Positions 1-64,000 of a DNA stretch of 64,000 bases are shown here, piece by piece; the stretch's first letter is position 1; every line of letters begins with the position of its first letter. A model generated the notes under the pieces. It was not told the DNA's origin and ran no database searches. It saw only the letters and a list, made by a program, of their open reading frames with translations. Source of the DNA: Spirochaetota bacterium (GTDB lineage Bacteria; Spirochaetota; UBA4802; JAFGDQ01); the NCBI GenBank assembly GCA_034190085.1, contig JAXHTS010000068.1, positions 62,001-126,000 of the forward strand, in the 5' to 3' direction. The translations under genes were made by a program, and so were the position numbers.

Positions 1-1065
1 GTCAATAGCTATTGACGTAGATTCACCTACATCTCCATTACTATCTAAGGTCTTGGAGATATAGTTTGTCTCATCCACAACCCTAAATGTTAATCCATTT
101 GAGCTTATAATATCGTCATTCCTAACAATAAGATCAAGCCTGTATCGACCCTTTCCCAGCAAACTTCCTACTGTTATAGTATCGCTGTCTTCTCCTGATA
201 TGGGATCTCCCATAATATACCATTGATAACCCTCAACTGGTTCTGAGGTCACTGCTGTAACTGTCATATCTGAATTCTCTAAAACCGGTTCTTGTTGTCC
301 GTTGAAAGTAATGCTTATCGGATTCTGCATATCCACATCAATTGATATATCTAAACCACCATAAACTAAATCATCATAGGTTATAGAATAGCCGCCATCG
401 GTAGTTTCATCAGCAACTATTCGAACTGCATCTACTCGTCCCCATACAACATGGTCTCCGTCCATAAGTTTAATATTCAGTATATAATACCCTGATTCAA
501 TATCAGAGTTTGAGTAGGATGCTGAAAGCGAATCAGAGGCCATGACAAAATTAAGTGTCATAATAGAATCATCATTATCAGTCAATGTTGAATCAATTAT
601 GGGATTCTCAATAGTATTTTCAGGCCATGATAGGGAGAGCAGTAAAATTCCTCTCCCCTTTGATGGTGTAACTATTATGCTTGTATTTGTAATCTCGCCT
701 GCATTAATTACTACAGTTGTGTCACCGCTAGCAACAATCATTCCCTCGGAATTCTTAGCTACCACGCTAATTGACCATGATCCAGGAATAAGGTTATATA
801 TGCCTACAATATCTGTTGTAACCCCCTCCATGAAGAAAGATTCATCCTCGGGACCAATGCCTGAAATATCATAGGAAGCAATAGAGACATTTATGTCTGG
901 TGCAATTGTCTCTGATTTTTCGATTTCATCAGTTGAAGATAAGCGTAGAATTATTGAACCCGTGGGTTTGTTCACAGGATATTGTAGAGAATCTTTTTCA
1001 CTTCCACAACCCATGTAAACCAACAATACTAAAAATACAAAATAAATCCTCATCTTCTTCTCCAT
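1..1065 (-). CDS. Lipoprotein of unknown function, 3' part outside the window
   Basis: An open frame starts at ATG 1065 on the reverse strand and runs off the window at position 1 after 355 codons. A GGGAGG Shine-Dalgarno sequence lies just upstream. The N-terminus is short and basic (MEKKMR), followed by a hydrophobic stretch and a relaxed lipobox ending in YMGC, so Cys19 is the likely lipidation site. The mature part is rich in Ser, Thr, Asp and Ile and looks like strings of beta-sandwich modules (for example around GVTTDIVGIYNLIPGSWSIS, a carboxypeptidase-regulatory-like pattern). I do not recognise a family. It probably sits on the outer membrane or in the periplasm. The missing C-terminus prevents a better call. 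Confidence 0.8.
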   Translation of the reverse strand, partial: MEKKMRIYFVFLVLLVYMGCGSEKDSLQYPVNKPTGSIILRLSSTDEIEKSETIAPDINVSIASYDISGIGPEDESFFMEGVTTDIVGIYNLIPGSWSISVVAKNSEGMIVASGDTTVVINAGEITNTSIIVTPSKGRGILLLSLSWPENTIENPIIDSTLTDNDDSIMTLNFVMASDSLSASYSNSDIESGYYILNIKLMDGDHVVWGRVDAVRIVADETTDGGYSITYDDLVYGGLDISIDVDMQNPISITFNGQQEPVLENSDMTVTAVTSEPVEGYQWYIMGDPISGEDSDTITVGSLLGKGRYRLDLIVRNDDIISSNGLTFRVVDETNYISKTLDSNGDVGESTSIAID

Positions 1066-1452
1066 GAAAACCTCCCAAAATATTTATGTTTTCTTAATGT
1101 AACTCTTGCCCCTTCTCACTTAGGTTAAAGAAGAGCATTCAAACTCAGTTACATTGAGTCATTCATGTTAAGAATATGGTTATGGATTTTACAATAGGTT
1201 TTGATAAATTTGTATTTATTTCCTCTAAGGTTTGATGGTAAGATATCCTTCTAATTAATGATTAGAATTGATCAACTATAATCTCATATCAGAAAATGTT
1301 GATTAAACATTTCTAAATGAAAAATCAAAACTGTCAATTATAATATATAAATATTTAGTTTTCTCTTGTAGTACTTTGATGAAATAGAATTTTTCCCTTT
1401 AAGTTAAACAAATCTACTTTAATATTATGAATCAACCTTTTTAGGATTTCCC
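1066..1452. other. AT-rich intergenic stretch
   Basis: This lies between the lipoprotein start and the greA stop. I see no frame with a ribosome-binding site and no clear terminator or operator. It must hold the promoter of the lipoprotein, but I cannot place it. Confidence 0.5.
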
Positions 1453-1956
1453 TTAAGGTTGTTTATATTTTTCTTCAAATTCATCATTGTGAAAGGTTAT
1501 AAGTTTTTCGATATAATATTTCTTTTTACCAACTGGCAATGTTACATCAACTTCTTCGCCAACGGTGCGACCTTGGAGAGCTGCTCCAATTGGAGAGGAT
1601 AATGATATTTTGCCCTGAGATGGATTTATATCATTTGATGAAACGAGTTCAAACTCTATCCTATTGTTTGTTTCCTGGTCTATAATCCTTACCTTTGATC
1701 CATATGCAATTTTATCTTTTGAGATATCTGAGACATTCAAACTGTTTAAATTGCTAAGCTGTTTTGAAAGTTGAGCTATTCTACCTTGAACGAAAGATTG
1801 CCTCTCTCTAGCAGCATGATATTCCGCATTCTCTTTTAAATCCCCATAAGCTCTTGCCTCAGCAATTTTTTTAGGCAACTCTATCTTAAATTCATGCTTA
1901 AGTTTTGTAATTTCATCTTTTATCTCTCTTTTCTGTAAATCAAGATCCTTACTCAT
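1453..1956 (-). CDS. greA: Transcription elongation factor GreA
   Basis: GreA binds RNA polymerase through the secondary channel and stimulates cleavage of backtracked transcripts. The protein is 167 aa against about 158 for the family. The N-terminal half is the antiparallel coiled coil with the diagnostic stretch ARAYGDLKENAEYHAARERQ at about residues 33-52, which carries the acidic tip. The C-terminal half is the FKBP-like domain (KISLSSPIGAALQGRTVGEEVDV). The start at 1956 keeps the family N-terminus (E-I-T-K-L-K-H-E-F). It appears to be monocistronic, with lipoprotein and insertion-sequence DNA on either side. Confidence 0.93.
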   Translation of the reverse strand: MSKDLDLQKREIKDEITKLKHEFKIELPKKIAEARAYGDLKENAEYHAARERQSFVQGRIAQLSKQLSNLNSLNVSDISKDKIAYGSKVRIIDQETNNRIEFELVSSNDINPSQGKISLSSPIGAALQGRTVGEEVDVTLPVGKKKYYIEKLITFHNDEFEEKYKQP

Positions 1957-2165
1957 TTCTATTTTCCTCTATAAATATAACACTATCTTGTTATTGATAG
2001 TTTGTTAGCGTACTAATTATGACAAATTGTGTCAAGCATGATATAAGTGGTTATGAGAGATATGATGATGTAGCAAATTAAGTTTTAGAGTCATGCCGTT
2101 AAAGCATGAGTCTTGCCAAGCTCCCTAAGATAGTCATTTGAATTCATAGAATTCCAGAGATTATG

Positions 2166-3193
2166 CTAACGGTCTTCGAAATGTTTACATTGCAGCCATG
2201 CTATTGCGTTCGTATGCTGTAGAGTCCAGCGCATACCCATCAGTTTTAACCGGCTTGTAACGATATATTTATTAGCACTCTCTATAGCGCCGTTGCCTAT
2301 ATAATAACCTTTCTCGCGGTATACAGCATAGCGCGTTGAATTTTTATTTCTATAAAAATAAGTTCTAAGCTACATTATCGGGATTTGATTTATTTTTCTA
2401 TTCTGCGCCTCTTTTACCAAAAGCTTTATAATATCATCGACTTTCCCATCCCATAATTTTTCCTTGTAGGGATTCACCCACACCTCACAACGCAATTTAT
2501 TTTGATCCCCGAAAAGAAGATAAGCCGTCTTCCATAAATTATCAACTTCATGATACCAATCTAAAATGTGAATTGGCTTTTGGCAATAGCTCCTCCTTTT
2601 TCTTGCTGATCCATACAACCTCATCCCTTTATAAAACAGCAGTCTTAGCTCTTTGATACCCCTTGCTAAGAGCACTAGCGTAAAACATCTTCTTGAAATT
2701 TTCCACACCCTCGCCTATAGGGCATGTGAAACGTTTATTATTTATTTCTATTCTCTCTTTACCTTTTTCGATGTTTTCTGAACAATATCGTCTCCCGTGT
2801 GCACTAACCCAGGCTTCATCTCCTTAAATTCGCGCTTATATCCAATGATATCATATCCAATAGAAAATCTCTGACGTGTTCAAACAGCATAAATACCGTT
2901 AACTATGTAATTACCTTCGTCATCCTTTTGCTTACAAGGCTCTGGCTTAATCCCAATTCTTTATCTACAGGAATCCAGACTTCCTTACACCTTATATAGA
3001 AATAATATGTACATCTAATTCTTATCCGACCTGAAAATTTTGAACGAATCTTTCACATATGTTCCTGTTTATCAATTTTGCTCTGCAACGAGAGCAGTTT
3101 TTATTGCTCAACTTCTTTCCGTTGTTCTTCAAGTGACTTCTCAATTATTCGCCTTTGAAATTCCTTTGCCAATTCATCAAATACTTCATCCAT
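2166..3193 (-). pseudogene. Decayed ISKra4-family transposase
   Basis: Fragments in several reverse-strand frames line up, in order, with one ISKra4-type transposase. From the 5' side these are a start region near 3193 (MDEVFDELAKEFQRR); a piece with RCTYYFYIRCKEVWIPVDKE resembling the family's R-x-YYY-C-x-x-C-G-x-PLDE block; a 112-aa open frame at 2370-2708 with KPIHILDWYHEVDNLWKTAY and LWDGKVDDIIKLL; and a C-terminus at 2166-2310 with GYYIGNGAIESANKYIVTSR followed by KLMGMRWTLQHTNAIAWLQ. Several frameshifts and stops separate them, so no active enzyme can be made. I could not identify terminal inverted repeats. Confidence 0.8.
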
Positions 3194-3534
3194 TTTTTTT
3201 GATATGTTGCCTTCATCCTCTTTTGAATGTCAACAAATTAGCATGAGAAGTTATAATATCATGAATTCATTTTAGCTTGATGCGATGGGATACAGAAATA
3301 AAGAGAAGAAGAATATTGTTTCTACAAGATGGTATAAAAATTTTAGATTTATAACAATTCGGTTTCGTGTAATATATTAAGCTGGTATAGTTAATAGACC
3401 GAATGGAAATATACTTTAATCCTATCAAATAACAAGGCAATAGAAAAATAATAACAAATTCTAAGAATGAGTTAGGTAAGGAGTCTAATTTAGAGGGGAA
3501 TTTCAATGGATGGGCTTTCTATATTGTAATAACA
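3194..3534. other. Intergenic stretch, no gene seen
   Basis: This lies between the dead transposase and glmS. A 79-codon reverse frame at 3267-3506 has a hydrophobic, low-complexity translation and no ribosome-binding site, and I do not regard it as a gene. It may include the old end of the insertion sequence. Confidence 0.4.
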
Positions 3535-5367
3535 CTATTCAACCGTAACACTCTTTGCAAGATTTCTGGGTTGATCTACATTCTCTCCTCTCATTACAGC
3601 AATATGATATGCTAAAAGCTGAAGTGGGATTACAGTTAGAAGGGGAGAAACCATTTTATTAACTTCAGGCACATATATGACATGATCTGAACATTTTAAA
3701 ATTTCAGTATCCCCTTTAGTAGCTATCGCTATGGTCCTGCCATTCCTGGCCTTAACTTCCTCCATATTTCCCAAGACCTTTCGATAGACCTCATCCCTTA
3801 GTGCAATGAAAACAACTGGCATAAATCTATCAATTAAGGCAATCGGTCCATGCTTCATCTCAGCAGCTGGATATCCCTCAGCATGTATATATGATATCTC
3901 CTTTAATTTTAGCGCTCCTTCAAGAGCAATTGGGAATTGAATGCCTCTGCCTAGGTAAAGGAAATTTTTAATATCCTTATATATTCTTGATATTTCTATT
4001 ATCTCATCATTATTATCTAAAATACGACTGACATATTCCGGAATTTTACAGAGACACTCGAGGTGCATCCTTCCCTCTTCAGCAGTCATGCCCCTCTGTC
4101 TTGCCAAATATATTGTTAACAGTATTATAATAGTAATTTGTGAGGTAAAGGCTTTTGTTGAGGCAACGCCAATCTCAGGCCCAGCATGAATATAGATACC
4201 TCCATCACACTCTCTGGCAATTGTGCTCCCCACAACATTAGTAATTCCCAGAACCTTTGCTCCTCTCGCCTTGGCTTCCCTTAAGGCAGCCAGGGTATCA
4301 GCTGTCTCTCCTGACTGACTTATGACAATAACCAAATCTCCATCCCTTAATATTGGTCTCCTGTATCTAAACTCAGAGGCATATTCAACTTCTACTGGAA
4401 TTTGTGCATATTCCTCTATTAGATATTCTCCAATAAGCCCTGCATGCCAGGACGTGCCGCAGGCTATAAATATAATCCTCTCAATCCCACTCAATTCTTT
4501 TTTTGAAAGCCGGAGCCCATCCAGTCTAACATCCCCTGAATCGTGAAGAATTCGTCCCCTATATGCATTCATTATTGTTTCTTTTTGTTCAAAGATTTCC
4601 TTTAACATAAAATGTTCAAAACCTTGTTTCTCTATTGCTTGTATATCCCAATCTATAGCATTAATCTTTTTGCTAACTCTGTTATTGTTGATGTCATAGG
4701 TTTTAAAACCATCTTTCTTGATCTCAATCAATTCGCCATCATCAATGTATATTACCTTTCTGGTATGCTCTATAATAGCGCTTGCATCAGAGGCAACCAG
4801 CATTTCATCGTTCCCCACACCTAAAATTAAGGGACTTCCCTTCCTTGCGGCAATAACCTTGTCAGGCTCTTTTTTAGAGACAACAGCTATTCCATATGTC
4901 CCCTCCAGCTTAGAAAGGGCTCTTTTAACAGAATCAATAAGTGATTTCTCCTTATAATAATAATATTCTATTAAATGCGCTATTATTTCTGTATCAGTAT
5001 CACTAACGATTTTATGACCATATTTGATAAGCATCTCCTTTAATATCGAATAGTTTTCAATAATACCATTATGAACAATCGCAATTTCTGAATTACAGTC
5101 AGTATGTGGATGAGAATTTATATCGGATGGGGCTCCATGTGTAGCCCACCTGGTATGCCCAATGCCAGTATGGAATTGTTCAAGCTCTTTATGGTTGAGA
5201 ACAGCCTCTAGATCAGATATCTTACCCTCTTTCCTGCCAATAAAAATCACTCCATTGACAAGCGCAATACCTGCTGAGTCATAACCCCTATACTCCAATC
5301 TCTTCAATCCATTTAATATAATATCAATTCCGCTTCTCTCCCCAATATATCCGATTATTCCACACAC
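3535..5367 (-). CDS. glmS: Glutamine--fructose-6-phosphate aminotransferase (isomerizing)
   Basis: GlmS makes glucosamine-6-phosphate from fructose-6-phosphate and glutamine, the first step toward UDP-GlcNAc for peptidoglycan and LPS. The 610-aa length is normal. The N-terminal class II glutamine amidotransferase domain begins with the nucleophile Cys2 (MCGIIGYIGE) and has EYRGYDSAG and HTRWATHG. Two SIS sugar-isomerase domains follow (CGTSWHAG, SQSGETADT, TKAFTSQ), and the C-terminus is LAKSVTVE. The start codon is GTG at 5367, with a GGGAGG ribosome-binding site six to ten bases upstream. I looked for a glmS ribozyme in the leader and did not see its conserved core. Confidence 0.97.
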   Translation of the reverse strand: MCGIIGYIGERSGIDIILNGLKRLEYRGYDSAGIALVNGVIFIGRKEGKISDLEAVLNHKELEQFHTGIGHTRWATHGAPSDINSHPHTDCNSEIAIVHNGIIENYSILKEMLIKYGHKIVSDTDTEIIAHLIEYYYYKEKSLIDSVKRALSKLEGTYGIAVVSKKEPDKVIAARKGSPLILGVGNDEMLVASDASAIIEHTRKVIYIDDGELIEIKKDGFKTYDINNNRVSKKINAIDWDIQAIEKQGFEHFMLKEIFEQKETIMNAYRGRILHDSGDVRLDGLRLSKKELSGIERIIFIACGTSWHAGLIGEYLIEEYAQIPVEVEYASEFRYRRPILRDGDLVIVISQSGETADTLAALREAKARGAKVLGITNVVGSTIARECDGGIYIHAGPEIGVASTKAFTSQITIIILLTIYLARQRGMTAEEGRMHLECLCKIPEYVSRILDNNDEIIEISRIYKDIKNFLYLGRGIQFPIALEGALKLKEISYIHAEGYPAAEMKHGPIALIDRFMPVVFIALRDEVYRKVLGNMEEVKARNGRTIAIATKGDTEILKCSDHVIYVPEVNKMVSPLLTVIPLQLLAYHIAVMRGENVDQPRNLAKSVTVE

Positions 5368-5828
5368 AGCGACCTCCCATAATAATATAGCTTTATTCTC
5401 ATTTTACTATTATATTGTTATTGATATAATGCTTTCCAAATCGTTAGTTGAGGGAAATAAGGTAAAATATGTTCATTTTTATATTTATATAGAGGTTTGT
5501 CACATGTAGTACTACTTTTCTCAATTTATTGTTTCTGTATCCTAATTGGTATAGATCCTCTTAAACCTGCTTCAGGTAATCCAATTGGCGGATACAGGAT
5601 ACAGTATGTTATGCAGAAATAGAATATTAATTATTTTATCAAGATTATGATAAGAATTTTAAAAATTTTATATATATTTTAGCAGTTAGTTATTGTAAAA
5701 TTTTTAAACCGTGTTGGTTGAATATACATATAATGAATTATTATATTTAAAATTTAAACAAAAATTATATATTTCTATAATTGTATCTATATAATTGATG
5801 TGTAATTATATAATGAAAAATATTATTT
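5368..5828. other. glmS leader and intergenic region with an inverted repeat
   Basis: The stretch is very AT-rich. An imperfect inverted repeat has arms at 5535-5549 (CTGTATCC-TAATTGG) and 5581-5597 (CCAATTGG-CGGATACAG). A smaller hairpin, ACCTG-CTT-CAGGT, lies inside it near 5566-5578. It could be a terminator for trpF or a structured glmS leader, but no T-tract follows on either strand. No gene is visible. Confidence 0.45.
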
Positions 5829-6458
5829 TTAGGTTAGATTATCTAATATAGAAAAAAAATAATCAATCTTTTTTTTGTCTTTTTTCCCAGGACTCACTTC
5901 TATACTACTGGATAAATCTATTGCATAGGGCTTCACCTTTTTTATAGCTTCAATAACATTTAGGCTATTTATCCCTCCAGAGAGGAATAACCTATCCTTA
6001 TATTGAAAGGCTTCTAATAGATCCCAATCAAATGTATGACCCGTTCCTCCAAGGGATTCCTTTGAATAGGAATCAAGCAGAAAATAATCAATGTTTTTAT
6101 ATTCATAACAGTATGAAATATCTGATTTATCCTTAATCCTGAATGCCTTTATCACCTTCTTTGAAAATTTCTGAATGAAAGATGGGGATTCATTTCCATG
6201 AAATTGTAAATATTCAATTCCTGTGACCTCAATAATCCTATTTACTAAGTCCTTCTCAGGGTTAACAAAAACTCCAACAGTACAAAAAACGTAATCTCTC
6301 TTAAGACCTTCCACTATATTCTTTACTATCTGGGGAAGAACATAACGGGGGCTCTTTGGATAAAAGATAAAACCGAGTATATCAGCGCCTGCATTTAAAC
6401 AGGAAATGGCATCATCAATATTTGTAATACCGCAAATTTTAACTAATGGTCTTCTCAT
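5829..6458 (-). CDS. trpF: Phosphoribosylanthranilate isomerase
   Basis: This is the third committed step of tryptophan synthesis, an Amadori rearrangement giving CdRP. It is a 209-aa (beta/alpha)8 barrel of normal length. The catalytic Cys lies in VKICGIT near residue 9, and the general-acid Asp is expected in the FLLDSYSK segment. The phosphate-binding C-terminus has LSGGIN and IDLSSSIEVSPGKKD. The gene starts two bases after trpC ends, so the two are almost certainly co-translated. Other trp genes are not in the window. Confidence 0.95.
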   Translation of the reverse strand: MRRPLVKICGITNIDDAISCLNAGADILGFIFYPKSPRYVLPQIVKNIVEGLKRDYVFCTVGVFVNPEKDLVNRIIEVTGIEYLQFHGNESPSFIQKFSKKVIKAFRIKDKSDISYCYEYKNIDYFLLDSYSKESLGGTGHTFDWDLLEAFQYKDRLFLSGGINSLNVIEAIKKVKPYAIDLSSSIEVSPGKKDKKKIDYFFSILDNLT

Positions 6459-6460
6459 AT

Positions 6461-7258
6461 TTATTCATCCAAGAGGCAAGTAATGGCCGCCTCAATATTA
6501 TCACTCTTCATAAATCTTTCACCTATCAAGAAACCATCCACTCCACTCTGCCATAATTGTTTAATATCATCTCTTGCATCTATTCCACTCTCTGATATGA
6601 TCATTTTTCCTTCTGGCTTACCCACTTTTTCCAATATATTAATTGTATTATTTATATCTGTTGAAAAATTCTTTAAATCACGGTTATTTATTCCTATTAT
6701 ATCAATTTCGTAATCTAGTGCTCCTCTATACTCATCAGCAGTATGGGTCTCAAAAAGGATATTCATATTTAATTCTTTTGCTACCCTTACGAATTCCTGT
6801 ATTTGATCATCTTCAATTATTGAAGAAATAAGCAGAATGGCTGAGGCACCCAATAAATATCCTCTATAAATCTGATATGTATCAAGGATAAAATCCTTCA
6901 TTAAAATTGGTTTATTAGTTATATCGCTTACAATTTCAACATATTCATAACTTCCCCAAAAAAAATCGGGTTCTGTTAAGATAGATATAGCATCTACAAA
7001 AGGAGATTTATCATAAATTTTAGCTATATGATCAATATTAAAATTCCTTCTAATTATTCCCTTTGAAGGCGAAGCGCGTTTAATCTCAGCAATCAAGAAG
7101 GGCTTTTTATCATTCGCTCCGGATAAAAAGGGTAATGGAGAATTACCAGCTTCAAGGAGATAATCTACTTGAGTTCTCAATTCATTATAGGGAATTCTTT
7201 TTTTCTCAATATCTAATAATTTTCGCCTATTGCCCACTATTTTTTCTAATGTTGTCAT
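6461..7258 (-). CDS. trpC: Indole-3-glycerol phosphate synthase
   Basis: TrpC closes the indole ring by converting CdRP to indole-3-glycerol phosphate. The protein is 265 aa and a complete barrel. Landmarks are FLIAEIKRASPSKG (catalytic Lys), PILMKDFILD, NNRDLKNFSTDI, ISESGI and GFLIGERFM. It overlaps the upstream secreted-protein gene by 32 bases and is followed by trpF. The three genes therefore look like one transcript. The product of TrpF is the substrate of TrpC, which fits the pairing. Confidence 0.95.
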   Translation of the reverse strand: MTTLEKIVGNRRKLLDIEKKRIPYNELRTQVDYLLEAGNSPLPFLSGANDKKPFLIAEIKRASPSKGIIRRNFNIDHIAKIYDKSPFVDAISILTEPDFFWGSYEYVEIVSDITNKPILMKDFILDTYQIYRGYLLGASAILLISSIIEDDQIQEFVRVAKELNMNILFETHTADEYRGALDYEIDIIGINNRDLKNFSTDINNTINILEKVGKPEGKMIISESGIDARDDIKQLWQSGVDGFLIGERFMKSDNIEAAITCLLDE

Positions 7259-7838
7259 CTTTTAATCTTATGTTATCTAAGTATAGGGTTATTGTATAGC
7301 CACGACTATCCCTGTCCAATCTGAAATCTCTAATTGTCCCATTTACAGCAATTAGTTTTCGTGTCCTCCACCATTTTTTTAATATATCAGTATCATGTTC
7401 GGCAATTTTACTTATATTATCTGCGTCAATATCACCAATAATCTTCAACCAGCGTCCATGGAATAACCTGCATTGAAGTTCCTTTTCCAGAACACCCTCA
7501 GGAGATGAAATAATGTAGTTATAATCAGTTAATATTTCTTCCCCAACAATATTAATCAGGTAATCAATAAGCAATCTTCTATAATACTTCCTGCTTCCGA
7601 AAAGGCCTTCACTCCAATGTATATACAGCTTTTCAAGTTCTAAATAATTTGTTGCTGCTTTATTTGTATTTAGAGCATACAGGTTATTATCGAATTTCAG
7701 GAATGCAAGAGGAGATAATTGATGTGAATTGAATAGTTTTTCATCTATGCTCTGGGAATTGATCTCAGATATGAGGACATTCATTACAAATATGCACAAC
7801 AATCCGATGAATTTCCTATTCAATTGTAGCATTATCAT
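7227..7838 (-). CDS. Secreted protein of unknown function, coupled to trpC
   Basis: The 203-aa product starts with a hydrophobic export signal (about residues 8-27, FIGLLCIFVMNVLISEINSQ), probably cleaved after NSQ-S. The middle has a Trp/Tyr-rich helical part (LYIHWSEGLFGSRKYYRRLL). The C-terminal third (ITLYLDNIRLK, preceded by AVNGTIRDFRLDRDSRG) is beta-rich and recalls small OB-like folds. I do not recognise the family. The last 32 bases overlap the trpC start, which suggests translational coupling. A role in tryptophan synthesis is not implied, since the protein is exported. Confidence 0.7.
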   Translation of the reverse strand: MIMLQLNRKFIGLLCIFVMNVLISEINSQSIDEKLFNSHQLSPLAFLKFDNNLYALNTNKAATNYLELEKLYIHWSEGLFGSRKYYRRLLIDYLINIVGEEILTDYNYIISSPEGVLEKELQCRLFHGRWLKIIGDIDADNISKIAEHDTDILKKWWRTRKLIAVNGTIRDFRLDRDSRGYTITLYLDNIRLKDDNIRKNSGQ

Positions 7839-7915
7839 AGGTTATTCCATTTGTTTATAATAGGGCAACCTTAGTGTTTAGGGAGGTTAATCCTATTACA
7901 TATATTCTCCTGCTC

Positions 7916-8215
7916 TTATTGCAGGTTTCTTCTAATTTTTTCAGGCACATTTGATACTTTTATTTCACCAAAATTATCCTCATATTTCCTTATGTTATCA
8001 GTAATTGCGAGTAATATTCTCTTAGCATGACCTGGTGTAAGTATTAGTCTTGAGACAAGTTTCCCAAAACCTGGTGGGGTGGGATTTACAAAGAGAAAAT
8101 CTATTACAAATTCATCAGGGGAATGAGAAATATTGGCAAAATTTGAAAATATACCTGTTGCAACTGATTCATCTACTTTAATATCTATCTTAACATCCTT
8201 TTTATCCTTCTCCAT
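7916..8215 (-). CDS. DUF3467 family protein
   Basis: A 99-aa cytosolic protein matching the DUF3467 pattern. The conserved core is ANISHSPDEFVIDFLFVNP, then a variable loop, then SRLILTPGHAKRILLAITDN with a helical tail containing YEDNFGEI. The family is widespread, short and without known function. It is preceded by a GGAGG-type ribosome-binding site (reverse complement of TCCTCC at 8219-8224). No tight operon partner is visible. Confidence 0.85.
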   Translation of the reverse strand: MEKDKKDVKIDIKVDESVATGIFSNFANISHSPDEFVIDFLFVNPTPPGFGKLVSRLILTPGHAKRILLAITDNIRKYEDNFGEIKVSNVPEKIRRNLQ

Positions 8216-8611
8216 TATATCCTCCTATTATTTCTATGCTTTACATGTTTCGATTATTCAATTTATTTAAGATTATGATGGGAGAGCACACTATTATGTA
8301 TAGTATGAATCTTTCGAACCATTGAGGATTGTTATGCCTCTATCCTCAACCTCTATGTAGAAGAATGCTATTACATAGTTCATCTCTCATTATTTGATTC
8401 TCTAATGTATATAATATCGGAATAAGGCTTAATGAAGATGAAAAAAATGTCAAATCATTGATTTGGATTATGAATATATTCATCTATCCCTAACTACTTG
8501 AGCGAATTACTTGAAATGTTTATAGCTATTCTATTAATAAAAAAGGGGGCTACCATCAAGGCCGCCCCTCAAAATTTCATAAAATGATCTCAGATCAGTA
8601 TCTGTTTTCAT
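8216..8611. other. Intergenic stretch between DUF3467 and the FadL-like gene
   Basis: It contains a perfect 8-bp inverted repeat, TTGAGGAT at 8322-8329 and ATCCTCAA at 8342-8349, lying upstream of the DUF3467 gene, and the terminator described separately. I see no gene. Confidence 0.5.
8539..8571 (-). terminator. Rho-independent terminator of the FadL-like gene
   Basis: Read on the reverse strand, GGGGC pairs with GCCCC across a loop of about 13 bases, followed directly by a T6 tract. It lies about 40 bases beyond the stop codon of the porin gene at 8612. Confidence 0.8.
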
Positions 8612-10075
8612 CTACATTCTTATAATCACCTCACACGTTACCAGATAATTACTCCCTCCATAGGAATAATCGGGATTAAATAGGTTCCAGTAATTACTCG
8701 GTCCTGAAGATTCTGAAAGGGCAATGGAGTTATCAAGCCTTAACTTATGTACATCTCTATCAATAAGCTGCTGATATTGAAAACCGATATTAAATTGAAT
8801 CGGAACCACCATCCCAGCCATTTTTGGTATTATAAACTCACTCCCTATAGAAAAAACTCGCTTGTCATTATCGAGAAAATTGAATATTCCATTATTGGCA
8901 TCATCTTCAACAAAAGCAGGTTGATAATAATAACCACCAAGAAGGGTCAGCCATTGGTTGAATTCATAAGAAACACCAAGTTTTGGAACAAAGATATCTT
9001 GAAAGTCAGGTAATTCATAATTTACATAATTCTCTGGAGTAGTACGTTCTTCCTCCCAATATCTATGCCTGGTAGAAGAGAGTTTGTAATCAGAATATTT
9101 CTGAAATTCATAATCTGCTGAAACCGTAAGCTTTGAGATAAAGGGTGGCGTATAAGCAATACCAAAGGAGTAGATATCTGGTGTATAGTAATCACATACA
9201 CCAAGCGTTAACTCAAGCTCAATATCAAGCAATTGTGTTTGTGCGACAGCATCGAGGGGATCAATTTCTACATATACTTCCCCTTTATAAGCTAGACCAA
9301 ACTCGAGTCCCTCCAATATGGATGTCAACTCTCCTACATTCATATAGAGACCCAAAACAGGAGCTATTTCAGGCCCAACATCTATCTTGACTTGATAGGC
9401 TAAGGGCACATCCTCGTTACCAATAGTGACGGAATCCATTTTTATTGCTCCTTCTCCGCCGACCAAAACATTAGCACCAAAACCAATAGCAAATAGATCA
9501 TCCATAAATCCAAGTCCAAGTCCAGCTATAATTGCGGGAGCAGACAACTCACGTCCATAACGAAGAAAGGTATGCGTTTTAATATCTATATCATTTATTT
9601 TTGCTATGTTTTTATCTGCCATAAGGCCCAATGCAAGCCCAAACCTTGAGGAAGATATGAAATCTGGCATTTTATAGATATTATTAAGATCAAAAGCAAT
9701 ACCAATACATACAATTCCTGCCTCAAGATCCTCATCCATCCTCGTCTCTCTAGGGATATCTATCTCAAAGTCAGGATTTGTGTAAAAATAGGAGATTGCA
9801 AGCTGATCGTGCAATCCTGTTAAATCGTATTTCTTATCTCCTTCAGAAGCGCTATCTCCTGTATCCTTTGACTCTACTGAATTCCTTTTAGTCTTGCCAA
9901 GACCAGCAATGTTGTAATAGGTAGCTGACCAATCGCTAGCTATTGCAGTCATTGCATTTCCCCTAGCAATCCCAGATGCTGACATGCCATGAGTATCAGC
10001 AAAGTTTGCAAATCCCTCAATTGAGAAAAAAATGGAAAAGACTAAAACACCCAATAAAACAATAAACTTTCTCAT
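8612..10075 (-). CDS. OmpP1/FadL/TodX-family outer-membrane protein
   Basis: These 14-strand barrels carry long-chain fatty acids or other hydrophobic substrates across the outer membrane. I place the start at ATG 10075, which has GGAGGC just upstream and opens a signal peptide (MRKFIVLLGVLVFSIFF, cut near GFA-NFA). An in-frame ATG at 10150 would prefix 25 unlikely residues. The mature N-terminus has the family signature ADTHGMSASGIARGNAMTA and SDWSATYYNIAGLGK. In FadL this N-terminal hatch binds ligand. The rest alternates in barrel fashion and ends in TCEVIIRM. At 487 aa it is slightly longer than E. coli FadL. Substrate unknown. Confidence 0.85.
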   Translation of the reverse strand: MRKFIVLLGVLVFSIFFSIEGFANFADTHGMSASGIARGNAMTAIASDWSATYYNIAGLGKTKRNSVESKDTGDSASEGDKKYDLTGLHDQLAISYFYTNPDFEIDIPRETRMDEDLEAGIVCIGIAFDLNNIYKMPDFISSSRFGLALGLMADKNIAKINDIDIKTHTFLRYGRELSAPAIIAGLGLGFMDDLFAIGFGANVLVGGEGAIKMDSVTIGNEDVPLAYQVKIDVGPEIAPVLGLYMNVGELTSILEGLEFGLAYKGEVYVEIDPLDAVAQTQLLDIELELTLGVCDYYTPDIYSFGIAYTPPFISKLTVSADYEFQKYSDYKLSSTRHRYWEEERTTPENYVNYELPDFQDIFVPKLGVSYEFNQWLTLLGGYYYQPAFVEDDANNGIFNFLDNDKRVFSIGSEFIIPKMAGMVVPIQFNIGFQYQQLIDRDVHKLRLDNSIALSESSGPSNYWNLFNPDYSYGGSNYLVTCEVIIRM

Positions 10076-10802
10076 AAATGCCTCCAAATTCTTTTTATAA
10101 AAATTATTTCTATATATCAATGATTGATTAGAGTTTATTCTCTCTATCATTCATCAATTATCATTTACATTGAAGCAAGGATGTGTAACTCATTCAGTTC
10201 AGAAAAATAATGAATAAATCTCAGTATTGAACCAATCCTATGTATTGGGATAGCCTATTGGATTATTACAAAATAGAAACTATAATATGCTAAATCAACC
10301 TGCATAGACTCCCCTCCTTTCATCGGGACAGGATATTGGGGTTTTTAGTATAAATGCGAATAATATGCCACTATTTATCTAAATTTTTGATGTACTCAAT
10401 TCCCTTATATATATTTTCACTATCAATAATTATAGTGGTAATTAAGATAAAATTTTATTTTTTTATTGATATTATTAATCTTAACACTGCCTGAATAAAT
10501 ATTCAGGCTTACAATATATATATTCAAATTAAGTATTATATACAAACATAATTAAACCGTCCAGACTTTCCTTGTCTAAAAGGTAAGAATAAAGCTTTGA
10601 GTAGTCAAAGAAAAAAAATAATTTAAGTGCATTTTTTCATTTTTCTGATAATGACGAATTCTGAAGGGAAATCATAGAGAAAACTTGACATACTCTGCTA
10701 ATCTTATAAAGATATATTAATAAGAAATTATTTTAGGTTGCGATTAAGATAGATATTGATTGCTTTATTATATATAAAATTCTCCAATAAGAGGGAGTTG
10801 AA
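10076..10802. other. Divergent intergenic region between the FadL-like gene and def
   Basis: No gene is visible in 727 bases. A perfect 8-bp hairpin, GCCTGAAT / ATTCAGGC with loop AAAT, lies at 10489-10508. It lacks a T-tract, so it is either a weak terminator or a protein site. A candidate def promoter is listed separately. Confidence 0.5.
10685..10712 (+). promoter_or_regulatory. Candidate sigma-70-type promoter for def-fmt
   Basis: A perfect TTGACA box lies at 10685-10690, with a TAAAGA at 10707-10712 (16-base spacing) or TATAAA at 10705 (14 bases) as possible -10 elements. The -10 is poor. It is about 90 bases upstream of the def start. Confidence 0.3.
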
Positions 10803-11312
10803 ATGACATATAAACTCGTTTATTATGGCAATAGAACACTGAGACAGGTGGCTGAGGAGGTTGTTAATATTGATCAGAAAATATCTGATCTGATCGACTC
10901 AATGTATAATATAATGTATGCTGGAAGCGGCATCGGTCTTGCTGCGCCACAGGTAGATGTTTCAAAAAAGATAATAACTCTAAATCTTCAAATGTATAAT
11001 GGCCCATCCTTGGCATTGATTAATCCAATAATAATTGGGAATTCTGAAGAGATTGAGCCTTATGAAGAAGGGTGTCTCTCAATTCCTGGAATACGGAAAG
11101 AGATTTATAGGCCTTCAAAGATTTCGGTAAAGGGACTTACTTTAGATGAGAAGGAGGTTCAGATTGATGCTGATGGTCTACTTGCACGAGTGCTTCAACA
11201 TGAGATAGATCATCTTAATGGAATCTTCTTTACTGATCATCTTGAGGATTATTTGAGAAAAGAGCTAACATCTCAATTGAAAAAAATAAAGAAACTAAAT
11301 CATGCATCATGA
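10803..11312 (+). CDS. def: Peptide deformylase
   Basis: Def removes the N-formyl group from nascent proteins. At 169 aa it is full length. All three metal-site motifs are intact: GIGLAAPQ at residues 43-50, EEGCLSIPG (Cys ligand), and QHEIDHLNG (two His ligands and the catalytic Glu). An AGAGGGAG ribosome-binding site precedes the ATG at 10803. It overlaps fmt by four bases (ATGA), the classic def-fmt arrangement that joins formylation and deformylation. Confidence 0.97.
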   Translation: MTYKLVYYGNRTLRQVAEEVVNIDQKISDLIDSMYNIMYAGSGIGLAAPQVDVSKKIITLNLQMYNGPSLALINPIIIGNSEEIEPYEEGCLSIPGIRKEIYRPSKISVKGLTLDEKEVQIDADGLLARVLQHEIDHLNGIFFTDHLEDYLRKELTSQLKKIKKLNHAS

Positions 11313-12250
11313 GAATTGGTTTTTTTGGCACTCCGGATATTGCTGCTTATTGCCTTAGTAAGCTTATTGACTTTAGCGAAATCGCCTTTGTGGTAACAGC
11401 AGAGGATAAGCCATCAGGGAGAAAACGAAGAATAGTAAATAATCCTGTCAAAGGGATTGCTCTCGATAAGGGCATACCCATATTCCAACCCATAAATCTT
11501 ATTGAAGGAAGCTTTGTTGATAAAATCAAGAGGCATGAAGCTGATGTATATGTGGTTGTTGCATATGGCAGGTTGTTACCAAAAGAAATTTATACTATCC
11601 CACATTTAAATACAATAAATCTTCATCCCTCCCTGCTTCCAAAATATAGAGGTGCTGCACCTATTCAATGGGCTATATTAAATGGCGATACTGAAACCGG
11701 AATTACTATTCAATTAATGAATGAGCGATTGGATGCCGGGGATATTCTTATCCAGAAAAAGATTCCAATAGATAAGGATATGACAGCTGGGGATCTATTC
11801 AACCAGTCTCTTCCTATAGGTGTGGAACTTATCAGGGAAGTTATTGGGTTACTGGCATCTGGTATATCAACTCCTATCAGACAGAAAGAGGATGAAGCCA
11901 CCTATTGTATGAAGATAGATAGAGAAATAGCTCAAATAAACTGGGGGAGAACCTCAATGGAGATTCACAATCTAGTAAGGGGGCTAAATCCAAAACCAAT
12001 TGCATGGACAAACTTTAGAGGAAAGAGTATTAAGATCTGGAAGACAAGGCTAATTGATGAGGGGATTGATTGCAATATAGGGCTTGGATTTTTGAAGATT
12101 TATAAGAAGAGGCTTTTTACAAGAACCGGAGATGGCTATGTGGAGATCTTACAATTACAGCCTGAGGCAAAAAGGGTTATGGATGGCTCCTCCTTTATCA
12201 ATGGGTACAGGGTTATAGAGGGTGATCGATTTGATATAATCAATGTTTAA
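11309..12250 (+). CDS. fmt: Methionyl-tRNA formyltransferase
   Basis: Fmt formylates initiator Met-tRNA using 10-formyl-THF. The 313-aa length is normal. The N-terminal Rossmann-like domain begins MRIGFFGTPDIAA, the folate site is in NLHPSLLPKYRGAAPIQWAI (with the catalytic Asn-His), and the C-terminal OB-type domain starts near INWGRTSMEIHNLVRGLNP. It overlaps def by the shared ATGA. Confidence 0.96.
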   Translation: MRIGFFGTPDIAAYCLSKLIDFSEIAFVVTAEDKPSGRKRRIVNNPVKGIALDKGIPIFQPINLIEGSFVDKIKRHEADVYVVVAYGRLLPKEIYTIPHLNTINLHPSLLPKYRGAAPIQWAILNGDTETGITIQLMNERLDAGDILIQKKIPIDKDMTAGDLFNQSLPIGVELIREVIGLLASGISTPIRQKEDEATYCMKIDREIAQINWGRTSMEIHNLVRGLNPKPIAWTNFRGKSIKIWKTRLIDEGIDCNIGLGFLKIYKKRLFTRTGDGYVEILQLQPEAKRVMDGSSFINGYRVIEGDRFDIINV

Positions 12251-12329
12251 TAGTAATATACTAAGTAAAGGCGTAAAAATAGATGAGAGATCGCTTGATA
12301 CTTCCGTTGTGAATAAATTCTGAAGTTTA

Positions 12330-12515
12330 TTAATCATGGTTTTTAGATAGATAGTTGACTAAACACTCCGATCGATACTTGCAGTGTACATTTGGATCTG
12401 GGCATATGCAGGCTGTTCCCTTATCACTTTTATCACAGCATTTCCGACAATAACCATGCCCGAACTTCTGACATACTGCAACAGCATCCTCTTCTGGATG
12501 ATACCTGCATTTCAT
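12330..12515 (-). CDS. Small Cys-rich putative zinc-binding protein
   Basis: A 61-aa frame starting MKCRYHPEEDAVAVCQKFGH, followed by YCRKCC and three more Cys (CICPDPNVHC, and Cys51 in the ECLVNYL tail). The CxYHP...AVxxC...CxxC arrangement is that of small B-box-like zinc proteins. Short proteins of this type occur next to unrelated genes in several anaerobe lineages, as far as I recall. It is convergent with fmt. The dense Cys/His pattern in a frame this short argues that it is real. No function known. Confidence 0.6.
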   Translation of the reverse strand: MKCRYHPEEDAVAVCQKFGHGYCRKCCDKSDKGTACICPDPNVHCKYRSECLVNYLSKNHD

Positions 12516-12846
12516 ATAAGACTATACTATACCCTTACAACTGTTCATTCCCCTATTCTTGAAAATACAACCAATAGTGGATTTCAAATTGGAAAGTACA
12601 TTCCAACTTAACCTATAGTCTTTAAAAAGACTAATGAGAATTAGGTTAATTCTATATTAGTTAGCATCAAAATATTAAAGTTTACAAATAAATGTTGATA
12701 TATTATCGTGACCAGCGTTTTTGTGTAAAGGATTTTAATAAACTTTCGATTATATGCATTTACGATGCATAAGCAAAGTCGATATAACTATCAATAAATT
12801 AGGAAGATTAGCTGTTAATTGATTTTTTTTGGGGAGTAAATGAATT
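12516..12846. other. Intergenic stretch upstream of glyA
   Basis: No gene is evident. It holds the upstream regions of the small Cys-rich gene (reverse) and glyA (forward). A GGGGAG ribosome-binding site for glyA is at about 12831-12836. Confidence 0.5.
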
Positions 12847-14100
12847 ATGATATCTGCGCTAGAACAGTATGATCCGCAAATTTATGAACTCATTAGGCAG
12901 GAGGAATCACGCCAAAGCGGTTCTCTAAGACTTATACCTTCTGAAAACTATGTCTCAAAGGCGGTTATGATTGCAACTGGAAGCTGCCTAACAAATAAAT
13001 ATTCTGAGGGCTACCCTAGCAGACGATATTATGAGGGTCAACAGGTGACAGACCTTATTGAGATGCTGGCGATAGAGAGGGGAAAGAAGATATTCAAGGC
13101 AGAACATGCTAATGTACAATCATATTCCGGTTCAGTAGCAAACCTCGCTGCGTATCATGCACTAATCGAACCGGGAGATACAATCATGGGGCTGGCTCTC
13201 CCCTATGGCGGTCATCTTACCCATGGATGGAAGGTGAGTATAACAAGTAGGGTATATAATTCTGTATCATATAAAGTTAGAGACGACAATGGCAGATTAG
13301 ATTATAATATGATTGAGGATGAGGCAAAAAAGCATAAACCAAAGCTTATAATTTCCGGCGCAACAGCATATCCACGTGAGATAGACTTTGATATATTTGA
13401 TCAGATTGCAAAGAGCGTTGGAGCCTATCATATCAGCGATATTGCGCATATATCTGGTCTTGTGGTAGCAGGCATCCATAAGACACCTGTGCCCTACTCT
13501 GATGTAGTATCAACCACAACTCACAAGACCCTAAGAGGTCCTCGAGGTGGCATGTTGCTCTGTAAATCTGAGTATGCTGATATCATTGATAAAGCCGTTT
13601 TCCCTGGGTTGCAGGGCGGTCCACATATGCACACACTTACAGCTATAGCAGTTGCCCTTGCTGAAGCTGATACACCAGAGTTTATTGAATATGCGAAACA
13701 GGTTGTAAAAAATGCCAAAACAATTGCTGAGAAATTGACTGAATACGGCTTTAATCTTGTCACAGGTGGGACAGATACGCATTTAATCCTAATTGATTTA
13801 CGGAACAAGGGGATACCGGGCAGGAAACTTGCAAAGGCATTGGATAGAGCCAGAATCGTTACGAATTACAATACAATACCAGGGGATCCTGCTCCGCCAT
13901 TCAATCCCAGCGGATTGCGTATCGGAACACCAGCAGTTACAACTCGAGGAATGAAGGAAGCGGAGATGGAACTTATTGCAAAATTTATCAATACAGTAGC
14001 CGAGAATATAGATAATGAATCAGTAATAGAAAGGGTTGGGAAGGAGGTCTTACTCTTGTGCTCACAATTTCCTGTGCCTGACCATTTTATTATAAAATAA
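12847..14100 (+). CDS. glyA: Serine hydroxymethyltransferase
   Basis: GlyA interconverts serine and glycine with THF and is the main source of one-carbon units, including the formyl groups used by Fmt and the AICAR transformylase in this window. The 417-aa product carries RLIPSENYVS, EGYPSRRYYEG, the PLP-binding Lys in STTTHKTLRGPRGG, GLQGGPHMH and the GLRIGTPAVTTRGM region near the C-terminus. It is a complete fold-type I enzyme and stands alone. Confidence 0.97.
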   Translation: MISALEQYDPQIYELIRQEESRQSGSLRLIPSENYVSKAVMIATGSCLTNKYSEGYPSRRYYEGQQVTDLIEMLAIERGKKIFKAEHANVQSYSGSVANLAAYHALIEPGDTIMGLALPYGGHLTHGWKVSITSRVYNSVSYKVRDDNGRLDYNMIEDEAKKHKPKLIISGATAYPREIDFDIFDQIAKSVGAYHISDIAHISGLVVAGIHKTPVPYSDVVSTTTHKTLRGPRGGMLLCKSEYADIIDKAVFPGLQGGPHMHTLTAIAVALAEADTPEFIEYAKQVVKNAKTIAEKLTEYGFNLVTGGTDTHLILIDLRNKGIPGRKLAKALDRARIVTNYNTIPGDPAPPFNPSGLRIGTPAVTTRGMKEAEMELIAKFINTVAENIDNESVIERVGKEVLLLCSQFPVPDHFIIK

Positions 14101-14289
14101 TATCATCCTAAAGGATACCAGCAGGAATTATTGAAATAACTGTACCATTATCTCCAATTATAATAGGAATAGCAAACCAAAGATAAATGTAATTGGGATA
14201 AAGCAGTTTGAACAAACTGATGCGATGTTTATAAATGTTGATAATTGTGGCCATTTTTATACTCACCTTTATATTCCCAATAATTGTTG

Positions 14290-15123
14290 ATGAATACAAA
14301 AGATATCATCAATATATCTAAGTTGCACAATCTTCATCCAAATAAGAGATTAGGGCAGCACTTCATATGCAACAAGGATATAATAGACAGAATAATTACT
14401 GTTAGCGATATTGATAATTGTGATAATGTATTAGAAATTGGTGCTGGTTTAGGGGCCTTAACGGAAGAGCTCATAATAAGGGTCGATTCTATAACAATAA
14501 TAGAGGTCGATTCAGGAATAGTAAGATTTCTTAGGGAGAGATTCAAGGAGAGAGTAGGATTAACAATCATACACGCTGATTTCTTAAAGCTCTCTTTGGA
14601 TGAGCCTTTTAGCAAGACCATCTCCAATCTCCCCTATTACTGCGCTTCTGAGATCCTGTTAAAGATAGCACAGGAGTATAGGATAAGGGATGTATATATA
14701 ATGCTGCAAAGAGAGATGGCAGAAAGGCTTGTTTCACAACCTGGATCAAAGGACTATGGCGCATTCACGGTTGCGATAGGTCTTTATTATAAGGCTAAGT
14801 TACTCTTTCATATTGACAAAAGCTCTTTTTTCCCAAAGCCGGATGTCGCATCATCATTTGTTCATTTAGCCCTTAAGGATGATTGTGACCTCACCCAGGA
14901 TGAGATAGATATATTTCATAAAGTAGTAAGGGCAGCATTTTGGGGAAGAAGAAAGACAATCGTAAATGCTCTTGCTGAATCACCACATCTTAAGATATCA
15001 ATTCATTTGATAAAAGATGTGCTAGAAGAGTTGAATATTGATCATAGAATAAGGGGCGAAAATCTGAATATTCATGATTATATACAATTGACCCAAAAGC
15101 TATGCCAATACATAGTTGCTTAG
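14290..15123 (+). CDS. ksgA: 16S rRNA dimethyladenosine transferase
   Basis: KsgA (RsmA) dimethylates two adjacent adenines near the 3' end of 16S rRNA as a late 30S assembly check. I use ATG 14290; two in-frame TTG codons sit just before it. Motifs are RLGQHF, the SAM motif VLEIGAGLGALTEEL, VDSG and the catalytic NLPYYCASEILL. The C-terminal helical domain has FWGRRKTIVNAL. Length about 277 aa, as expected. Confidence 0.95.
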   Translation: MNTKDIINISKLHNLHPNKRLGQHFICNKDIIDRIITVSDIDNCDNVLEIGAGLGALTEELIIRVDSITIIEVDSGIVRFLRERFKERVGLTIIHADFLKLSLDEPFSKTISNLPYYCASEILLKIAQEYRIRDVYIMLQREMAERLVSQPGSKDYGAFTVAIGLYYKAKLLFHIDKSSFFPKPDVASSFVHLALKDDCDLTQDEIDIFHKVVRAAFWGRRKTIVNALAESPHLKISIHLIKDVLEELNIDHRIRGENLNIHDYIQLTQKLCQYIVA

Positions 15124-15334
15124 GTTGTGAGGTATCATAGGTTGACGATTTTCCTGCAATAAAGGTGATATTAAAGGGATTAACTTATATTTAATCGTAT
15201 AGATTCCATAACAGGTGGTACAAAGCCTTTTTTTACGCCGGTAATTACAGACAAGGAATTTTGAGTATAGTAATTGATCGTTATAATTAGAATCTGCTAT
15301 TTCATTTTTTATTAATTAACGGTACCATACAAGT

Positions 15335-17872
15335 ATGGGAAGAATAAACATTTCAACCATCAACAAGCTGGTATTTGATCTTCAGAAACCTGCAAGATAT
15401 GTTGGTGGTGAATTTAATCAAATCGTAAAACAAGATACTTTTATTCATATGGCTATCAGTTATCCAGACCTATATGAGATTGGGATGTCCAATAATGGTA
15501 TAAGAGTGCTTTATGACATTGCCAACAGCCTGGAGGATGTTTCTTGCGAGCGAGTCTTTGCTGTGCCCGATGACTTTGAGAAAAAGATCAGAGAAATAGG
15601 TATCCCATTATATACACTGGAGAGCTTCACTCCACTCTCTGAACTCGATCTTATAGCATTCAATATTTCTCATGAGTTGCTCTATACAAACATCCTGCTG
15701 ATTCTTGACCTTGGAGATATCCCTATACTTGCCAAGGATAGGGATGATTGTCATCCTATTATTATCGCTGGGGGTGAGGCAACCTCGAATCCCGCCCCAA
15801 TGAATGAATTCATTGATGCCTTTTTTATTGGCGATGGAGAGGAGGGAATAATCGAGATAATAGAAGCAATAAGGATTTCAAAGCGCGAGTCCTTGAATAG
15901 AACTCAGATTATCGATCTCTTGGATCAGATAGGGGGTGTATATATACCCTCTAAATATCGATTTGTTTATAATGGAGGATTATCCAGAATTGAAGGGAAG
16001 ATTGTCAATAAGAGGATTTATCGAGGTGAACTCAAGGATCCTATTAGGCCTATCTTGCCGAATATTAGGATTACTCAGGAACGAAGTGTAATTGAGGCTA
16101 CCAGGGGATGTAAAAATCTATGCAAGTTCTGCCATGCCGGGTATTATGACCTCCCCTATAGAAATATTAAACCAGAGATATTGCGCGATCGTATCTTTCA
16201 AATAATTGAAAATACAGGTTACAGCGATTTGACACTGTCGTCTCTATCAATTAGCGATTACAGATTTTTTGAAATACTACTCAATTATATTTTGCCCCCT
16301 TTGACTGAAAGGGGGATATCAGTTTCGCTTCCATCGATGCGGGTTGATAAAAGGACCCTCCCAATAATTGAACAGATGTCGAATATAAGAAAAACCTCTC
16401 TCACCTTTGCTGTTGAATCTGCATCAGATGAGATAAGGAGGATGTCAAACAAGAGGTTAGAAATTGAGGATCTCCTATCAATTGTAAGGCATGTTTTTGA
16501 TCGAGGTTGGAGGGTTTTAAAGTTATATTTTATGATTGGTCTTCCGGGTTGCAATGAGCATGATGAAGCATGCTCAATAATTGAACTTTTAAAGAGAATA
16601 TACAAGATAGCTGGAAGAAACAAGAGGATCAATGTGACGATATCGCCATTCGTGCCAAAACCACACACACCCTTTCAATGGGAAGGCCAAATGGATGTTG
16701 ATTATAATGAGGGTATAATCAGAAAGATTAAGCGATCCCTGCCTAAAGCAATTGAGATCAAGAATCATGATGTTAGGGCATCTATCCTGGAAGGTGTATT
16801 ATCTAGGGGGGATATATTTTTAGGCAGGGTAATTAGCGCATCTTATAAGGATGGCTGCCGGTTTGATTCATGGAGGGAGCATTTTCATTTCGATGTATGG
16901 GAAAAAAATCTTAATGATCTTATTCCAGATTGGGATAAACACCTCTCACCCAGGGATGAGGGTGAAATGCTCCCCTGGTGTTTCATAAAGACTGGTTATG
17001 AAAAACTAATAAAATTTAATAAGGAAAAGATCTCATGTCGGCCAAAGGATAATATAATAGATAGGTTATATGATACCGAGTTTAATCCCAATGTGTTCAG
17101 GAAGTCTTTGGATGTGTTTAAACTAAAATATGATGTAAAGCAGAGAATCAGAATAAAATTATCAAAAAGGGGTTTAGCCAAGTATATCCCACATATTGAC
17201 TTTATTGAGATAATAAAGAGGGCCTTAAGAATGATTGATGCCCCTGTTGCCTTTACTCAAGGCCATAATAAAAGGGAAAGGATCTCCATGGGATATCCCT
17301 TGCCAGTAGGGATTGAGAGTATATGCGAGTTATGCGATGTTGATCTATACGGCGGCTTCAGGATAACTGAAGCGATTATAGCACTTAATTATAGATTGCC
17401 AAAGGGGATAGGTGTTGTTGACATGAGATTTCTCAATAAGAAAGAATCAATAATGGCTGTGACCTCAGCCATGGGGTTTTCTATTGATATAGTAAAGGAT
17501 GAATTCTTTGAAAAATGCAAAGAAAATATCAATTCAAAGATTGATTTTATAAAGGATGGCGCAAAGGGCTCAAGAAGAATAAAATTTCATGATGCAATCA
17601 TAGATTATACAACAGAAATTAATCAATCCAATCATTATACAGGATCAGAGGAAGATCCCAATTTCCTCAGATCAACGCTAGAAGGCGAGGACTCAGCCAA
17701 CAATCCTAGAGTGATGGATGTGAGGATTAAAGTGGGAACAGAGAACTCCATGAGGATTGATAAGATTATCCTTGCATTATCGGAAACAGATTATAGCCAG
17801 TTTTATATGTTCAATATTCTAAAGACATCTCAATATAGAGTGGAAAATAATAATATTGTGGAGATTGATTAA
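15335..17872 (+). CDS. Radical SAM protein fused to a DUF2344 domain (TIGR03960/TIGR03936 type)
   Basis: The 845-aa protein has an N-terminal B12-binding-like part (about 1-210), then a radical SAM core with the cluster motif C-K-N-L-C-K-F-C in ATRGCKNLCKFCHAGYY near residue 260. A C-terminal domain from about 605 (RIRIKLSKRGLAKYIPHIDF and APVAFTQGHNKRERISMGYP) is the DUF2344 type. This fusion is common in anaerobic bacteria, often beside ribonuclease G, and a role in RNA or ribosome modification is suspected but unproven. Here RNase G is not adjacent. No frame damage is seen. Confidence 0.88.
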   Translation: MGRINISTINKLVFDLQKPARYVGGEFNQIVKQDTFIHMAISYPDLYEIGMSNNGIRVLYDIANSLEDVSCERVFAVPDDFEKKIREIGIPLYTLESFTPLSELDLIAFNISHELLYTNILLILDLGDIPILAKDRDDCHPIIIAGGEATSNPAPMNEFIDAFFIGDGEEGIIEIIEAIRISKRESLNRTQIIDLLDQIGGVYIPSKYRFVYNGGLSRIEGKIVNKRIYRGELKDPIRPILPNIRITQERSVIEATRGCKNLCKFCHAGYYDLPYRNIKPEILRDRIFQIIENTGYSDLTLSSLSISDYRFFEILLNYILPPLTERGISVSLPSMRVDKRTLPIIEQMSNIRKTSLTFAVESASDEIRRMSNKRLEIEDLLSIVRHVFDRGWRVLKLYFMIGLPGCNEHDEACSIIELLKRIYKIAGRNKRINVTISPFVPKPHTPFQWEGQMDVDYNEGIIRKIKRSLPKAIEIKNHDVRASILEGVLSRGDIFLGRVISASYKDGCRFDSWREHFHFDVWEKNLNDLIPDWDKHLSPRDEGEMLPWCFIKTGYEKLIKFNKEKISCRPKDNIIDRLYDTEFNPNVFRKSLDVFKLKYDVKQRIRIKLSKRGLAKYIPHIDFIEIIKRALRMIDAPVAFTQGHNKRERISMGYPLPVGIESICELCDVDLYGGFRITEAIIALNYRLPKGIGVVDMRFLNKKESIMAVTSAMGFSIDIVKDEFFEKCKENINSKIDFIKDGAKGSRRIKFHDAIIDYTTEINQSNHYTGSEEDPNFLRSTLEGEDSANNPRVMDVRIKVGTENSMRIDKIILALSETDYSQFYMFNILKTSQYRVENNNIVEID

Positions 17873-17938
17873 TAACCTTAATGGCCGATCCTCGAGTTGA
17901 AATCCTTTGCTTTTCCTGTTGATATAGTAAACTGTCAA

Positions 17939-19255
17939 TCAATCGTATGATTCAGAACCCAGATAAGTAACTGGCGGGATATTCATCAACCAACGAAGAG
18001 TATTTTTAAGTTTCATCAATTGAACAAAGAGATCATGTATGGGTTGTTGGCCGGTCTCATAGATTGGGCTCTTCCAATAAAAGGATAACCAATCCTGAAT
18101 GCCATACATTGATGCCCTCTGTGCAAGATCAAGGAATAGGGCTAGGTCAAGGACAATTGGGGCAGCAAGAATTGAGTCTCTGCAAAGAAAATCAATTTTA
18201 ATCTGCATCTGATAGCCAAGCCATCCAAAGATATCGATGTTGTCCCAGCCCTCTTTATTATCGCCGCGCGGGGGGTAATAGTTTATTCTTACAAGATGAT
18301 AATAATCATCGTATAGATCAGGATATAGTTCAGGTTGAAATATTTGATCTAATACAGAGAGTTTGCTGACCTCCTTTGTCTTGAAGGATTCAGGATCATC
18401 AAGCACTTCGCCATCCCGATTCCCAAGTATGTTAGTGGAATACCAGCCATTGAGGCCGATCATTCTAGCCTTTAATCCAGGCGCAATGATGGTTTTTATT
18501 AGGGTTTGGCCTGTTTTAAAGTCCTTTCCGCTTATGGGAACCCTGTTCCTGTCTGCCAGTTCCCTGAGGGCAGGTATGTCAATACATAGATTTGGCGCGC
18601 CATTAGCAAAGGGTATTCCTAAATCAAGGGCAGCATAGGCGTAGATCATGCTTGGGGCAATATTCTCATCGCTTTCCTTTAACCCCTTCTCAAAGTTCTC
18701 CAATGTATCATGCACACCAGGCACAATTCCTTGAAATATTTCAGTGCTTCCGCACCATATCATTACAGCCCGGCTTATATTTTTTTCTTCTTTAAACTCT
18801 ATTATGTCATTTTTTACCATCTGGGCGAGATCCCAATAAGAAGGAGCATCCTTAATCCAATCACCATCCAACTTTTTTACATAGTTTTTATTAAATACAG
18901 CCTTCCAGGGCTTTATGCAGGATAACTCTTCCTTTACAAGATCAATTTGTGATTGTTGGAGCACCTTCGCCTTTGATGCAACCTGATAACAATTATCCTC
19001 AAAGATATCCCATCCGCCAAACTCAAGATCGCTTAAATCAGCAAGGGGTACAAATTCGTTTATGTTTACATATTTTGCATTTTCGCCTTTGCTTACTCTA
19101 ATTTTTCCCATTTGGGATAATGAACCTATGGGAGTATTAAAACCCTTCAATATCAGTGTTACTCCCGCGATAAAGGTTGAGCTAACAGCGCCAAGTCCTG
19201 GAATTAGAATACCCATTTTCCCATTTGGTTTAATTATTTCTGAATTTGTTTCCAT
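17939..19255 (-). CDS. Inositol-3-phosphate synthase
   Basis: Converts glucose-6-phosphate to 1D-myo-inositol 3-phosphate with NAD as redox cofactor. The 438-aa protein opens with a Rossmann motif, ILIPGLGAVSSTFIAGV. It has WCGSTEIF, the active-site stretch ISGKDFKTGQTLIK (catalytic Lys), GWYSTNILGNRDG, and IKIDFLCRDSILAAPIVLDL. The bacterial form lacks the extended N-terminus of the eukaryotic enzyme. The product could feed inositol phospholipids or compatible solutes (for example di-myo-inositol phosphate); no companion gene here tells which. Confidence 0.93.
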   Translation of the reverse strand: METNSEIIKPNGKMGILIPGLGAVSSTFIAGVTLILKGFNTPIGSLSQMGKIRVSKGENAKYVNINEFVPLADLSDLEFGGWDIFEDNCYQVASKAKVLQQSQIDLVKEELSCIKPWKAVFNKNYVKKLDGDWIKDAPSYWDLAQMVKNDIIEFKEEKNISRAVMIWCGSTEIFQGIVPGVHDTLENFEKGLKESDENIAPSMIYAYAALDLGIPFANGAPNLCIDIPALRELADRNRVPISGKDFKTGQTLIKTIIAPGLKARMIGLNGWYSTNILGNRDGEVLDDPESFKTKEVSKLSVLDQIFQPELYPDLYDDYYHLVRINYYPPRGDNKEGWDNIDIFGWLGYQMQIKIDFLCRDSILAAPIVLDLALFLDLAQRASMYGIQDWLSFYWKSPIYETGQQPIHDLFVQLMKLKNTLRWLMNIPPVTYLGSESYD

Positions 19256-19753
19256 TATTCCTCTATAGGCAATTATTGATATCTTAAGAGTATTGGATTA
19301 GTTATATGTCTTCAGCACAGGATTTTTTAGTGTATAGGGTGTATTGCTTAGGTATTCTAATACCTCTTCACCTTGTATCCACATCTGAATCCTCAAATTT
19401 TTCCTTGTTAAGCGATAAGGCTTGACATTTAGAACAAAAGGAATGGAATTCCGATGCAGTTAAAGAATTCACCTGAATCGAAGAATTGTTTTTCAATAAT
19501 ATATAACTGGCTTCTTTACAAGATACAATTATTGCAATAGTTAATATTATATAGTATTATGATAAAATAATCTATCTTTGATCTTATCAAAGATATTGAC
19601 CTAATAGTAATAGTCAAGGAAAAATGTCAATAATTTTAAGAGATCGCAATAGTTTTGCTTGAAATTTAAAATATCTAAAAGTATAAAATGATCAATGTTT
19701 TTAATAAGAATCATAATAAAGATGCAAATGATTATTTATAGCAGGATCTTTAT
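19256..19753. other. Divergent intergenic region
   Basis: No gene is visible in 498 AT-rich bases between the inositol-3-phosphate synthase gene and the 268-aa gene. Both promoters should lie here, but I could not place either with confidence. Confidence 0.45.
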
Positions 19754-20560
19754 ATGACAATAACCAGAGCTGAAAAAGCTGCATATAATGACTATATCAA
19801 AGAGTTTAAATCAGAAATTGATGAGTCAAACAGGAAGATTAAAGATTTGGGCAACAGGAAGAGAAAGATGTCATCAATTTCTTCTTATTACAATCTTGAA
19901 ATTGTGTTAGAGACAATAAAAATAATTATGCTCTATATAAATATAAGTGATGTTTCTATTGAAATGCTTCATATTAAGAATGAAGGCTTCCTGAATAATG
20001 CAAGAAAGGAGATCTATAAGGTTCTTCAACTTATGGAAGAGATAGTAGGAAGCTCAATAGACCATCCACTAAAGGAGAACGAAGAATATATAAAAAAAAT
20101 TGATAGGGTTAATCCTAAACAAGTACTTAATATTATACAGAGTATTCATAATTATGTAAATACGCTGATTGAAAGATTTGGGGAAAGTTCAAAGTGGAAA
20201 TGGTCCTTTGTAGATATACAGGGAAGGGTTGCAGTAATCACCAAGAATATTGTAAATTTTTCAGATTTACAAAAATATAGAGACCCAAGAACAGAGTATT
20301 ATAGAGAGAGACAGGATTTGTTAAAGCTTTGTAAGCATAGTCTAAATGAAGCCGCTAAGCATTATAGAAATCGATATGAGTTATCATCACAAGTTCCGGG
20401 TGATATAATTAAGTCAATTGATCTTCTTGTCTTTTTGCGGAGGATTAATGTACTATTTGGCGAATCAGATGAGGCTGCAAAATTAAAGAATACTATTGAT
20501 GCCTTAAAGGCAAGAATGGAGGCTGAAGAGAAGAAAAAGGAAAAAAAGAAAAAAAAGTGA
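19754..20560 (+). CDS. Helical protein of unknown function upstream of hrcA
   Basis: A 268-aa, highly charged, mostly alpha-helical protein with no signal peptide. It begins TRAEKAAYNDYIKEFKSEID (coiled-coil-like). A hydrophobic helical core follows (IVLETIKIIMLYINISDVSI), then a run KYRDPRTEYYRERQDLLKLC, and the C-terminal 13 residues are almost all Lys and Glu. An AGGA ribosome-binding site lies upstream. It ends about 70 bases before the CIRCE element, so it precedes the heat-shock unit but is not under CIRCE control. I do not recognise the family. Confidence 0.7.
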   Translation: MTITRAEKAAYNDYIKEFKSEIDESNRKIKDLGNRKRKMSSISSYYNLEIVLETIKIIMLYINISDVSIEMLHIKNEGFLNNARKEIYKVLQLMEEIVGSSIDHPLKENEEYIKKIDRVNPKQVLNIIQSIHNYVNTLIERFGESSKWKWSFVDIQGRVAVITKNIVNFSDLQKYRDPRTEYYRERQDLLKLCKHSLNEAAKHYRNRYELSSQVPGDIIKSIDLLVFLRRINVLFGESDEAAKLKNTIDALKARMEAEEKKKEKKKKK

Positions 20561-20594
20561 TTTTTATATTATAAAAGTTGACAATAACTTTTTT

Positions 20595-20628
20595 TTGACT
20601 TGACTATATCTTTTTTTTTCAGTAAGCT
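20595..20628 (+). promoter_or_regulatory. Probable hrcA promoter
   Basis: Two overlapping TTGACT boxes lie at 20595 and 20600, separated by a T-rich spacer from TAAGCT at 20623-20628, which is 17 bases from the second box. Transcription would start inside the CIRCE element just downstream, the usual geometry for HrcA repression. Confidence 0.5.
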
Positions 20629-20629
20629 A

Positions 20630-20656
20630 TTAGCACTCACCGTAGCCGAGTGCTAA
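20630..20656. promoter_or_regulatory. CIRCE operator (HrcA binding site)
   Basis: A perfect match to the CIRCE consensus: TTAGCACTC, nine bases, GAGTGCTAA. It lies 15 bases upstream of the hrcA start. In known systems HrcA binds here and represses until heat or misfolded protein titrates GroEL. It would control hrcA and probably the genes after it. Confidence 0.97.
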
Positions 20657-20671
20657 TCTGAGCGAGGGTAT

Positions 20672-21742
20672 ATGATGGAAAAATCTTCAATACCAGAGAA
20701 CATCTTAAACGAGAGAGAATCTGCCATTCTGAGGACAATTATCTATGAGTATATATCAACAGGCACACCGGTTGGCTCGAGGTCTTTTGTTCAGAAGTAT
20801 TCATTCTCAATTTCACCTGCTACCATGAGAAATATAATGTATGACCTTGAGGCAATGGGATTTTTGATTAGACCTCACACATCAGCTGGTAGGGTTCCAA
20901 CGGATAAGGGTTATAGATATTATGTAGATCAATTGTTAGATTCCTATGTTCAAATAGAAGACAACAAGACACAAGTAAAAGAAATATTTAGAGAAGAACT
21001 AATAAGAAGAGAATTACATTTAGATAAGCTTTTTTTGGCTGTTACAAAAATGCTTTCACTGGCGTCAAAGTATGCTGGAGTTGTGCTTACTCCCAATCTA
21101 GATTATACAATCGTGAAGCATATTGAACTTATATCACTTGATAATAATGAAGTATTATTTGTGTTAGTAACGAGAACCGGAATGGTATATAATAAAAGGG
21201 TCACTATTTCGGCTAAGGTTACGCAAGATGAGCTCTATAATAACTCTAAATACTTGACAGGGGAGTTGTGTGGTTACTCCATGTTCGAAATTAAAGAAGA
21301 AATTTTTCAAAAACTAAGAAGCAATAGTATGATCACTACAAATGAGGAGGTTGCCTTGGATATTGCTGAATTAGCATTATCCAAGAGTGATGCACCAGAA
21401 CTCCTTATAGATGGGATCGAAAATTTATTACACATCCCTGAAATGGTTGAAAATGAACGACTGAAAAGTCTTCTTCATCTCATTGAAGAGAAAAAGATTT
21501 TAAGAGAGATTATGGAGAGAAGTCTCTATATGGATGGTGTAACCACACTCATTGGTGATGAGATTGCTGGGGATGATATATCAGGATGTAGCATAGTAAC
21601 TTCTGCATATAAGATTGGAAATAAGAATGCAGGTGTAGTTGGGGTAATTGGACCAACAAGAATGGATTATGAGAAGGTAGTCCCTTTAGTGGGTTATGCC
21701 GAGAACAGGGTGTCCGCCTTTTTAACCAATATATCTAGATAA
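20672..21742 (+). CDS. hrcA: Heat-inducible transcription repressor HrcA
   Basis: A 356-aa DNA-binding repressor. The N-terminal winged helix has TGTPVGSRSFVQKY and SPATMRNIMYDLEAMGFL, then HTSAGRVPTDKGYRYYVD, all strongly conserved. The C-terminal effector domain ends GVVGVIGPTRMDYEKVVPLV with a final YAENRVSAFL. It is autoregulated by the CIRCE site upstream and leads the grpE-dnaK-dnaJ group. Confidence 0.96.
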   Translation: MMEKSSIPENILNERESAILRTIIYEYISTGTPVGSRSFVQKYSFSISPATMRNIMYDLEAMGFLIRPHTSAGRVPTDKGYRYYVDQLLDSYVQIEDNKTQVKEIFREELIRRELHLDKLFLAVTKMLSLASKYAGVVLTPNLDYTIVKHIELISLDNNEVLFVLVTRTGMVYNKRVTISAKVTQDELYNNSKYLTGELCGYSMFEIKEEIFQKLRSNSMITTNEEVALDIAELALSKSDAPELLIDGIENLLHIPEMVENERLKSLLHLIEEKKILREIMERSLYMDGVTTLIGDEIAGDDISGCSIVTSAYKIGNKNAGVVGVIGPTRMDYEKVVPLVGYAENRVSAFLTNISR

Positions 21743-22000
21743 TCTTCGGTTGTAGGGTCTATAATATGCTCAAGAGGTGATTGAAAAGAATCGGTTCAAC
21801 CAAAGAGAAATGAGATGTATTTACGCTATTAAACTATGGCTAAAGTGAGTTTTACACCGCTATTCATTCCATACTTGATAAGATTTTGTAGTTTTAACAA
21901 TTGATTAAAATACAATTCCTCTCTCAATCCAAGATGAGTTGGGGTAATATCTATTATTTTAATATGAATAAAATTCAATTAGCAGAGGGAAGCAAAATAT

Positions 22001-22732
22001 ATGGAAGTAAGTCAATTCCTAAAAACTTGTAGTGCTGAAGGAGAAGTTATGGTAAAAGATAAGCCAAGAGAATACGATTATAATGAAGAATCTAAAAATA
22101 AAAATGAATCAAAGGGGGATATCTTAAATGATGAGATAGAAGATCCTTGCTCAGGGGAGACTAAGAGTCAAGGGGATATAATCAATGAGGACAAGGACAT
22201 ACCAATCACAGAAAAACAAATTGAGATTGAGGGAACAGAGACCATAAACAATGATTTACAAAAGAAGGATGAAGAAATACAATCATTGATGGATCTATTA
22301 AAAAGAAGACAGGCAGACTTTGAGAATTACAAAAAGAGAAGGATTAAAGAGCAGGAGGAATATAAGCAGGTAGTAATTAAGGACATCGCTCTCGACATTT
22401 TAAATATCAATGATGATCTTCTACGAGCCATTGACGCAGCATCAAATTTTTCTGATCAGGACTCACTTGAGCAGGTTCATAGATCCTTTGTTGAGGGAGT
22501 GCTTATGATATCAAATAGAATTGAAGATTCATTAAAAAAATATGGAATTATCGAAATTGATTCTATTAATCAAGAGTTTGATCCAAGTCTCAACGAAGCA
22601 GTAGAGATTGATATGAGTGAAGATGTCAAAAAGGACACAATAACAAAGGTATATCAAAAGGGATTCCGTCTTAATGATCAGGTTTTAAGATGTTCAAAAG
22701 TAAAGGTAACAAAATCAAAGAAAATGGAATAG
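22001..22732 (+). CDS. grpE: Nucleotide exchange factor GrpE
   Basis: GrpE releases ADP from DnaK. The core is at about residues 75-240: QKKDEEIQSLMDLLKRRQADFENYKKR (dimerising coiled coil), then FVEGVLMISNRIEDSLKKYG and the C-terminal beta domain with FDPSLNEAV and YQKGFRLNDQVLRCSKVKV. At 243 aa it is long for the family because of an acidic, low-complexity N-terminus. ATG 22049 is an attractive alternative start, having GAAGGAG five bases upstream; that would give 227 aa. A gap of about 260 bases separates it from hrcA. Confidence 0.94.
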   Translation: MEVSQFLKTCSAEGEVMVKDKPREYDYNEESKNKNESKGDILNDEIEDPCSGETKSQGDIINEDKDIPITEKQIEIEGTETINNDLQKKDEEIQSLMDLLKRRQADFENYKKRRIKEQEEYKQVVIKDIALDILNINDDLLRAIDAASNFSDQDSLEQVHRSFVEGVLMISNRIEDSLKKYGIIEIDSINQEFDPSLNEAVEIDMSEDVKKDTITKVYQKGFRLNDQVLRCSKVKVTKSKKME

Positions 22733-22860
22733 ATGTAATTAAATGACTTAGATAATAATTATTAAGATGAGTTAGTAACTTAATAGCTAATATGTATATG
22801 TTTTTTATCATACTATTTTAGAGAACTATTTATAATAAATGTATAAGAAGGAGAGAAGAG

Positions 22861-24804
22861 ATGAGTAAAATAATTGGAATCGATCTTGGCACAACCAACT
22901 CATGTGTTTCGGTTATGATGGGGGGAGATTATATTGTTATTCAGAACTCTGAAGGGCAGAGAACCACTCCATCCATTATAGCTTTTACAGAAAAGGGAGA
23001 GAGATTAGTTGGGCAGGTTGCCAAAAATCAGATAATTACAAATCCAGAAAATACTATACGGTCTATTAAAAGATTTATGGGAAGAAGCTATTCAGAAGTC
23101 ATGGAAGAGATGAAGATGGTCTCATATAAGATAATAGATGATGGGAAGGGTGGTATAAAGGTTAAAACAGGGGAGGGTGAGCTTACACCGCAGGAAATAT
23201 CCGCGAGAATACTACAAAAGATGAAGCAGACTGCCGAGGACTACCTTGGCGAAAAGGTTGAAAAGGCTGTTATTACTGTACCCGCATATTTTAATGATGC
23301 TCAAAGACAGGCAACAAAGGATGCAGGTAAGATTGCGGGGCTTCAGGTTGAACGAATTATAAATGAACCTACAGCGGCATCCTTAGCCTATGGATTGGAC
23401 AAAAAGGGTAAAAACGAAAAGATAGCTGTTTATGATCTTGGAGGGGGAACCTTTGATATTTCAATTCTTGAATTAGGGGATGGTGTTTTTGAGGTAAAAT
23501 CAACTAACGGTAATACCCATCTTGGTGGTGATGATTTTGATCAGCGGATAATGCTTTGGTTGATTGATGAGTTTAAAAAACAATCAGGAATTGATATTTC
23601 AAATGATAAAATGGCATTGCAGAGATTGAAAGAGGCCGCTGAAAAGGCAAAGATTGAATTATCTGGCAAGCTGCAGACGGAGATCAATATACCCTTCCTA
23701 ACAGCAGATCAGAGCGGACCAAAGCATATGGTGATAACATTGACAAGGGCAAAATTTGAGCAACTAGTTGAAGATCAGATATCATCTACAAGGGAGCCAT
23801 GCATCAGAGCGTTGGAGGATGCAGGGTTGACCCCTACTGAAATAGATGAGATTATACTCGTAGGAGGATCAACTAGGATTCCTGCTGTACAGGAGCTTGT
23901 GAAGAATATATTTGGAAAGGATCCAAATAGGGGTGTGAATCCCGATGAGGTGGTAGCTATTGGCGCTGCTATTCAGGGTGGGGTGCTTGCAGGAGATGTA
24001 CATGATGTGCTCCTTCTTGATGTAACTCCTCTCTCTTTGGGAATAGAGACCTTAGGGGGTGTTATGACAAAATTGATTGACAGGAATACAACGATTCCGA
24101 CTAGGAAGAGTCAAATATTTTCCACAGCAGCTGATAATCAGCCGGCAGTTTCAGTGCACGTGCTGCAGGGGGAGAGAGAGATGGCCACCCAGAATAGAAC
24201 GCTTGGTAGATTTGACCTTGTCGGAATTCCTCCCGCACCAAGGGGAGTCCCTCAGATTGAGGTCGCTTTTGATATTGATGCAAATGGTATTGTGCACGTT
24301 TCAGCTAAGGATCTTGGAACAGGGAAGGAACAGAAGATAAAGATTGAGTCTTCCAGTGGATTATCGGAAGAGGAGATCAATAATATGGTAAAAGACGCGG
24401 AGATGCATTCGGAAGAGGATAAGAAGATCAAGGAACTCGTAATAGCAAGAAATGAAGCTGATGCCTTTATATATTCACTAGAGAAGATGATAAAGGAGAA
24501 TGAGGATAAGGTTGATCCAAGCGAGAAGCAGCAAATTGAATCTCAAATAGCTCATCTTAAAAAGGCGATGGAATCTGATGATATTAATGCTATTAAGGAT
24601 GCTAAAAATAATCTTGAGCAGGCTTCACATAAATTTGCTGAGAGAATGTATAAGGAAACGGCTTCGCAACAACCTCCACAAGAGGAGAATAGAGACTCAA
24701 ATAGCGATGTCCAAAGTGAACCAGAAATGGAGGGTGAAAGTGGTGATGAAAAGGTATATGATGCTGACTATGAAGTCGTTGATGATGACGAGAAAGATCG
24801 TTAG
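22861..24804 (+). CDS. dnaK: Chaperone protein DnaK (Hsp70)
   Basis: The 647-aa Hsp70 has the ATPase signatures [14 protein letters not shown] at the N-terminus, [15 protein letters not shown], and [16 protein letters not shown]. The substrate-binding domain has [14 protein letters not shown]. The lid ends in an acidic tail, [15 protein letters not shown]. An AAGGAGAG ribosome-binding site precedes ATG 22861. It is preceded by grpE and followed by dnaJ, both partners in its folding cycle. Confidence 0.98.
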
Positions 24805-24975
24805 GCCCATTACTCCATAGCTGTGTATGTGACAATTGATATTAATTATAAAAAATGATTGTAGGGATGTTACTATCATCCATTCATATAGGGAAATGAT
24901 GATATATTTCTATATCTTTTTCATACGGGTTAAGATGTTACCATTTGAAATTGATTATAGTAAAGAGAGGTGGAA

Positions 24976-26088
24976 TTGGCTTCAAAAAGAGATTATTATG
25001 ATGTCTTAGGTATAAAGAAGAATGCCGCTGATGATGAGATCAAACAGGCATATAGAAAGCTTGCATTAAAGTATCATCCGGATAAGAATAAGGGAAATCC
25101 TGAGGCTGAAGACAAGTTTAAGGAAGCGACTGAGGCTTATGAAATTCTGAGGGATCCCAAAAAAAGGGCAGCGTATGATAGATACGGACATGATGGGGTA
25201 AGCGGATTTGAGGGTTTTGGCAGAGGTGCCTATACCGATTTTTCAGATATCTTTGGCGATCTAGATCTAGGCGATATTTTTGAAAGCTTTTTTGGATCCG
25301 GTATGGGAGCCAAGACCAAATCCAGGAGGGTAAGAAGGGGAGCGGATATTCAATATGATCTTGTAATTACGCTTGAAGATGCGGCATTTGGTAAAGAGGT
25401 CAAGATAGAGGTGCCTAGGGATGAGACTTGTCCTTCATGTGATGGGACAGGATCTGCCTCAGGCACTAAACCTTCAGTTTGTCCAGTATGTAATGGTACG
25501 GGTAATATTAGACAAACTCAGGGCTTCTTTTCAATTAGCCAAACCTGTTATAAATGTAGAGGCGATGGTAAAATAATCACTAGCCCTTGTAAGACCTGTA
25601 GTGGTAGAGGACTGGTGCCAAAGCGAAGAAATATATCAGTTAAAATACCCCCAGGGGTGGAATCCGGTTCCAGATTAAAAATTAGTGGCGAGGGGGAACA
25701 GGGGCCTCATGGTGGTCCAAGCGGGGATTTGTATGTATTTATGCATATACAAAAGCATAACGTCTTTGAACGACATGGGAATGACATTGTCAACATTGCA
25801 GATATATCCTTTCCTATGGCTTGCCTTGGTGGTGAAATCCAGGTCCCAACCATTTCCGGAAAGAAGGCGAAGATGAAGATTCCACCTGGAACAGAAAATG
25901 GCCAAATCTTCAGACTAAAGGGTAATGGCATCCCCTATCTTGGATCATATGGCAAGGGAGATCAATTAATAAAAGTTAATCTGATTGTGCCCAAGAAATT
26001 AACGCCAAGACAGAAGGAATTGTTACAAGAATTCGCAAAACTGGATGGAGAAAGAGTAGGATCATCTTCAAGGCAATTCTATGAGTAA
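24976..26088 (+). CDS. dnaJ: Chaperone protein DnaJ (Hsp40)
   Basis: The J domain ([20 protein letters not shown] with HPD at KYHPDKN) stimulates DnaK ATPase. A Gly/Phe-rich linker follows, then four CxxCxGxG zinc motifs ([32 protein letters not shown]) and the two C-terminal beta domains. I prefer a TTG start at 24976 (MASKRDYY), because GAGAGGTGG sits five bases before it. A GTG at 24970 lies inside that ribosome-binding site and would add two residues. About 370 aa, full length. Confidence 0.95.
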
Positions 26089-26128
26089 GCCATTATTGAA
26101 GAAAAGGTTATTTTAATCAGTTTTAATA

Positions 26129-27478
26129 ATGAAAATAGTAATTGTTGGCGCCGGCGAGGTAGGTTTTCAAATAGCTGAGCAACTAATAGCTGAGAACAAG
26201 GATGTTGTCATCATTGAGCAGGACTCTGAAAGAGTCAAGTATGCCTCAAATCATCTAGATTGTATTGTCTTACAGGCGGAAGGGAACAACATAGAGATTT
26301 TAAAGGAGGCTGGGATAAGCAAAGCGGATTACTTTATCAGCGTCACTAATTCAGATGAAGTCAATATGATTGCCTGTGGTTTAGTCTCCTCCGAATTTGA
26401 GCGTCCCTATAAGATCGCGAGAGTTCGAAATCTGGATTATTCCAGGGCAAAAATATTTGAGAAATCCTTTCTTGGGATTGACTGCATTGTTAATCCTGAG
26501 GTTGAAGCGGCAAAGGTGATTGCCAATACAGTGGAATATGGCGCGTCAAGCGACATCATGCTCTTTGAAAAAACTGACATTCAGATGAGAAATATTTTTA
26601 TTGATGAGCATTCTCAACTGAAGAATAGGGCACTCAAGGATATTAAAAAGAGCTTAAAGGAGGATTTTTTAATTGGTTGCATCTCACGACAAGAGAATAT
26701 CATTATCCCCTCTGGAAAAACCATTATAAGAGAAAACGATAATGTCTATCTCTTCGCGACAAAAAAAAAATTGGAGGAAGTGTTCGCCAAGGTTGGCAGA
26801 TCTAAGACTGAGATAAAGAATGTGATCATTGTGGGGGGAGGGAGAATCGGCAAATATGTGGCCGCATATTTAATCAAACAGAAGAGAAATGTTAAGATCA
26901 TTGATTCAAATACCCGGAACTGTATTGAGCTTGCAGAGGACTTTCCGGAAGCCTTAGTCATTAATGGCGACATTTCCGATGAGGATATCTTTGAAGATGA
27001 ACAGCTACACTCATATGATCTGATCATTACTACAACAAACAATCAGGAACTTAATATTCTGGCTGCAATATATGCTAAAACATTGGGGATCAAGAGAGCC
27101 ATACCGATTGTCACCAAAACAAACTACCTTACAATAGCCTCTAATCTTGGAATTGATGCCACTATTAGCCCTAAGAACAGTTCAGTAGATACAATTTTAA
27201 AGGTAATCAGAAAAGGCAACATTAAGACTATACATAGCATCTTTGGCGGCAAAGCGGAGGTTATTGAGTTTTCACTTGAGAACTCAAGCTTTGAAAATGG
27301 GAAAGCCATTAAGGAATTAAAAATACCAGAAAACACGCTAATTGTATCAGTTTCAAGGGGAAGGGATAACTATATTCCTGGTGGAGACTTTGTCATTCAG
27401 AATGGGGATGATATCATAATTATTACACCTCAAGAGTCAATCTCTAAGGTTGAGGATATTTTTACAAGTCATCAATGA
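26129..27478 (+). CDS. trkA: Trk system potassium uptake protein TrkA
   Basis: TrkA is the cytosolic, NAD(H)-binding regulator of the Trk potassium channel. The 449 aa hold two RCK units. The first Rossmann fold begins MKIVIVGAGEVGFQIAEQL, and the second begins near NVIIVGGGRIGKYVAAYLIK. Each is followed by a TrkA_C domain (LFEKTDIQMRNIFI and VIEFSLENSSFENGKAIKEL). It overlaps trkH by four bases (ATGA). Confidence 0.95.
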   Translation: MKIVIVGAGEVGFQIAEQLIAENKDVVIIEQDSERVKYASNHLDCIVLQAEGNNIEILKEAGISKADYFISVTNSDEVNMIACGLVSSEFERPYKIARVRNLDYSRAKIFEKSFLGIDCIVNPEVEAAKVIANTVEYGASSDIMLFEKTDIQMRNIFIDEHSQLKNRALKDIKKSLKEDFLIGCISRQENIIIPSGKTIIRENDNVYLFATKKKLEEVFAKVGRSKTEIKNVIIVGGGRIGKYVAAYLIKQKRNVKIIDSNTRNCIELAEDFPEALVINGDISDEDIFEDEQLHSYDLIITTTNNQELNILAAIYAKTLGIKRAIPIVTKTNYLTIASNLGIDATISPKNSSVDTILKVIRKGNIKTIHSIFGGKAEVIEFSLENSSFENGKAIKELKIPENTLIVSVSRGRDNYIPGGDFVIQNGDDIIIITPQESISKVEDIFTSHQ

Positions 27479-28926
27479 ATTTAAAATCAATATTAAGAGT
27501 AATAGCATTACTGCTAATTATCATCTCCCTTTTTATGCTAATCCCTACTTTCATAGCATTATACTATAATGAAATACATGAAGCTAAGTGCTTTTTATCT
27601 ACAATGGGAGTAATTTTCATAATCTCATTAGTCGCCCTGGCATTGTCCAGGAATGAGAGGAGGGAGATGCTCTCGATAAAGGATGGCTTTCTTCTTGTGG
27701 CATTAAGCTGGATATGCGCATCACTCTTTGGCGCTATCCCATTCTATATCTCAGGCAATATCCCTAACTTTGCTGATGCAGCCTTTGAGACCATCTCAGG
27801 ATTTACAACTACTGGGGCATCAATATTAACAAATATCGAGAGTTTGCCAAAATCTATACTCCTATGGCGTTCATTAACACACTGGTTAGGGGGTATGGGA
27901 ATCGTTGTATTAGCTGTAGCCATTTTGCCCCTATTGGGAATAGGTGGGTTGCAGCTTATAAAAGCAGAGGCGCCTGGCCCAACCATTGATAAAATTACCC
28001 CGCGAATAGCTGAAACAGCCAAGATACTCTGGTACATCTATTTAGGATTTACAATCGCTGAAATCATTCTCTTAATGATAGGGGGGCTCGATCTTTTTGA
28101 TGCTATGACACATACCTTCGGAACCCTAGCTACCGGAGGCTTTTCACCAAAGAATAGCAGCGTAGGTCATTACAATTCAACCTATATCGATGCCATTATT
28201 ACTTTTTTTATGATTATGGCTGGCATCAATTTTATCCTTCACTATCATATGATAACAGGAAGAATTGGATTTCTTTTAAAAAATACAGAATTCAAGGCCT
28301 ATATACTCATATTTGTGTGTTCGAGTATCTTTATTACCTACGATTTATATGGAAATTTCTGCAACTCTATTGGTCAAAGTCTAAGATATGCCAGCTTTCA
28401 AGTTGCTAGCATCCTAACTACCACCGGTTATGCTACAGCGGATTATGAGAAGTGGCCATTTATGACACAAGCGATCCTATTTATTCTAATGTTTATAGGA
28501 GGTTGCTCAGGCTCAACAGGGGGTGGGATAAAGGTTATCAGAATTATCACACTCTTTAAGCAGGGATTATTAGAAATGAAATACCTCCTCCATCCCAGAG
28601 GAATCTTTATACTCAAGATAAGTGGGAATACAATAAAAAAGGATATTGTACACGCAATATCCAGCTTCTTCTTCCTCTACATATTTTTGCTGCTCCTCGT
28701 AGCATTAGTAGTTGCTTCATCCAAGCAGGATGTTCTAACCTCACTTGCCACCGCTCTTGCTACTGTTGGTAATATTGGGCCAGGCTTTGGGAAAATAGGG
28801 CCAACGGAAAATTATGCCTTTTTCCCAGATTATGTAAAGGGTGTCCTATGCTTCGCCATGTTAGTAGGAAGGCTGGAGGTCTATACCATTCTAATTATTT
28901 TTACTCCCGCCTTTTGGAGAAAGTAG
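27475..28926 (+). CDS. trkH: Trk system potassium uptake protein TrkH
   Basis: TrkH is the membrane channel subunit. The 483 aa form about ten hydrophobic segments with four pore loops whose filter residues can be seen: TTGASIL, TGGFSPKNSS, TTGYATADY and TVGNIGPGF. GGCSGSTGGGIKV precedes the third membrane pair. It is translationally coupled to trkA. Its last 26 bases overlap the end of murJ on the other strand, so the two units converge with no room for a classical terminator. Confidence 0.95.
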   Translation: MNLKSILRVIALLLIIISLFMLIPTFIALYYNEIHEAKCFLSTMGVIFIISLVALALSRNERREMLSIKDGFLLVALSWICASLFGAIPFYISGNIPNFADAAFETISGFTTTGASILTNIESLPKSILLWRSLTHWLGGMGIVVLAVAILPLLGIGGLQLIKAEAPGPTIDKITPRIAETAKILWYIYLGFTIAEIILLMIGGLDLFDAMTHTFGTLATGGFSPKNSSVGHYNSTYIDAIITFFMIMAGINFILHYHMITGRIGFLLKNTEFKAYILIFVCSSIFITYDLYGNFCNSIGQSLRYASFQVASILTTTGYATADYEKWPFMTQAILFILMFIGGCSGSTGGGIKVIRIITLFKQGLLEMKYLLHPRGIFILKISGNTIKKDIVHAISSFFFLYIFLLLLVALVVASSKQDVLTSLATALATVGNIGPGFGKIGPTENYAFFPDYVKGVLCFAMLVGRLEVYTILIIFTPAFWRK

Positions 28927-30478
28927 CCTTTGATATTTTATAAAGCTTATCCCTTACTAATGAAATCTCCTTTACTCCAGCAACAATACAGATTAGGAGA
29001 TATGTTGTTCCACCAACAATTACTATTAAGAGCAAGAATAGTAATCTCTTAGCAAAAGGATCGTTAAACCAGTCAACAAAACCTGAAATGTTCCAGATTA
29101 TATATGCCATCACTAATCCCGAGGCAATATACTTGATTACAGGAAGTATTAACGATTCAATAGAAAGAATGCCTATCCTTCTCTGCAGCCATCCTACAAG
29201 AATTATTGTTTGAACTGTAACAGAAATGGAGTTGGCAAGGGAGAGTCCAGCATGCTTGAGGCTTGTTTGCATAAGCAGATATCCTAGGACAATATTCAGA
29301 ATAAATGCGATTGCAGATGTAATTACAGGCGTTTTTGTGTCCTTTAGTGAGTAAAATGCTGGAGTAGTTATCCTTAAGATGGATATTGATGTGACGCCTA
29401 TGCTGGCGTAAAGGAGGGCTTTATATGTCAAACTCACATGGAGTGGCGTAAACTCACCCCTCATAAAAAGTGTGGATATGATTGGGGTGCCAACTGTCAT
29501 CATCGCGATGCTGGCTGGTATTGCAAGAAAAAGGGAGGCCTTCACAGCGATTATGTATAGACTCTTAAGCCTCTCAAGGTCATTGTTAGCAGAAAAGTTT
29601 GACATCTCCGGCAAAATAACATTGCTAATTGAAAAGATAAAGACGCCTAAAACGATCTCCGTCAATCTGTCAGAGTAATAGAGATAGGATATGCTTCCAG
29701 GCGCGAGCATTGAAGCTAGTATTGTACTCATCAGGATATTTATCTGATATACCGCAATCCCAAAGAGCGCTGGTGTGATCATTCTGAATATCCTTCTTAT
29801 GCCAGGATGTTTCAAATCTACTGAAAATTTTATCCTAAACCCTGTATTTATCAAATAAGGAATCTGTAAAAGCACCTGCAGCAACCCTCCAAAGAGCACC
29901 CCTATGGCTAGTCCATAAAGGGGTTCGTTGAAGAATCTGCTAAAGTAGATAGCACCAATTATAAATCCAACGTTTAGAAGCACAGGCGCAAACGCTGGCG
30001 AGAAGAAGCGTCCGTGAGAATTTAATACACCCATTGAAAATGCCACAAGTCCAACGAGGAAGATATATGGGAATAATATCCTGTTTAAAAACACTGTTAA
30101 ACCAATCCTAGCTGAGTCAGTGAAGCCATAAGCGAAGAGCTTTACAATAGCCGGAGAGAATATCTCCCCTATAACAGTAAATACTATCAATATCAGTATA
30201 AGTATACTTAAGGTCTTCTGAGCCAGTTCCAGGGCCTCTTTATGGTCCCTCTTTGTTAAATACTCAGTATAAATTGGTATGAAGGATATTGTAAGCGCTC
30301 CCTCTGCCACAAGCCTTCTTAATAGATTGGGTATTCTAAAGGCTATGAAGAAGCCATCCAGCTTGCCGGATGCGCCAAAACAATCAGCGATTATCATATC
30401 TCTGATAAAACCTGTAATTCGACTAAATAGTGTCGAGAGGGCAACGATGCTAGTGGATTTTACTAGTGAGTTCTTCAA
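28901..30478 (-). CDS. murJ: Lipid II flippase MurJ
   Basis: MurJ moves lipid-linked peptidoglycan precursors across the inner membrane. The 525-aa polytopic protein has the family N-terminus STLFSRITGFIRDMIIADCF and FRIPNLLRRLVAEGALTISF, with Arg residues lining the cavity. About 14 membrane helices follow. It is the last gene of a unit with the upstream LytTR regulator, which it overlaps by four bases. Co-transcription with a sensor pair is unusual and hints at regulated envelope synthesis, an inference only. Confidence 0.94.
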   Translation of the reverse strand: MKNSLVKSTSIVALSTLFSRITGFIRDMIIADCFGASGKLDGFFIAFRIPNLLRRLVAEGALTISFIPIYTEYLTKRDHKEALELAQKTLSILILILIVFTVIGEIFSPAIVKLFAYGFTDSARIGLTVFLNRILFPYIFLVGLVAFSMGVLNSHGRFFSPAFAPVLLNVGFIIGAIYFSRFFNEPLYGLAIGVLFGGLLQVLLQIPYLINTGFRIKFSVDLKHPGIRRIFRMITPALFGIAVYQINILMSTILASMLAPGSISYLYYSDRLTEIVLGVFIFSISNVILPEMSNFSANNDLERLKSLYIIAVKASLFLAIPASIAMMTVGTPIISTLFMRGEFTPLHVSLTYKALLYASIGVTSISILRITTPAFYSLKDTKTPVITSAIAFILNIVLGYLLMQTSLKHAGLSLANSISVTVQTIILVGWLQRRIGILSIESLILPVIKYIASGLVMAYIIWNISGFVDWFNDPFAKRLLFLLLIVIVGGTTYLLICIVAGVKEISLVRDKLYKISKATFSKRRE

Positions 30479-31221
30479 ATTTTCAATTTTTCCTTAAAAG
30501 TAGTGGCAAATTTTCGTCCAACTGGCAGGGTCGTTTCGTTTTCATCCTTAAGATACACCATATACTGTCCCCCTATAACATACTGAATATGAGAAACAAA
30601 TTGTAGGTTTACAATATATTGTTTATGAATACGAACAAACAAATTCTCTGGAAGCTTTTTCCCAATCTCCTTTAATAGCTGTGCAGTTTCAAAAGATCTC
30701 TCCTCAGTATTAACAATCGTATGAGACGCATGGGAGGAGAGGTATATAATTTCATCAAATGGCAATATATAATGATTCTCATTCTCTTTAAAATATAAAC
30801 CCAACTTATGAGGGAGGTTGAAGGTTTTTTTGTCTTTAATAATAGATATTGCTTTGTCAACAGCCTGATTAAATCTCTTCTTATCAAAGGGTTTAAGTAA
30901 ATAGTCAATGGCTCCAATATCAAAGGCCTTGATAGCATATTTATCATATGCCGTTGTAAAGATCACATAGGGGGAATAATCGAGTCTCTCTATAACCTCA
31001 ATACCGGATAAAATTGGTAGATTTATGTCCAGAAATAATAAATCATACCACTTTGAAGAGAGTAGTTCCAAAGCCTCTTCACCATTACGGGCTATATCCT
31101 CTAAAGTGAGTTCCGGCCTATCAAGAATATATTTGATTAACAATTCTCTAGCAGGCTGCTCATCTTCAGCAAGCACAACAGAAATGTTATTAACCTCTTT
31201 CATCCTCTGATGCCTGTACAA
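30475..31221 (-). CDS. LytTR-family response regulator
   Basis: The 248-aa product has a receiver domain (VVLAEDEQPARELLIKYILD, phospho-Asp in LLFLDINLPILSGIEV, Lys in LLKPFDKKRFNQAV) and a C-terminal LytTR DNA-binding domain from about residue 145 (YLSSHASHTIV, RIHKQYIVNLQFVSHI, LPVGRKF). LytTR proteins bind short direct repeats and often control envelope or exopolymer genes. It overlaps the sensor kinase gene by 22 bases, making the cognate pairing near certain. Confidence 0.93.
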   Translation of the reverse strand: MYRHQRMKEVNNISVVLAEDEQPARELLIKYILDRPELTLEDIARNGEEALELLSSKWYDLLFLDINLPILSGIEVIERLDYSPYVIFTTAYDKYAIKAFDIGAIDYLLKPFDKKRFNQAVDKAISIIKDKKTFNLPHKLGLYFKENENHYILPFDEIIYLSSHASHTIVNTEERSFETAQLLKEIGKKLPENLFVRIHKQYIVNLQFVSHIQYVIGGQYMVYLKDENETTLPVGRKFATTFKEKLKI

Positions 31222-34200
31222 GGTCGGAAATAGATTGACGCAATTACTCCACCATCCTGATTGTTCCGCAACCTTAAATCCGATTCCTCAAAATGATATT
31301 TCAAACGAGCCTTGATATTGCCTAAGCTTCGGGAGTAGATGTCATCAGTCTTTAATCCTGTGCCATTATCCAATATCTCAACGCTTACAATATCATTATA
31401 TCTCGTAGCGTATACCTTCACAAAACCAGGTCCTATCTTCTGTCGTAATCCATGTTTGATTGAATTCCCTACTATAGGCTGAAGAATAAGTGGAGGGATG
31501 AAAACATCACTAAAATTTCCGGCTTTAGATGTTTCAAATGAGAGGGTATCTGAAAAACGAAGCTTCTCAAACTCCAGATAATGTATAACAAACTGCCATT
31601 CCTCTTCAAAAGTAATAAGTGAGTTAAAGGATTTATCCATTAAAAAATGATATATCTCTGCCAGCACAATCATCGCCCTATCCGCCACTTCCACATCCTT
31701 ATGAATTAGGGCATGGATAGTGTGAATGGCATTAAAGAGAAAATGGGGATTCATCCTCTCCTGTAAAATTCTATATTTTGATTCCTCATATTGTCTTATT
31801 AACTTGTCCTTCAGCTTGTCGAGCCTATGCAGTTTTTCAAGAGCTATCTCCTGTTCTCTGTAAAGCTGCGCATTCTCAATGGATATTGCAGCCTGTGTTA
31901 GCAGGAGTTTGAGGACATCGATTCTCTCGGTTGTGAAGATGTCAGTTGCTAAATCATTTTCGAGATAGACAATTGTTATGATTCTGCCGTAGTGTTTTAT
32001 AGGTGTACAGAGGATTGATTTTGCGCTATTTTTTATAATATATGGATCATCAATAAATATACCTTCATTGCTTGCGTTATTTAGAGCCACATCATATCCG
32101 GTTCGTGCAACATAATTTACAATTGATGATGAAAGCTCTTCGCTAGATTCAATTGGAATAGAATTCGAAATGCTTGTATATATATCATGATGCATCCCTT
32201 TGCTAATAATTCTACCTTCCGCTAAAATGAATAATGCGTTATCCCTCTCCTTTATGAGAAAGACCTTACGCGCCCCTGAATTCTGAAGAGCTGCCTTCAT
32301 TATTATCTTGAGGAGTTTGTCAAGATGTATCTCTCTTGATATAGCTTGAATAACATCAAGCATTGTGTTAAAATCCAGTATTGTTGAATCATTGATGTCA
32401 GTCGATTCTCCTCTATCCTCCCATGTCGGGATTATACCGCCATGCTTATATAGAAGCGATGAATATACCTCTTCAAGCTGTTCTGTCTTTGCGGTAGCTC
32501 CCCATTTTTTGTATAGATTATAAGCTTCCTGCATATATGTTCTCGCTATTTTCTCTCTTCCGATTGATAAATAAAATTTTGCGGCCACCTCACATGCAAT
32601 GGCTTCATTTTGAGTGTATCCATTATCATGTGCTGATGCAATAGCCTCATCATATAAGCTCATTGCCTCTTCGTTCCTTTTACTTATACGAGAAATCTCT
32701 CCAGATAGTAAAAGATATTTGTGAAGAAAATTCTCCGGACAGATGTTGGCCCATCTTTTCATCTTCCTTTGATTCTTCTTTAATATTCTCCAATATTTAT
32801 TCTTTTCAGTGTAACTAGCGTCAAGGAGGAGAGGTGAAATGGTTAAGGAATAATAGAAGATATGCTCTGCAACAAATAGTGTCCCAACCTCTGGAATTTT
32901 ATCCAATTCCTTACTTAGTTTATAGCATTCCAGATATTTTTCAAAGAGGAATAGGGTTATTATCCGATTAATGAGTTGCTGAACAATTTCAACAACATTA
33001 TTGCCTTCTCTTATGATGTTTAGCTGTTGATTCTTGTTATAATCGCCATGGATAAAACTGTTTTTATCGGCCGCTAAACCCTTCAAATTTAAATATATAT
33101 GAACGTTGTCAATATATCTAAAAATAATAAATGGATCTTTTGTGTTTCTTAAGAAATCTTCATATTTGGTGTATTCATGAAAAATATCATCCAGATTATC
33201 TCCCATAATAAAGCGATATAGTGTCATAATATTTATACTGTGTCCCGCATAAATAAGATCCCCCGACTCTATGCCAAGCTCATAAGCGCTAACAAAATAT
33301 TTGATACCCTCTCTTGCATGCCCGATCCAGTGTTGAATAAAATATGCAAAACAAAAATCCGTTTTACATTTGATTTTTTTGTTATTGTACTTTTCGCTTA
33401 AATCCAATGCAAGCCTACCGAATTTATTACCCAATTCATATTCACCAAGATATGATCCTATAAGAGCGCTTAGATAAATATACGCAAAGGAGGAGAAGGC
33501 TGTATTTCCATATTTCAAATAAATATCATTTATGCTCTTCAGTCCCAGATAGGCTGACATTTTTGGATTAGAATAATGTGCTGGGGTGCCGATATTACCT
33601 ATTAGATTAACAATTGATAATTGCTCAGGATCATGCAAGTCCTTGAGATTGATTAAGTCTTCAATCTCTCTTCCCCTTAACCTTAACTTTAGCTTCAGTA
33701 ATTCTTTATAGATTGCAAAATTTGTTGGTTGAATCTGAATCTTCACACCGAACATTTTAAGTCCCTCTATACCCAATTTGATTGCTTCCTGAATCTCGCC
33801 TTTGTTAGTACATAATACTATCATCATATTATAAACATTTGCTTTATCAACATCTGTTCTGGCATTGTGAATTATTATATTAAATATGTTTTCAGCCTCA
33901 TCAAAATTTCCTGAAAGATACTCACATTCCGCTCTCTCCTTTAGAATAGAATATGCCAGATAATAATTGCTATCCCAGCAATCCTCTGGCAGAAGCTCCA
34001 TCCCGGTCCTTAAATAATGTACTGCTGCACTATAGGCTGTAGATTCCTTTGCCTTTTCACCAGCCATGAGATTTAACTTTGCCAAATCATTCATCTCATC
34101 TTGATTCACTATCTGGGTAATTCCATGATTAAGCTTGTTTACAATATAATAAATATTCTCCTCTACCTTTTCTCCGGTTGCCTTCTCTAACAGGAACTTA

Positions 34201-36326
34201 CCTATCATAAAATGCAGACGAATCCTCTCCTCATCAGGGATAATAGAATAGACAGCTTCTTGAATCCGATCATGGTTAAATCTATATACATTTCCTGCGA
34301 GACCAATTAGTCCTTCATCAACCGATTCTGAAAGCGCTGAAAGTGTCTTTTCAACAGTCAAGGTAATTACTGTTGACAGAAGGCCTATTTCAAAACTGCT
34401 GCCAATGCAGGCGCATATCTTCAATATGCGCTGTGTGTTTCCCGATAATTTTGTAATCTTATTTGTCAAAAATTCTACAACATTATCTGTAACCTGGATC
34501 TGATTGATCTTTTCTATATCCCATGACCATCCTGAAGCATGATTGAACATTAACATCTTTTCATTATAGAGAGTTTTTATGAATTGAATAACAAAAAAGG
34601 GATTTCCATTTGTCTTCTCATGGGCAGAAGCTGATAGGAGTAACGCCCTCTCCCTCTCACAATTAAACATATGTGCAATCATGTGATTAACATCTATGAC
34701 ATCCAATGGCATCAGTTGGATGTCAGTAATGTGTATTCCTTCCTTTTCTATCTCTTCCAGCATAGAGGATAAGGGATGAGATTTGCATACTTCACCCTCT
34801 CTGTAAGCACCGATTATTAATAGATATTGTATTTCCCTATCAGTTACAAGCACCCTTATCAGGTTAAGGCTGGCTGGGTCTGCCCATTGAAGGTCATCTA
34901 TGAATAGGACTAGGGGATGCTCTTTAATAGCAAATATTCCAACAAATTTTCGAAAATATATATTAAACCTGTTTTGGGCCTCCCTTGGCCCAACGTCAGC
35001 AACCGCTTGTTGCTTGCCGATAATTAGTTCTAATTCTGGTATTACATCTATTAAAATTTGAGCATTTGGGTTTAGGTTTTCCAAAATCTTTTCGCGTAAC
35101 GACTGCATCTCCTCGCTGCTTTCAGACAAAACTTGCTTTATTAACAATCTAAAAGCCTGAATAATAGCGCTGTAAGGGATATCTCTTGTGAATTGCTCAT
35201 GTTTACTGGAGATGAAATATCCACTCTTCGACACTACAGGTTTATGCATCTTGTTTATTAACGCAGTCTTGCCGATACCTGCTTGTCCTGTAACTAACGA
35301 CAAACCAGCGCCCTTCCGCTCTACATTATTATGAAGGAATAATTGGGGATTGCATACCCTATCAAAAGCCTGCATTAGGAGTTCGATTTCTTTATCCCTA
35401 CCAAAGATTTTATCAGAAATCAGTAGTCTTTTGCTGACATCCTTCAAACCCAGAGTAAATGGTTTAATCACCCCTGCTTTTTCAAATTGGCTTTGGCATT
35501 TTTTTAAATCCATCCTCAAGCCCTTGGCGCTCTGATACCTCTCTTCAGGTTTTTTCGACAGCAATTTTATAGTAATATCAGAGATCACCTCAGGGATATT
35601 CTTGTTAATCGTTTTTGGCTCAATAGGCTTTTGTGCGATTTGGCAGTGAATGAGTTGAAGGGTGTCATCGGAATTAAAGGGAACATCATTCATGAGCATT
35701 TCATAGAGGGTAATGCCAAGAGAGTACAAATCAGACCTATAATCAATTACCCTGTTGATGCGTCCGGTCTGTTCTGGAGATATATATTCTAAAAAAGTGT
35801 CATAGAGGCTAGGGGAGGTAGTAATCTGTTGATCTTCTTGTAAGCTGTGATACGCATTCCCAAAGCCGGTAATTTTAACCTGAAGATCTTCTATTTCATT
35901 TATTTCAGAGATTGGGGAGATGAGGATATTATCTGGGTTTATTCCGCAGTGGATTATATTATTATTATGAATCTCCGATAGGATTTCTGTTAGCTTAATG
36001 GCAATTTGAAGAAAAAGATCAATGTTTATTCTATTGCTATAGATCAAGCATCTAAGTGGAATGCCAATAAAATCATCAAATATTATTGCATGAATATTGT
36101 TATAATTCTCAAGAGCAATGGCCCGAACTACACCTTCAATGTTAAGGTTTTCAGTTATTATAAACTCATTTATTAGTCTATTGATATCCTTGATGCTTGG
36201 ATATTCGCTTGTAGGTGTTTTTATAAGAACTGATTTTTTATCATAATTCCTGAAACCTCGATAAAGTGCTGTTTTAGTATTCTTAACAATTTCCTCTGAG
36301 GATTTATAACCTTGAAGATTTATCAT
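31200..36326 (-). CDS. Giant hybrid sensor: protein pseudokinase, AAA-type ATPase, GAF and LytS-type histidine kinase
   Basis: This 1708-aa protein contains, in order: a Ser/Thr-kinase-like domain (about 5-280); an ATPase with Walker A GQAGIGKT at 347-354 and Walker B LVLFIDDLQWAD near 472-483; a long TPR-like helical section (about 650-1310); a GAF domain (about 1335-1490); and a histidine kinase of the LytS class with phospho-His1528 in MNPHFLFNAIH, an N box (QPIVGNSIKHG) and a G box (DNGTG). The kinase lobe keeps Lys36 (VLIK), but its catalytic loop reads HCGINPDN (126-133) and its DFG reads GFG (154-156), so both catalytic Asp are Gly. It should act as a binding or sensing module. Output goes to the overlapping LytTR regulator. 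No membrane segments are seen. Confidence 0.9.
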   Translation of the reverse strand: MINLQGYKSSEEIVKNTKTALYRGFRNYDKKSVLIKTPTSEYPSIKDINRLINEFIITENLNIEGVVRAIALENYNNIHAIIFDDFIGIPLRCLIYSNRINIDLFLQIAIKLTEILSEIHNNNIIHCGINPDNILISPISEINEIEDLQVKITGFGNAYHSLQEDQQITTSPSLYDTFLEYISPEQTGRINRVIDYRSDLYSLGITLYEMLMNDVPFNSDDTLQLIHCQIAQKPIEPKTINKNIPEVISDITIKLLSKKPEERYQSAKGLRMDLKKCQSQFEKAGVIKPFTLGLKDVSKRLLISDKIFGRDKEIELLMQAFDRVCNPQLFLHNNVERKGAGLSLVTGQAGIGKTALINKMHKPVVSKSGYFISSKHEQFTRDIPYSAIIQAFRLLIKQVLSESSEEMQSLREKILENLNPNAQILIDVIPELELIIGKQQAVADVGPREAQNRFNIYFRKFVGIFAIKEHPLVLFIDDLQWADPASLNLIRVLVTDREIQYLLIIGAYREGEVCKSHPLSSMLEEIEKEGIHITDIQLMPLDVIDVNHMIAHMFNCERERALLLSASAHEKTNGNPFFVIQFIKTLYNEKMLMFNHASGWSWDIEKINQIQVTDNVVEFLTNKITKLSGNTQRILKICACIGSSFEIGLLSTVITLTVEKTLSALSESVDEGLIGLAGNVYRFNHDRIQEAVYSIIPDEERIRLHFMIGKFLLEKATGEKVEENIYYIVNKLNHGITQIVNQDEMNDLAKLNLMAGEKAKESTAYSAAVHYLRTGMELLPEDCWDSNYYLAYSILKERAECEYLSGNFDEAENIFNIIIHNARTDVDKANVYNMMIVLCTNKGEIQEAIKLGIEGLKMFGVKIQIQPTNFAIYKELLKLKLRLRGREIEDLINLKDLHDPEQLSIVNLIGNIGTPAHYSNPKMSAYLGLKSINDIYLKYGNTAFSSFAYIYLSALIGSYLGEYELGNKFGRLALDLSEKYNNKKIKCKTDFCFAYFIQHWIGHAREGIKYFVSAYELGIESGDLIYAGHSINIMTLYRFIMGDNLDDIFHEYTKYEDFLRNTKDPFIIFRYIDNVHIYLNLKGLAADKNSFIHGDYNKNQQLNIIREGNNVVEIVQQLINRIITLFLFEKYLECYKLSKELDKIPEVGTLFVAEHIFYYSLTISPLLLDASYTEKNKYWRILKKNQRKMKRWANICPENFLHKYLLLSGEISRISKRNEEAMSLYDEAIASAHDNGYTQNEAIACEVAAKFYLSIGREKIARTYMQEAYNLYKKWGATAKTEQLEEVYSSLLYKHGGIIPTWEDRGESTDINDSTILDFNTMLDVIQAISREIHLDKLLKIIMKAALQNSGARKVFLIKERDNALFILAEGRIISKGMHHDIYTSISNSIPIESSEELSSSIVNYVARTGYDVALNNASNEGIFIDDPYIIKNSAKSILCTPIKHYGRIITIVYLENDLATDIFTTERIDVLKLLLTQAAISIENAQLYREQEIALEKLHRLDKLKDKLIRQYEESKYRILQERMNPHFLFNAIHTIHALIHKDVEVADRAMIVLAEIYHFLMDKSFNSLITFEEEWQFVIHYLEFEKLRFSDTLSFETSKAGNFSDVFIPPLILQPIVGNSIKHGLRQKIGPGFVKVYATRYNDIVSVEILDNGTGLKTDDIYSRSLGNIKARLKYHFEESDLRLRNNQDGGVIASIYFRPCTGIRG

Positions 36327-36951
36327 TTTTATTTTTCTGAAATCTATATTATACTTTTTTATTTAAAATTCATATAATCCTAGATTCAAACTGAATGACT
36401 TCCTCTTCTACCAATAGAGTATTTGATCACAATTTATAATCATGCATTTTATAATTTAGCAACAGTTGTCTATTATGATAATAAGCACATCCCTTAATCA
36501 AGGGTAATAATCTTACTAGCTATAAGGCATAAAAGGATGAACTCAAGGTTAACTTATAAGTCAATCACTCTATTACAAAAACAGTCAAGCACTATTTCCT
36601 CTTATATGAAGTTCATTTAGATTTAGGTAGCGATTATTAGGTAAAAAGTAGCGTTTATAACATATCGATTGACCAACAAAAAAAGATGTTGTATGTTTAA
36701 AATACTTAAAAATAGAAAAATCTGATTAAACAACAAGTCATATCCACATTGCTGATCCTATAGTTATAAAATGATTAATTGATATTCTATAGAGTTCAGG
36801 AGAAAAAAAAGAGAGTACATTTTTTTAATTACCCAACAAAACATATTTTTTAGTAAAAAATACAAAGTAATTATTTCCAAACTATGAGAACAATGCATCA
36901 AATTATAGATATGCATGTTCAATTAACAATTATAAAAGCAGGAGGCTAAAA
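36327..36951. other. Large divergent intergenic region, left edge of the accessory region
   Basis: There is no convincing gene in 625 very AT-rich bases between the giant kinase and the 117-aa gene. The kinase promoter should be here on the reverse strand. I see no clear palindrome or LytTR-type repeat pair. Confidence 0.45.
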
Positions 36952-37305
36952 ATGCAAAAAAGACAAGAGGGAGGATTACTAATGGAACAACCGAAAGAGG
37001 TAATTGAAAGATGCCTTGAATATGAATCTAATAATAACATTACTCATCGCTTCATTCCCCATATCGCTCAGTCTATTGTTGAAGAGCTTGATAAAGAAAA
37101 TTATGAGATTACTGCCAGGGGGAAATCCTTTTATGATTATTATAAATTATGGGCCATGTTTGAGGATCTTTTTTATGCAAAGGGGGATGATCCCTATAAA
37201 ATTGCTTCTACAATCGGGAGTATTATTAATCAGATTATCATGACAAAGGAATTGTCTAATGACTTCAAAACTGCATTAATAAAACAACTATATAAAACAA
37301 TATAG
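36952..37305 (+). CDS. Small helical protein of unknown function
   Basis: A 117-aa frame, acidic and probably all-helical (VIERCLEYESNN, RFIPHIAQSIVEELDKEN, KIASTIGSIINQIIMTKELS). It has no signal peptide or membrane segment. Two starts each have a strong ribosome-binding site: ATG 36952 (AGGAGG upstream) and ATG 36982 (GGGAGGA upstream), the latter giving 107 aa. It lies directly before a dead IS701-like transposase. I do not recognise it. Confidence 0.6.
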   Translation: MQKRQEGGLLMEQPKEVIERCLEYESNNNITHRFIPHIAQSIVEELDKENYEITARGKSFYDYYKLWAMFEDLFYAKGDDPYKIASTIGSIINQIIMTKELSNDFKTALIKQLYKTI

Positions 37306-37340
37306 AGATAGCCTTTAATCCTACTTTGTCATAAAAAATC

Positions 37341-38397
37341 ATGAAATTACCAATAAGACTATTAACTATCATAAGGCAAGATCAGAATAAGGAAAAATAC
37401 GATGAATTTCAACAATATCTTGAATTTTTATGCAAGGGATTAGGGCATGCAGATCGGGCAACAGGATTGATCGATTATTGTAAAGGTTTAATGTTACCAA
37501 TTGAACAAAAAAGTATAGAACCGCTAGCAGCATATAGCGATCCCTATAATGTACAAGCAAAACATCAATCATTACATCACTTTATAGCTAAGTCAGATTG
37601 GTCAGATCAATCGGTACTATCATTAGTGTTTCAGGGAGTAATGCCCTGGTTGTCAACTGGGAATAGTTTTATTGGGTTATTGATGATAGCTATATTCCTA
37701 AAAAAGGAATCCATTCAGTTGGTGTAAGTCGACAATACTGTCGTCAATTAGGCAAACAAGTGAATTGTCAGGTAGCAGTAAGTCTTTCATTAGCTACTGA
37801 AAAAGGCAGCATACTAATTGATTATAGATTATATATACTAAAAGAATGGGCAGATGATTCACAACGGTGTAAAAAAGCAGGTATTCCCGAGGATATTTAT
37901 TTTCAGACAAAACCTAACATTGCATTAGAGCAGATCAGAAGAGCAAAGCGATCAAATATTCCAATCAGTAAAGTATCAGCAGATGCAGGTTATCTTGATA
38001 TTACTGATTTTCGAGATGCTATTAGATCAGAAGGATTGACTTATGCAGTTGGAATTAAACCAAATACATGAGTCTGGACAATAGATAATAAACCGTTACT
38101 TCCAGATGAATGGCAAGGCAAAGGACGTAAACCAATACTTTTAAGGCGGGGGATAGGTGATCAACCCAAACTTGTAAAGATAATAGCAATGGAATTATCT
38201 ATAAAATCATATCGTAAGATTACTTGGCTGGAAGGGACTAATAGTAAATTGTCTTCTCGATTTGCGCGGCTTAGAGTCTTCTCAGCCAATAATGATTATT
38301 TAAGAGATACTATGCGAGATGAGGAATGGCTGGTTATTGAATGACCGGAAAACGAAAAGAAGCCAACAAAGTATTGGTTATAGACTTTGCCTGTTAG
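37341..38397 (+). pseudogene. Broken IS701-like (DDE) transposase
   Basis: The frames join into one IS701-type transposase: CKGLGHADRATGLIDYCKGL and SLHHFIAKSDWSDQSVL in the first frame; then a frameshift near 37660-37680 into WVIDDSYIPKKGIHSVGVSR (first catalytic Asp) and NCQVAVSLSLATEKGS; then VSADAGYLD (second Asp). In-frame stops follow at 38069 (after GIKPNT), 38342 (where EEWLVIE-stop-PENEKKPTKYWL should read through Trp) and 38384. The C-terminus beyond this is not recognisable. The element cannot be mobile by itself. Confidence 0.85.
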
Positions 38398-38559
38398 AAT
38401 GTCTTTTATTAACGGGGTCTGAACTCTTAACGCAGCTTCTAATAAAAGCAGTAGAAAGAATATAGTTTCTTCTGATAAATATTTGGGTATCACCAGCATG
38501 AAAAATCCATATATTACCGGTATCATTTTTTAGTTAATTAGTTTACAAAAATTTACTAT

Positions 38560-38570
38560 AAAGGAGGTGA
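38560..38570 (+). promoter_or_regulatory. Extended Shine-Dalgarno sequence without a normal gene
   Basis: AAAGGAGGTGA is an 11-base perfect complement of the usual 16S rRNA 3' end, but only a four-codon frame (GTG-AAT-AAT-AAA-stop) follows it. The lipoprotein gene starts 92 bases later with its own ribosome-binding site. It may serve a leader peptide or be the relic of a lost gene. Confidence 0.4.
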
Positions 38571-38661
38571 ATAATAAATAATTATAATCCTACTTAATAT
38601 TTTCATTTTGGATTATGCGGGTTATGTAAAAAATTGTTTAATTTTAATTAAGGAGAAAAAA

Positions 38662-39381
38662 ATGAAAAAAGTACTGCCAATTTTGTTTATATTAACAATG
38701 CTTACTGCCTGCAACGAGTATATTCCAGACGAAGATTATGCAAAGGCGGATGAAGGCGCGCAGACGGACGTAAGCGCAATGGTTCAGATCGACAGGGTCG
38801 AACAAAAAGTAGTAAAAACATCAGCGAAAAGTTTAATTGTAGATTCAAGTAAAGTTAGTATGAATAACATAACAAGTATAAACCTAGAATTGGAAAATGG
38901 CGCAAAAGTTGCTCTATCGATTGTTAACGAAAGAAACGAAGCGTTTGTGAGTTATATGGATAGCGGAGAGATATTTATATCGGAAAAAGTAGATTTGCAA
39001 TCTGTTGAAAATGGAGAAATAAAAGATTGCGAATTATACGCAAAAAGCGGAGAATCGGTTTTAATAACGCTTGAATATGAAATAAGCGGCATTCTGGAAG
39101 CTACAAAATTTGATGTTGATGAAATTTTCTCAAATATGTCAGAACAAGAGAGTATTTATAATAGAACTAGTACTAGCGGTTGTAATATACATGGTGTATG
39201 CTGCGATCCGTACAATTATTACTGTTGTAATTTTAATGATTGTGGGTGTGCAATGGATGCTTATAATGCAATGGAGCACCAGTGGCTGTTTTGTGCGGCT
39301 CTTGGCGGAGGCGTTTGGTGTAATTATTTCTTAAATGCCCGTAATTACTGGTGGGATAAGGTGACTCATTGGTGTAACTAA
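38662..39381 (+). CDS. Lipoprotein with a Cys/Trp/Tyr-rich C-terminus
   Basis: ATG 38662, with AAGGAG upstream, starts a 239-aa protein with a textbook lipoprotein signal (MKKVLPILFILTMLTAC, lipobox LTAC). Residues 20-170 are acidic and beta-prone (ISVNLELENG-type strands, for example SINLELENGAKVALSIV). The last 65 residues change character and hold eleven Cys, in clusters such as HGVCCDPYNYYCC, DCGCAMDA and THWCN, with many Trp and Tyr. Such a tail suggests a disulfide- or metal-stabilised exported domain. A strong terminator follows. No family recognised. It sits between two dead transposases, so transfer is likely. Confidence 0.75.
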   Translation: MKKVLPILFILTMLTACNEYIPDEDYAKADEGAQTDVSAMVQIDRVEQKVVKTSAKSLIVDSSKVSMNNITSINLELENGAKVALSIVNERNEAFVSYMDSGEIFISEKVDLQSVENGEIKDCELYAKSGESVLITLEYEISGILEATKFDVDEIFSNMSEQESIYNRTSTSGCNIHGVCCDPYNYYCCNFNDCGCAMDAYNAMEHQWLFCAALGGGVWCNYFLNARNYWWDKVTHWCN

Positions 39382-39412
39382 TTTATTTTATATTAACTAC
39401 ATTTCCATGTTT

Positions 39413-39452
39413 AAAACCTGCTCATTCAATATTATTTAATGAGCAGGTTTTA
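39413..39452 (+). terminator. Rho-independent terminator of the Cys-rich lipoprotein gene
   Basis: A 14-bp perfect stem, AAAACCTGCTCATT / AATGAGCAGGTTTT, around an 11-base loop, ending in the TTTT of its own arm. It is 32 bases after the stop codon. The symmetric A and T flanks could make it act on both strands. Confidence 0.85.
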
Positions 39453-39475
39453 ATACACTTGTTGCAAAACTAAAT

Positions 39476-39757
39476 TTATAATTTAATTTCTGACTTTGTT
39501 TGATATAGAACATATGAACCTAGAAAAAGTATTATCGGATGAAAGGACAAGTCAAGCGGTAACTGGTGTGTGCTATCCAGCATCTTTTCTATAGCAATCT
39601 TCTTCGAATATAGAAATATTTTTATTGGCTTATTCCCGTAACAATACTTGCCTGTATGTGGCCTTTCATCAATATATTCTTTTATCCAATCGTCAAGATA
39701 TTCTTGTAACTTTTATAAATCACTGTAAACCTTTTTTCTAAATGCAACCCTATGAAA
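39476..39757 (-). pseudogene. C-terminal remnant of an IS481-like transposase
   Basis: The reverse-strand frame reads FHRVAFRKKVYSDL, then a stop, then KLQEYLDDWIKEYIDERPHT and GKYCYGNKPIKIFLYSKKIA. This follows the end of the rve integrase domain of IS481 transposases (VAFRKKIY...LDEWLxYYNxERTHQGKxCxGRTPMxTFL). Only about 90 codons survive, one stop interrupts them, and the catalytic DDE residues are missing. The remnant starts abruptly near 39757. Confidence 0.75.
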
Positions 39758-40120
39758 TTAGCAAACCTTAATTTATGAAAATTTGGCCTTCTTTTGTGAG
39801 GGTTGGCGGGAACTGGGGCTAATTATTAATTGATAGGAATAACGGAGGTCTTTTAAAAATCATAAATATCAAGCTAATTTTAAACTAATTTGAGAAATTA
39901 TACAGGAATTCTATAGGATTATTCACGGAAAGACTTAAATAATACAGAAGCGGGTATACTGATGACAAAATTTGGGAATAGTTACATCGGATTATTATAT
40001 ATATAGTTTAAACTCAAACTAAATTAAGATTGAGAACCGTTGAAAAAGGCGCAAATGTACGTGAACACGAGTCCAAATGTTGTTATGAAGGGGTTTTAAA
40101 CTATAATAAGGAGCAAGAGC
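39758..40120. other. Intergenic stretch upstream of the 250-aa gene
   Basis: No gene is seen. It lies between the IS481-like remnant and the GC-richer 250-aa gene, whose ribosome-binding site (AAGGAG) is at about 40108. The change in base composition at the gene start is visible by eye. Confidence 0.45.
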
Positions 40121-40873
40121 ATGAGCAATTTGGATTATTATAATGAAAAACTCGCGGCAATTCAGGCAATACCGGACAGTGAGATCAGGAGGCCTGGTAT
40201 TCCTGTTGATGTATACCTGCAGGAGGCTGAAAACCTTTTTCACTGGAGTCAGGAGGACAAAAAAGAATTAACGGACAGGGGGCTTGACTGGGGACTGGTT
40301 GAAGATATGCAGAAGCGGTGCGGCGCTCTCAGGGAGGCCCAATCCAGATGGATAACAACAAGGTTCAGCCACGAGGAGGCAGAAAGGCTGTGGACAGAGA
40401 AGTCCCCTCTGGCCTATGATTTAAGAGATGAGCTTCTGCATACCTTCCGCTTTGCCTACAGAAAGCAGCCTGACATACTGGGAAGGGTGGACGAGATAGC
40501 GCAGGACACCGGGCACGCTGACATGATTCAGGACTTAAATGATTTGAGTGTTCTTGGCAGAGAGCATCCGGAAGCATTAGAGGCTATTAAATTTGATATG
40601 GCTCTTCTGGAGAAGGCTGCTGTATTGGCTGATGGGATGTCTGATCTTCTGGGCGCCGCAAGCGCTGAGCGCGCTGACAGCAGCGGGGCTAAAAAGATCA
40701 GGGATCAGGCCTATACGCATTTAAAAGAGGCGGTTGACGAGGTGCGTGAATTTGGGCGGTTTGTCTTTTGGAGAGATGAAACCAGAATCAAGGGGTATGC
40801 GAGTCAGTATTTACGCAGATCAAGGCGCAAGAGTGAGGCAAAAGGGGAATCTGAAAGCGATACACTATCATAG
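40121..40873 (+). CDS. All-helical protein of unknown function, upstream of a tandem repeat
   Basis: A 250-aa cytosolic protein with no signal or membrane segment. ATG 40121 has AAGGAG seven bases upstream. The N-terminus (LAAIQAIPDSEIRRPGIPVD then YLQEAENLFHWSQEDKKELT) is followed by a helical middle (YDLRDELLHTFRFAYRKQPD, DTGHADMIQDLNDLSVLG) and a basic, Ser-rich tail (LRRSRRKSEAKGESESD). Base use is clearly GC-richer than in the neighbouring genes, so I infer transfer. Its stop codon is 46 bases before a 21-bp tandem array that may share its transcript. I do not recognise a named family. Confidence 0.7.
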   Translation: MSNLDYYNEKLAAIQAIPDSEIRRPGIPVDVYLQEAENLFHWSQEDKKELTDRGLDWGLVEDMQKRCGALREAQSRWITTRFSHEEAERLWTEKSPLAYDLRDELLHTFRFAYRKQPDILGRVDEIAQDTGHADMIQDLNDLSVLGREHPEALEAIKFDMALLEKAAVLADGMSDLLGAASAERADSSGAKKIRDQAYTHLKEAVDEVREFGRFVFWRDETRIKGYASQYLRRSRRKSEAKGESESDTLS

Positions 40874-40919
40874 CTGATTGCATTTGTATTTATTTTACAT
40901 TCCGATGCGGTTTTGCGGG

Positions 40920-41087
40920 CGTAAGATCGGGGATTTACACCCTAAGATTGGGGATTTATACCGTAAGATCGGGGATTTACACCGTAAGATTGGGGATTTA
41001 CACCGTAAGATTGGGATTTCGCACCATAAGATCGGGGATTTGTGCCGTAAGATCGGGGATTTGCACCGTAAGATTGGGGGGATTCAA
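40920..41087. repeat. 21-bp tandem repeat array of hairpin-forming units
   Basis: Seven full units and a partial eighth of the form CGTAAGATYGGGGATTTACAC start at 40920, 40941, 40962, 40983, 41004, 41025, 41046 and 41067. Within a unit GTAA pairs with TTAC, and ATC (or ATT) with GAT, around a GGG loop, so each copy can fold as a small hairpin with a 3-base linker. The commonest change (C to T before GGGG) keeps a G-U pair in RNA. The fifth unit has one loss and one gain of a base and still measures 21. The forward frame at 40878-41111 would read K-I-G-D-L-H-R repeats, but it has no ribosome-binding site. Confidence 0.95.
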
Positions 41088-41145
41088 CTGATAACACATC
41101 AGCGTGGCTAAAATCTATGGGAAATGTGAAATAGAGTACCCTCTA

Positions 41146-41214
41146 TGTCATTCCTGCGAATGCAGGAATCTCAAATAATAACGCAGGTGGATTCCTGCAT
41201 TCGCGAGAATGACA
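41146..41214. repeat. Inverted repeat, miniature (REP/MITE-like) element
   Basis: Arms of 25 bases at 41146-41170 (starting TGTCATTCCTGCGAATGCAG) and 41190-41214 match at 23 positions when inverted. The left arm also folds on itself (ATTCCTGC-GAAT-GCAGGAAT). The motif resembles the GTCATTCC...GGAAT short interspersed repeats found in many environmental bacteria. A diverged relative lies near 55040. It could also terminate transcription of the gene-repeat module. Confidence 0.8.
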
Positions 41215-41268
41215 GCATCTAATTGTTGAATTTTCCCACAATTTTTAGCCGCACTCATAACTCATCGC

Positions 41269-41794
41269 TCACCTGCCTGAAAAAGCCGCAGACGTTTGAG
41301 GTACGCGAGCAGAGATTTGATTAATATGTTTTTTTACATGATCCCAATTGTGCTGCTGAACAGGCTGTTCGAATGCCGACGCCGCACAGGACGTGCGGAA
41401 GAGCGTCGGCCATTTGCCTCTGCTCTTTGAAGAATAAATCTCGAAATACCTGATAAGCCTGATACGCCTTATAGGAATGTACTGTGCCGCAAGACCGATA
41501 AACTCAACTGGATCATAAACCTTCAGGTACTCCTTGAAATACGCATTATACTTCGTCTTAAAAATCACCTTTCCCTTAAAGGATTCATAAATGATTTTTT
41601 AGAGAGATCGGGCATATTGCGATATACTGCGCGAGTGATTCCCTTGCCCTATTGTCATGCCCCATAATCCTGATCGAGTTATCTATATTAAATCCGCTAT
41701 GCTTCCAGGACAAGAAGGTTTGCGCCATCTTTTCCGAGAGCAGTCCTGTATTCTTTAAATAATTGTTAACCAGACGCCTGAAGCGCTCTTTCAT
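41269..41794 (-). pseudogene. Fragment of an IS91-like (Y2) transposase
   Basis: Two consecutive reverse frames match the C-terminal half of IS91-family transposases. The first (41585-41794) has SEKMAQTFLSWKHSGFNIDN and ARESLAQYIAICPISLKN. The second (41269-41568) has VIFKTKYNAYFKEYLKVYDP and QYIPIRRIRLIRYFEIYSSK with SRGKW. A frameshift or stop separates them, and the HUH and Tyr catalytic part is missing. IS91-type elements move by rolling circle and often carry neighbouring genes, which is relevant to the adjacent 250-aa gene. Confidence 0.75.
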
Positions 41795-42523
41795 CTCATT
41801 AAGATCTAAAATAAAAAAAGAAGAAATGAAAACAACATTTGATTTATTGAATGATTCAAGAATCCTAAATATGTTGAACAGGAAAATTGGTGAAATACAA
41901 TTTATTTTTTCTAATCCAACCTTACTTTTGATGAGTACTCCCTTGTCTTCCGCCCAAAGATCAATTGCAAGACCACCTTTTTAGGGCAAAAAATCCTTCT
42001 CCTTAATTGTATTATTCATTGTATATATATTCAGAAAGACGATTTTTCTTGCTGATAAGCCTTTGAGAGAAAAGATGAACTGTTAATCACAATCAAGGGA
42101 GTCTCTCCCCATTTATCCCTTCCTTCATTTCCTGTTACTTATGCTAATCTGGATAGCCTAGGCAATTAATTTATTAACACACACTTTCAGATTTCAAGGC
42201 CTTGACCTCATATGTTTTATTACATATATTATTAGTATAATATATTGAATATATACCAATCTTCTTTAGGAAATAATAATTATGGGAGGTGATCGTTAAA
42301 TTTTATAAGAGAGTATCTGTTAAACCTCATTACTACAGATTAAAGAAGTTTCGGTTATGGCGCGAACCGATAAACAATAAAACATGAAGGGTTATAGGAG
42401 ATTACAGAGGCGCTTTGATAAGTAATTGACAACTTATCACTGAATCAAAATAATGTTAATGAGTAACGGCTTTGGAACATAGCTACCTAAAATAAAGTAA
42501 TTATAAAATGGAAGAGATAAATT
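41795..42523. other. Intergenic stretch upstream of the two-module lipoprotein
   Basis: No convincing gene. GGAGGTGATC at 42285-42294 matches the complement of the 16S rRNA 3' end perfectly and sits inside a five-codon frame (ATG 42282 to TAA 42297). A 7-bp hairpin (GATAAGT / ACTTATC) lies at 42417-42438. The reverse frame of the IS91 fragment stays open upstream of 41794 for some 60 codons, but those codons do not look like transposase. Confidence 0.45.
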
Positions 42524-42568
42524 ATGATCAAATTATTAAGAATGAGTTTATAATTACTCATTGTACAG

Positions 42569-43846
42569 GTGATTATTGGATTTGGAGCGTGTAAAGACGA
42601 TGACAAAAGCTCTGGATTTATGAATTATCCACTTCCGGAGGATAGCACAATAAATGCAGCAAAAGGGGTGCTGGATTCGCTACCATCTCTAAATCCAGTA
42701 GAGGATATTGACACAAACATTGCTACAATGGCCCAGGCATTGGTTGATGCAGAGGTTCAAGGGGTTATTGTTACTGTAAGCGATGCCAGTGGAAATGATA
42801 ACATAGAGGATAATGGTGATATTATATATACCGCTTCAGAGGTTACTGGCAATGTAGTGTTTGCCTTGAATAAGGGGACTGCTGCAGAAGCAACATCTAC
42901 AGTGTCAGCAGTTGTTCCGGCAAACGCTAAGCCCACCGCAGCCTTTAAAAATGAGATCGTCGTCAGTGGGGCCGCAATAGGCGAATGCAATGGAAGTTAT
43001 TTTGAGGATACTGAAAATGGGCCTATAAATGGAAGACCCCTGTATAAACATGGAACTGAGGGCTATTACATTTATTTAGGTGTGTGCACGTGGGATGAGG
43101 CTCGAACTCCATATCCAAATCCAACATGGTGGATAGATGAAGGCTATACTGGTCCCGACAGGATGTATAGAGTTGACGATGTTCAAGATACCTTCACTCC
43201 TCCCTCTGGTGATTGGACAACTAGTTGTTGGGACGATTCAGATTTGTCTACTCCAACTGTGCTAAATTTGGGCAGGATAAGCGGATTGCTCTGGGCAGGC
43301 CAGACCCTGACAGCTCCTGAATACACATATCAGGATGCTGATGGAGATCCCGAGGGAGCTACCCTTAAAGAGTGGTATAGATATGATGATAAGGTATGCA
43401 CTAAGGGTGAAACATTATTGGGGTGTTCAACCACCTATACACTAGAGTCAAATGACATTGGAAAATATATAAGATATAGTGTTACACCTGTTGCAGGGTA
43501 TGGCAATTTAACAGGTACCTCTATTTCAAGCCCTGTTTCAGGTCCTGTTATTGCTGCTCCACCAAACAGCTATGTGGCAACCAGTGACGGGACATCCGGC
43601 GTGGATGGTGTATTCAATTTAGTTGGCGCATATGCCGGCAGCCCCAAATATAAGCATGAAAGCGAGGAATATTACATCATGCGATGTGGTTGTGATTCTG
43701 ATTGGAGAATCAGACTGAATTATAGCTCTTATCATTATCGTAATATATATGCCAACTCTTCCACTGATGATATTCCCCCATCAGATGGGTGGGATGATTA
43801 CCCCTGTGGGGCAATGGGCACACCTCCTACATTAACGCCGCAATAA
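42569..43846 (+). CDS. Two-module surface lipoprotein with an interrupted signal peptide
   Basis: The full frame appears to begin at ATG 42524 (GGAAGAG upstream) and read MIKLLRMSL-stop-LLIVQV then IIGFGACKDDDKSS. A TAA at 42551-42553 thus splits an otherwise good lipoprotein signal with lipobox FGAC. The longest open frame starts at GTG 42569 and lacks a useful signal. The rest is intact for 425 aa. Two related modules (about 143-235 and 335-425) share YKHxxExYYI...PPSxxW and Cys pairs. Between them is an Ig-like domain (GRISGLLWAGQTLTAPEYTY to SSPVSGPVI). Probably surface-exposed and binding. Either a recent pseudogene or one that is recoded or started downstream. Confidence 0.65.
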   Translation: MIIGFGACKDDDKSSGFMNYPLPEDSTINAAKGVLDSLPSLNPVEDIDTNIATMAQALVDAEVQGVIVTVSDASGNDNIEDNGDIIYTASEVTGNVVFALNKGTAAEATSTVSAVVPANAKPTAAFKNEIVVSGAAIGECNGSYFEDTENGPINGRPLYKHGTEGYYIYLGVCTWDEARTPYPNPTWWIDEGYTGPDRMYRVDDVQDTFTPPSGDWTTSCWDDSDLSTPTVLNLGRISGLLWAGQTLTAPEYTYQDADGDPEGATLKEWYRYDDKVCTKGETLLGCSTTYTLESNDIGKYIRYSVTPVAGYGNLTGTSISSPVSGPVIAAPPNSYVATSDGTSGVDGVFNLVGAYAGSPKYKHESEEYYIMRCGCDSDWRIRLNYSSYHYRNIYANSSTDDIPPSDGWDDYPCGAMGTPPTLTPQ

Positions 43847-43895
43847 GTCTAAATTAGTCTTCTGTGAAGATGTTTTGAACGCCTATAAATGAAAA

Positions 43896-43925
43896 AGCCG
43901 GCAGCAAAACCTTGCCGGTTTTTTC
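43896..43925 (+). terminator. Rho-independent terminator
   Basis: CCGGCA (43898-43903) pairs with TGCCGG (43913-43918) and is followed by a T7 tract. It lies about 50 bases after the two-module lipoprotein gene. Confidence 0.88.
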
Positions 43926-44129
43926 TTAAAAAAACTTATGAGGTGAATAATTCTTGAAATTCAGTACACTTGACAATTACAATTAAGTTAAACAGGATGA
44001 ACGGAACAGCTCTTGTGCTTCACTTGTAAAATCCCCTTCTGAAAGCTTGGGATAATTTTAGGATTGAATAATGAATTGCCGGTGTTTGCTAAATATGAAT
44101 TGTCATGAGTACTGAAATTTTTGAATTCA

Positions 44130-45134
44130 ATGGATATACTGGAAAGCGAAGTGACTCTGAATTATAAGAGAAATGCAATTAAAATTATATTGGTGTTTTC
44201 TTTTCTGTTCGTAGTAGTAGACTATATATATAAAACAGTGAAAGATATTACCTACCTTGACAGGTCGAAATGTTTAGTTTATCAACTGCTCCCTAAAACA
44301 GGTTTTTTATTCTTTGAGTATTTTATTGAATTAACCATTGTTGTCTTTATTGGCATATATATTGCTGCATTGCTTGAAAAGTATTTTATGAGATATAGGA
44401 GATTCTTCCCTTCCAATCCTGTAACAGCATTCTTCTACGCCTCTGTATTGCCTGTATGCGCCTGTTCTGCAATACCTCTAGTAAAGACAATGGAAGGTAA
44501 AATGAATTTAAAAACTCTGATCCCCTTCTCGGTTGCGGCCCCACTTTTGAATCCCTATATAATAATACTATCCTTTAACGTTCTCGGCATGGAGTATGCT
44601 CTTTTAAGAATTGGCTCTTCATTTATTCTTGCCCTATCAGCAGGATATGTGTTGGAGCTTTTAAAGAAAAAAGACACCGTGGCTGCAAGGAGCCTGAACA
44701 TATGCAACGCAAAAGCCTGCATGGTGATGGAGGAAGATATATACATAAAAACCTATTCAATATTCAAAACAATAATACCCTATCTTGTTATTGGAGGAAG
44801 TGTCGGTATAGTATTAGATCTTGCTTCCTCAAAGACGATGCACTTAACATCTTTAATAAGTAATTCATTTTTGGGGAATGTATCAATAATCATTTTCGGA
44901 ATCCCATTCTATTTATGTAACGGAACAGATGTTTTATTATTAAAACCTCTACTCTGTTCGGGGATAAATATTGGAACCGGCATAGCATTCTCTTTAACAT
45001 CTACATCTATATGCATTACTTCAATATTTATGTTGCTCAAATTCATAGGAAAGAGGTTAACATTCCTGTTGATTGGGAATATCATAGTTGTAACTTTAGT
45101 TTTGAGCCAAATAATAAATCTATATTTTGGTTAA
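44130..45134 (+). CDS. Predicted permease of the ArsP/DUF318 (SO_0444-like) type
   Basis: A 334-aa inner-membrane protein with about eight to ten hydrophobic segments. The diagnostic motif is SVLPVCACSAIPLVKTM, with paired Cys in a membrane helix, followed by FSVAAPLLNPYIIILS. The second half repeats the fold (FGIPFYLCNGTDVLLLKPLL). Family members export organoarsenicals or other thiol-reactive compounds, using the Cys residues. Substrate here is unknown, and no arsR or arsM is adjacent. I use ATG 44130; a TTG at 44121 is in frame. No good ribosome-binding site is seen. Confidence 0.8.
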   Translation: MDILESEVTLNYKRNAIKIILVFSFLFVVVDYIYKTVKDITYLDRSKCLVYQLLPKTGFLFFEYFIELTIVVFIGIYIAALLEKYFMRYRRFFPSNPVTAFFYASVLPVCACSAIPLVKTMEGKMNLKTLIPFSVAAPLLNPYIIILSFNVLGMEYALLRIGSSFILALSAGYVLELLKKKDTVAARSLNICNAKACMVMEEDIYIKTYSIFKTIIPYLVIGGSVGIVLDLASSKTMHLTSLISNSFLGNVSIIIFGIPFYLCNGTDVLLLKPLLCSGINIGTGIAFSLTSTSICITSIFMLLKFIGKRLTFLLIGNIIVVTLVLSQIINLYFG

Positions 45135-45144
45135 TGTTAAAATT

Positions 45145-45267
45145 ATGTATAAGAAATATGTTTACACTCGCCTGAGTCTATTTGGATTTTTCTTTATTTT
45201 ATTATTTTTGGCCTGCAGTAAATCCGATTCAATTATTATCAATGGATATTGCGCTAATGATCTTTAA
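45145..45267 (+). pseudogene. Short or truncated lipoprotein
   Basis: ATG 45145 opens MYKKYVYTRLSLFGFFFILL then FLACSKSDSII, a clear lipoprotein signal with lipobox FLAC. After 40 codons a TAA (45265) ends it at GYCANDL. The same frame then stays open to 45366 (HDPNLYIYQSGNLPQYTPSP...), as if one nonsense change cut a protein of about 73 aa. It may also be a real very small lipoprotein. It is 10 bases after the permease gene. Confidence 0.45.
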
Positions 45268-45621
45268 CATGATCCTAACTTATATATCTATCAATCAGGA
45301 AATCTGCCCCAATACACACCCAGCCCCAATGTGCCATTACTCAAATATAGTCGAATTTTTCCTTGACATGTAGAATAATAAAATTAGAATTATATGTCTC
45401 ATTAAATTACCGGGTATTAATTATTGATTAGCGCTTATTCACAATTATTAAGCTTTTATATTGAAATAGTACAAGCTACATAATTGAATGAGACTATAAG
45501 ACTATAGCTAATATTCGTACATATTTCAATAAAATAGAGCTTCCAGTTTATTAAAGCCGAATATAGGCCATAATCTTTAATTGTGAAAAGCAGCTATTAA
45601 ACAAATAATAAGAGAGGGGAT

Positions 45622-45897
45622 ATGAGGTACATAAAAAATCTAGTTATTTTTTTACTTATCAGTGTATTCTTCATTTCATGTAAGGCTAAAAAAGAGATGA
45701 CTCTCCATGATTTTTTAGCAGTACAGGAAGAGATACTCTCAAGTGATCTCACTCCTGAATTGGAGAAGTCAATATTACAAAGACATGGTTATACTATAGA
45801 ACAGTATAGATCTTTCGAAGAGAATATTGAGAACGATCCGGAACTCAAGGCAAAGGCAGGCGAGATGAGACTTCAAATGTATCGTAAATCTAAATAG
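45622..45897 (+). CDS. Small lipoprotein of unknown function
   Basis: A 91-aa product with a lipoprotein signal (MRYIKNLVIFLLISVFFISC, lipobox FISC). The mature 72 residues are charged and helical (MTLHDFLAVQEEILSSDLTP, SILQRHGYTIEQYRSFEENI). An AGAGAGGGG ribosome-binding site precedes the ATG. It is convergent with yjbQ. The predicted localisation is certain enough; the function is not. Confidence 0.75.
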   Translation: MRYIKNLVIFLLISVFFISCKAKKEMTLHDFLAVQEEILSSDLTPELEKSILQRHGYTIEQYRSFEENIENDPELKAKAGEMRLQMYRKSK

Positions 45898-45915
45898 GGT
45901 TAGTGCTGGATTGAG

Positions 45916-46332
45916 CTAATAGATTATCTGTACAACAATCTTTCTATTTCGTTGTCTTGTATCACAATCGATTAGAATCACTTGTTGCCAGGTGCCGAGA
46001 GTAAGGGTTCCATTGACAAAGGGCACTGTAATGGATGGTCCTATGAGTGCTGCCTGCAGGTGCGCGGCGCCATTATCATCATGCCAAGTGTTATGATGAT
46101 GATAGTGATCTCCATAGGGAAGGATTCTTTCGAGGAAGATGCTTATATCCTTGGTTAATCCAGGTTCATATTCAATGGTAGTTAATGCAGCTGTTGAACC
46201 AGAGACAAAAACCACAACAATGCCATCGTTTACACTATTCTTGGAAATAATGTTTTGAATCTTTTGTGTGATATCAATAACATCTCTCCTGCCTTTAGTC
46301 GAAACTGTAATATAATCAGTGATAACCGCCAT
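45916..46332 (-). CDS. YjbQ/UPF0047 family protein
   Basis: I start it at ATG 46332 (MAVITDYITVSTKGRRDVID), which gives 138 aa, the family's usual size. The longer reverse frame to 46422 would overlap the transformylase gene. Family marks are GIVVVFVSGSTAALTTIEYEP, YHHHNTWHDDNGAAHLQAAL, GPSITVPFVNG and LGTWQQVILIDCD. These small trimeric enzymes have weak thiamin-phosphate synthase activity in complementation tests; the physiological role is unsettled. It is 26 bases after the transformylase gene and probably in its operon. Confidence 0.9.
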   Translation of the reverse strand: MAVITDYITVSTKGRRDVIDITQKIQNIISKNSVNDGIVVVFVSGSTAALTTIEYEPGLTKDISIFLERILPYGDHYHHHNTWHDDNGAAHLQAALIGPSITVPFVNGTLTLGTWQQVILIDCDTRQRNRKIVVQIIY

Positions 46333-46358
46333 CTGGTAATTAGTCCAAAATAATAGAA

Positions 46359-47645
46359 TTAGTGTTTGAAAGCCCTTTGATCGGTAAATACCATAGTAAC
46401 CTTGGGATTTGCTTCGTTGCAAGCCATTATCGCTTCGAAATCTCGGTCTGATCCTCCGGGCTGTACTATTGAGGTAATCCCCTCCTTTATCCCAACATCA
46501 ACTCCGTCTCTGAAGGGGAAAAAGGCATCAGAAACCATAGATGACCCAACTAATCCACCCTTTGCATCCCTGGTCTCATTATCAATATTGAGAATAACAG
46601 ATCTTTCCCTAATGCCATTATCAACTTCTCTCTCAAGCTCCTTATAGGGTATCCCAAATTTATCGAAGCATAGTTGGTCTGCATATTTTGTGTATGCCTT
46701 ATATATGGCAATTTCAACAACACCAACCCGATCCTGCTCTCCTGTACCAATGCCAACCGTTACTAAATCATTTACAAATAGAACTGAGTTTGATGTCACT
46801 CCCTGTTCAACATTCCATCCAAATAAGAGGTCATCATACTCTCCATCAGTTGGGAGTCTATCGATATTATAGGATTTGCCCTTATATTCGGCAACTGCAG
46901 GCTTTAGGTCTTCTTTGGTGATAATCCTGTTTAGTGGTGATTGCTGAACAATTATTCCACCATCTATGAGAGATTTGAAATCAACAAAACGCAGGGCCTT
47001 GTATTTTTCAAGGCTATCTATCCTTTCAATCTTAACAATTCGCAAATTTTTTCTTTTTTTTAAAATATCAAAGGCGCCTTCAATATAATCAGGTGCAACG
47101 ATCACCTCAATATAGTGTTTGGATATGAGTTCAGCTGCCTCTTTATCTACTGGTCGATTTAAGGTAACACATCCTCCAAAAGCAGCGATTCTATCAGCTT
47201 TATATGCCCTATCGTAGGCTTCAACGATTGTGGAACCATAGGCCACGCCGCATGGGTTATTGTGCTTTACGATTACTGCAGCCGGTTTGGACATAAGAAA
47301 TTTTAAAACATTGAGTGAATTATCAATGTCCGTAAGGTTTATCTTTCCAGGATGTTTCCCAGATTGCAACATCATGCTTTCATCAATACAACTAATAATA
47401 GAATTGCCAGGTTCAATAAACCTGCATTCACCCAAAACTAGATTCCCATTTACCAACTGGTACATTGCCGCTTCCTGACCAGGATTCTCGCCATATCGCA
47501 ATCCTTTCTCAACCATACTCCCTTTATCTTCAATCTTCCATGTCCTCTTTTTATACAACAGCCTCTGGTCACCAAACTCAATTGTAAGGGAATCTGGGAA
47601 ATGGTCATCCATTATAGTTTTATATGATTTTTTATAGTCACTCAT
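46359..47645 (-). CDS. Stand-alone AICAR transformylase (PurH C-terminal domain only)
   Basis: Adds the formyl group from 10-formyl-THF to AICAR, the ninth step of purine synthesis. The 428-aa protein covers the transformylase part of PurH: LRYGENPGQEAAMYQ, LNVLKFLMSKPAAVIVKHNN with the catalytic Lys-His, NPCGVAYG, IAAFGGCVTLNRPVD and SDAFFPFRDGVD, ending in FTDQRAFKH. The N-terminal IMP cyclohydrolase (MGS-like) domain of bifunctional PurH (about 520 aa) is absent, and no frame upstream encodes it; plsC lies there. The final cyclisation must be done by a protein elsewhere. Confidence 0.9.
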   Translation of the reverse strand: MSDYKKSYKTIMDDHFPDSLTIEFGDQRLLYKKRTWKIEDKGSMVEKGLRYGENPGQEAAMYQLVNGNLVLGECRFIEPGNSIISCIDESMMLQSGKHPGKINLTDIDNSLNVLKFLMSKPAAVIVKHNNPCGVAYGSTIVEAYDRAYKADRIAAFGGCVTLNRPVDKEAAELISKHYIEVIVAPDYIEGAFDILKKRKNLRIVKIERIDSLEKYKALRFVDFKSLIDGGIIVQQSPLNRIITKEDLKPAVAEYKGKSYNIDRLPTDGEYDDLLFGWNVEQGVTSNSVLFVNDLVTVGIGTGEQDRVGVVEIAIYKAYTKYADQLCFDKFGIPYKELEREVDNGIRERSVILNIDNETRDAKGGLVGSSMVSDAFFPFRDGVDVGIKEGITSIVQPGGSDRDFEAIMACNEANPKVTMVFTDQRAFKH

Positions 47646-47654
47646 AAATATAGG

Positions 47655-48425
47655 CTAATTAAATAATGATCTGTTTGTGTTAGAAGATTTTTTATATTCT
47701 GTAATATCCGATTGTAAATTTATTATACTCTCTCTGAGGTCATTCATCAAAGTCTTGATCTCAGACCCCTTTGTGTTGCCAGTAGTCTTTATCTCCTTCC
47801 CAATATTAACATAAACTTTACTAGGATGTACCCTAAAAGTATCCGGCAATAATGCCTCGTAAGTGCCATCAATATAGATGGGAACAATCGGAACACCTGT
47901 TCTTGCACATAGATGAAAAACACCCTTTTTAAATGGTTGTAATTCCCCTTCCCGGCTTCGTGTTCCCTCAGGAAATATTGCCACTCTTGATCCATTCTTA
48001 ATCTTCTCAGCAGATTTATAGAAACTCTGTAGTGCCTTTTTTGTGTTTTCCCTATCAACTGCTATATAGTTATTGGCTTTCATATGCCATCCAATAATAG
48101 GTAATTTAAATAATTCCTTCTTCGCAATCCACCCGAATTTTACAGGGATTATTGAAGATAGAAGCAATATATCTAAATGACTTAGATGATTTGATGCAAA
48201 GATCTGGGTTATTTCCTTATTTATGTTTTCCAGTCCCCAAACGGTTACCTTTATTCTGCAAAACCAGAGTATAATTTTTGCCCATCCTTTCATCGTATAA
48301 AAGGAAATGTCTCCTCCTGGATTGAATATTAGAGATAAAAGGGATATAATCCCACCTATAATTGTTAGGATGGTAAAGAATACAAAGCAAATCCAGGAAT
48401 ATAGCAAATTAATCACTGATTTCAT
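47655..48425 (-). CDS. plsC: 1-acyl-sn-glycerol-3-phosphate acyltransferase
   Basis: PlsC adds the second acyl chain to make phosphatidic acid. The 256-aa protein has an N-terminal membrane segment (WICFVFFTILTIIGGIISLL) and the acyltransferase motifs in order: NHLSHLDILL (catalytic H-x4-D), AVDRENTKKAL, FPEGTRSREGELQPFKKG, and VPIVPIYIDG. An AGAGGA ribosome-binding site precedes ATG 48425. It lies nine bases upstream of the transformylase gene, so likely the same transcript. Confidence 0.92.
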   Translation of the reverse strand: MKSVINLLYSWICFVFFTILTIIGGIISLLSLIFNPGGDISFYTMKGWAKIILWFCRIKVTVWGLENINKEITQIFASNHLSHLDILLLSSIIPVKFGWIAKKELFKLPIIGWHMKANNYIAVDRENTKKALQSFYKSAEKIKNGSRVAIFPEGTRSREGELQPFKKGVFHLCARTGVPIVPIYIDGTYEALLPDTFRVHPSKVYVNIGKEIKTTGNTKGSEIKTLMNDLRESIINLQSDITEYKKSSNTNRSLFN

Positions 48426-48607
48426 TATTTATCCTCTTGATTATAAGTAAGAATTGAATATAGGTTTTGTATGCTCAAGAATTACGAAGACTATAATCTA
48501 TTTTTAAATGAAAATTTGTCAATAATTATTCATACATGTCTTATAGTAGAGGATAATAGCTCAAACACTATATAATAGGGATAATTATAAATGTGCCTTG
48601 GAGTCCG

Positions 48608-49744
48608 TTATCCACTATAATCATCTAATGCGTTCATAAAATTTTCAATATCCCTCTCATTATTATAGAAATGGGGTGAAATCCTTATTATATTATTCCT
48701 AAGGGCAACTAGGATATTTTTCGTGGTTAAATAACTGTAAAGAGGGTTGGGATCAGAATGAGGTAGAAAGCTTAGAATTCCAGAACGATCATCTCTATCC
48801 ATTGATGTGACTATTTGAAAATTTCTTTTTTGCAATCCTTCCAAAAAGAGATTATTTATGGCAAACACCCTTTCCCTTATGTTATTTATTCCAACCTCAT
48901 CAATCAGCTCAATAGCCGCTCCTAATGCGCATATGCCAGCAATATTCATGTTGCCAGGCTCGAAACCAAGGGCATTGGGCTTTACATCAAACTCGATTCC
49001 AAAGAAATCTTCATCCTTGAGCATACTCTTCCATCCAACAAAGACCGGGTGAATGATCTCTTTTGCTTCACTGGAGATATAGAGACCTCCAATGCCCATG
49101 GCGCTCATAAGCCATTTATAACCCCCGGTTGCGAGAAAATGAATACCACATTTTTTAACATCTAATGGAATAATTCCCAAGCCTTGAATAGCATCCACGC
49201 ATAGCAATATTCCCTTTCTGCGACAGAGATCGCCTATAGCTTCTAAATCACATCGGAAACCAAACATAAAATCAACATAACTAACAGATATGAGTCTCAC
49301 CTTCGGGGAGATGGCCTTCTCTATATCATTCACACGGAAGCGTCCATTACAACGCCTGATAAATGTAGTCTTTACACCCTTTCTCTCAAGATTAAGCCAA
49401 GGATAGACATTTGAAGGAAATTCAGGAACTGGTATCAGCACTTCATCCCCCTCCATCCATCTTATCCCTTCCGCAACATAACCAAGCCCCTCTGAAGTGT
49501 TGCCAACAAAGGCAATCTCAGCCGGATGGGCATTGATAAGGCCTGCAAAGAGCCCGCGTACCTCCTCGACCCTCTTCATCCATCCATCATAGCCCTTTAT
49601 ACCATAATAACTGAATTGATTGCTTATATTACTGAATGCTTCGGCTGCCCTAAGCGAAGGTGCAGAAATGGCGGCATGATTAAGATAAACATATTTTTTG
49701 ATAACTGGAAATTGGGAACGGTAGTCTTCAAAGTCAGGTGACAT
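48608..49744 (-). CDS. Aminotransferase class V family protein
   Basis: A 378-aa PLP-dependent fold-type I enzyme. Visible marks are YLNHAAISAPS at the N-terminus, FVGNTSEGLGYVAEGI, LLCVDAIQGLGIIPLD (Asp binding the pyridine nitrogen) and the Schiff-base Lys in LATGGYKWLMSAMGIGGLYI. It resembles the cysteine desulfurase/isopenicillin-N-epimerase-like branch, but lacks a clear catalytic Cys loop of SufS type. The substrate cannot be predicted. No operon partner is tightly linked; the nitroreductase gene is 51 bases upstream in the same orientation. Confidence 0.85.
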   Translation of the reverse strand: MSPDFEDYRSQFPVIKKYVYLNHAAISAPSLRAAEAFSNISNQFSYYGIKGYDGWMKRVEEVRGLFAGLINAHPAEIAFVGNTSEGLGYVAEGIRWMEGDEVLIPVPEFPSNVYPWLNLERKGVKTTFIRRCNGRFRVNDIEKAISPKVRLISVSYVDFMFGFRCDLEAIGDLCRRKGILLCVDAIQGLGIIPLDVKKCGIHFLATGGYKWLMSAMGIGGLYISSEAKEIIHPVFVGWKSMLKDEDFFGIEFDVKPNALGFEPGNMNIAGICALGAAIELIDEVGINNIRERVFAINNLFLEGLQKRNFQIVTSMDRDDRSGILSFLPHSDPNPLYSYLTTKNILVALRNNIIRISPHFYNNERDIENFMNALDDYSG

Positions 49745-49795
49745 TTTTATAATTTGAGTGTCATGAAAAAGTGTATATCAGGGTGTGGGGTAATT

Positions 49796-50470
49796 TTAGT
49801 CATAGCCGCACCACGTTGTGATGTTATCCACAGGCTCCCTAGCGCTCTCTACCCTGTTTGCAGGAAAATCCATATCAGGATATCCAATGGCTATGCCGAT
49901 AATTATTCGCTTTGAGTCTGGTATACCCGCGGCTTTTCTTAATACCTGAGGGTACATTACACTCTGATCCTCTATGCATGTGCCTAGGTTAAAGCCCATT
50001 GCTGCAAGGCAGATGTTCTGCATCACTGCTCCAAGATCTAATAGCGGGGTAGATTCAACCAGTGATCGATCTGTTAATATAACAATTGAGACAGGGGCAT
50101 CAAAGTGTCGAAATCCGCGTTCCAACCACCATGCCCTTTTCACTTTGTCTTCTCTGGGTATATCCATGAGTCGGAAGAGCTGCTTGGCCAGTCCTACCTG
50201 TCTCAACCGGTATACACTTTCATTGGTCCAACCCACAACCAGATGCTCTGGACTGGGAGGGGTTCCTGAGTTGAGCAGTTTGACATTCTCCTTCCCAATC
50301 TCTTCAAGTATATTACCAGTTAGCACTAAAAATTCCCATGGCTGTATATTCATCGCTGATGGAGCACGGCAGGCTATTCCCAGGATTTCCTTAATAACCT
50401 TTTGGGGGACAGGATCAGGTTTAAAAGCCCTGATACTCTTTCTTGTCTGTAATGCCTCTATTAAGTCCAT
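49796..50470 (-). CDS. Nitroreductase family protein
   Basis: A 224-aa FMN-dependent oxidoreductase. The N-terminus TRKSIRAFKPDPVPQKVIKE and APSAMNIQPWEFLVLTG form the FMN phosphate and ring contacts; NICLAAMGFNLGTCIED and IIIGIAIGYPDMDFP are further family marks. Natural substrates are not predictable from sequence. It begins with MDLIEALQ, as is typical, and ends upstream of the aminotransferase gene. Confidence 0.92.
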   Translation of the reverse strand: MDLIEALQTRKSIRAFKPDPVPQKVIKEILGIACRAPSAMNIQPWEFLVLTGNILEEIGKENVKLLNSGTPPSPEHLVVGWTNESVYRLRQVGLAKQLFRLMDIPREDKVKRAWWLERGFRHFDAPVSIVILTDRSLVESTPLLDLGAVMQNICLAAMGFNLGTCIEDQSVMYPQVLRKAAGIPDSKRIIIGIAIGYPDMDFPANRVESAREPVDNITTWCGYD

Positions 50471-50837
50471 GGCCCTTATCCTTTTTATATTTTATTAATG
50501 TATCCTTGATGCCTAGGAATTCTAAAATAAATTTATAATGAAACATTGCAAGTACTTTTCTCTATATTTCACTAAGACAAATAGGTTGATCAATGGTATA
50601 GCAAAGGAAAAATATTTGTATTAGGCTTGTTGTGTGGGTTGGCTCTGTTTTCAGGCTCTTTATTAAATATGTTGAGAATAAAAATGATTCAAAAAATATT
50701 TGATAAATGAGAATAAATGTACAATAATTATCTATATCTATTATGGTAAATCCCCAAAAAAATGCTGATCTTAATAAATTACCGGGATTATATAATACTA
50801 TAAAGCCTTATAGGAAGATTACAGGAAATGAAGGAAA
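50471..50837. other. Divergent intergenic region
   Basis: No gene is seen in these 367 AT-rich bases between the nitroreductase and phosphatase genes. The promoters of both should be here. Confidence 0.45.
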
Positions 50838-51335
50838 ATGATGAAAAACAATGATAACACTGATCTTATGATATTGAGTGAGATTCGTTTTGGTTTTCTG
50901 CATACTTACAGAGTAGCAGGAATGGGAGAGCCCTGGTCTATGAAGATTGATAAAACTCTGCAATTATTGAGGGAACAGGGGATTGGCGCAATATTAACCC
51001 TAACTGAGGATGATCTTTATGGGAAGAGGTATCAGGACGCTGGATTTATGCATTTTCATGAACCGATTGATGATGCCAGAGCGCCTACAATGGAAGGGAT
51101 GGACCGTTCTATTGAATTTATCAATTCCAGTCTCCAGAAGGAGCTAGGTGTTGTAGTTCACTGCGTTGAGGGACGAGGTAGAACTGGTATTGTGCTTTGC
51201 GCATGGTTGGGTTTGACTGAAGGTTTGGGTCCCAAAGGCGCTATTTTACGAGTGTTTGAGTTACGGAGCCATACGGTTCTCTCGCCAGTTCAGCGTTCAT
51301 TTATTTATCAATATTTGGATAATAGGCACATATAA
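50838..51335 (+). CDS. Dual-specificity/tyrosine phosphatase-like protein
   Basis: A 165-aa cysteine phosphatase. The P-loop is HCVEGRGRTGIVLC (C-x5-R), and a DDAR segment in PIDDARAPTMEGMD may supply the general-acid Asp. It begins with SEIRFGFLHTYRVAGMGEPW, similar to small cyclin-dependent-kinase-inhibitor-3-like phosphatases. It has no export signal, so acts in the cytosol on phosphoprotein, phosphoinositide or nucleotide substrates. An AAGGA ribosome-binding site sits before ATG 50838. A GAF-HD-GYP gene follows after about 70 bases. Confidence 0.88.
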   Translation: MMKNNDNTDLMILSEIRFGFLHTYRVAGMGEPWSMKIDKTLQLLREQGIGAILTLTEDDLYGKRYQDAGFMHFHEPIDDARAPTMEGMDRSIEFINSSLQKELGVVVHCVEGRGRTGIVLCAWLGLTEGLGPKGAILRVFELRSHTVLSPVQRSFIYQYLDNRHI

Positions 51336-51405
51336 GAATAAAATATTTGAAAAAAATTCTCATCAGGTATATAAGTCAATACAGAGCCATAAAGATATTA
51401 ATATC

Positions 51406-52635
51406 ATGAATAATGAAAAAGATCGTCTTAATGAGATTATTCGTTTAGGCACTGAACTCAACAGCATTCAGGATATGGATATGTTGCTTGAACGGATACT
51501 TCTTGAAGCGAGAACCGTAACAAATGCGGATGCTGGATCAATCTACATCCGTAATGGTAAATACCTCATATTTAAATACTCACAAAACGAAACGAAACAG
51601 AAACAACTTCCCTTTGGGAAGAAACTTCCCTATACTAATTTTAAGATTTTAATTAATGCTGAATCAATAGCGGGTTATGTTGCGACTACGGGAAATATAT
51701 TGAACATCCCTGATGTTAATGCTATCTCCGATAATGAGCCCTATAGCTTTGATTGTACATATGATGAAAAATCAGATTATAATACACAATCAATGCTTAC
51801 TGTCCCTATGATGACTAATCGCGGCGATATTATTGGCGTGCTTCAGATCATAAATGCAAAGGACAGCGAAGATAACGTAGTTTCATTTTCTAGGGATGAT
51901 GAACCCTTTGTGCTTCACTTTGCGAATACTGCTAGTATTGTTCTCCAAAGAACACAGATGACGAGGGCGCTTTTGCATCGAATGATCAGAATGGCTGAGT
52001 TGCGTGATCCAAAAGAAACAGGGCCTCATATTAACCGTGTAGCCACCTATGCTGTGGAGCTGTATGAACGTTGGGCGATGTATAAGTGTGTTCCCAAATG
52101 TGAGATTGATAAGAACAGGGATATTTTGCGAATGGCTGCAATGCTGCATGATGTGGGAAAGGTAGCGATATCTGATCTGATCCTAAAAAAGCCGACAAGA
52201 TTAACAACCGAGGAGTATGAAGTCATGAAGACTCATACCTATATGGGCGCTCGTCTATTAGGGGATAAACAGTCTGATTTTGACGAGATCGCGGCAGTAG
52301 TGTCATTAACTCATCATGAGAACTGGGATGGCACGGGATATCCTGGTTATATTGATGTGAATACTGGAGAGGTTTTGGAAAGGGATGGTAAAGGACGGCC
52401 ATTGCCCCTTAAGGGGGAGGAGATACCCATTTATGGAAGAGTAGTCGCCCTTGCAGATGTTTATGACGCTCTCTCATCCAAACGAGTTTATAAGGATGCT
52501 TGGGAGGAGGAGGATGTTATCAAGGAGATAAAGTCTCTTTCTGGGAAAAAATTTGATCCTGATCTGGTAAGTGTATTCTTAGACTGTCTGTATCTGTTGA
52601 AATCTATTAGACAACGATATCCGGACAATGATTAA
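51406..52635 (+). CDS. GAF domain and HD-GYP phosphodiesterase
   Basis: I use ATG 51406 (MNNEKDRLNEII), giving 409 aa. A longer frame from 51256 overlaps the phosphatase gene and adds no conserved residues. A GAF domain fills about residues 15-165 (TNADAGSIYIRNGKY, LTVPMMTNRGDIIGVLQIIN). The HD-GYP domain follows with PHINRVATYAVELYE, MLHDVGKVAISD, MKTHTYMGARLL, HHENWDGTGYPG and ALADVYDALSSKRVYK. The metal ligands and the GYP motif are intact, so it should degrade cyclic di-GMP or a related dinucleotide. Confidence 0.93.
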   Translation: MNNEKDRLNEIIRLGTELNSIQDMDMLLERILLEARTVTNADAGSIYIRNGKYLIFKYSQNETKQKQLPFGKKLPYTNFKILINAESIAGYVATTGNILNIPDVNAISDNEPYSFDCTYDEKSDYNTQSMLTVPMMTNRGDIIGVLQIINAKDSEDNVVSFSRDDEPFVLHFANTASIVLQRTQMTRALLHRMIRMAELRDPKETGPHINRVATYAVELYERWAMYKCVPKCEIDKNRDILRMAAMLHDVGKVAISDLILKKPTRLTTEEYEVMKTHTYMGARLLGDKQSDFDEIAAVVSLTHHENWDGTGYPGYIDVNTGEVLERDGKGRPLPLKGEEIPIYGRVVALADVYDALSSKRVYKDAWEEEDVIKEIKSLSGKKFDPDLVSVFLDCLYLLKSIRQRYPDND

Positions 52636-52726
52636 TTTATGTAATAGTTCAAATGATATGTGACACTCGCGAGATAAATCCCTCACACCCTTGAATGTCG
52701 TATGCTTCTTCGGCAGGTTCCTGTAT

Positions 52727-53947
52727 TTACTGAATGACCTGCTCAGCCTTAAGTTTGGATATCTCATCATCTGTCATCCCCAACAACTCCCCAAAGACGT
52801 AATCATTATGCTCACCAAGAGAGGGGGTATGTACATTGTCTTTCTGTAATGTATTGCTCATCTTCCATGGTAAACGAGCGATTCTAACCGTTCCCATGTC
52901 AGCCTGGTCAACATCTATGAAGAATCCCCTTTTGTTCAGGTTTTGATCCTCAATCACCCCGTTAATCTTGAGAGAGGCGCCTGCCATTACTCCAGCTTTT
53001 AGCAATAACCCCATTACATCATTTTGTGTATGATCTTTTGTCCATTCAGATATCAATTGATCGAGTTCCTTTTGGTTCTTCCATCGATTCAGATTATTGT
53101 TGAATCTCTTATCCACTTCCCATTCAGGATGACCTGTAGCGATGCAGAAGGCTCTCCATTCATCTTCATTGGAGACAGCTATGGCGATCCACTCGTCGTC
53201 ACTCTTACATGGATAACATCCATGAGGCGCAATAAGGTTATCACGATTCCCTTGCCTTTCTTGTACTCTTTTATTTATTGCATAATCCATTGCAGGATAT
53301 GGAAGGGTAGCGCATGCCATCTCAGTCATTGAAAGGTCAATATATTGCCCTTCCCCAGTCTTTGAGCGATGATATAACGCAACAAGGATTGAAAATGCTC
53401 CATGCTGTGCCGCAGCTATATCTGTCCATCCGCCTACACCAAAGGGAAGTGGTTCGCTTTTATAATAGCCATTCATAGATGTAAATCCACAAAATGCGTC
53501 CACAATAGGAGCATAAGCTGGGAAATTATTGTAAGGCCCTGTTCTACCGAAACCTGAACCAGAATACATGATAATATCGGATTTAAGCTCTTTTAGATCT
53601 TGATATCCCAATCCCCAGCGGTCCATCACAGGACCTCCAAAATTTTCGGTGACTACATCGCTAATCTCGATAATTTCTTTAGCGATCTCCCTGGCTTTTG
53701 AGTGTGTCATATTGAGTGTACAGCTCTTCTTTCCATAGTTAAATACAGCGAAATCAACGCTTTTGTTCATCCCAGGAATAAGCTTCCTGCCCATAGAATA
53801 ATAATGTCTTGTTAAATCTGGGCGAAGTTCGCTTTCAACCTTTATAACCTCCGCTCCCATGGTAGACAACCAATGTGTAGCATGAGGTCCAGCCCAAACG
53901 TGGCAGAAATCTACAACCCTTATTCCTTGAAGCGGAAGTCTTTGCAT
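52727..53947 (-). CDS. Class III CoA-transferase (CaiB/BaiF family)
   Basis: A 406-aa family III CoA-transferase. It starts with LPLQGIRVVDFCHVWAGPHA and has STMGAEVIKVESELRPDLTR. The catalytic Asp lies in YIDLSMTEMACA, as in the family pattern D-x-S-x-x-E. EHNDYVFGELLGMTDDEISK closes the protein. These enzymes move CoA between an acyl-CoA and a carboxylic acid, often in degradation of unusual acids. The substrate is unknown, and no neighbouring beta-oxidation gene helps. Confidence 0.92.
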   Translation of the reverse strand: MQRLPLQGIRVVDFCHVWAGPHATHWLSTMGAEVIKVESELRPDLTRHYYSMGRKLIPGMNKSVDFAVFNYGKKSCTLNMTHSKAREIAKEIIEISDVVTENFGGPVMDRWGLGYQDLKELKSDIIMYSGSGFGRTGPYNNFPAYAPIVDAFCGFTSMNGYYKSEPLPFGVGGWTDIAAAQHGAFSILVALYHRSKTGEGQYIDLSMTEMACATLPYPAMDYAINKRVQERQGNRDNLIAPHGCYPCKSDDEWIAIAVSNEDEWRAFCIATGHPEWEVDKRFNNNLNRWKNQKELDQLISEWTKDHTQNDVMGLLLKAGVMAGASLKINGVIEDQNLNKRGFFIDVDQADMGTVRIARLPWKMSNTLQKDNVHTPSLGEHNDYVFGELLGMTDDEISKLKAEQVIQ

Positions 53948-54027
53948 CCTAATTTACCATCCTTAAATATATAATAATTCCTATAGGTAGGCTAGCATGA
54001 TATTGTATATTACATTAAAGATCATCA

Positions 54028-54879
54028 TTACTTAATCATTACGTCTATGAATGTGCCAATGAAGAGTATTGCTGGTATCATATGGTTTATTTGAATGAAT
54101 TCCACAATTGCAATCTCGAAATCCCTATTTCTGATTAAGAATTGCTGTTTATAAAAGATTATTGCAACGCTAATAATAGAAACCCAGTAGGCAGTACCTC
54201 TTGAAGTTAATACACCAGCTATAATTAGCGCAATCATTGCAAAAACATATAATATAGATGAGATCATCGATGCTTTGCCCATCCCATATCTTGCTGAGAT
54301 TGGGATAGGACCTTTATCTTTATCGAACTCAACATCCTTAAGAGAATAGATGATATCAAGCCCTGACATCCACATGAAAATGGCAATACTCAGAATCAAG
54401 AGGGGAATTATGTCAAATCTAGAGGTAACCGCCAAATATCCTCCAATAATAGATGACGCTTGAATAATGCCTAAATAAAAATGTGATACAATATTAATTC
54501 TTTTAATAAATGGAAAAATGACCAATCCAAGGATTGCAACAAATGATAGATGAAAACATAATCTATTGATCATATAGGCGGAAAAGATGAGTATAAGGGA
54601 TAGAAAAATGGCCAAGCTCCAAACGCTTGGTTTTTTTACCTCCCTATTTGAAATCAATATTCTATTTTTTCTGGGATTCTTTGCATCTTTATTCAAATCA
54701 ATTAACTGGTTTAATAACAACCCAAGTGTGCTTGCGGATACCAATGCAATTGTGACCCATATCCAGGTATATATCTCATCTCCTCCAGCAAATAGTAATC
54801 CCAAATAAGCAAAAGGAAGAGTAAATAGGGTTTGATCAATTCGAATAAGCTGAATAAATATTTTCAATTTCATAATCAT
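54028..54879 (-). CDS. UbiA-family prenyltransferase (4-hydroxybenzoate polyprenyltransferase-like)
   Basis: A 283-aa membrane protein with about eight or nine hydrophobic segments. The first Asp-rich site is LNQLIDLNKDAKNPRK (N-x3-D-x3-D). The second is YSLKDVEFDKDKGPIPISAR. It prenylates an aromatic acid in quinone synthesis, either ubiquinone- or menaquinone/futalosine-type; the sequence alone does not say which. ATG 54873 is a possible start just inside. It is followed by the CoA-transferase gene in the same direction. Confidence 0.88.
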   Translation of the reverse strand: MIMKLKIFIQLIRIDQTLFTLPFAYLGLLFAGGDEIYTWIWVTIALVSASTLGLLLNQLIDLNKDAKNPRKNRILISNREVKKPSVWSLAIFLSLILIFSAYMINRLCFHLSFVAILGLVIFPFIKRINIVSHFYLGIIQASSIIGGYLAVTSRFDIIPLLILSIAIFMWMSGLDIIYSLKDVEFDKDKGPIPISARYGMGKASMISSILYVFAMIALIIAGVLTSRGTAYWVSIISVAIIFYKQQFLIRNRDFEIAIVEFIQINHMIPAILFIGTFIDVMIK

Positions 54880-55731
54880 TTCACTAAATTATTATTCGCT
54901 GTTATATATTAAAATGGTAACTACTCACCTATGGATATAATAATATTTATTTTACGAAAAAACAGGTAGAATGAGTTGAGGTTAGTCAAAATGTAATTCC
55001 CCTGTATTTATAGGGGCAGGCTCTGTGAATGCAGGAATTTAATTGCTTAAGATTCCGGCATTTCGCTACGCTACAGCCGGAATGACATACTTTTAGGCAG
55101 TTCCAACTCATCTCCTTTATACATTTTTTATCTAATAGTGTATATGAAAAAAACACCTAAATAGTTACTAAAAATGAATAATTTAATTATTATAGAGGCT
55201 AACTGTATTATTCCATATTATATGAATATCAATATTTTGAAAATCTAACAAGGTTCTCTGTATGTTTTTAAATAAAATTATAATAAATCATATCTTATTG
55301 TATAATAAAAGATTCTACTTTTAGGTGAAGCCTTATAAGATTCAATTTTGATCATTTGTGATATTCAGCGCAAGGAAAAAAAGGATTTGTTTCTATAATT
55401 ACATATAAGTTTATGTATTTAATAAGGATTATTGTAATGGACTTTCATTAAATAAAATCTTGACTCTTATATGAATATAATGTTTATTGTTTAAACCTAG
55501 ATATCTTACTGATACATGAATAGTATTAATATTATTGTTAATAGATAAAATTATTTATCTGAAGAGTAGTAATCCATTTCTTTTCTATGTGGGAAAAGAT
55601 CCAAGATATATATAAATCGCTTGTATCAGTTGTATCAGCAGAATATTCATTCCCATATTATAATCAGGTTTTAGAGATCACTTATACCTATGTTGTTATT
55701 TCAAATACCTTTGATTTAATATAGGTTTTAT
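54880..55731. other. Large AT-rich intergenic region
   Basis: There is no gene in 852 bases. A short interspersed repeat lies at 54990-55088, listed separately. The rest is very AT-rich, with no frame, operator or terminator that I can support. Confidence 0.5.
54990..55088. repeat. Short interspersed palindromic element, diverged copy
   Basis: It contains two hairpins, CCCCT / AGGGG at 54999-55016 and ATTCCGGC / GCCGGAAT at 55052-55083, with the sequence TGAATGCAGGAAT between them. That sequence also occurs in the inverted repeat at 41146-41214. Both end in the GGAATGACA / TGTCATTCC motif, so they look like members of one REP/MITE-like family. Confidence 0.6.
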
Positions 55732-56028
55732 ATGGATTGCAGTAAGTGTGATGGAATTTGTTGTTCAAAATATACCATTGAATTATATCCTAGTGATATT
55801 TCAAGGATATCACATTTTTTAAATTTAGATAGATCAGATTTTATTGAATTTTTTTTGGATGATAGGGAGCAAATTAAGCAAATAATAATAAATGGTAAAC
55901 CCTATTGTTCATTTTTTAATATTGCTCAAAGGCATGCCGGGTGTATGATTCATAAGGTTAAGCCTTATGTATGTGAATGTTTTGTGTGTAATGAGGATAT
56001 AAGAAAGCAAATTTTTCAAGAATCCTGA
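55732..56028 (+). CDS. YkgJ-type cysteine-cluster protein
   Basis: A 98-aa protein with the CxxCxxxCC start (MDCSKCDGICCSKYTIELYP), followed by KPYCSFFN, GCMIHKVKPYVC and CFVC. This is the pattern of the YkgJ zinc- or iron-sulfur-binding family, whose function is unknown. It is short for the family and ends soon after the last Cys pair. No clear ribosome-binding site; isolated by AT-rich DNA on both sides. Confidence 0.8.
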   Translation: MDCSKCDGICCSKYTIELYPSDISRISHFLNLDRSDFIEFFLDDREQIKQIIINGKPYCSFFNIAQRHAGCMIHKVKPYVCECFVCNEDIRKQIFQES

Positions 56029-56342
56029 ATTTGTAATAACTCAGATCAGGCTTACATCCGGTACAAGAGCTAACAATAAATAATAATTGCATTTTAAATC
56101 AGACAATAATATGTTATTGTAAAGGATTAAATACAATATATCCATATCGAGCATTGAAATTTTGATGAATAATAATAAATGAGAAAGATTGTAATTCCAC
56201 TGAGTTGAAAGAGAATAAGGATAATTTATTCACTTTAAGAATAGAAAAATGAAATTCCATATACAATTATGGACTGCTATATATCACAAGGATTTCAAAA
56301 GATATATTTTAGCATTACAAAAAGCTGTATTGGAGTAGTTGA
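56029..56342. other. Intergenic stretch
   Basis: No gene or terminator is recognised in 314 bases between the cysteine-cluster gene and the DnaJ-like gene. Confidence 0.45.
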
Positions 56343-57041
56343 ATGATGAGGATGTCTTATCATGATGAATTTGGAAATTTTGTCGATTATTATGAGATAT
56401 TGAATATACCCTATCAGGCAAACAAATCGCAGGTGAGGACAGCATTCTGCAATCTTGTAAAGATCTACCATCCGGATATATCCAAAAAAAATAGCGATGA
56501 CGAAAGAAAAAAAATAGATCTTATAATTAAGGGTTATAAGGTTCTTATTGATGACAGCCTGAGGCTAGAGTACAATAAACACCTCTTTGACAGAAAGCGC
56601 TATAGCGATGAGGGTTATGTTTATGTGCCCAAAACAAGGATAAAATTCTCCATCTCTCTCAAGGATCTTGTTGTGTCGAGACTTCTCAACAGGAAGATGA
56701 AACGTGAGGATAGAATTTATAATTTTGGTCAGGATGTGGAAATATTTGTTACTCCAGGAGAAATTAGGAGGGGCGCTATAGCATTTATTGAACTACCATC
56801 AAGAATACCCTGTCCTTTGTGCTTTGGGGATGATTCATACTGCCGAATTTGTCAGGGTCTTGGACGAATTTCAAACACATCCACTATAGAGGTAAAGATT
56901 CCACCGGGCACGAAAAACGGCACAACCCTAAATATCGATCTAATGAAGATTAGACTACATAGATTAACAACCTTTACTATGAAGAATCTAATAATTAAAA
57001 TATCAATAATCGGAAAAGGTAATAGGCAGGCTTATTCCTGA
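56343..57041 (+). CDS. Shortened DnaJ-like co-chaperone with a single zinc centre
   Basis: The 232-aa protein begins with a J domain (VDYYEILNIPYQANKSQVRT, with HPD at 43-45 in KIYHPDISK). There is no Gly/Phe linker. The zinc region keeps only two of the four DnaJ motifs, CPLC and CRICQGLG (about 154-171), enough for one zinc. Part of the first C-terminal beta domain follows (STIEVKIPPGTKNGTTLNID, close to the matching segment of the window's full-length DnaJ). It then ends without the second beta domain and dimerisation tail. It should stimulate an Hsp70 but hold clients differently. ATG 56343 is used; ATG 56355 also fits. Confidence 0.8.
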   Translation: MMRMSYHDEFGNFVDYYEILNIPYQANKSQVRTAFCNLVKIYHPDISKKNSDDERKKIDLIIKGYKVLIDDSLRLEYNKHLFDRKRYSDEGYVYVPKTRIKFSISLKDLVVSRLLNRKMKREDRIYNFGQDVEIFVTPGEIRRGAIAFIELPSRIPCPLCFGDDSYCRICQGLGRISNTSTIEVKIPPGTKNGTTLNIDLMKIRLHRLTTFTMKNLIIKISIIGKGNRQAYS

Positions 57042-58339
57042 TCATCATTAAATCTGATTTCAATTGAACCGCCATGCTTGTCATCAAAGCCTTCAACCTT
57101 CGACATGATCCCTATGGGCTCTAACCCCTTTTTGAGAGCAGCTTTTGTTAAAAACTGTACGGTTGTTCTTCTCATGAATGTCTCCACTGATAATCCTGAT
57201 GAGAATCTTGAGGTCCCACCCGTTGGTAGTATGTGATTTGTCCCTGAATAGTAGTCTCCTGCGGCAACAGGAGAATACTGGCCAAGAAATAGAGATCCAA
57301 CATTCTGTATTTTGGGTAAATATTGCATAGGATTTGATACCATTAATTCCATATGCTCGGGCCCAAAGTTATTTGAGAATAGAATAGCTTCATCAAGATC
57401 ATCAGTCAGCAGTATCAACCCATTGTTTGAGATCGATTTCTTTTTTATCTCATGCCTTCCCTTTCCGCTATTAATATCCATGGTAATCTCTTCCTTTACT
57501 CGATCAGCTATATCATGGGATGTGGTCACAAGAATAGGGACGGCCTTTTCATCATGTTCAGCCTGTGATAGGAGATCAAAGGCAATCCATTTTGGATTAG
57601 CGCCTTCATCCGCAATAATGAGCACATCGCTAGGCCCAGCAATGGAGTCTATCTGAATTATTCCCATGCTGAAAAGGTAGGCTTTTGCTGCTGTAACATA
57701 AAGATTGCCGGGGCCAACAATGATATTGGCTTTAGGTAGCGAGTCAAGGCCGAAGGCAGCGGCAGCAATACCCTGGGCTCCTCCAGCCTTTAATATCCTC
57801 TTTATCCCAATAATCCTGCTAATTGCAAGAATGATATTAGAAATTTCCCCATCCTTTCCGGGGGGGGTGATAAGTGTAATATCCTTACATCCTGCGATTA
57901 AAGCTGGGATTGCAGCCATTAGTATACTAGTGGGATATGTTGCCTTACCCCCGGGCACATATATGGCTGTTTTCTCGATTGGTTGATATATTACACCCAG
58001 TTTGGAGCCATCTTCTCTTGAATATATTAAGTTTTCCCTTTTCTGATGAAGATGGAATTCAAAGATATTGTCCCTGGCCTGCATAAAGGCATCTATCTCT
58101 TTACGAGGGATATTATCATATCCTTTTGTTAATTCGTCCTCAGTTGCATAAAGATTTGTAAGCCTTATCCCATCATATTTCTCGGTATAGTGAATAACCG
58201 CTTCTTCCCCTTTGTCTCTTACATCCTCAATGATGGGAATAACAACATCCATTACAGAACTGAAAACCTCTCCCAAGCGGTTAAAAAGCTTCCAGAGGTC
58301 ATGATCATTAAGATCTTTCAGTCTTTTAATCGCTATCAA
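57032..58339 (-). CDS. hisD: Histidinol dehydrogenase
   Basis: Catalyses the last two oxidations of histidine synthesis. The 435-aa length is normal. Marks include TAIYVPGGKATYPTSILM, GGAQGIAAAAFG, IVGPGNLYVTAAKAYLF, AGPSDVLIIADE, the zinc/active-site QAEHDE, and FGPEHMELMV with TNHILPTGG. It starts with a TTG at 58339, two bases after the upstream hydrolase gene ends, so it depends on translational coupling. It converges with the DnaJ-like gene and overlaps it by 10 bases. No other his gene is nearby. Confidence 0.95.
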   Translation of the reverse strand: MIAIKRLKDLNDHDLWKLFNRLGEVFSSVMDVVIPIIEDVRDKGEEAVIHYTEKYDGIRLTNLYATEDELTKGYDNIPRKEIDAFMQARDNIFEFHLHQKRENLIYSREDGSKLGVIYQPIEKTAIYVPGGKATYPTSILMAAIPALIAGCKDITLITPPGKDGEISNIILAISRIIGIKRILKAGGAQGIAAAAFGLDSLPKANIIVGPGNLYVTAAKAYLFSMGIIQIDSIAGPSDVLIIADEGANPKWIAFDLLSQAEHDEKAVPILVTTSHDIADRVKEEITMDINSGKGRHEIKKKSISNNGLILLTDDLDEAILFSNNFGPEHMELMVSNPMQYLPKIQNVGSLFLGQYSPVAAGDYYSGTNHILPTGGTSRFSSGLSVETFMRRTTVQFLTKAALKKGLEPIGIMSKVEGFDDKHGGSIEIRFNDDQE

Positions 58340-58341
58340 GT

Positions 58342-58968
58342 CTATAATTCCAGCGTTTTGTTGCTCAGTATCTCTACCTTAACATTTGGTAATTCTTTTT
58401 CTACCATCTCTTTAAATGGCTCCAGAGGCTTGTCCCAATTATGAATAGGGACTACAATTTTGGGGATCATTTTTTTTACACAATCAGTTGCTTCTTCAAA
58501 ACCCATTGTATATTGGCCGCCAACAGGTATACAGGCCACATCAATATCTTTCAGGTCACACATCTCAACCATCTCGCCAGTGTCTCCAGCATGATATATT
58601 CGATTGCCATCTGCATTGATAATATAACCATTCCACTCATTTTCCTTAGGGTGGGTTGGCAGCTTGTCTGTATATGAGGGTACTGCTTCAATTTTTATTC
58701 CATTGATATCCTCGCTGGATCCAATCTCCATTTTAATAACCTTGAAATCACCTTCTAAATTACAAGTTTTTGGAATCACAATTGTAGTATTGCTGTCAGC
58801 TACCTTTTTTATGTCATCTATTGATAAATGATCTGGATGGTCATGACTTATAAGGACTATATCCGCCTTATCTAAGTCACCGCTTAACTGGAATGGGTCA
58901 AAATAGATAACTTTGCCATTATTGGTCATAACTTCAACGCATGCATGATTAATCCATTTTAGTTTCAT
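58342..58968 (-). CDS. Metallo-beta-lactamase-fold hydrolase (UPF0173/UlaG-like)
   Basis: A 208-aa protein. The metal-binding motif is ISHDHPDHLS, preceded by WINHACVEVMTNNGKVIYFD (the beta-strand with a conserved Asp), and followed by YHAGDTGEM and VPIHNWDKP for the remaining ligands. The family covers small metal-dependent hydrolases of mostly unknown substrate. It overlaps nothing but is two bases from hisD, so both are expected in one transcript. A ribosome-binding site (GGGAGGAAA) precedes its ATG. Confidence 0.9.
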   Translation of the reverse strand: MKLKWINHACVEVMTNNGKVIYFDPFQLSGDLDKADIVLISHDHPDHLSIDDIKKVADSNTTIVIPKTCNLEGDFKVIKMEIGSSEDINGIKIEAVPSYTDKLPTHPKENEWNGYIINADGNRIYHAGDTGEMVEMCDLKDIDVACIPVGGQYTMGFEEATDCVKKMIPKIVVPIHNWDKPLEPFKEMVEKELPNVKVEILSNKTLEL

Positions 58969-59348
58969 ACGAAATTTCCTCCCATATTAGAATATGCGAC
59001 TTGTCATAAACTGACATAATTGAAAAGTCAAGTGATAATTACCAAAATAAGCTATCTCAAATTTTGAAAGTAATAATTTGATGAAGTCTTATATTTTTTA
59101 TTTGTTGACTAAAAGCTGGATCATTGATTGAATTATACCAAACTATAATAATTTGTTTTTTATATGGTCGAGAGTTTATTTATTGGCTTTCATTATATAT
59201 CAAAATAACATGGAATACACATATTCAGAATCTGCTTGAGGCAGATGTTCAGCATAATTTTTATTTCATCCTTGTTGAGTGATTGAAGTTTTCATGGGTT
59301 TGTGGTATAATATTATATTCTAATAGGAGTGGAGGATTATATATTAAT
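58969..59348. other. Divergent intergenic region
   Basis: No gene is seen in about 380 bases. The reading frame of the next gene stays open back to 59283, but its ATG at 59349 is preferred. Confidence 0.45.
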
Positions 59349-59711
59349 ATGAAATTGTCTGAGGTAAAAGAGCTGTTAAATGCTAATGTTATCTTTGGTG
59401 AGGATTTGCTTGATACAATTGATGTAAATGGAGCTTTTGCATCAGACCTGTTAAGCGATGTTCTTGCCTATGCTAAGGAGAATACACTATTTATTACCGG
59501 ATTAACAAATCCGCAAGTAATCAGAACTGTAGAGGTTTTGGAGCTTATGGGAATAGTCTTTGTTAGAGGTAAAATTCCTCAGCCAGAAACAATTGAATTG
59601 GCTAAAAAGAGGAATATCCCTTTACTCGGTACAAAGTATATTATGTTTGAGACCTGCGGTAGACTTTATGCAGCCGGTCTTTCAGCATCAACAGAGATGG
59701 TAGATTGGTAA
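59349..59711 (+). CDS. DRTGG-domain protein
   Basis: ATG 59349 (MKLSEVKELLNANVIFGEDL) gives a 120-aa protein, the size of a single DRTGG domain. A GGAGG sequence lies about 12 bases upstream; the in-frame start at 59283 adds an unconserved stretch. Typical features are ITGLTNPQVIRTVEVLELMG, VFVRGKIPQPETIELAKKRN and LGTKYIMFETCGRLY. Such domains occur as stand-alone proteins beside hydrogenase or kinase genes in anaerobes and may bind nucleotides. Function not known. Confidence 0.8.
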   Translation: MKLSEVKELLNANVIFGEDLLDTIDVNGAFASDLLSDVLAYAKENTLFITGLTNPQVIRTVEVLELMGIVFVRGKIPQPETIELAKKRNIPLLGTKYIMFETCGRLYAAGLSASTEMVDW

Positions 59712-60076
59712 CAAACGGCATTTATCACCTATATTCGCTAAATATCTTGACATAAATGCAGATGTCAAGATTACCGCACTTAACACAACTTTAGCTTCAA
59801 ATAATTATTTAATTTTCCATTATTGAATTATTACTATAAAGATTTGTATAATAAGTTGTAGCAGGCAGGAAGTCTACAGTAAAGGGCATAAATTTGAAGA
59901 GCTATATTAGGAATAATGTAAGATGGTTATTATATGCTTCAATGCCTTTGTGATTTTGTCCTTATTATTATACATTCTTTCAATATTATTAAATGATATG
60001 CCCTTATCATTGAGGTGAAGGTGTGGCATTTCAAGCAAGCAGTAAATTTTTATAAGTATGGCTTGAGGTAGGATTA
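59712..60076. other. Intergenic stretch upstream of serS
   Basis: No gene or RNA element is recognised in 365 bases. I looked for a T-box-like leader and saw no convincing specifier and antiterminator. The serS ribosome-binding site (GAGGTAGGA) is at about 60065-60073. Confidence 0.45.
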
Positions 60077-61333
60077 ATGATAGACCCTAAACTGATCAGA
60101 CGAGATATTGGTAGTATTCGGGAGTTATTAGTGAATAGATTAATGGATGATGTGATTGATCTTGATCATCTGATAAAAATAGATGAAGGGAGAAGGGATG
60201 CTATAGCACGAATTGATAAACTTCGTGAGACACGAAACAGAATTTCTAAGGAGATTGGTAATAAAAAAGCAAAAGGAGAGGATGATACAGAACTTAGACG
60301 AGAGGTGCAGGCAGTATCTGAAGAGATAAAGGGATTGGATATGAGGGTGGAAGAATATAATGAAGACTTTAATAGTATGGTTCTGTCATTACCCAATCTG
60401 CTTGATGAATCTGTCCCAATAGGCAAGGATGAGAATGATAATAAAGTAGTTCGAATATGGGGAGAAAAGCCGGATTTTTCCTTTAATCCCAAACCACATT
60501 ATGATATTGGTGTTGATTTGGGCATTCTAGATTTTGAGAGAGGGGTAAAATTGTCTGGTGCAAGGTTTTATGTATATAGAGGATTAGCAGCCAGGCTCGA
60601 GAGAGCCCTTATAAGTTTTATGCTTGATCTTCATACTAAAGAGCATGGATACACTGAGACCTTTGGACCCTTTATCGTAAATGACGATAGTATGATCGGA
60701 ACTGGCCAATATCCAAAGTTTAAGAATGAATTTTACCGGATAGAAAGGGATGGATTATCCCTTATCCCCACAGCAGAGGTTACCCTAACGAATCTTTACA
60801 GAAATGAGATATTAAATTTTGAGGATCTTCCCATCTATGTTACAATGCAATCTTCCTGTTTTAGGAGGGAGGCTGGCGCTGCTGGAAAGGACACAAGGGG
60901 ACTTGTGAGAGTACATCAGTTTCAAAAGGTTGAGCTTGTTAAGTTTGTTGAACCTGAAACTTCCTTTGATGAATTAGAGAAGTTAGTAGGGGATGCTGAA
61001 GAGGTTTTAAAGAGGCTAAATCTACATTACAGGGTAGTTCTGCTGTGCAGTGCTGATACCTCTGCCTCCTCTGCAAAGACATATGACATTGAGGTGTGGA
61101 TGCCTGGATTAGATAGATATTTAGAAATTTCTTCATGCTCAAATTTCCTTGATTATCAGTCAAGGCGGGCTATGATAAGATATAGAAGAGCAAAGGGAGA
61201 GAAATCATCCTTAATACATACACTAAACGGATCTGGACTTGCTGCTGGAAGAACGCTTGCTGCTATCATTGAGAACTACCAGACTGAAGAGGGGGAGGTT
61301 AATGTGCCAGAGGCATTGATGAGATACATGTAA
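60077..61333 (+). CDS. serS: Serine--tRNA ligase
   Basis: A 418-aa class II synthetase. The N-terminal long coiled-coil arm that holds tRNA-Ser spans about residues 28-100. The catalytic core has [15 protein letters not shown], motif 2 [20 protein letters not shown] and motif 3 with [35 protein letters not shown] holds the serine site. Monocistronic, with a good ribosome-binding site. Confidence 0.97.
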
Positions 61334-61557
61334 ATGAGATAGTATATTACATTATAATATTGCTTTTCTATGATGCTATGCAAGGATCGTGTTACTGATT
61401 CAATTTCACTCTATGCATCAGGTTAAGACGCATATTCGGATAATCCGCACTACACAATTGAGCAACATTAGCTTGTAAAGCCCATATCCCAGGGTTGAGT
61501 CATGCATATGTTATCTATTCATTAGATTTGCCTTGAAGGAAGCGCGTTTTATTTTGC

Positions 61558-62589
61558 TTAATCAAAAACCTCAGCGATTTGCATTATCAACTTCTCAGAT
61601 TTTTCCCATCCAAGACATGGATCAGTAATAGATTTCCCAAATTCATTTCCACTCATATCCTGTGAACCATCAAGAATATAGCTTTCAATCATCAGTCCCT
61701 TGATCAAGTCTTTCAGTATATCAGAATTGTTACGATTGAGCATAACCTCCATCGCTATTCTGGGTTGATCTAGATGCTTTTTACCTGAATTGGAGTGATT
61801 TGTGTCAACTATAATTGATGGGTTATGTAGATCACGCTTCTTATACATCTTGGCCAGTTGAATAAGGTCCTCATAGTGATAATTGGGGATATGATTACCA
61901 TAGTGATCAACAGCTCCTCTTATTACAGCATGGGCTAGATGATTACCATTGGTTGATACTTCCCATCCATTATATACAAAAACGTGCGGATTTTGAGCAG
62001 CATAGATTGAATCCAGCATAACCTTCAAATCACCCGCTGTAGGATTCTTAAGGCCAACTGGGATATCAAGACCGCTGGCTGTTAACCTATGCAGTTGGTT
62101 CTCAACCGAACGCGCCCCAATTGCAACATAGGACAATAGGTCTGCCAGGTACATATGATTCTCAGGATACAGCATTTCGTCAGCAGGAACAAGATGTGAT
62201 TCGGATATGGCTCTTATATGCATATGGCGAATTGACATTAAACCGCGCGTTATATCTGATTTTTTCTGATGATCGGGCTGATGAAGCATCCCCTTATATC
62301 CTACACCAGTGGTTCGCGGTTTGTTTGTATATATCCGCGGGATAATTATTATTCTTTCCTTTACCTTTTCCTGAATCTTCGCCAATCTTGATACATATTC
62401 ACACAATGAATCCTCATGATGAGCTGAGCATGGACCTATTATTAGCAAAAATCGATTATCTTGATGCGATAAAATGCCTCCTATCTCTTTATCCCTCTGT
62501 TCTTTTATCTTCTTTAGTTTTTCATCAAGTGGATAACTCTGTAAAATCTCCTCGATTAAAGGAAGTTTCTGAATATATTTAAAGCTCAT
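61558..62589 (-). CDS. 3-deoxy-7-phosphoheptulonate synthase (class I, AroF/G/H type)
   Basis: First step of the shikimate pathway: PEP plus erythrose-4-phosphate. The 343-aa protein has LLIIGPCSAHHEDSL, IIPRIYTNKPRTTGVGYKGM, GARSVENQLHRLTASGLDIP, VGLKNPTAGDLKVM, IIVDTNHSNSGKKHLDQP (with metal-binding residues) and DGSQDMSGNEFGKSITDPCL. It resembles the E. coli isozymes including the extended N-terminus that forms the feedback site, so allosteric control by an aromatic amino acid is likely, though which one cannot be told. Confidence 0.95.
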   Translation of the reverse strand: MSFKYIQKLPLIEEILQSYPLDEKLKKIKEQRDKEIGGILSHQDNRFLLIIGPCSAHHEDSLCEYVSRLAKIQEKVKERIIIIPRIYTNKPRTTGVGYKGMLHQPDHQKKSDITRGLMSIRHMHIRAISESHLVPADEMLYPENHMYLADLLSYVAIGARSVENQLHRLTASGLDIPVGLKNPTAGDLKVMLDSIYAAQNPHVFVYNGWEVSTNGNHLAHAVIRGAVDHYGNHIPNYHYEDLIQLAKMYKKRDLHNPSIIVDTNHSNSGKKHLDQPRIAMEVMLNRNNSDILKDLIKGLMIESYILDGSQDMSGNEFGKSITDPCLGWEKSEKLIMQIAEVFD

Positions 62590-62850
62590 AAGGCTACCTC
62601 TTTATTAATTCTATAACATTCAATTCAATCATTAACATCACCTCACTAGAGGAAGACGCAATAAATCAGTTGAATCTATTATACTTATGTATGGTGATAA
62701 AGCAATACCAATCATTTTCTTCTTGTATAAACTGTAAAGAAAAATATTATTTGCATAATTACTATATTGGATTTTTTTATTCTATTCCTCTCTAATATTC
62801 GTAATCAACTTCGATAGTGTTGGGGATGATTTCTTTTATTGGAACGCCAA

Positions 62851-63246
62851 TTATACGATTTCAGATTCCTTACCCCTCTTGGATATGGTCCGGGCAAAAA
62901 TACCGCCTCGCGGGGACCATTCAATTTCAACAATGAGAGCAAGTGGTTCAACTGCAATTTGGATCGCGTCTGCTATCTCTTCGGTAATATACTCCTGCCA
63001 GTTCTGTTTATTGCGCCATAGGCTGAGATATTCCCTCATGGATTTGCTCTCGAGTATCTTTTCTTTAGGCTTATATCTCAGCCTAAGTTTGCCATGGTCA
63101 TGCCTACCTGAAACTGGACATATGCTTTGAAATTCCGGATATTCCCATTCAATTACAGGTTGGTGATTCCTTGCAGGAATAAAATCAAATTTAAAATTAT
63201 CAGGTGTTTCCGTCTTAGCTGATGACGCATTGGAATAGTCTGTCAT
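62851..63246 (-). CDS. queF: NADPH-dependent 7-cyano-7-deazaguanine reductase
   Basis: QueF reduces preQ0 to preQ1 in queuosine synthesis. ATG 63246 gives 131 aa, the size of the unimodular (short) QueF. The thioimide-forming Cys and its partner Asp are spaced as in the family in FQSICPVSGRHDHGKL. The substrate Glu is in KILESKSMREYLSLWRN, and the C-terminus has WSPRGGIFART. A frame upstream to 63288 adds an unlikely start. Confidence 0.92.
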   Translation of the reverse strand: MTDYSNASSAKTETPDNFKFDFIPARNHQPVIEWEYPEFQSICPVSGRHDHGKLRLRYKPKEKILESKSMREYLSLWRNKQNWQEYITEEIADAIQIAVEPLALIVEIEWSPRGGIFARTISKRGKESEIV

Positions 63247-63399
63247 ATGAAATAGTATCCTATTACAAATTATTAAAGTAAGTTTCAAGAATAACGAGTT
63301 ATTTCTTTAACATTATTCAATGTTCATTGGTGTAATTTGGCTTTGCTATTTTTTGGAATACATATCAAATATGTCTTTTGTTTTAATGCTTTCTCAATA

Positions 63400-64000
63400 T
63401 CATTTCTGATGATGAGAAGGGGAGGATATTAGCTTAGAATTATAGAAGGTTACCCTATTTCGACCATTATCTTTTGAGTAATAAAGCGCTTTATCCGCCA
63501 TCCCTATCAATTCATCAACATCTGATACTTTTAGTTCAGGGATAGTGGCAAATCCACCAGAAATTGTCAACTCTAATGTTGTATCCTGGTATTCTATTTT
63601 AATCTGTTCAACCATTTCTCTTATCCTATTAACAAAAACCATTGCCTCCCTGCTAGATGTTTCAGGTAAAACAACCGAGAATTCTTCTCCACCGTATCTA
63701 CAGGGAATATCAATTGATCTGCAGTTTTTTTCTATTATAGCAGCAACCTCTTTAAGGATTCTATCACCAGCTTGATGTCCATAGGTATCATTAAAGCTCT
63801 TAAAGTGATCAATATCAAAAATAACTAATGACAAATCGTGGTTAAATCTATTAGCCCTCTTCCACTCTTCAAGAAGTCTCTTTTTGAAATATTTATTTAT
63901 AAATAATCTTGTCATTCCATCCCTATTTGACATATCATACAAATCAGCATTCTTGATTGCAATTGCTGATTGGGTTGATATATATTGTAGCATCTGTAAG
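63400..64000 (-). CDS. GGDEF diguanylate cyclase, N-terminus outside the window
   Basis: The reverse frame is open to the window end. The visible part has the end of a GAF-like sensor domain (LQYISTQSAIAIKNADLYDM), then a full GGDEF domain (DGMTRLFINKYFKKRLLEEW, FDIDHFKSFNDTYGHQAGDR, active-site GGEEFSVVLPE, DKALYYSKDNGRNRV). An inhibitory-site RxxD is not evident at the usual place. It should make cyclic di-GMP, the substrate class of the HD-GYP protein in this window. Confidence 0.9.
   Translation of the reverse strand, partial: LQMLQYISTQSAIAIKNADLYDMSNRDGMTRLFINKYFKKRLLEEWKRANRFNHDLSLVIFDIDHFKSFNDTYGHQAGDRILKEVAAIIEKNCRSIDIPCRYGGEEFSVVLPETSSREAMVFVNRIREMVEQIKIEYQDTTLELTISGGFATIPELKVSDVDELIGMADKALYYSKDNGRNRVTFYNSKLISSPSHHQK

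What the first reader, a model, noticed from the sequence alone, without database searches (positions are those of the whole stretch)
31200..36326. Hybrid sensor whose Ser/Thr kinase domain has lost both catalytic aspartates
The catalytic loop reads HCGINPDN and the DFG motif reads GFG, while the ATP-binding Lys36 and the SPE motif remain. Kinases normally need both Asp residues. The giant protein therefore seems to use a pseudokinase as a ligand or nucleotide sensor ahead of an ATPase, GAF and a LytS-type histidine kinase. Known large STK-ATPase-histidine kinase hybrids usually end in a classical HisKA domain; ending in a LytS-type one with a LytTR partner is less usual.
Basis: partly seen in the sequence, partly recalled or inferred. 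Interest (0 to 1): 0.58.

Follow-up and report, generated by a model that had tools for sequence, protein, structure and literature searches.

The report
Dead kinase heading a LytS-type sensor
A very large bacterial sensor protein carries a protein-kinase domain that has lost the residues needed for catalysis and is joined to an intact histidine-kinase output; such dead kinase heads are already described, but in this bacterial order their death tracks which output domain the protein carries.

Summary
The 1708-aa ORF (31200-36326, minus strand) is Pkinase, AAA_16 ATPase, TPR-like repeats, GAF, LytS-type His_kinase and HATPase. The kinase keeps Lys36 and Glu54, but HRD reads HCG and DFG reads GFG. 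A LytTR response regulator overlaps its stop codon. The kinase domain models as a normal kinase fold (pLDDT 91), so it is a pseudokinase by sequence; no activity was tested.

The kind is known: O'Boyle 2025 describes CP1 kinases, ATPase-linked, about 40% pseudokinases, two in Leptospira. HisKA-ended relatives are the HstK/cbSTKIII kinases.

New here: (1) the LytS ending is rare (4 of 167 relatives with a readable output); all four lack the HRD Asp and have a LytTR partner next door; (2) in the window's own order, kinase state follows output: SpoIIE-phosphatase-ended proteins lost a catalytic residue in 3 of 26, all other outputs in 40 of 53, and rows fetched after the idea was formed agree. 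Outside the order this is not confirmed (other spirochaetes 4/19 vs 5/20).

Whether the window kinase died independently of the other LytS-ended ones is unresolved. Most likely role: a non-catalytic input arm on an ATPase switch that gates LytS.

The parts
31200..36326 (-). 1708-aa hybrid sensor, whole ORF
35523..36266 (-). Ser/Thr kinase-fold domain (residues 21-268), pseudokinase
   Evidence: Pfam Pkinase 2.4e-21; AlphaFold2 pLDDT 91.4, pTM 0.91; Foldseek best PDB hits Stk1/PknB
36219..36221 (-). beta3 Lys36, retained
35928..35951 (-). catalytic loop HCGINPDN (residues 126-133), HRD Asp replaced by Gly
35859..35867 (-). GFG (residues 154-156), DFG Asp replaced by Gly
34812..35408 (-). AAA_16 ATPase (COG3899-like), Walker A GQAGIGKT at residue 347, Walker B-like FIDDLQWAD at 475
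   Evidence: TIGR03903 matches 307-718 below its cutoff
32427..34226 (-). helical/TPR-like region (residues about 701-1300)
   Evidence: sub-cutoff TPR matches; conserved in relatives
31878..32324 (-). GAF domain
31545..31778 (-). LytS-type His_kinase domain, NPHFLFN at residue 1526 (31731-31751)
   Evidence: PDB 6swj histidine kinase 4.4e-14
31335..31487 (-). HATPase_c region with NSIKHG and DNGTG motifs
30475..31203 (-). LytTR response regulator, 242 aa from ATG 31203 (ATGA overlap with sensor stop)
28901..30478 (-). MurJ, TTGA overlap with the regulator stop, so probably co-transcribed; not next to the system in the three relatives examined

Best explanation
A cytosolic two-component sensor. 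Shown by sequence: a kinase-fold domain lacking both catalytic Asps, an ATPase with intact Walker motifs, TPR-like repeats, a GAF domain, a LytS-type histidine kinase with intact motifs, and a translationally overlapping LytTR regulator. Inferred: the ATPase-TPR core works as a nucleotide switch like STAND proteins; the kinase-fold head and the GAF domain are input arms that set this switch by binding (nucleotide, small ligand or partner protein) without phosphotransfer; the switch controls the LytS dimer, which phosphorylates the LytTR regulator and changes transcription, perhaps including murJ in the same operon. The head descends from a live kinase; its activity became dispensable because the output no longer works through Ser/Thr phosphorylation.
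For: Catalytic residues gone but fold, Lys36 and Glu54 kept; beta3 Lys kept in 4 of 4 LytS-ended members, HRD Asp lost in 4 of 4. Walker and LytS motifs intact. All four LytS-ended genes are followed by a LytTR regulator (window, L012, L046, L047; the three others 53-54% identical to the window's). The same ATPase-GAF body carries many outputs: HisKA, LytS, SpoIIE, cyclase, GGDEF/EAL, AraC, LytTR, STAS, sigma54, so the head must signal through the body. In the window's order, loss is rare with SpoIIE (3/26) and common with other outputs (40/53; Fisher 1e-7 without tree correction; Pagel LR 21.1, p 3e-4).
Against: No biochemistry. The association with output is not seen in other spirochaetes (4/19 vs 5/20) or Sorangium, and cyanobacterial HisKA-type members stay intact in 33 of 34. 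The kinase domain is more diverged, relative to its ATPase, than in nearly all intact members (118 of 123), which also fits slow decay. No ligand is known.
Confidence: 0.55

Rival explanations
1. Vestige: the head is a decaying remnant left after the protein was fitted with a LytS output, kept only because the body needs a folded N-terminus.
For: Heterogeneous loss patterns across the family; faster divergence of lost kinase domains relative to the ATPase (all rows, p 3.8e-6; within the order only p 0.066); in the window's own ATPase clade its kinase identity to mates is 38-43% against 44-60% among the mates.
Against: Whole domain, fold, Lys36-Glu54 and SPE region retained; retained in 4 of 4 LytS-ended members. 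Some relatives lack aligned segments of the head (L033, L025; L033 may be cut by its locus end), so it may be losable.
Confidence: 0.25
2. Atypical enzyme: the domain keeps another activity (phosphotransfer without the usual Asps, or AMPylation- or glutamylation-like chemistry as in SelO or SidJ).
For: Lys36, Glu54 and N133 are kept; repurposed pseudokinases are documented (PMC12599244, section 4 part 1 read).
Against: HRD and DFG Asps and the loop Lys are all missing; no acidic replacement near GFG; D132 also occurs in live members (HRDIKPDN), so it is no compensating change.
Confidence: 0.08
3. Inherited set (a rival on history, not on function): pseudokinase, LytS domain and LytTR regulator share one origin with the other LytS-ended systems, and only the ATPase-TPR core was swapped for that of a SpoIIE-ended relative; the catalytic loss would then be older and not convergent.
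For: One clade is not rejected for kinase domains (p 0.44; 56/60 support with long rows removed), histidine-kinase domains (p 0.066) or regulators (p 0.469), while it is strongly rejected for the ATPase-TPR part (p 2.7e-50). Kinase and ATPase trees disagree even without the window (p 0.0145), so domains do shuffle.
Against: The window kinase inside the live spirochaete clade is not rejected either (p 0.108); its seven best kinase matches are all live.
Confidence: 0.4

Closest known systems
CP1 bacterial Ser/Thr kinases and pseudokinases (O'Boyle 2025, PMC12599244; sections 4 part 1, 10, 14 and passages read)
   Same: Kinase domain joined to a COG3899-type ATPase and GAF, no membrane span, about 40% with mixed loss of catalytic motifs; two members in Leptospira interrogans.
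   Different: The sections and passages read name FhlA/GAF and PAS partners but no LytS or LytTR output and no link between catalytic loss and output domain.
HstK / cbSTKIII hybrid kinases of cyanobacteria (PMC2176072, passages read)
   Same: N-terminal kinase, GAF, C-terminal histidine kinase.
   Different: HisKA output and KD-type intact kinases; the window has LytS output and HCG/GFG.
LytS/LytTR two-component systems
   Same: PF06580 kinase plus adjacent LytTR regulator.
   Different: Usual inputs are membrane sensors (recalled; here 7TMR-DISM in three relatives of the order); the window has a soluble pseudokinase-ATPase input.
STAND-type NTPase switches such as MalT (recalled, no call)
   Same: ATPase followed by helical repeats that control an attached output; several relatives end in AraC or LytTR DNA-binding domains.
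   Different: Kinase-fold head at the N-terminus and histidine-kinase output.
Mycobacterial MviN/MurJ pseudokinase (in PMC12599244, passages read)
   Same: A pseudokinase connected with MurJ.
   Different: There it is fused to MurJ; here murJ is only the next gene but one, and not in the relatives examined.

Membership tests
Pseudokinase (sequence definition) | one or more of beta3 Lys, HRD Asp, DFG Asp missing in a kinase-fold domain | tested here: met
   HRD and DFG Asps are Gly; fold predicted at pLDDT 91.4
Pseudokinase (biochemical definition) | no phosphotransfer | not testable with these tools
   needs purified protein
CP1 | linked to a COG3899 ATPase | tested here: inconclusive
   AAA_16 and TIGR03903-like ATPase directly after the kinase; the COG3899 model itself is not available here
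CP1 | no transmembrane region | tested here: inconclusive
   Hydropathy only: best 19-residue window 1.65, inside the ATPase part, no clear span; no dedicated predictor run
CP1 | family-specific residue constraints of the published 42-family scheme | not tested
   patterns not at hand
HstK/cbSTKIII | C-terminal HisKA histidine kinase | tested here: not met
   PF06580 His_kinase instead
HstK/cbSTKIII | KD-type catalytic loop | tested here: not met
   HCG
LytS/LytTR two-component system | PF06580 kinase with NPHF, N-box and DNG motifs plus adjacent LytTR regulator | tested here: met
LytS/LytTR two-component system | phosphotransfer from this LytS to this regulator | not testable with these tools
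   no assay
STAND-type switch | Walker A and B in the ATPase | tested here: met
   GQAGIGKT 347, FIDDLQWAD 475
STAND-type switch | nucleotide-driven oligomerisation | not testable with these tools
   no assay

The most novel reading that the evidence does not exclude
In this spirochaete order the fate of the kinase head on these hybrids is set by the output: with a SpoIIE phosphatase the head stays a live kinase (a kinase-phosphatase pair on one chain), and with a LytS, LytTR or AraC transcription output it is turned into a non-catalytic input arm. The same body thus alternates between Ser/Thr signalling and transcription signalling by swapping its tail and silencing its head.
Probability: 0.4. 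Interest if true: 0.65.

Novelty: new variant of a known kind. Interest (0 to 1): 0.48.

Why it matters
Bacterial pseudokinases on ATPase bodies are listed but almost nothing is known of what they do (PMC12599244, section 10). A natural series of near relatives with live and dead heads on different outputs, in one order, lets the role of the head be tested by domain swaps and point mutants, and suggests that loss of kinase activity follows a change of output rather than random decay.

Tried and rejected
Rejected: sequencing error as cause (two separate Asp-to-Gly sites plus further loop changes; all LytS-ended relatives also lack the HRD Asp). Rejected: D132 as a replacement catalytic Asp (present in live members). 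Rejected: MurJ control as a conserved role (the genes after the regulator differ in three relatives). Not shown: convergent loss in the window; I first read the ATPase-TPR tree as proof and withdrew that after the kinase tree. Not general: output rule outside the order. The sign test on independent pairs stayed short of significance (median p 0.0625 for the order, 0.125). Led nowhere: promoter scan (42 found, 41.5 expected); paper searches for LytS-ended pseudokinase hybrids.

Counting notes: outputs were assigned by clustering C-termini with one or two Pfam-checked representatives per cluster, except that the large SpoIIE cluster was first recognised by motif and its two named members include only one Pfam-checked (L097); GGDEF by motif; hold-out rows by profiles built from those clusters. 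L025 as LuxR rests on a Pfam score below cutoff. 221 ORFs were collapsed to 191 by removing duplicates; 24 of 191 have no readable output and are left out of output counts. Two rows (L091, L140) count as lost only through an alignment gap. Of the 27 hold-out loci, 2 had no readable output. Not every lower-ranked family hit was fetched, and one search scored only two candidates per genome. The Pagel tests use FastTree trees with midpoint rooting.

Full report
Observation. The reading is right. The ORF at 31200-36326 (minus) gives 1708 aa with Pkinase, AAA_16, GAF and LytS-type His_kinase domains, and a LytTR response regulator follows. The loop is HCGINPDN and the DFG site GFG; Lys36, Glu54, N133 and SPE are present. 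The regulator starts inside the sensor stop (ATGA, 31203-31200), and murJ inside the regulator stop (TTGA), so the three genes look like one transcript. This is the only PF06580 kinase found in the genome (1 match).

Place. The genome's own name is hidden. Spirochaetota is inferred: a named Leptospirales contig of 73,230 bases (L164) has the length of G215:C92 and was merged with its stretch as a duplicate, and G215 is a genome of the same phylum as the window's.

Family survey. The genome holds three other long relatives (HisKA-type at C52 and C4, GGDEF-ended at C50) and a fragment. I collected 191 distinct ORFs with kinase and ATPase from spirochaetes and from 80 named loci of other phyla. 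One or more of beta3 Lys, HRD Asp and DFG Asp is missing in 68 of 191. By output, for the 167 with readable C-terminus: LytS 4 of 4 lost, AraC 7/8, LytTR 2/2, LuxR-like 1/1, GGDEF 5/11, HisKA-type 32/84, cyclase 4/14, SpoIIE 6/41, STAS 0/1, AAA_35 0/1. HisKA-type members are intact in 33 of 34 cyanobacterial cases and lost in 13 of 16 Pseudomonadota cases. Pseudokinases on this architecture are therefore common, as O'Boyle 2025 states for CP1.

LytS-ended members. L012/L204, L046/L205 and L047/L206 have HNN, HNN and HTG in place of HRD; a further relative, L208, is cut off by its contig end before the output and has HNN. Each of the three LytS-ended loci has a LytTR regulator directly after the sensor. 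In L047 the sensor is split by a frameshift. Other LytS kinases of the order carry 7TMR-DISM inputs (three examined).

Evolution. On the ATPase-TPR part the window protein lies in a 100%-supported group with SpoIIE-ended L009 and L084, HisKA-type L210 (all intact) and GGDEF-ended L227, and one clade of LytS-ended proteins is rejected (p 2.7e-50). The kinase domain tells another story: its tree disagrees with the ATPase tree even without the window (p 0.0145), a clade of LytS-ended kinases is not rejected (p 0.44), and the window inside the live spirochaete clade is not rejected either (p 0.108). The histidine-kinase (p 0.066) and regulator (p 0.469) trees do not reject one origin. So domains were shuffled, and I cannot say whether the kinase died in the window lineage or came dead with the LytS/LytTR set. 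All seven best kinase matches are live.

Output and decay. The idea came from the first sample of the window's order. In the first full count of the order SpoIIE-ended members had lost a residue in 2 of 16 and others in 28 of 38 (Fisher 5e-5); Pagel's test gave LR 20.9 with 0 of 100 simulations as high. I then fetched 27 further loci of the order: 25 had a readable output, SpoIIE 1 of 10 lost, AraC 12 of 15 lost. Six of those 25 had been seen before with the kinase but not the output; of the 19 never seen before, SpoIIE 1 of 5 and AraC 12 of 14 (Fisher 0.017). Together: SpoIIE 3/26, others 40/53 (AraC 19/23, HisKA-type 11/20, GGDEF 3/3, LytS 4/4, LytTR 2/2, LuxR 1/1), LR 21.1, p 3e-4. Against it: the paired test that uses only supported branches is not significant (median p 0.125); other spirochaetes show nothing (4/19 vs 5/20); other phyla have too few SpoIIE members (0/6 vs 22/68, p 0.17); in Sorangium, by my count, histidine-kinase-ended members are lost in 9 of 18 and STAS-ended in 4 of 11.

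Rate. Against intact relatives, the window kinase is more diverged relative to its ATPase than 32 of 33 intact members of the order (118 of 123 overall), motif columns left out. Lost kinases as a group are faster overall (p 3.8e-6), not clearly so within the order (p 0.066). Relaxed or changed constraint fits; outright decay does not, as the fold is predicted well and resembles PknB and Stk1.

Mechanism. Read together: an ATPase switch with TPR-like repeats gates a LytS dimer, and the kinase-fold head and the GAF domain are its inputs. That the head binds something is inferred from the kept fold and Lys36-Glu54; that it does not transfer phosphate is inferred from the lost Asps. Neither was tested.

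Literature. O'Boyle 2025 (PMC12599244): outline, sections 4 (part 1), 10, 14 and passages read. PMC2176072: passages read. Other papers: search listings only. The searches listed no paper whose title or shown abstract describes a LytS-ended hybrid of this kind or a link between pseudokinase state and output; papers outside that library were not seen.

Noticed in passing
window 37341-38071 (+): DDE_5 transposase fragment (37341-37727) and a further short ORF beside it, looking like a broken insertion element upstream of the sensor gene.
   Followed up: no
window 38608-39381 (+): Lipoprotein-like ORF with a cysteine-rich C-terminus; only a sub-cutoff lipoprotein-signal match in Pfam.
   Followed up: no
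L023, L033, L071, L074, L077, L078, L278-L280, L282, L284, L286, L287, L292, L293, L299-L304: Kinase-ATPase proteins ending in an AraC DNA-binding domain, most with dead kinase heads (19 of 23): one-component transcription factors on the same body.
   Followed up: partly
L069 and L070: Kinase-ATPase proteins ending directly in a LytTR DNA-binding domain, grouping with LytS-ended relatives on the ATPase-TPR tree.
   Followed up: partly
L229-L261 (Sorangium cellulosum So0157-2): One genome with 40 listed matches to this family; 11 fetched members end in STAS domains, one in Hpt-HATPase, one in an HWE kinase.
   Followed up: partly
L047 / L206: LytS-ended sensor split by a frameshift into two overlapping ORFs; real or assembly error unknown.
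   Followed up: no
L144, L160, L169, L178, L190, L193, L200: Seven of 16 Pseudomonadota HisKA-type members share another loss pattern: beta3 Lys and DFG Asp gone (GFG), HRD Asp kept.
   Followed up: no
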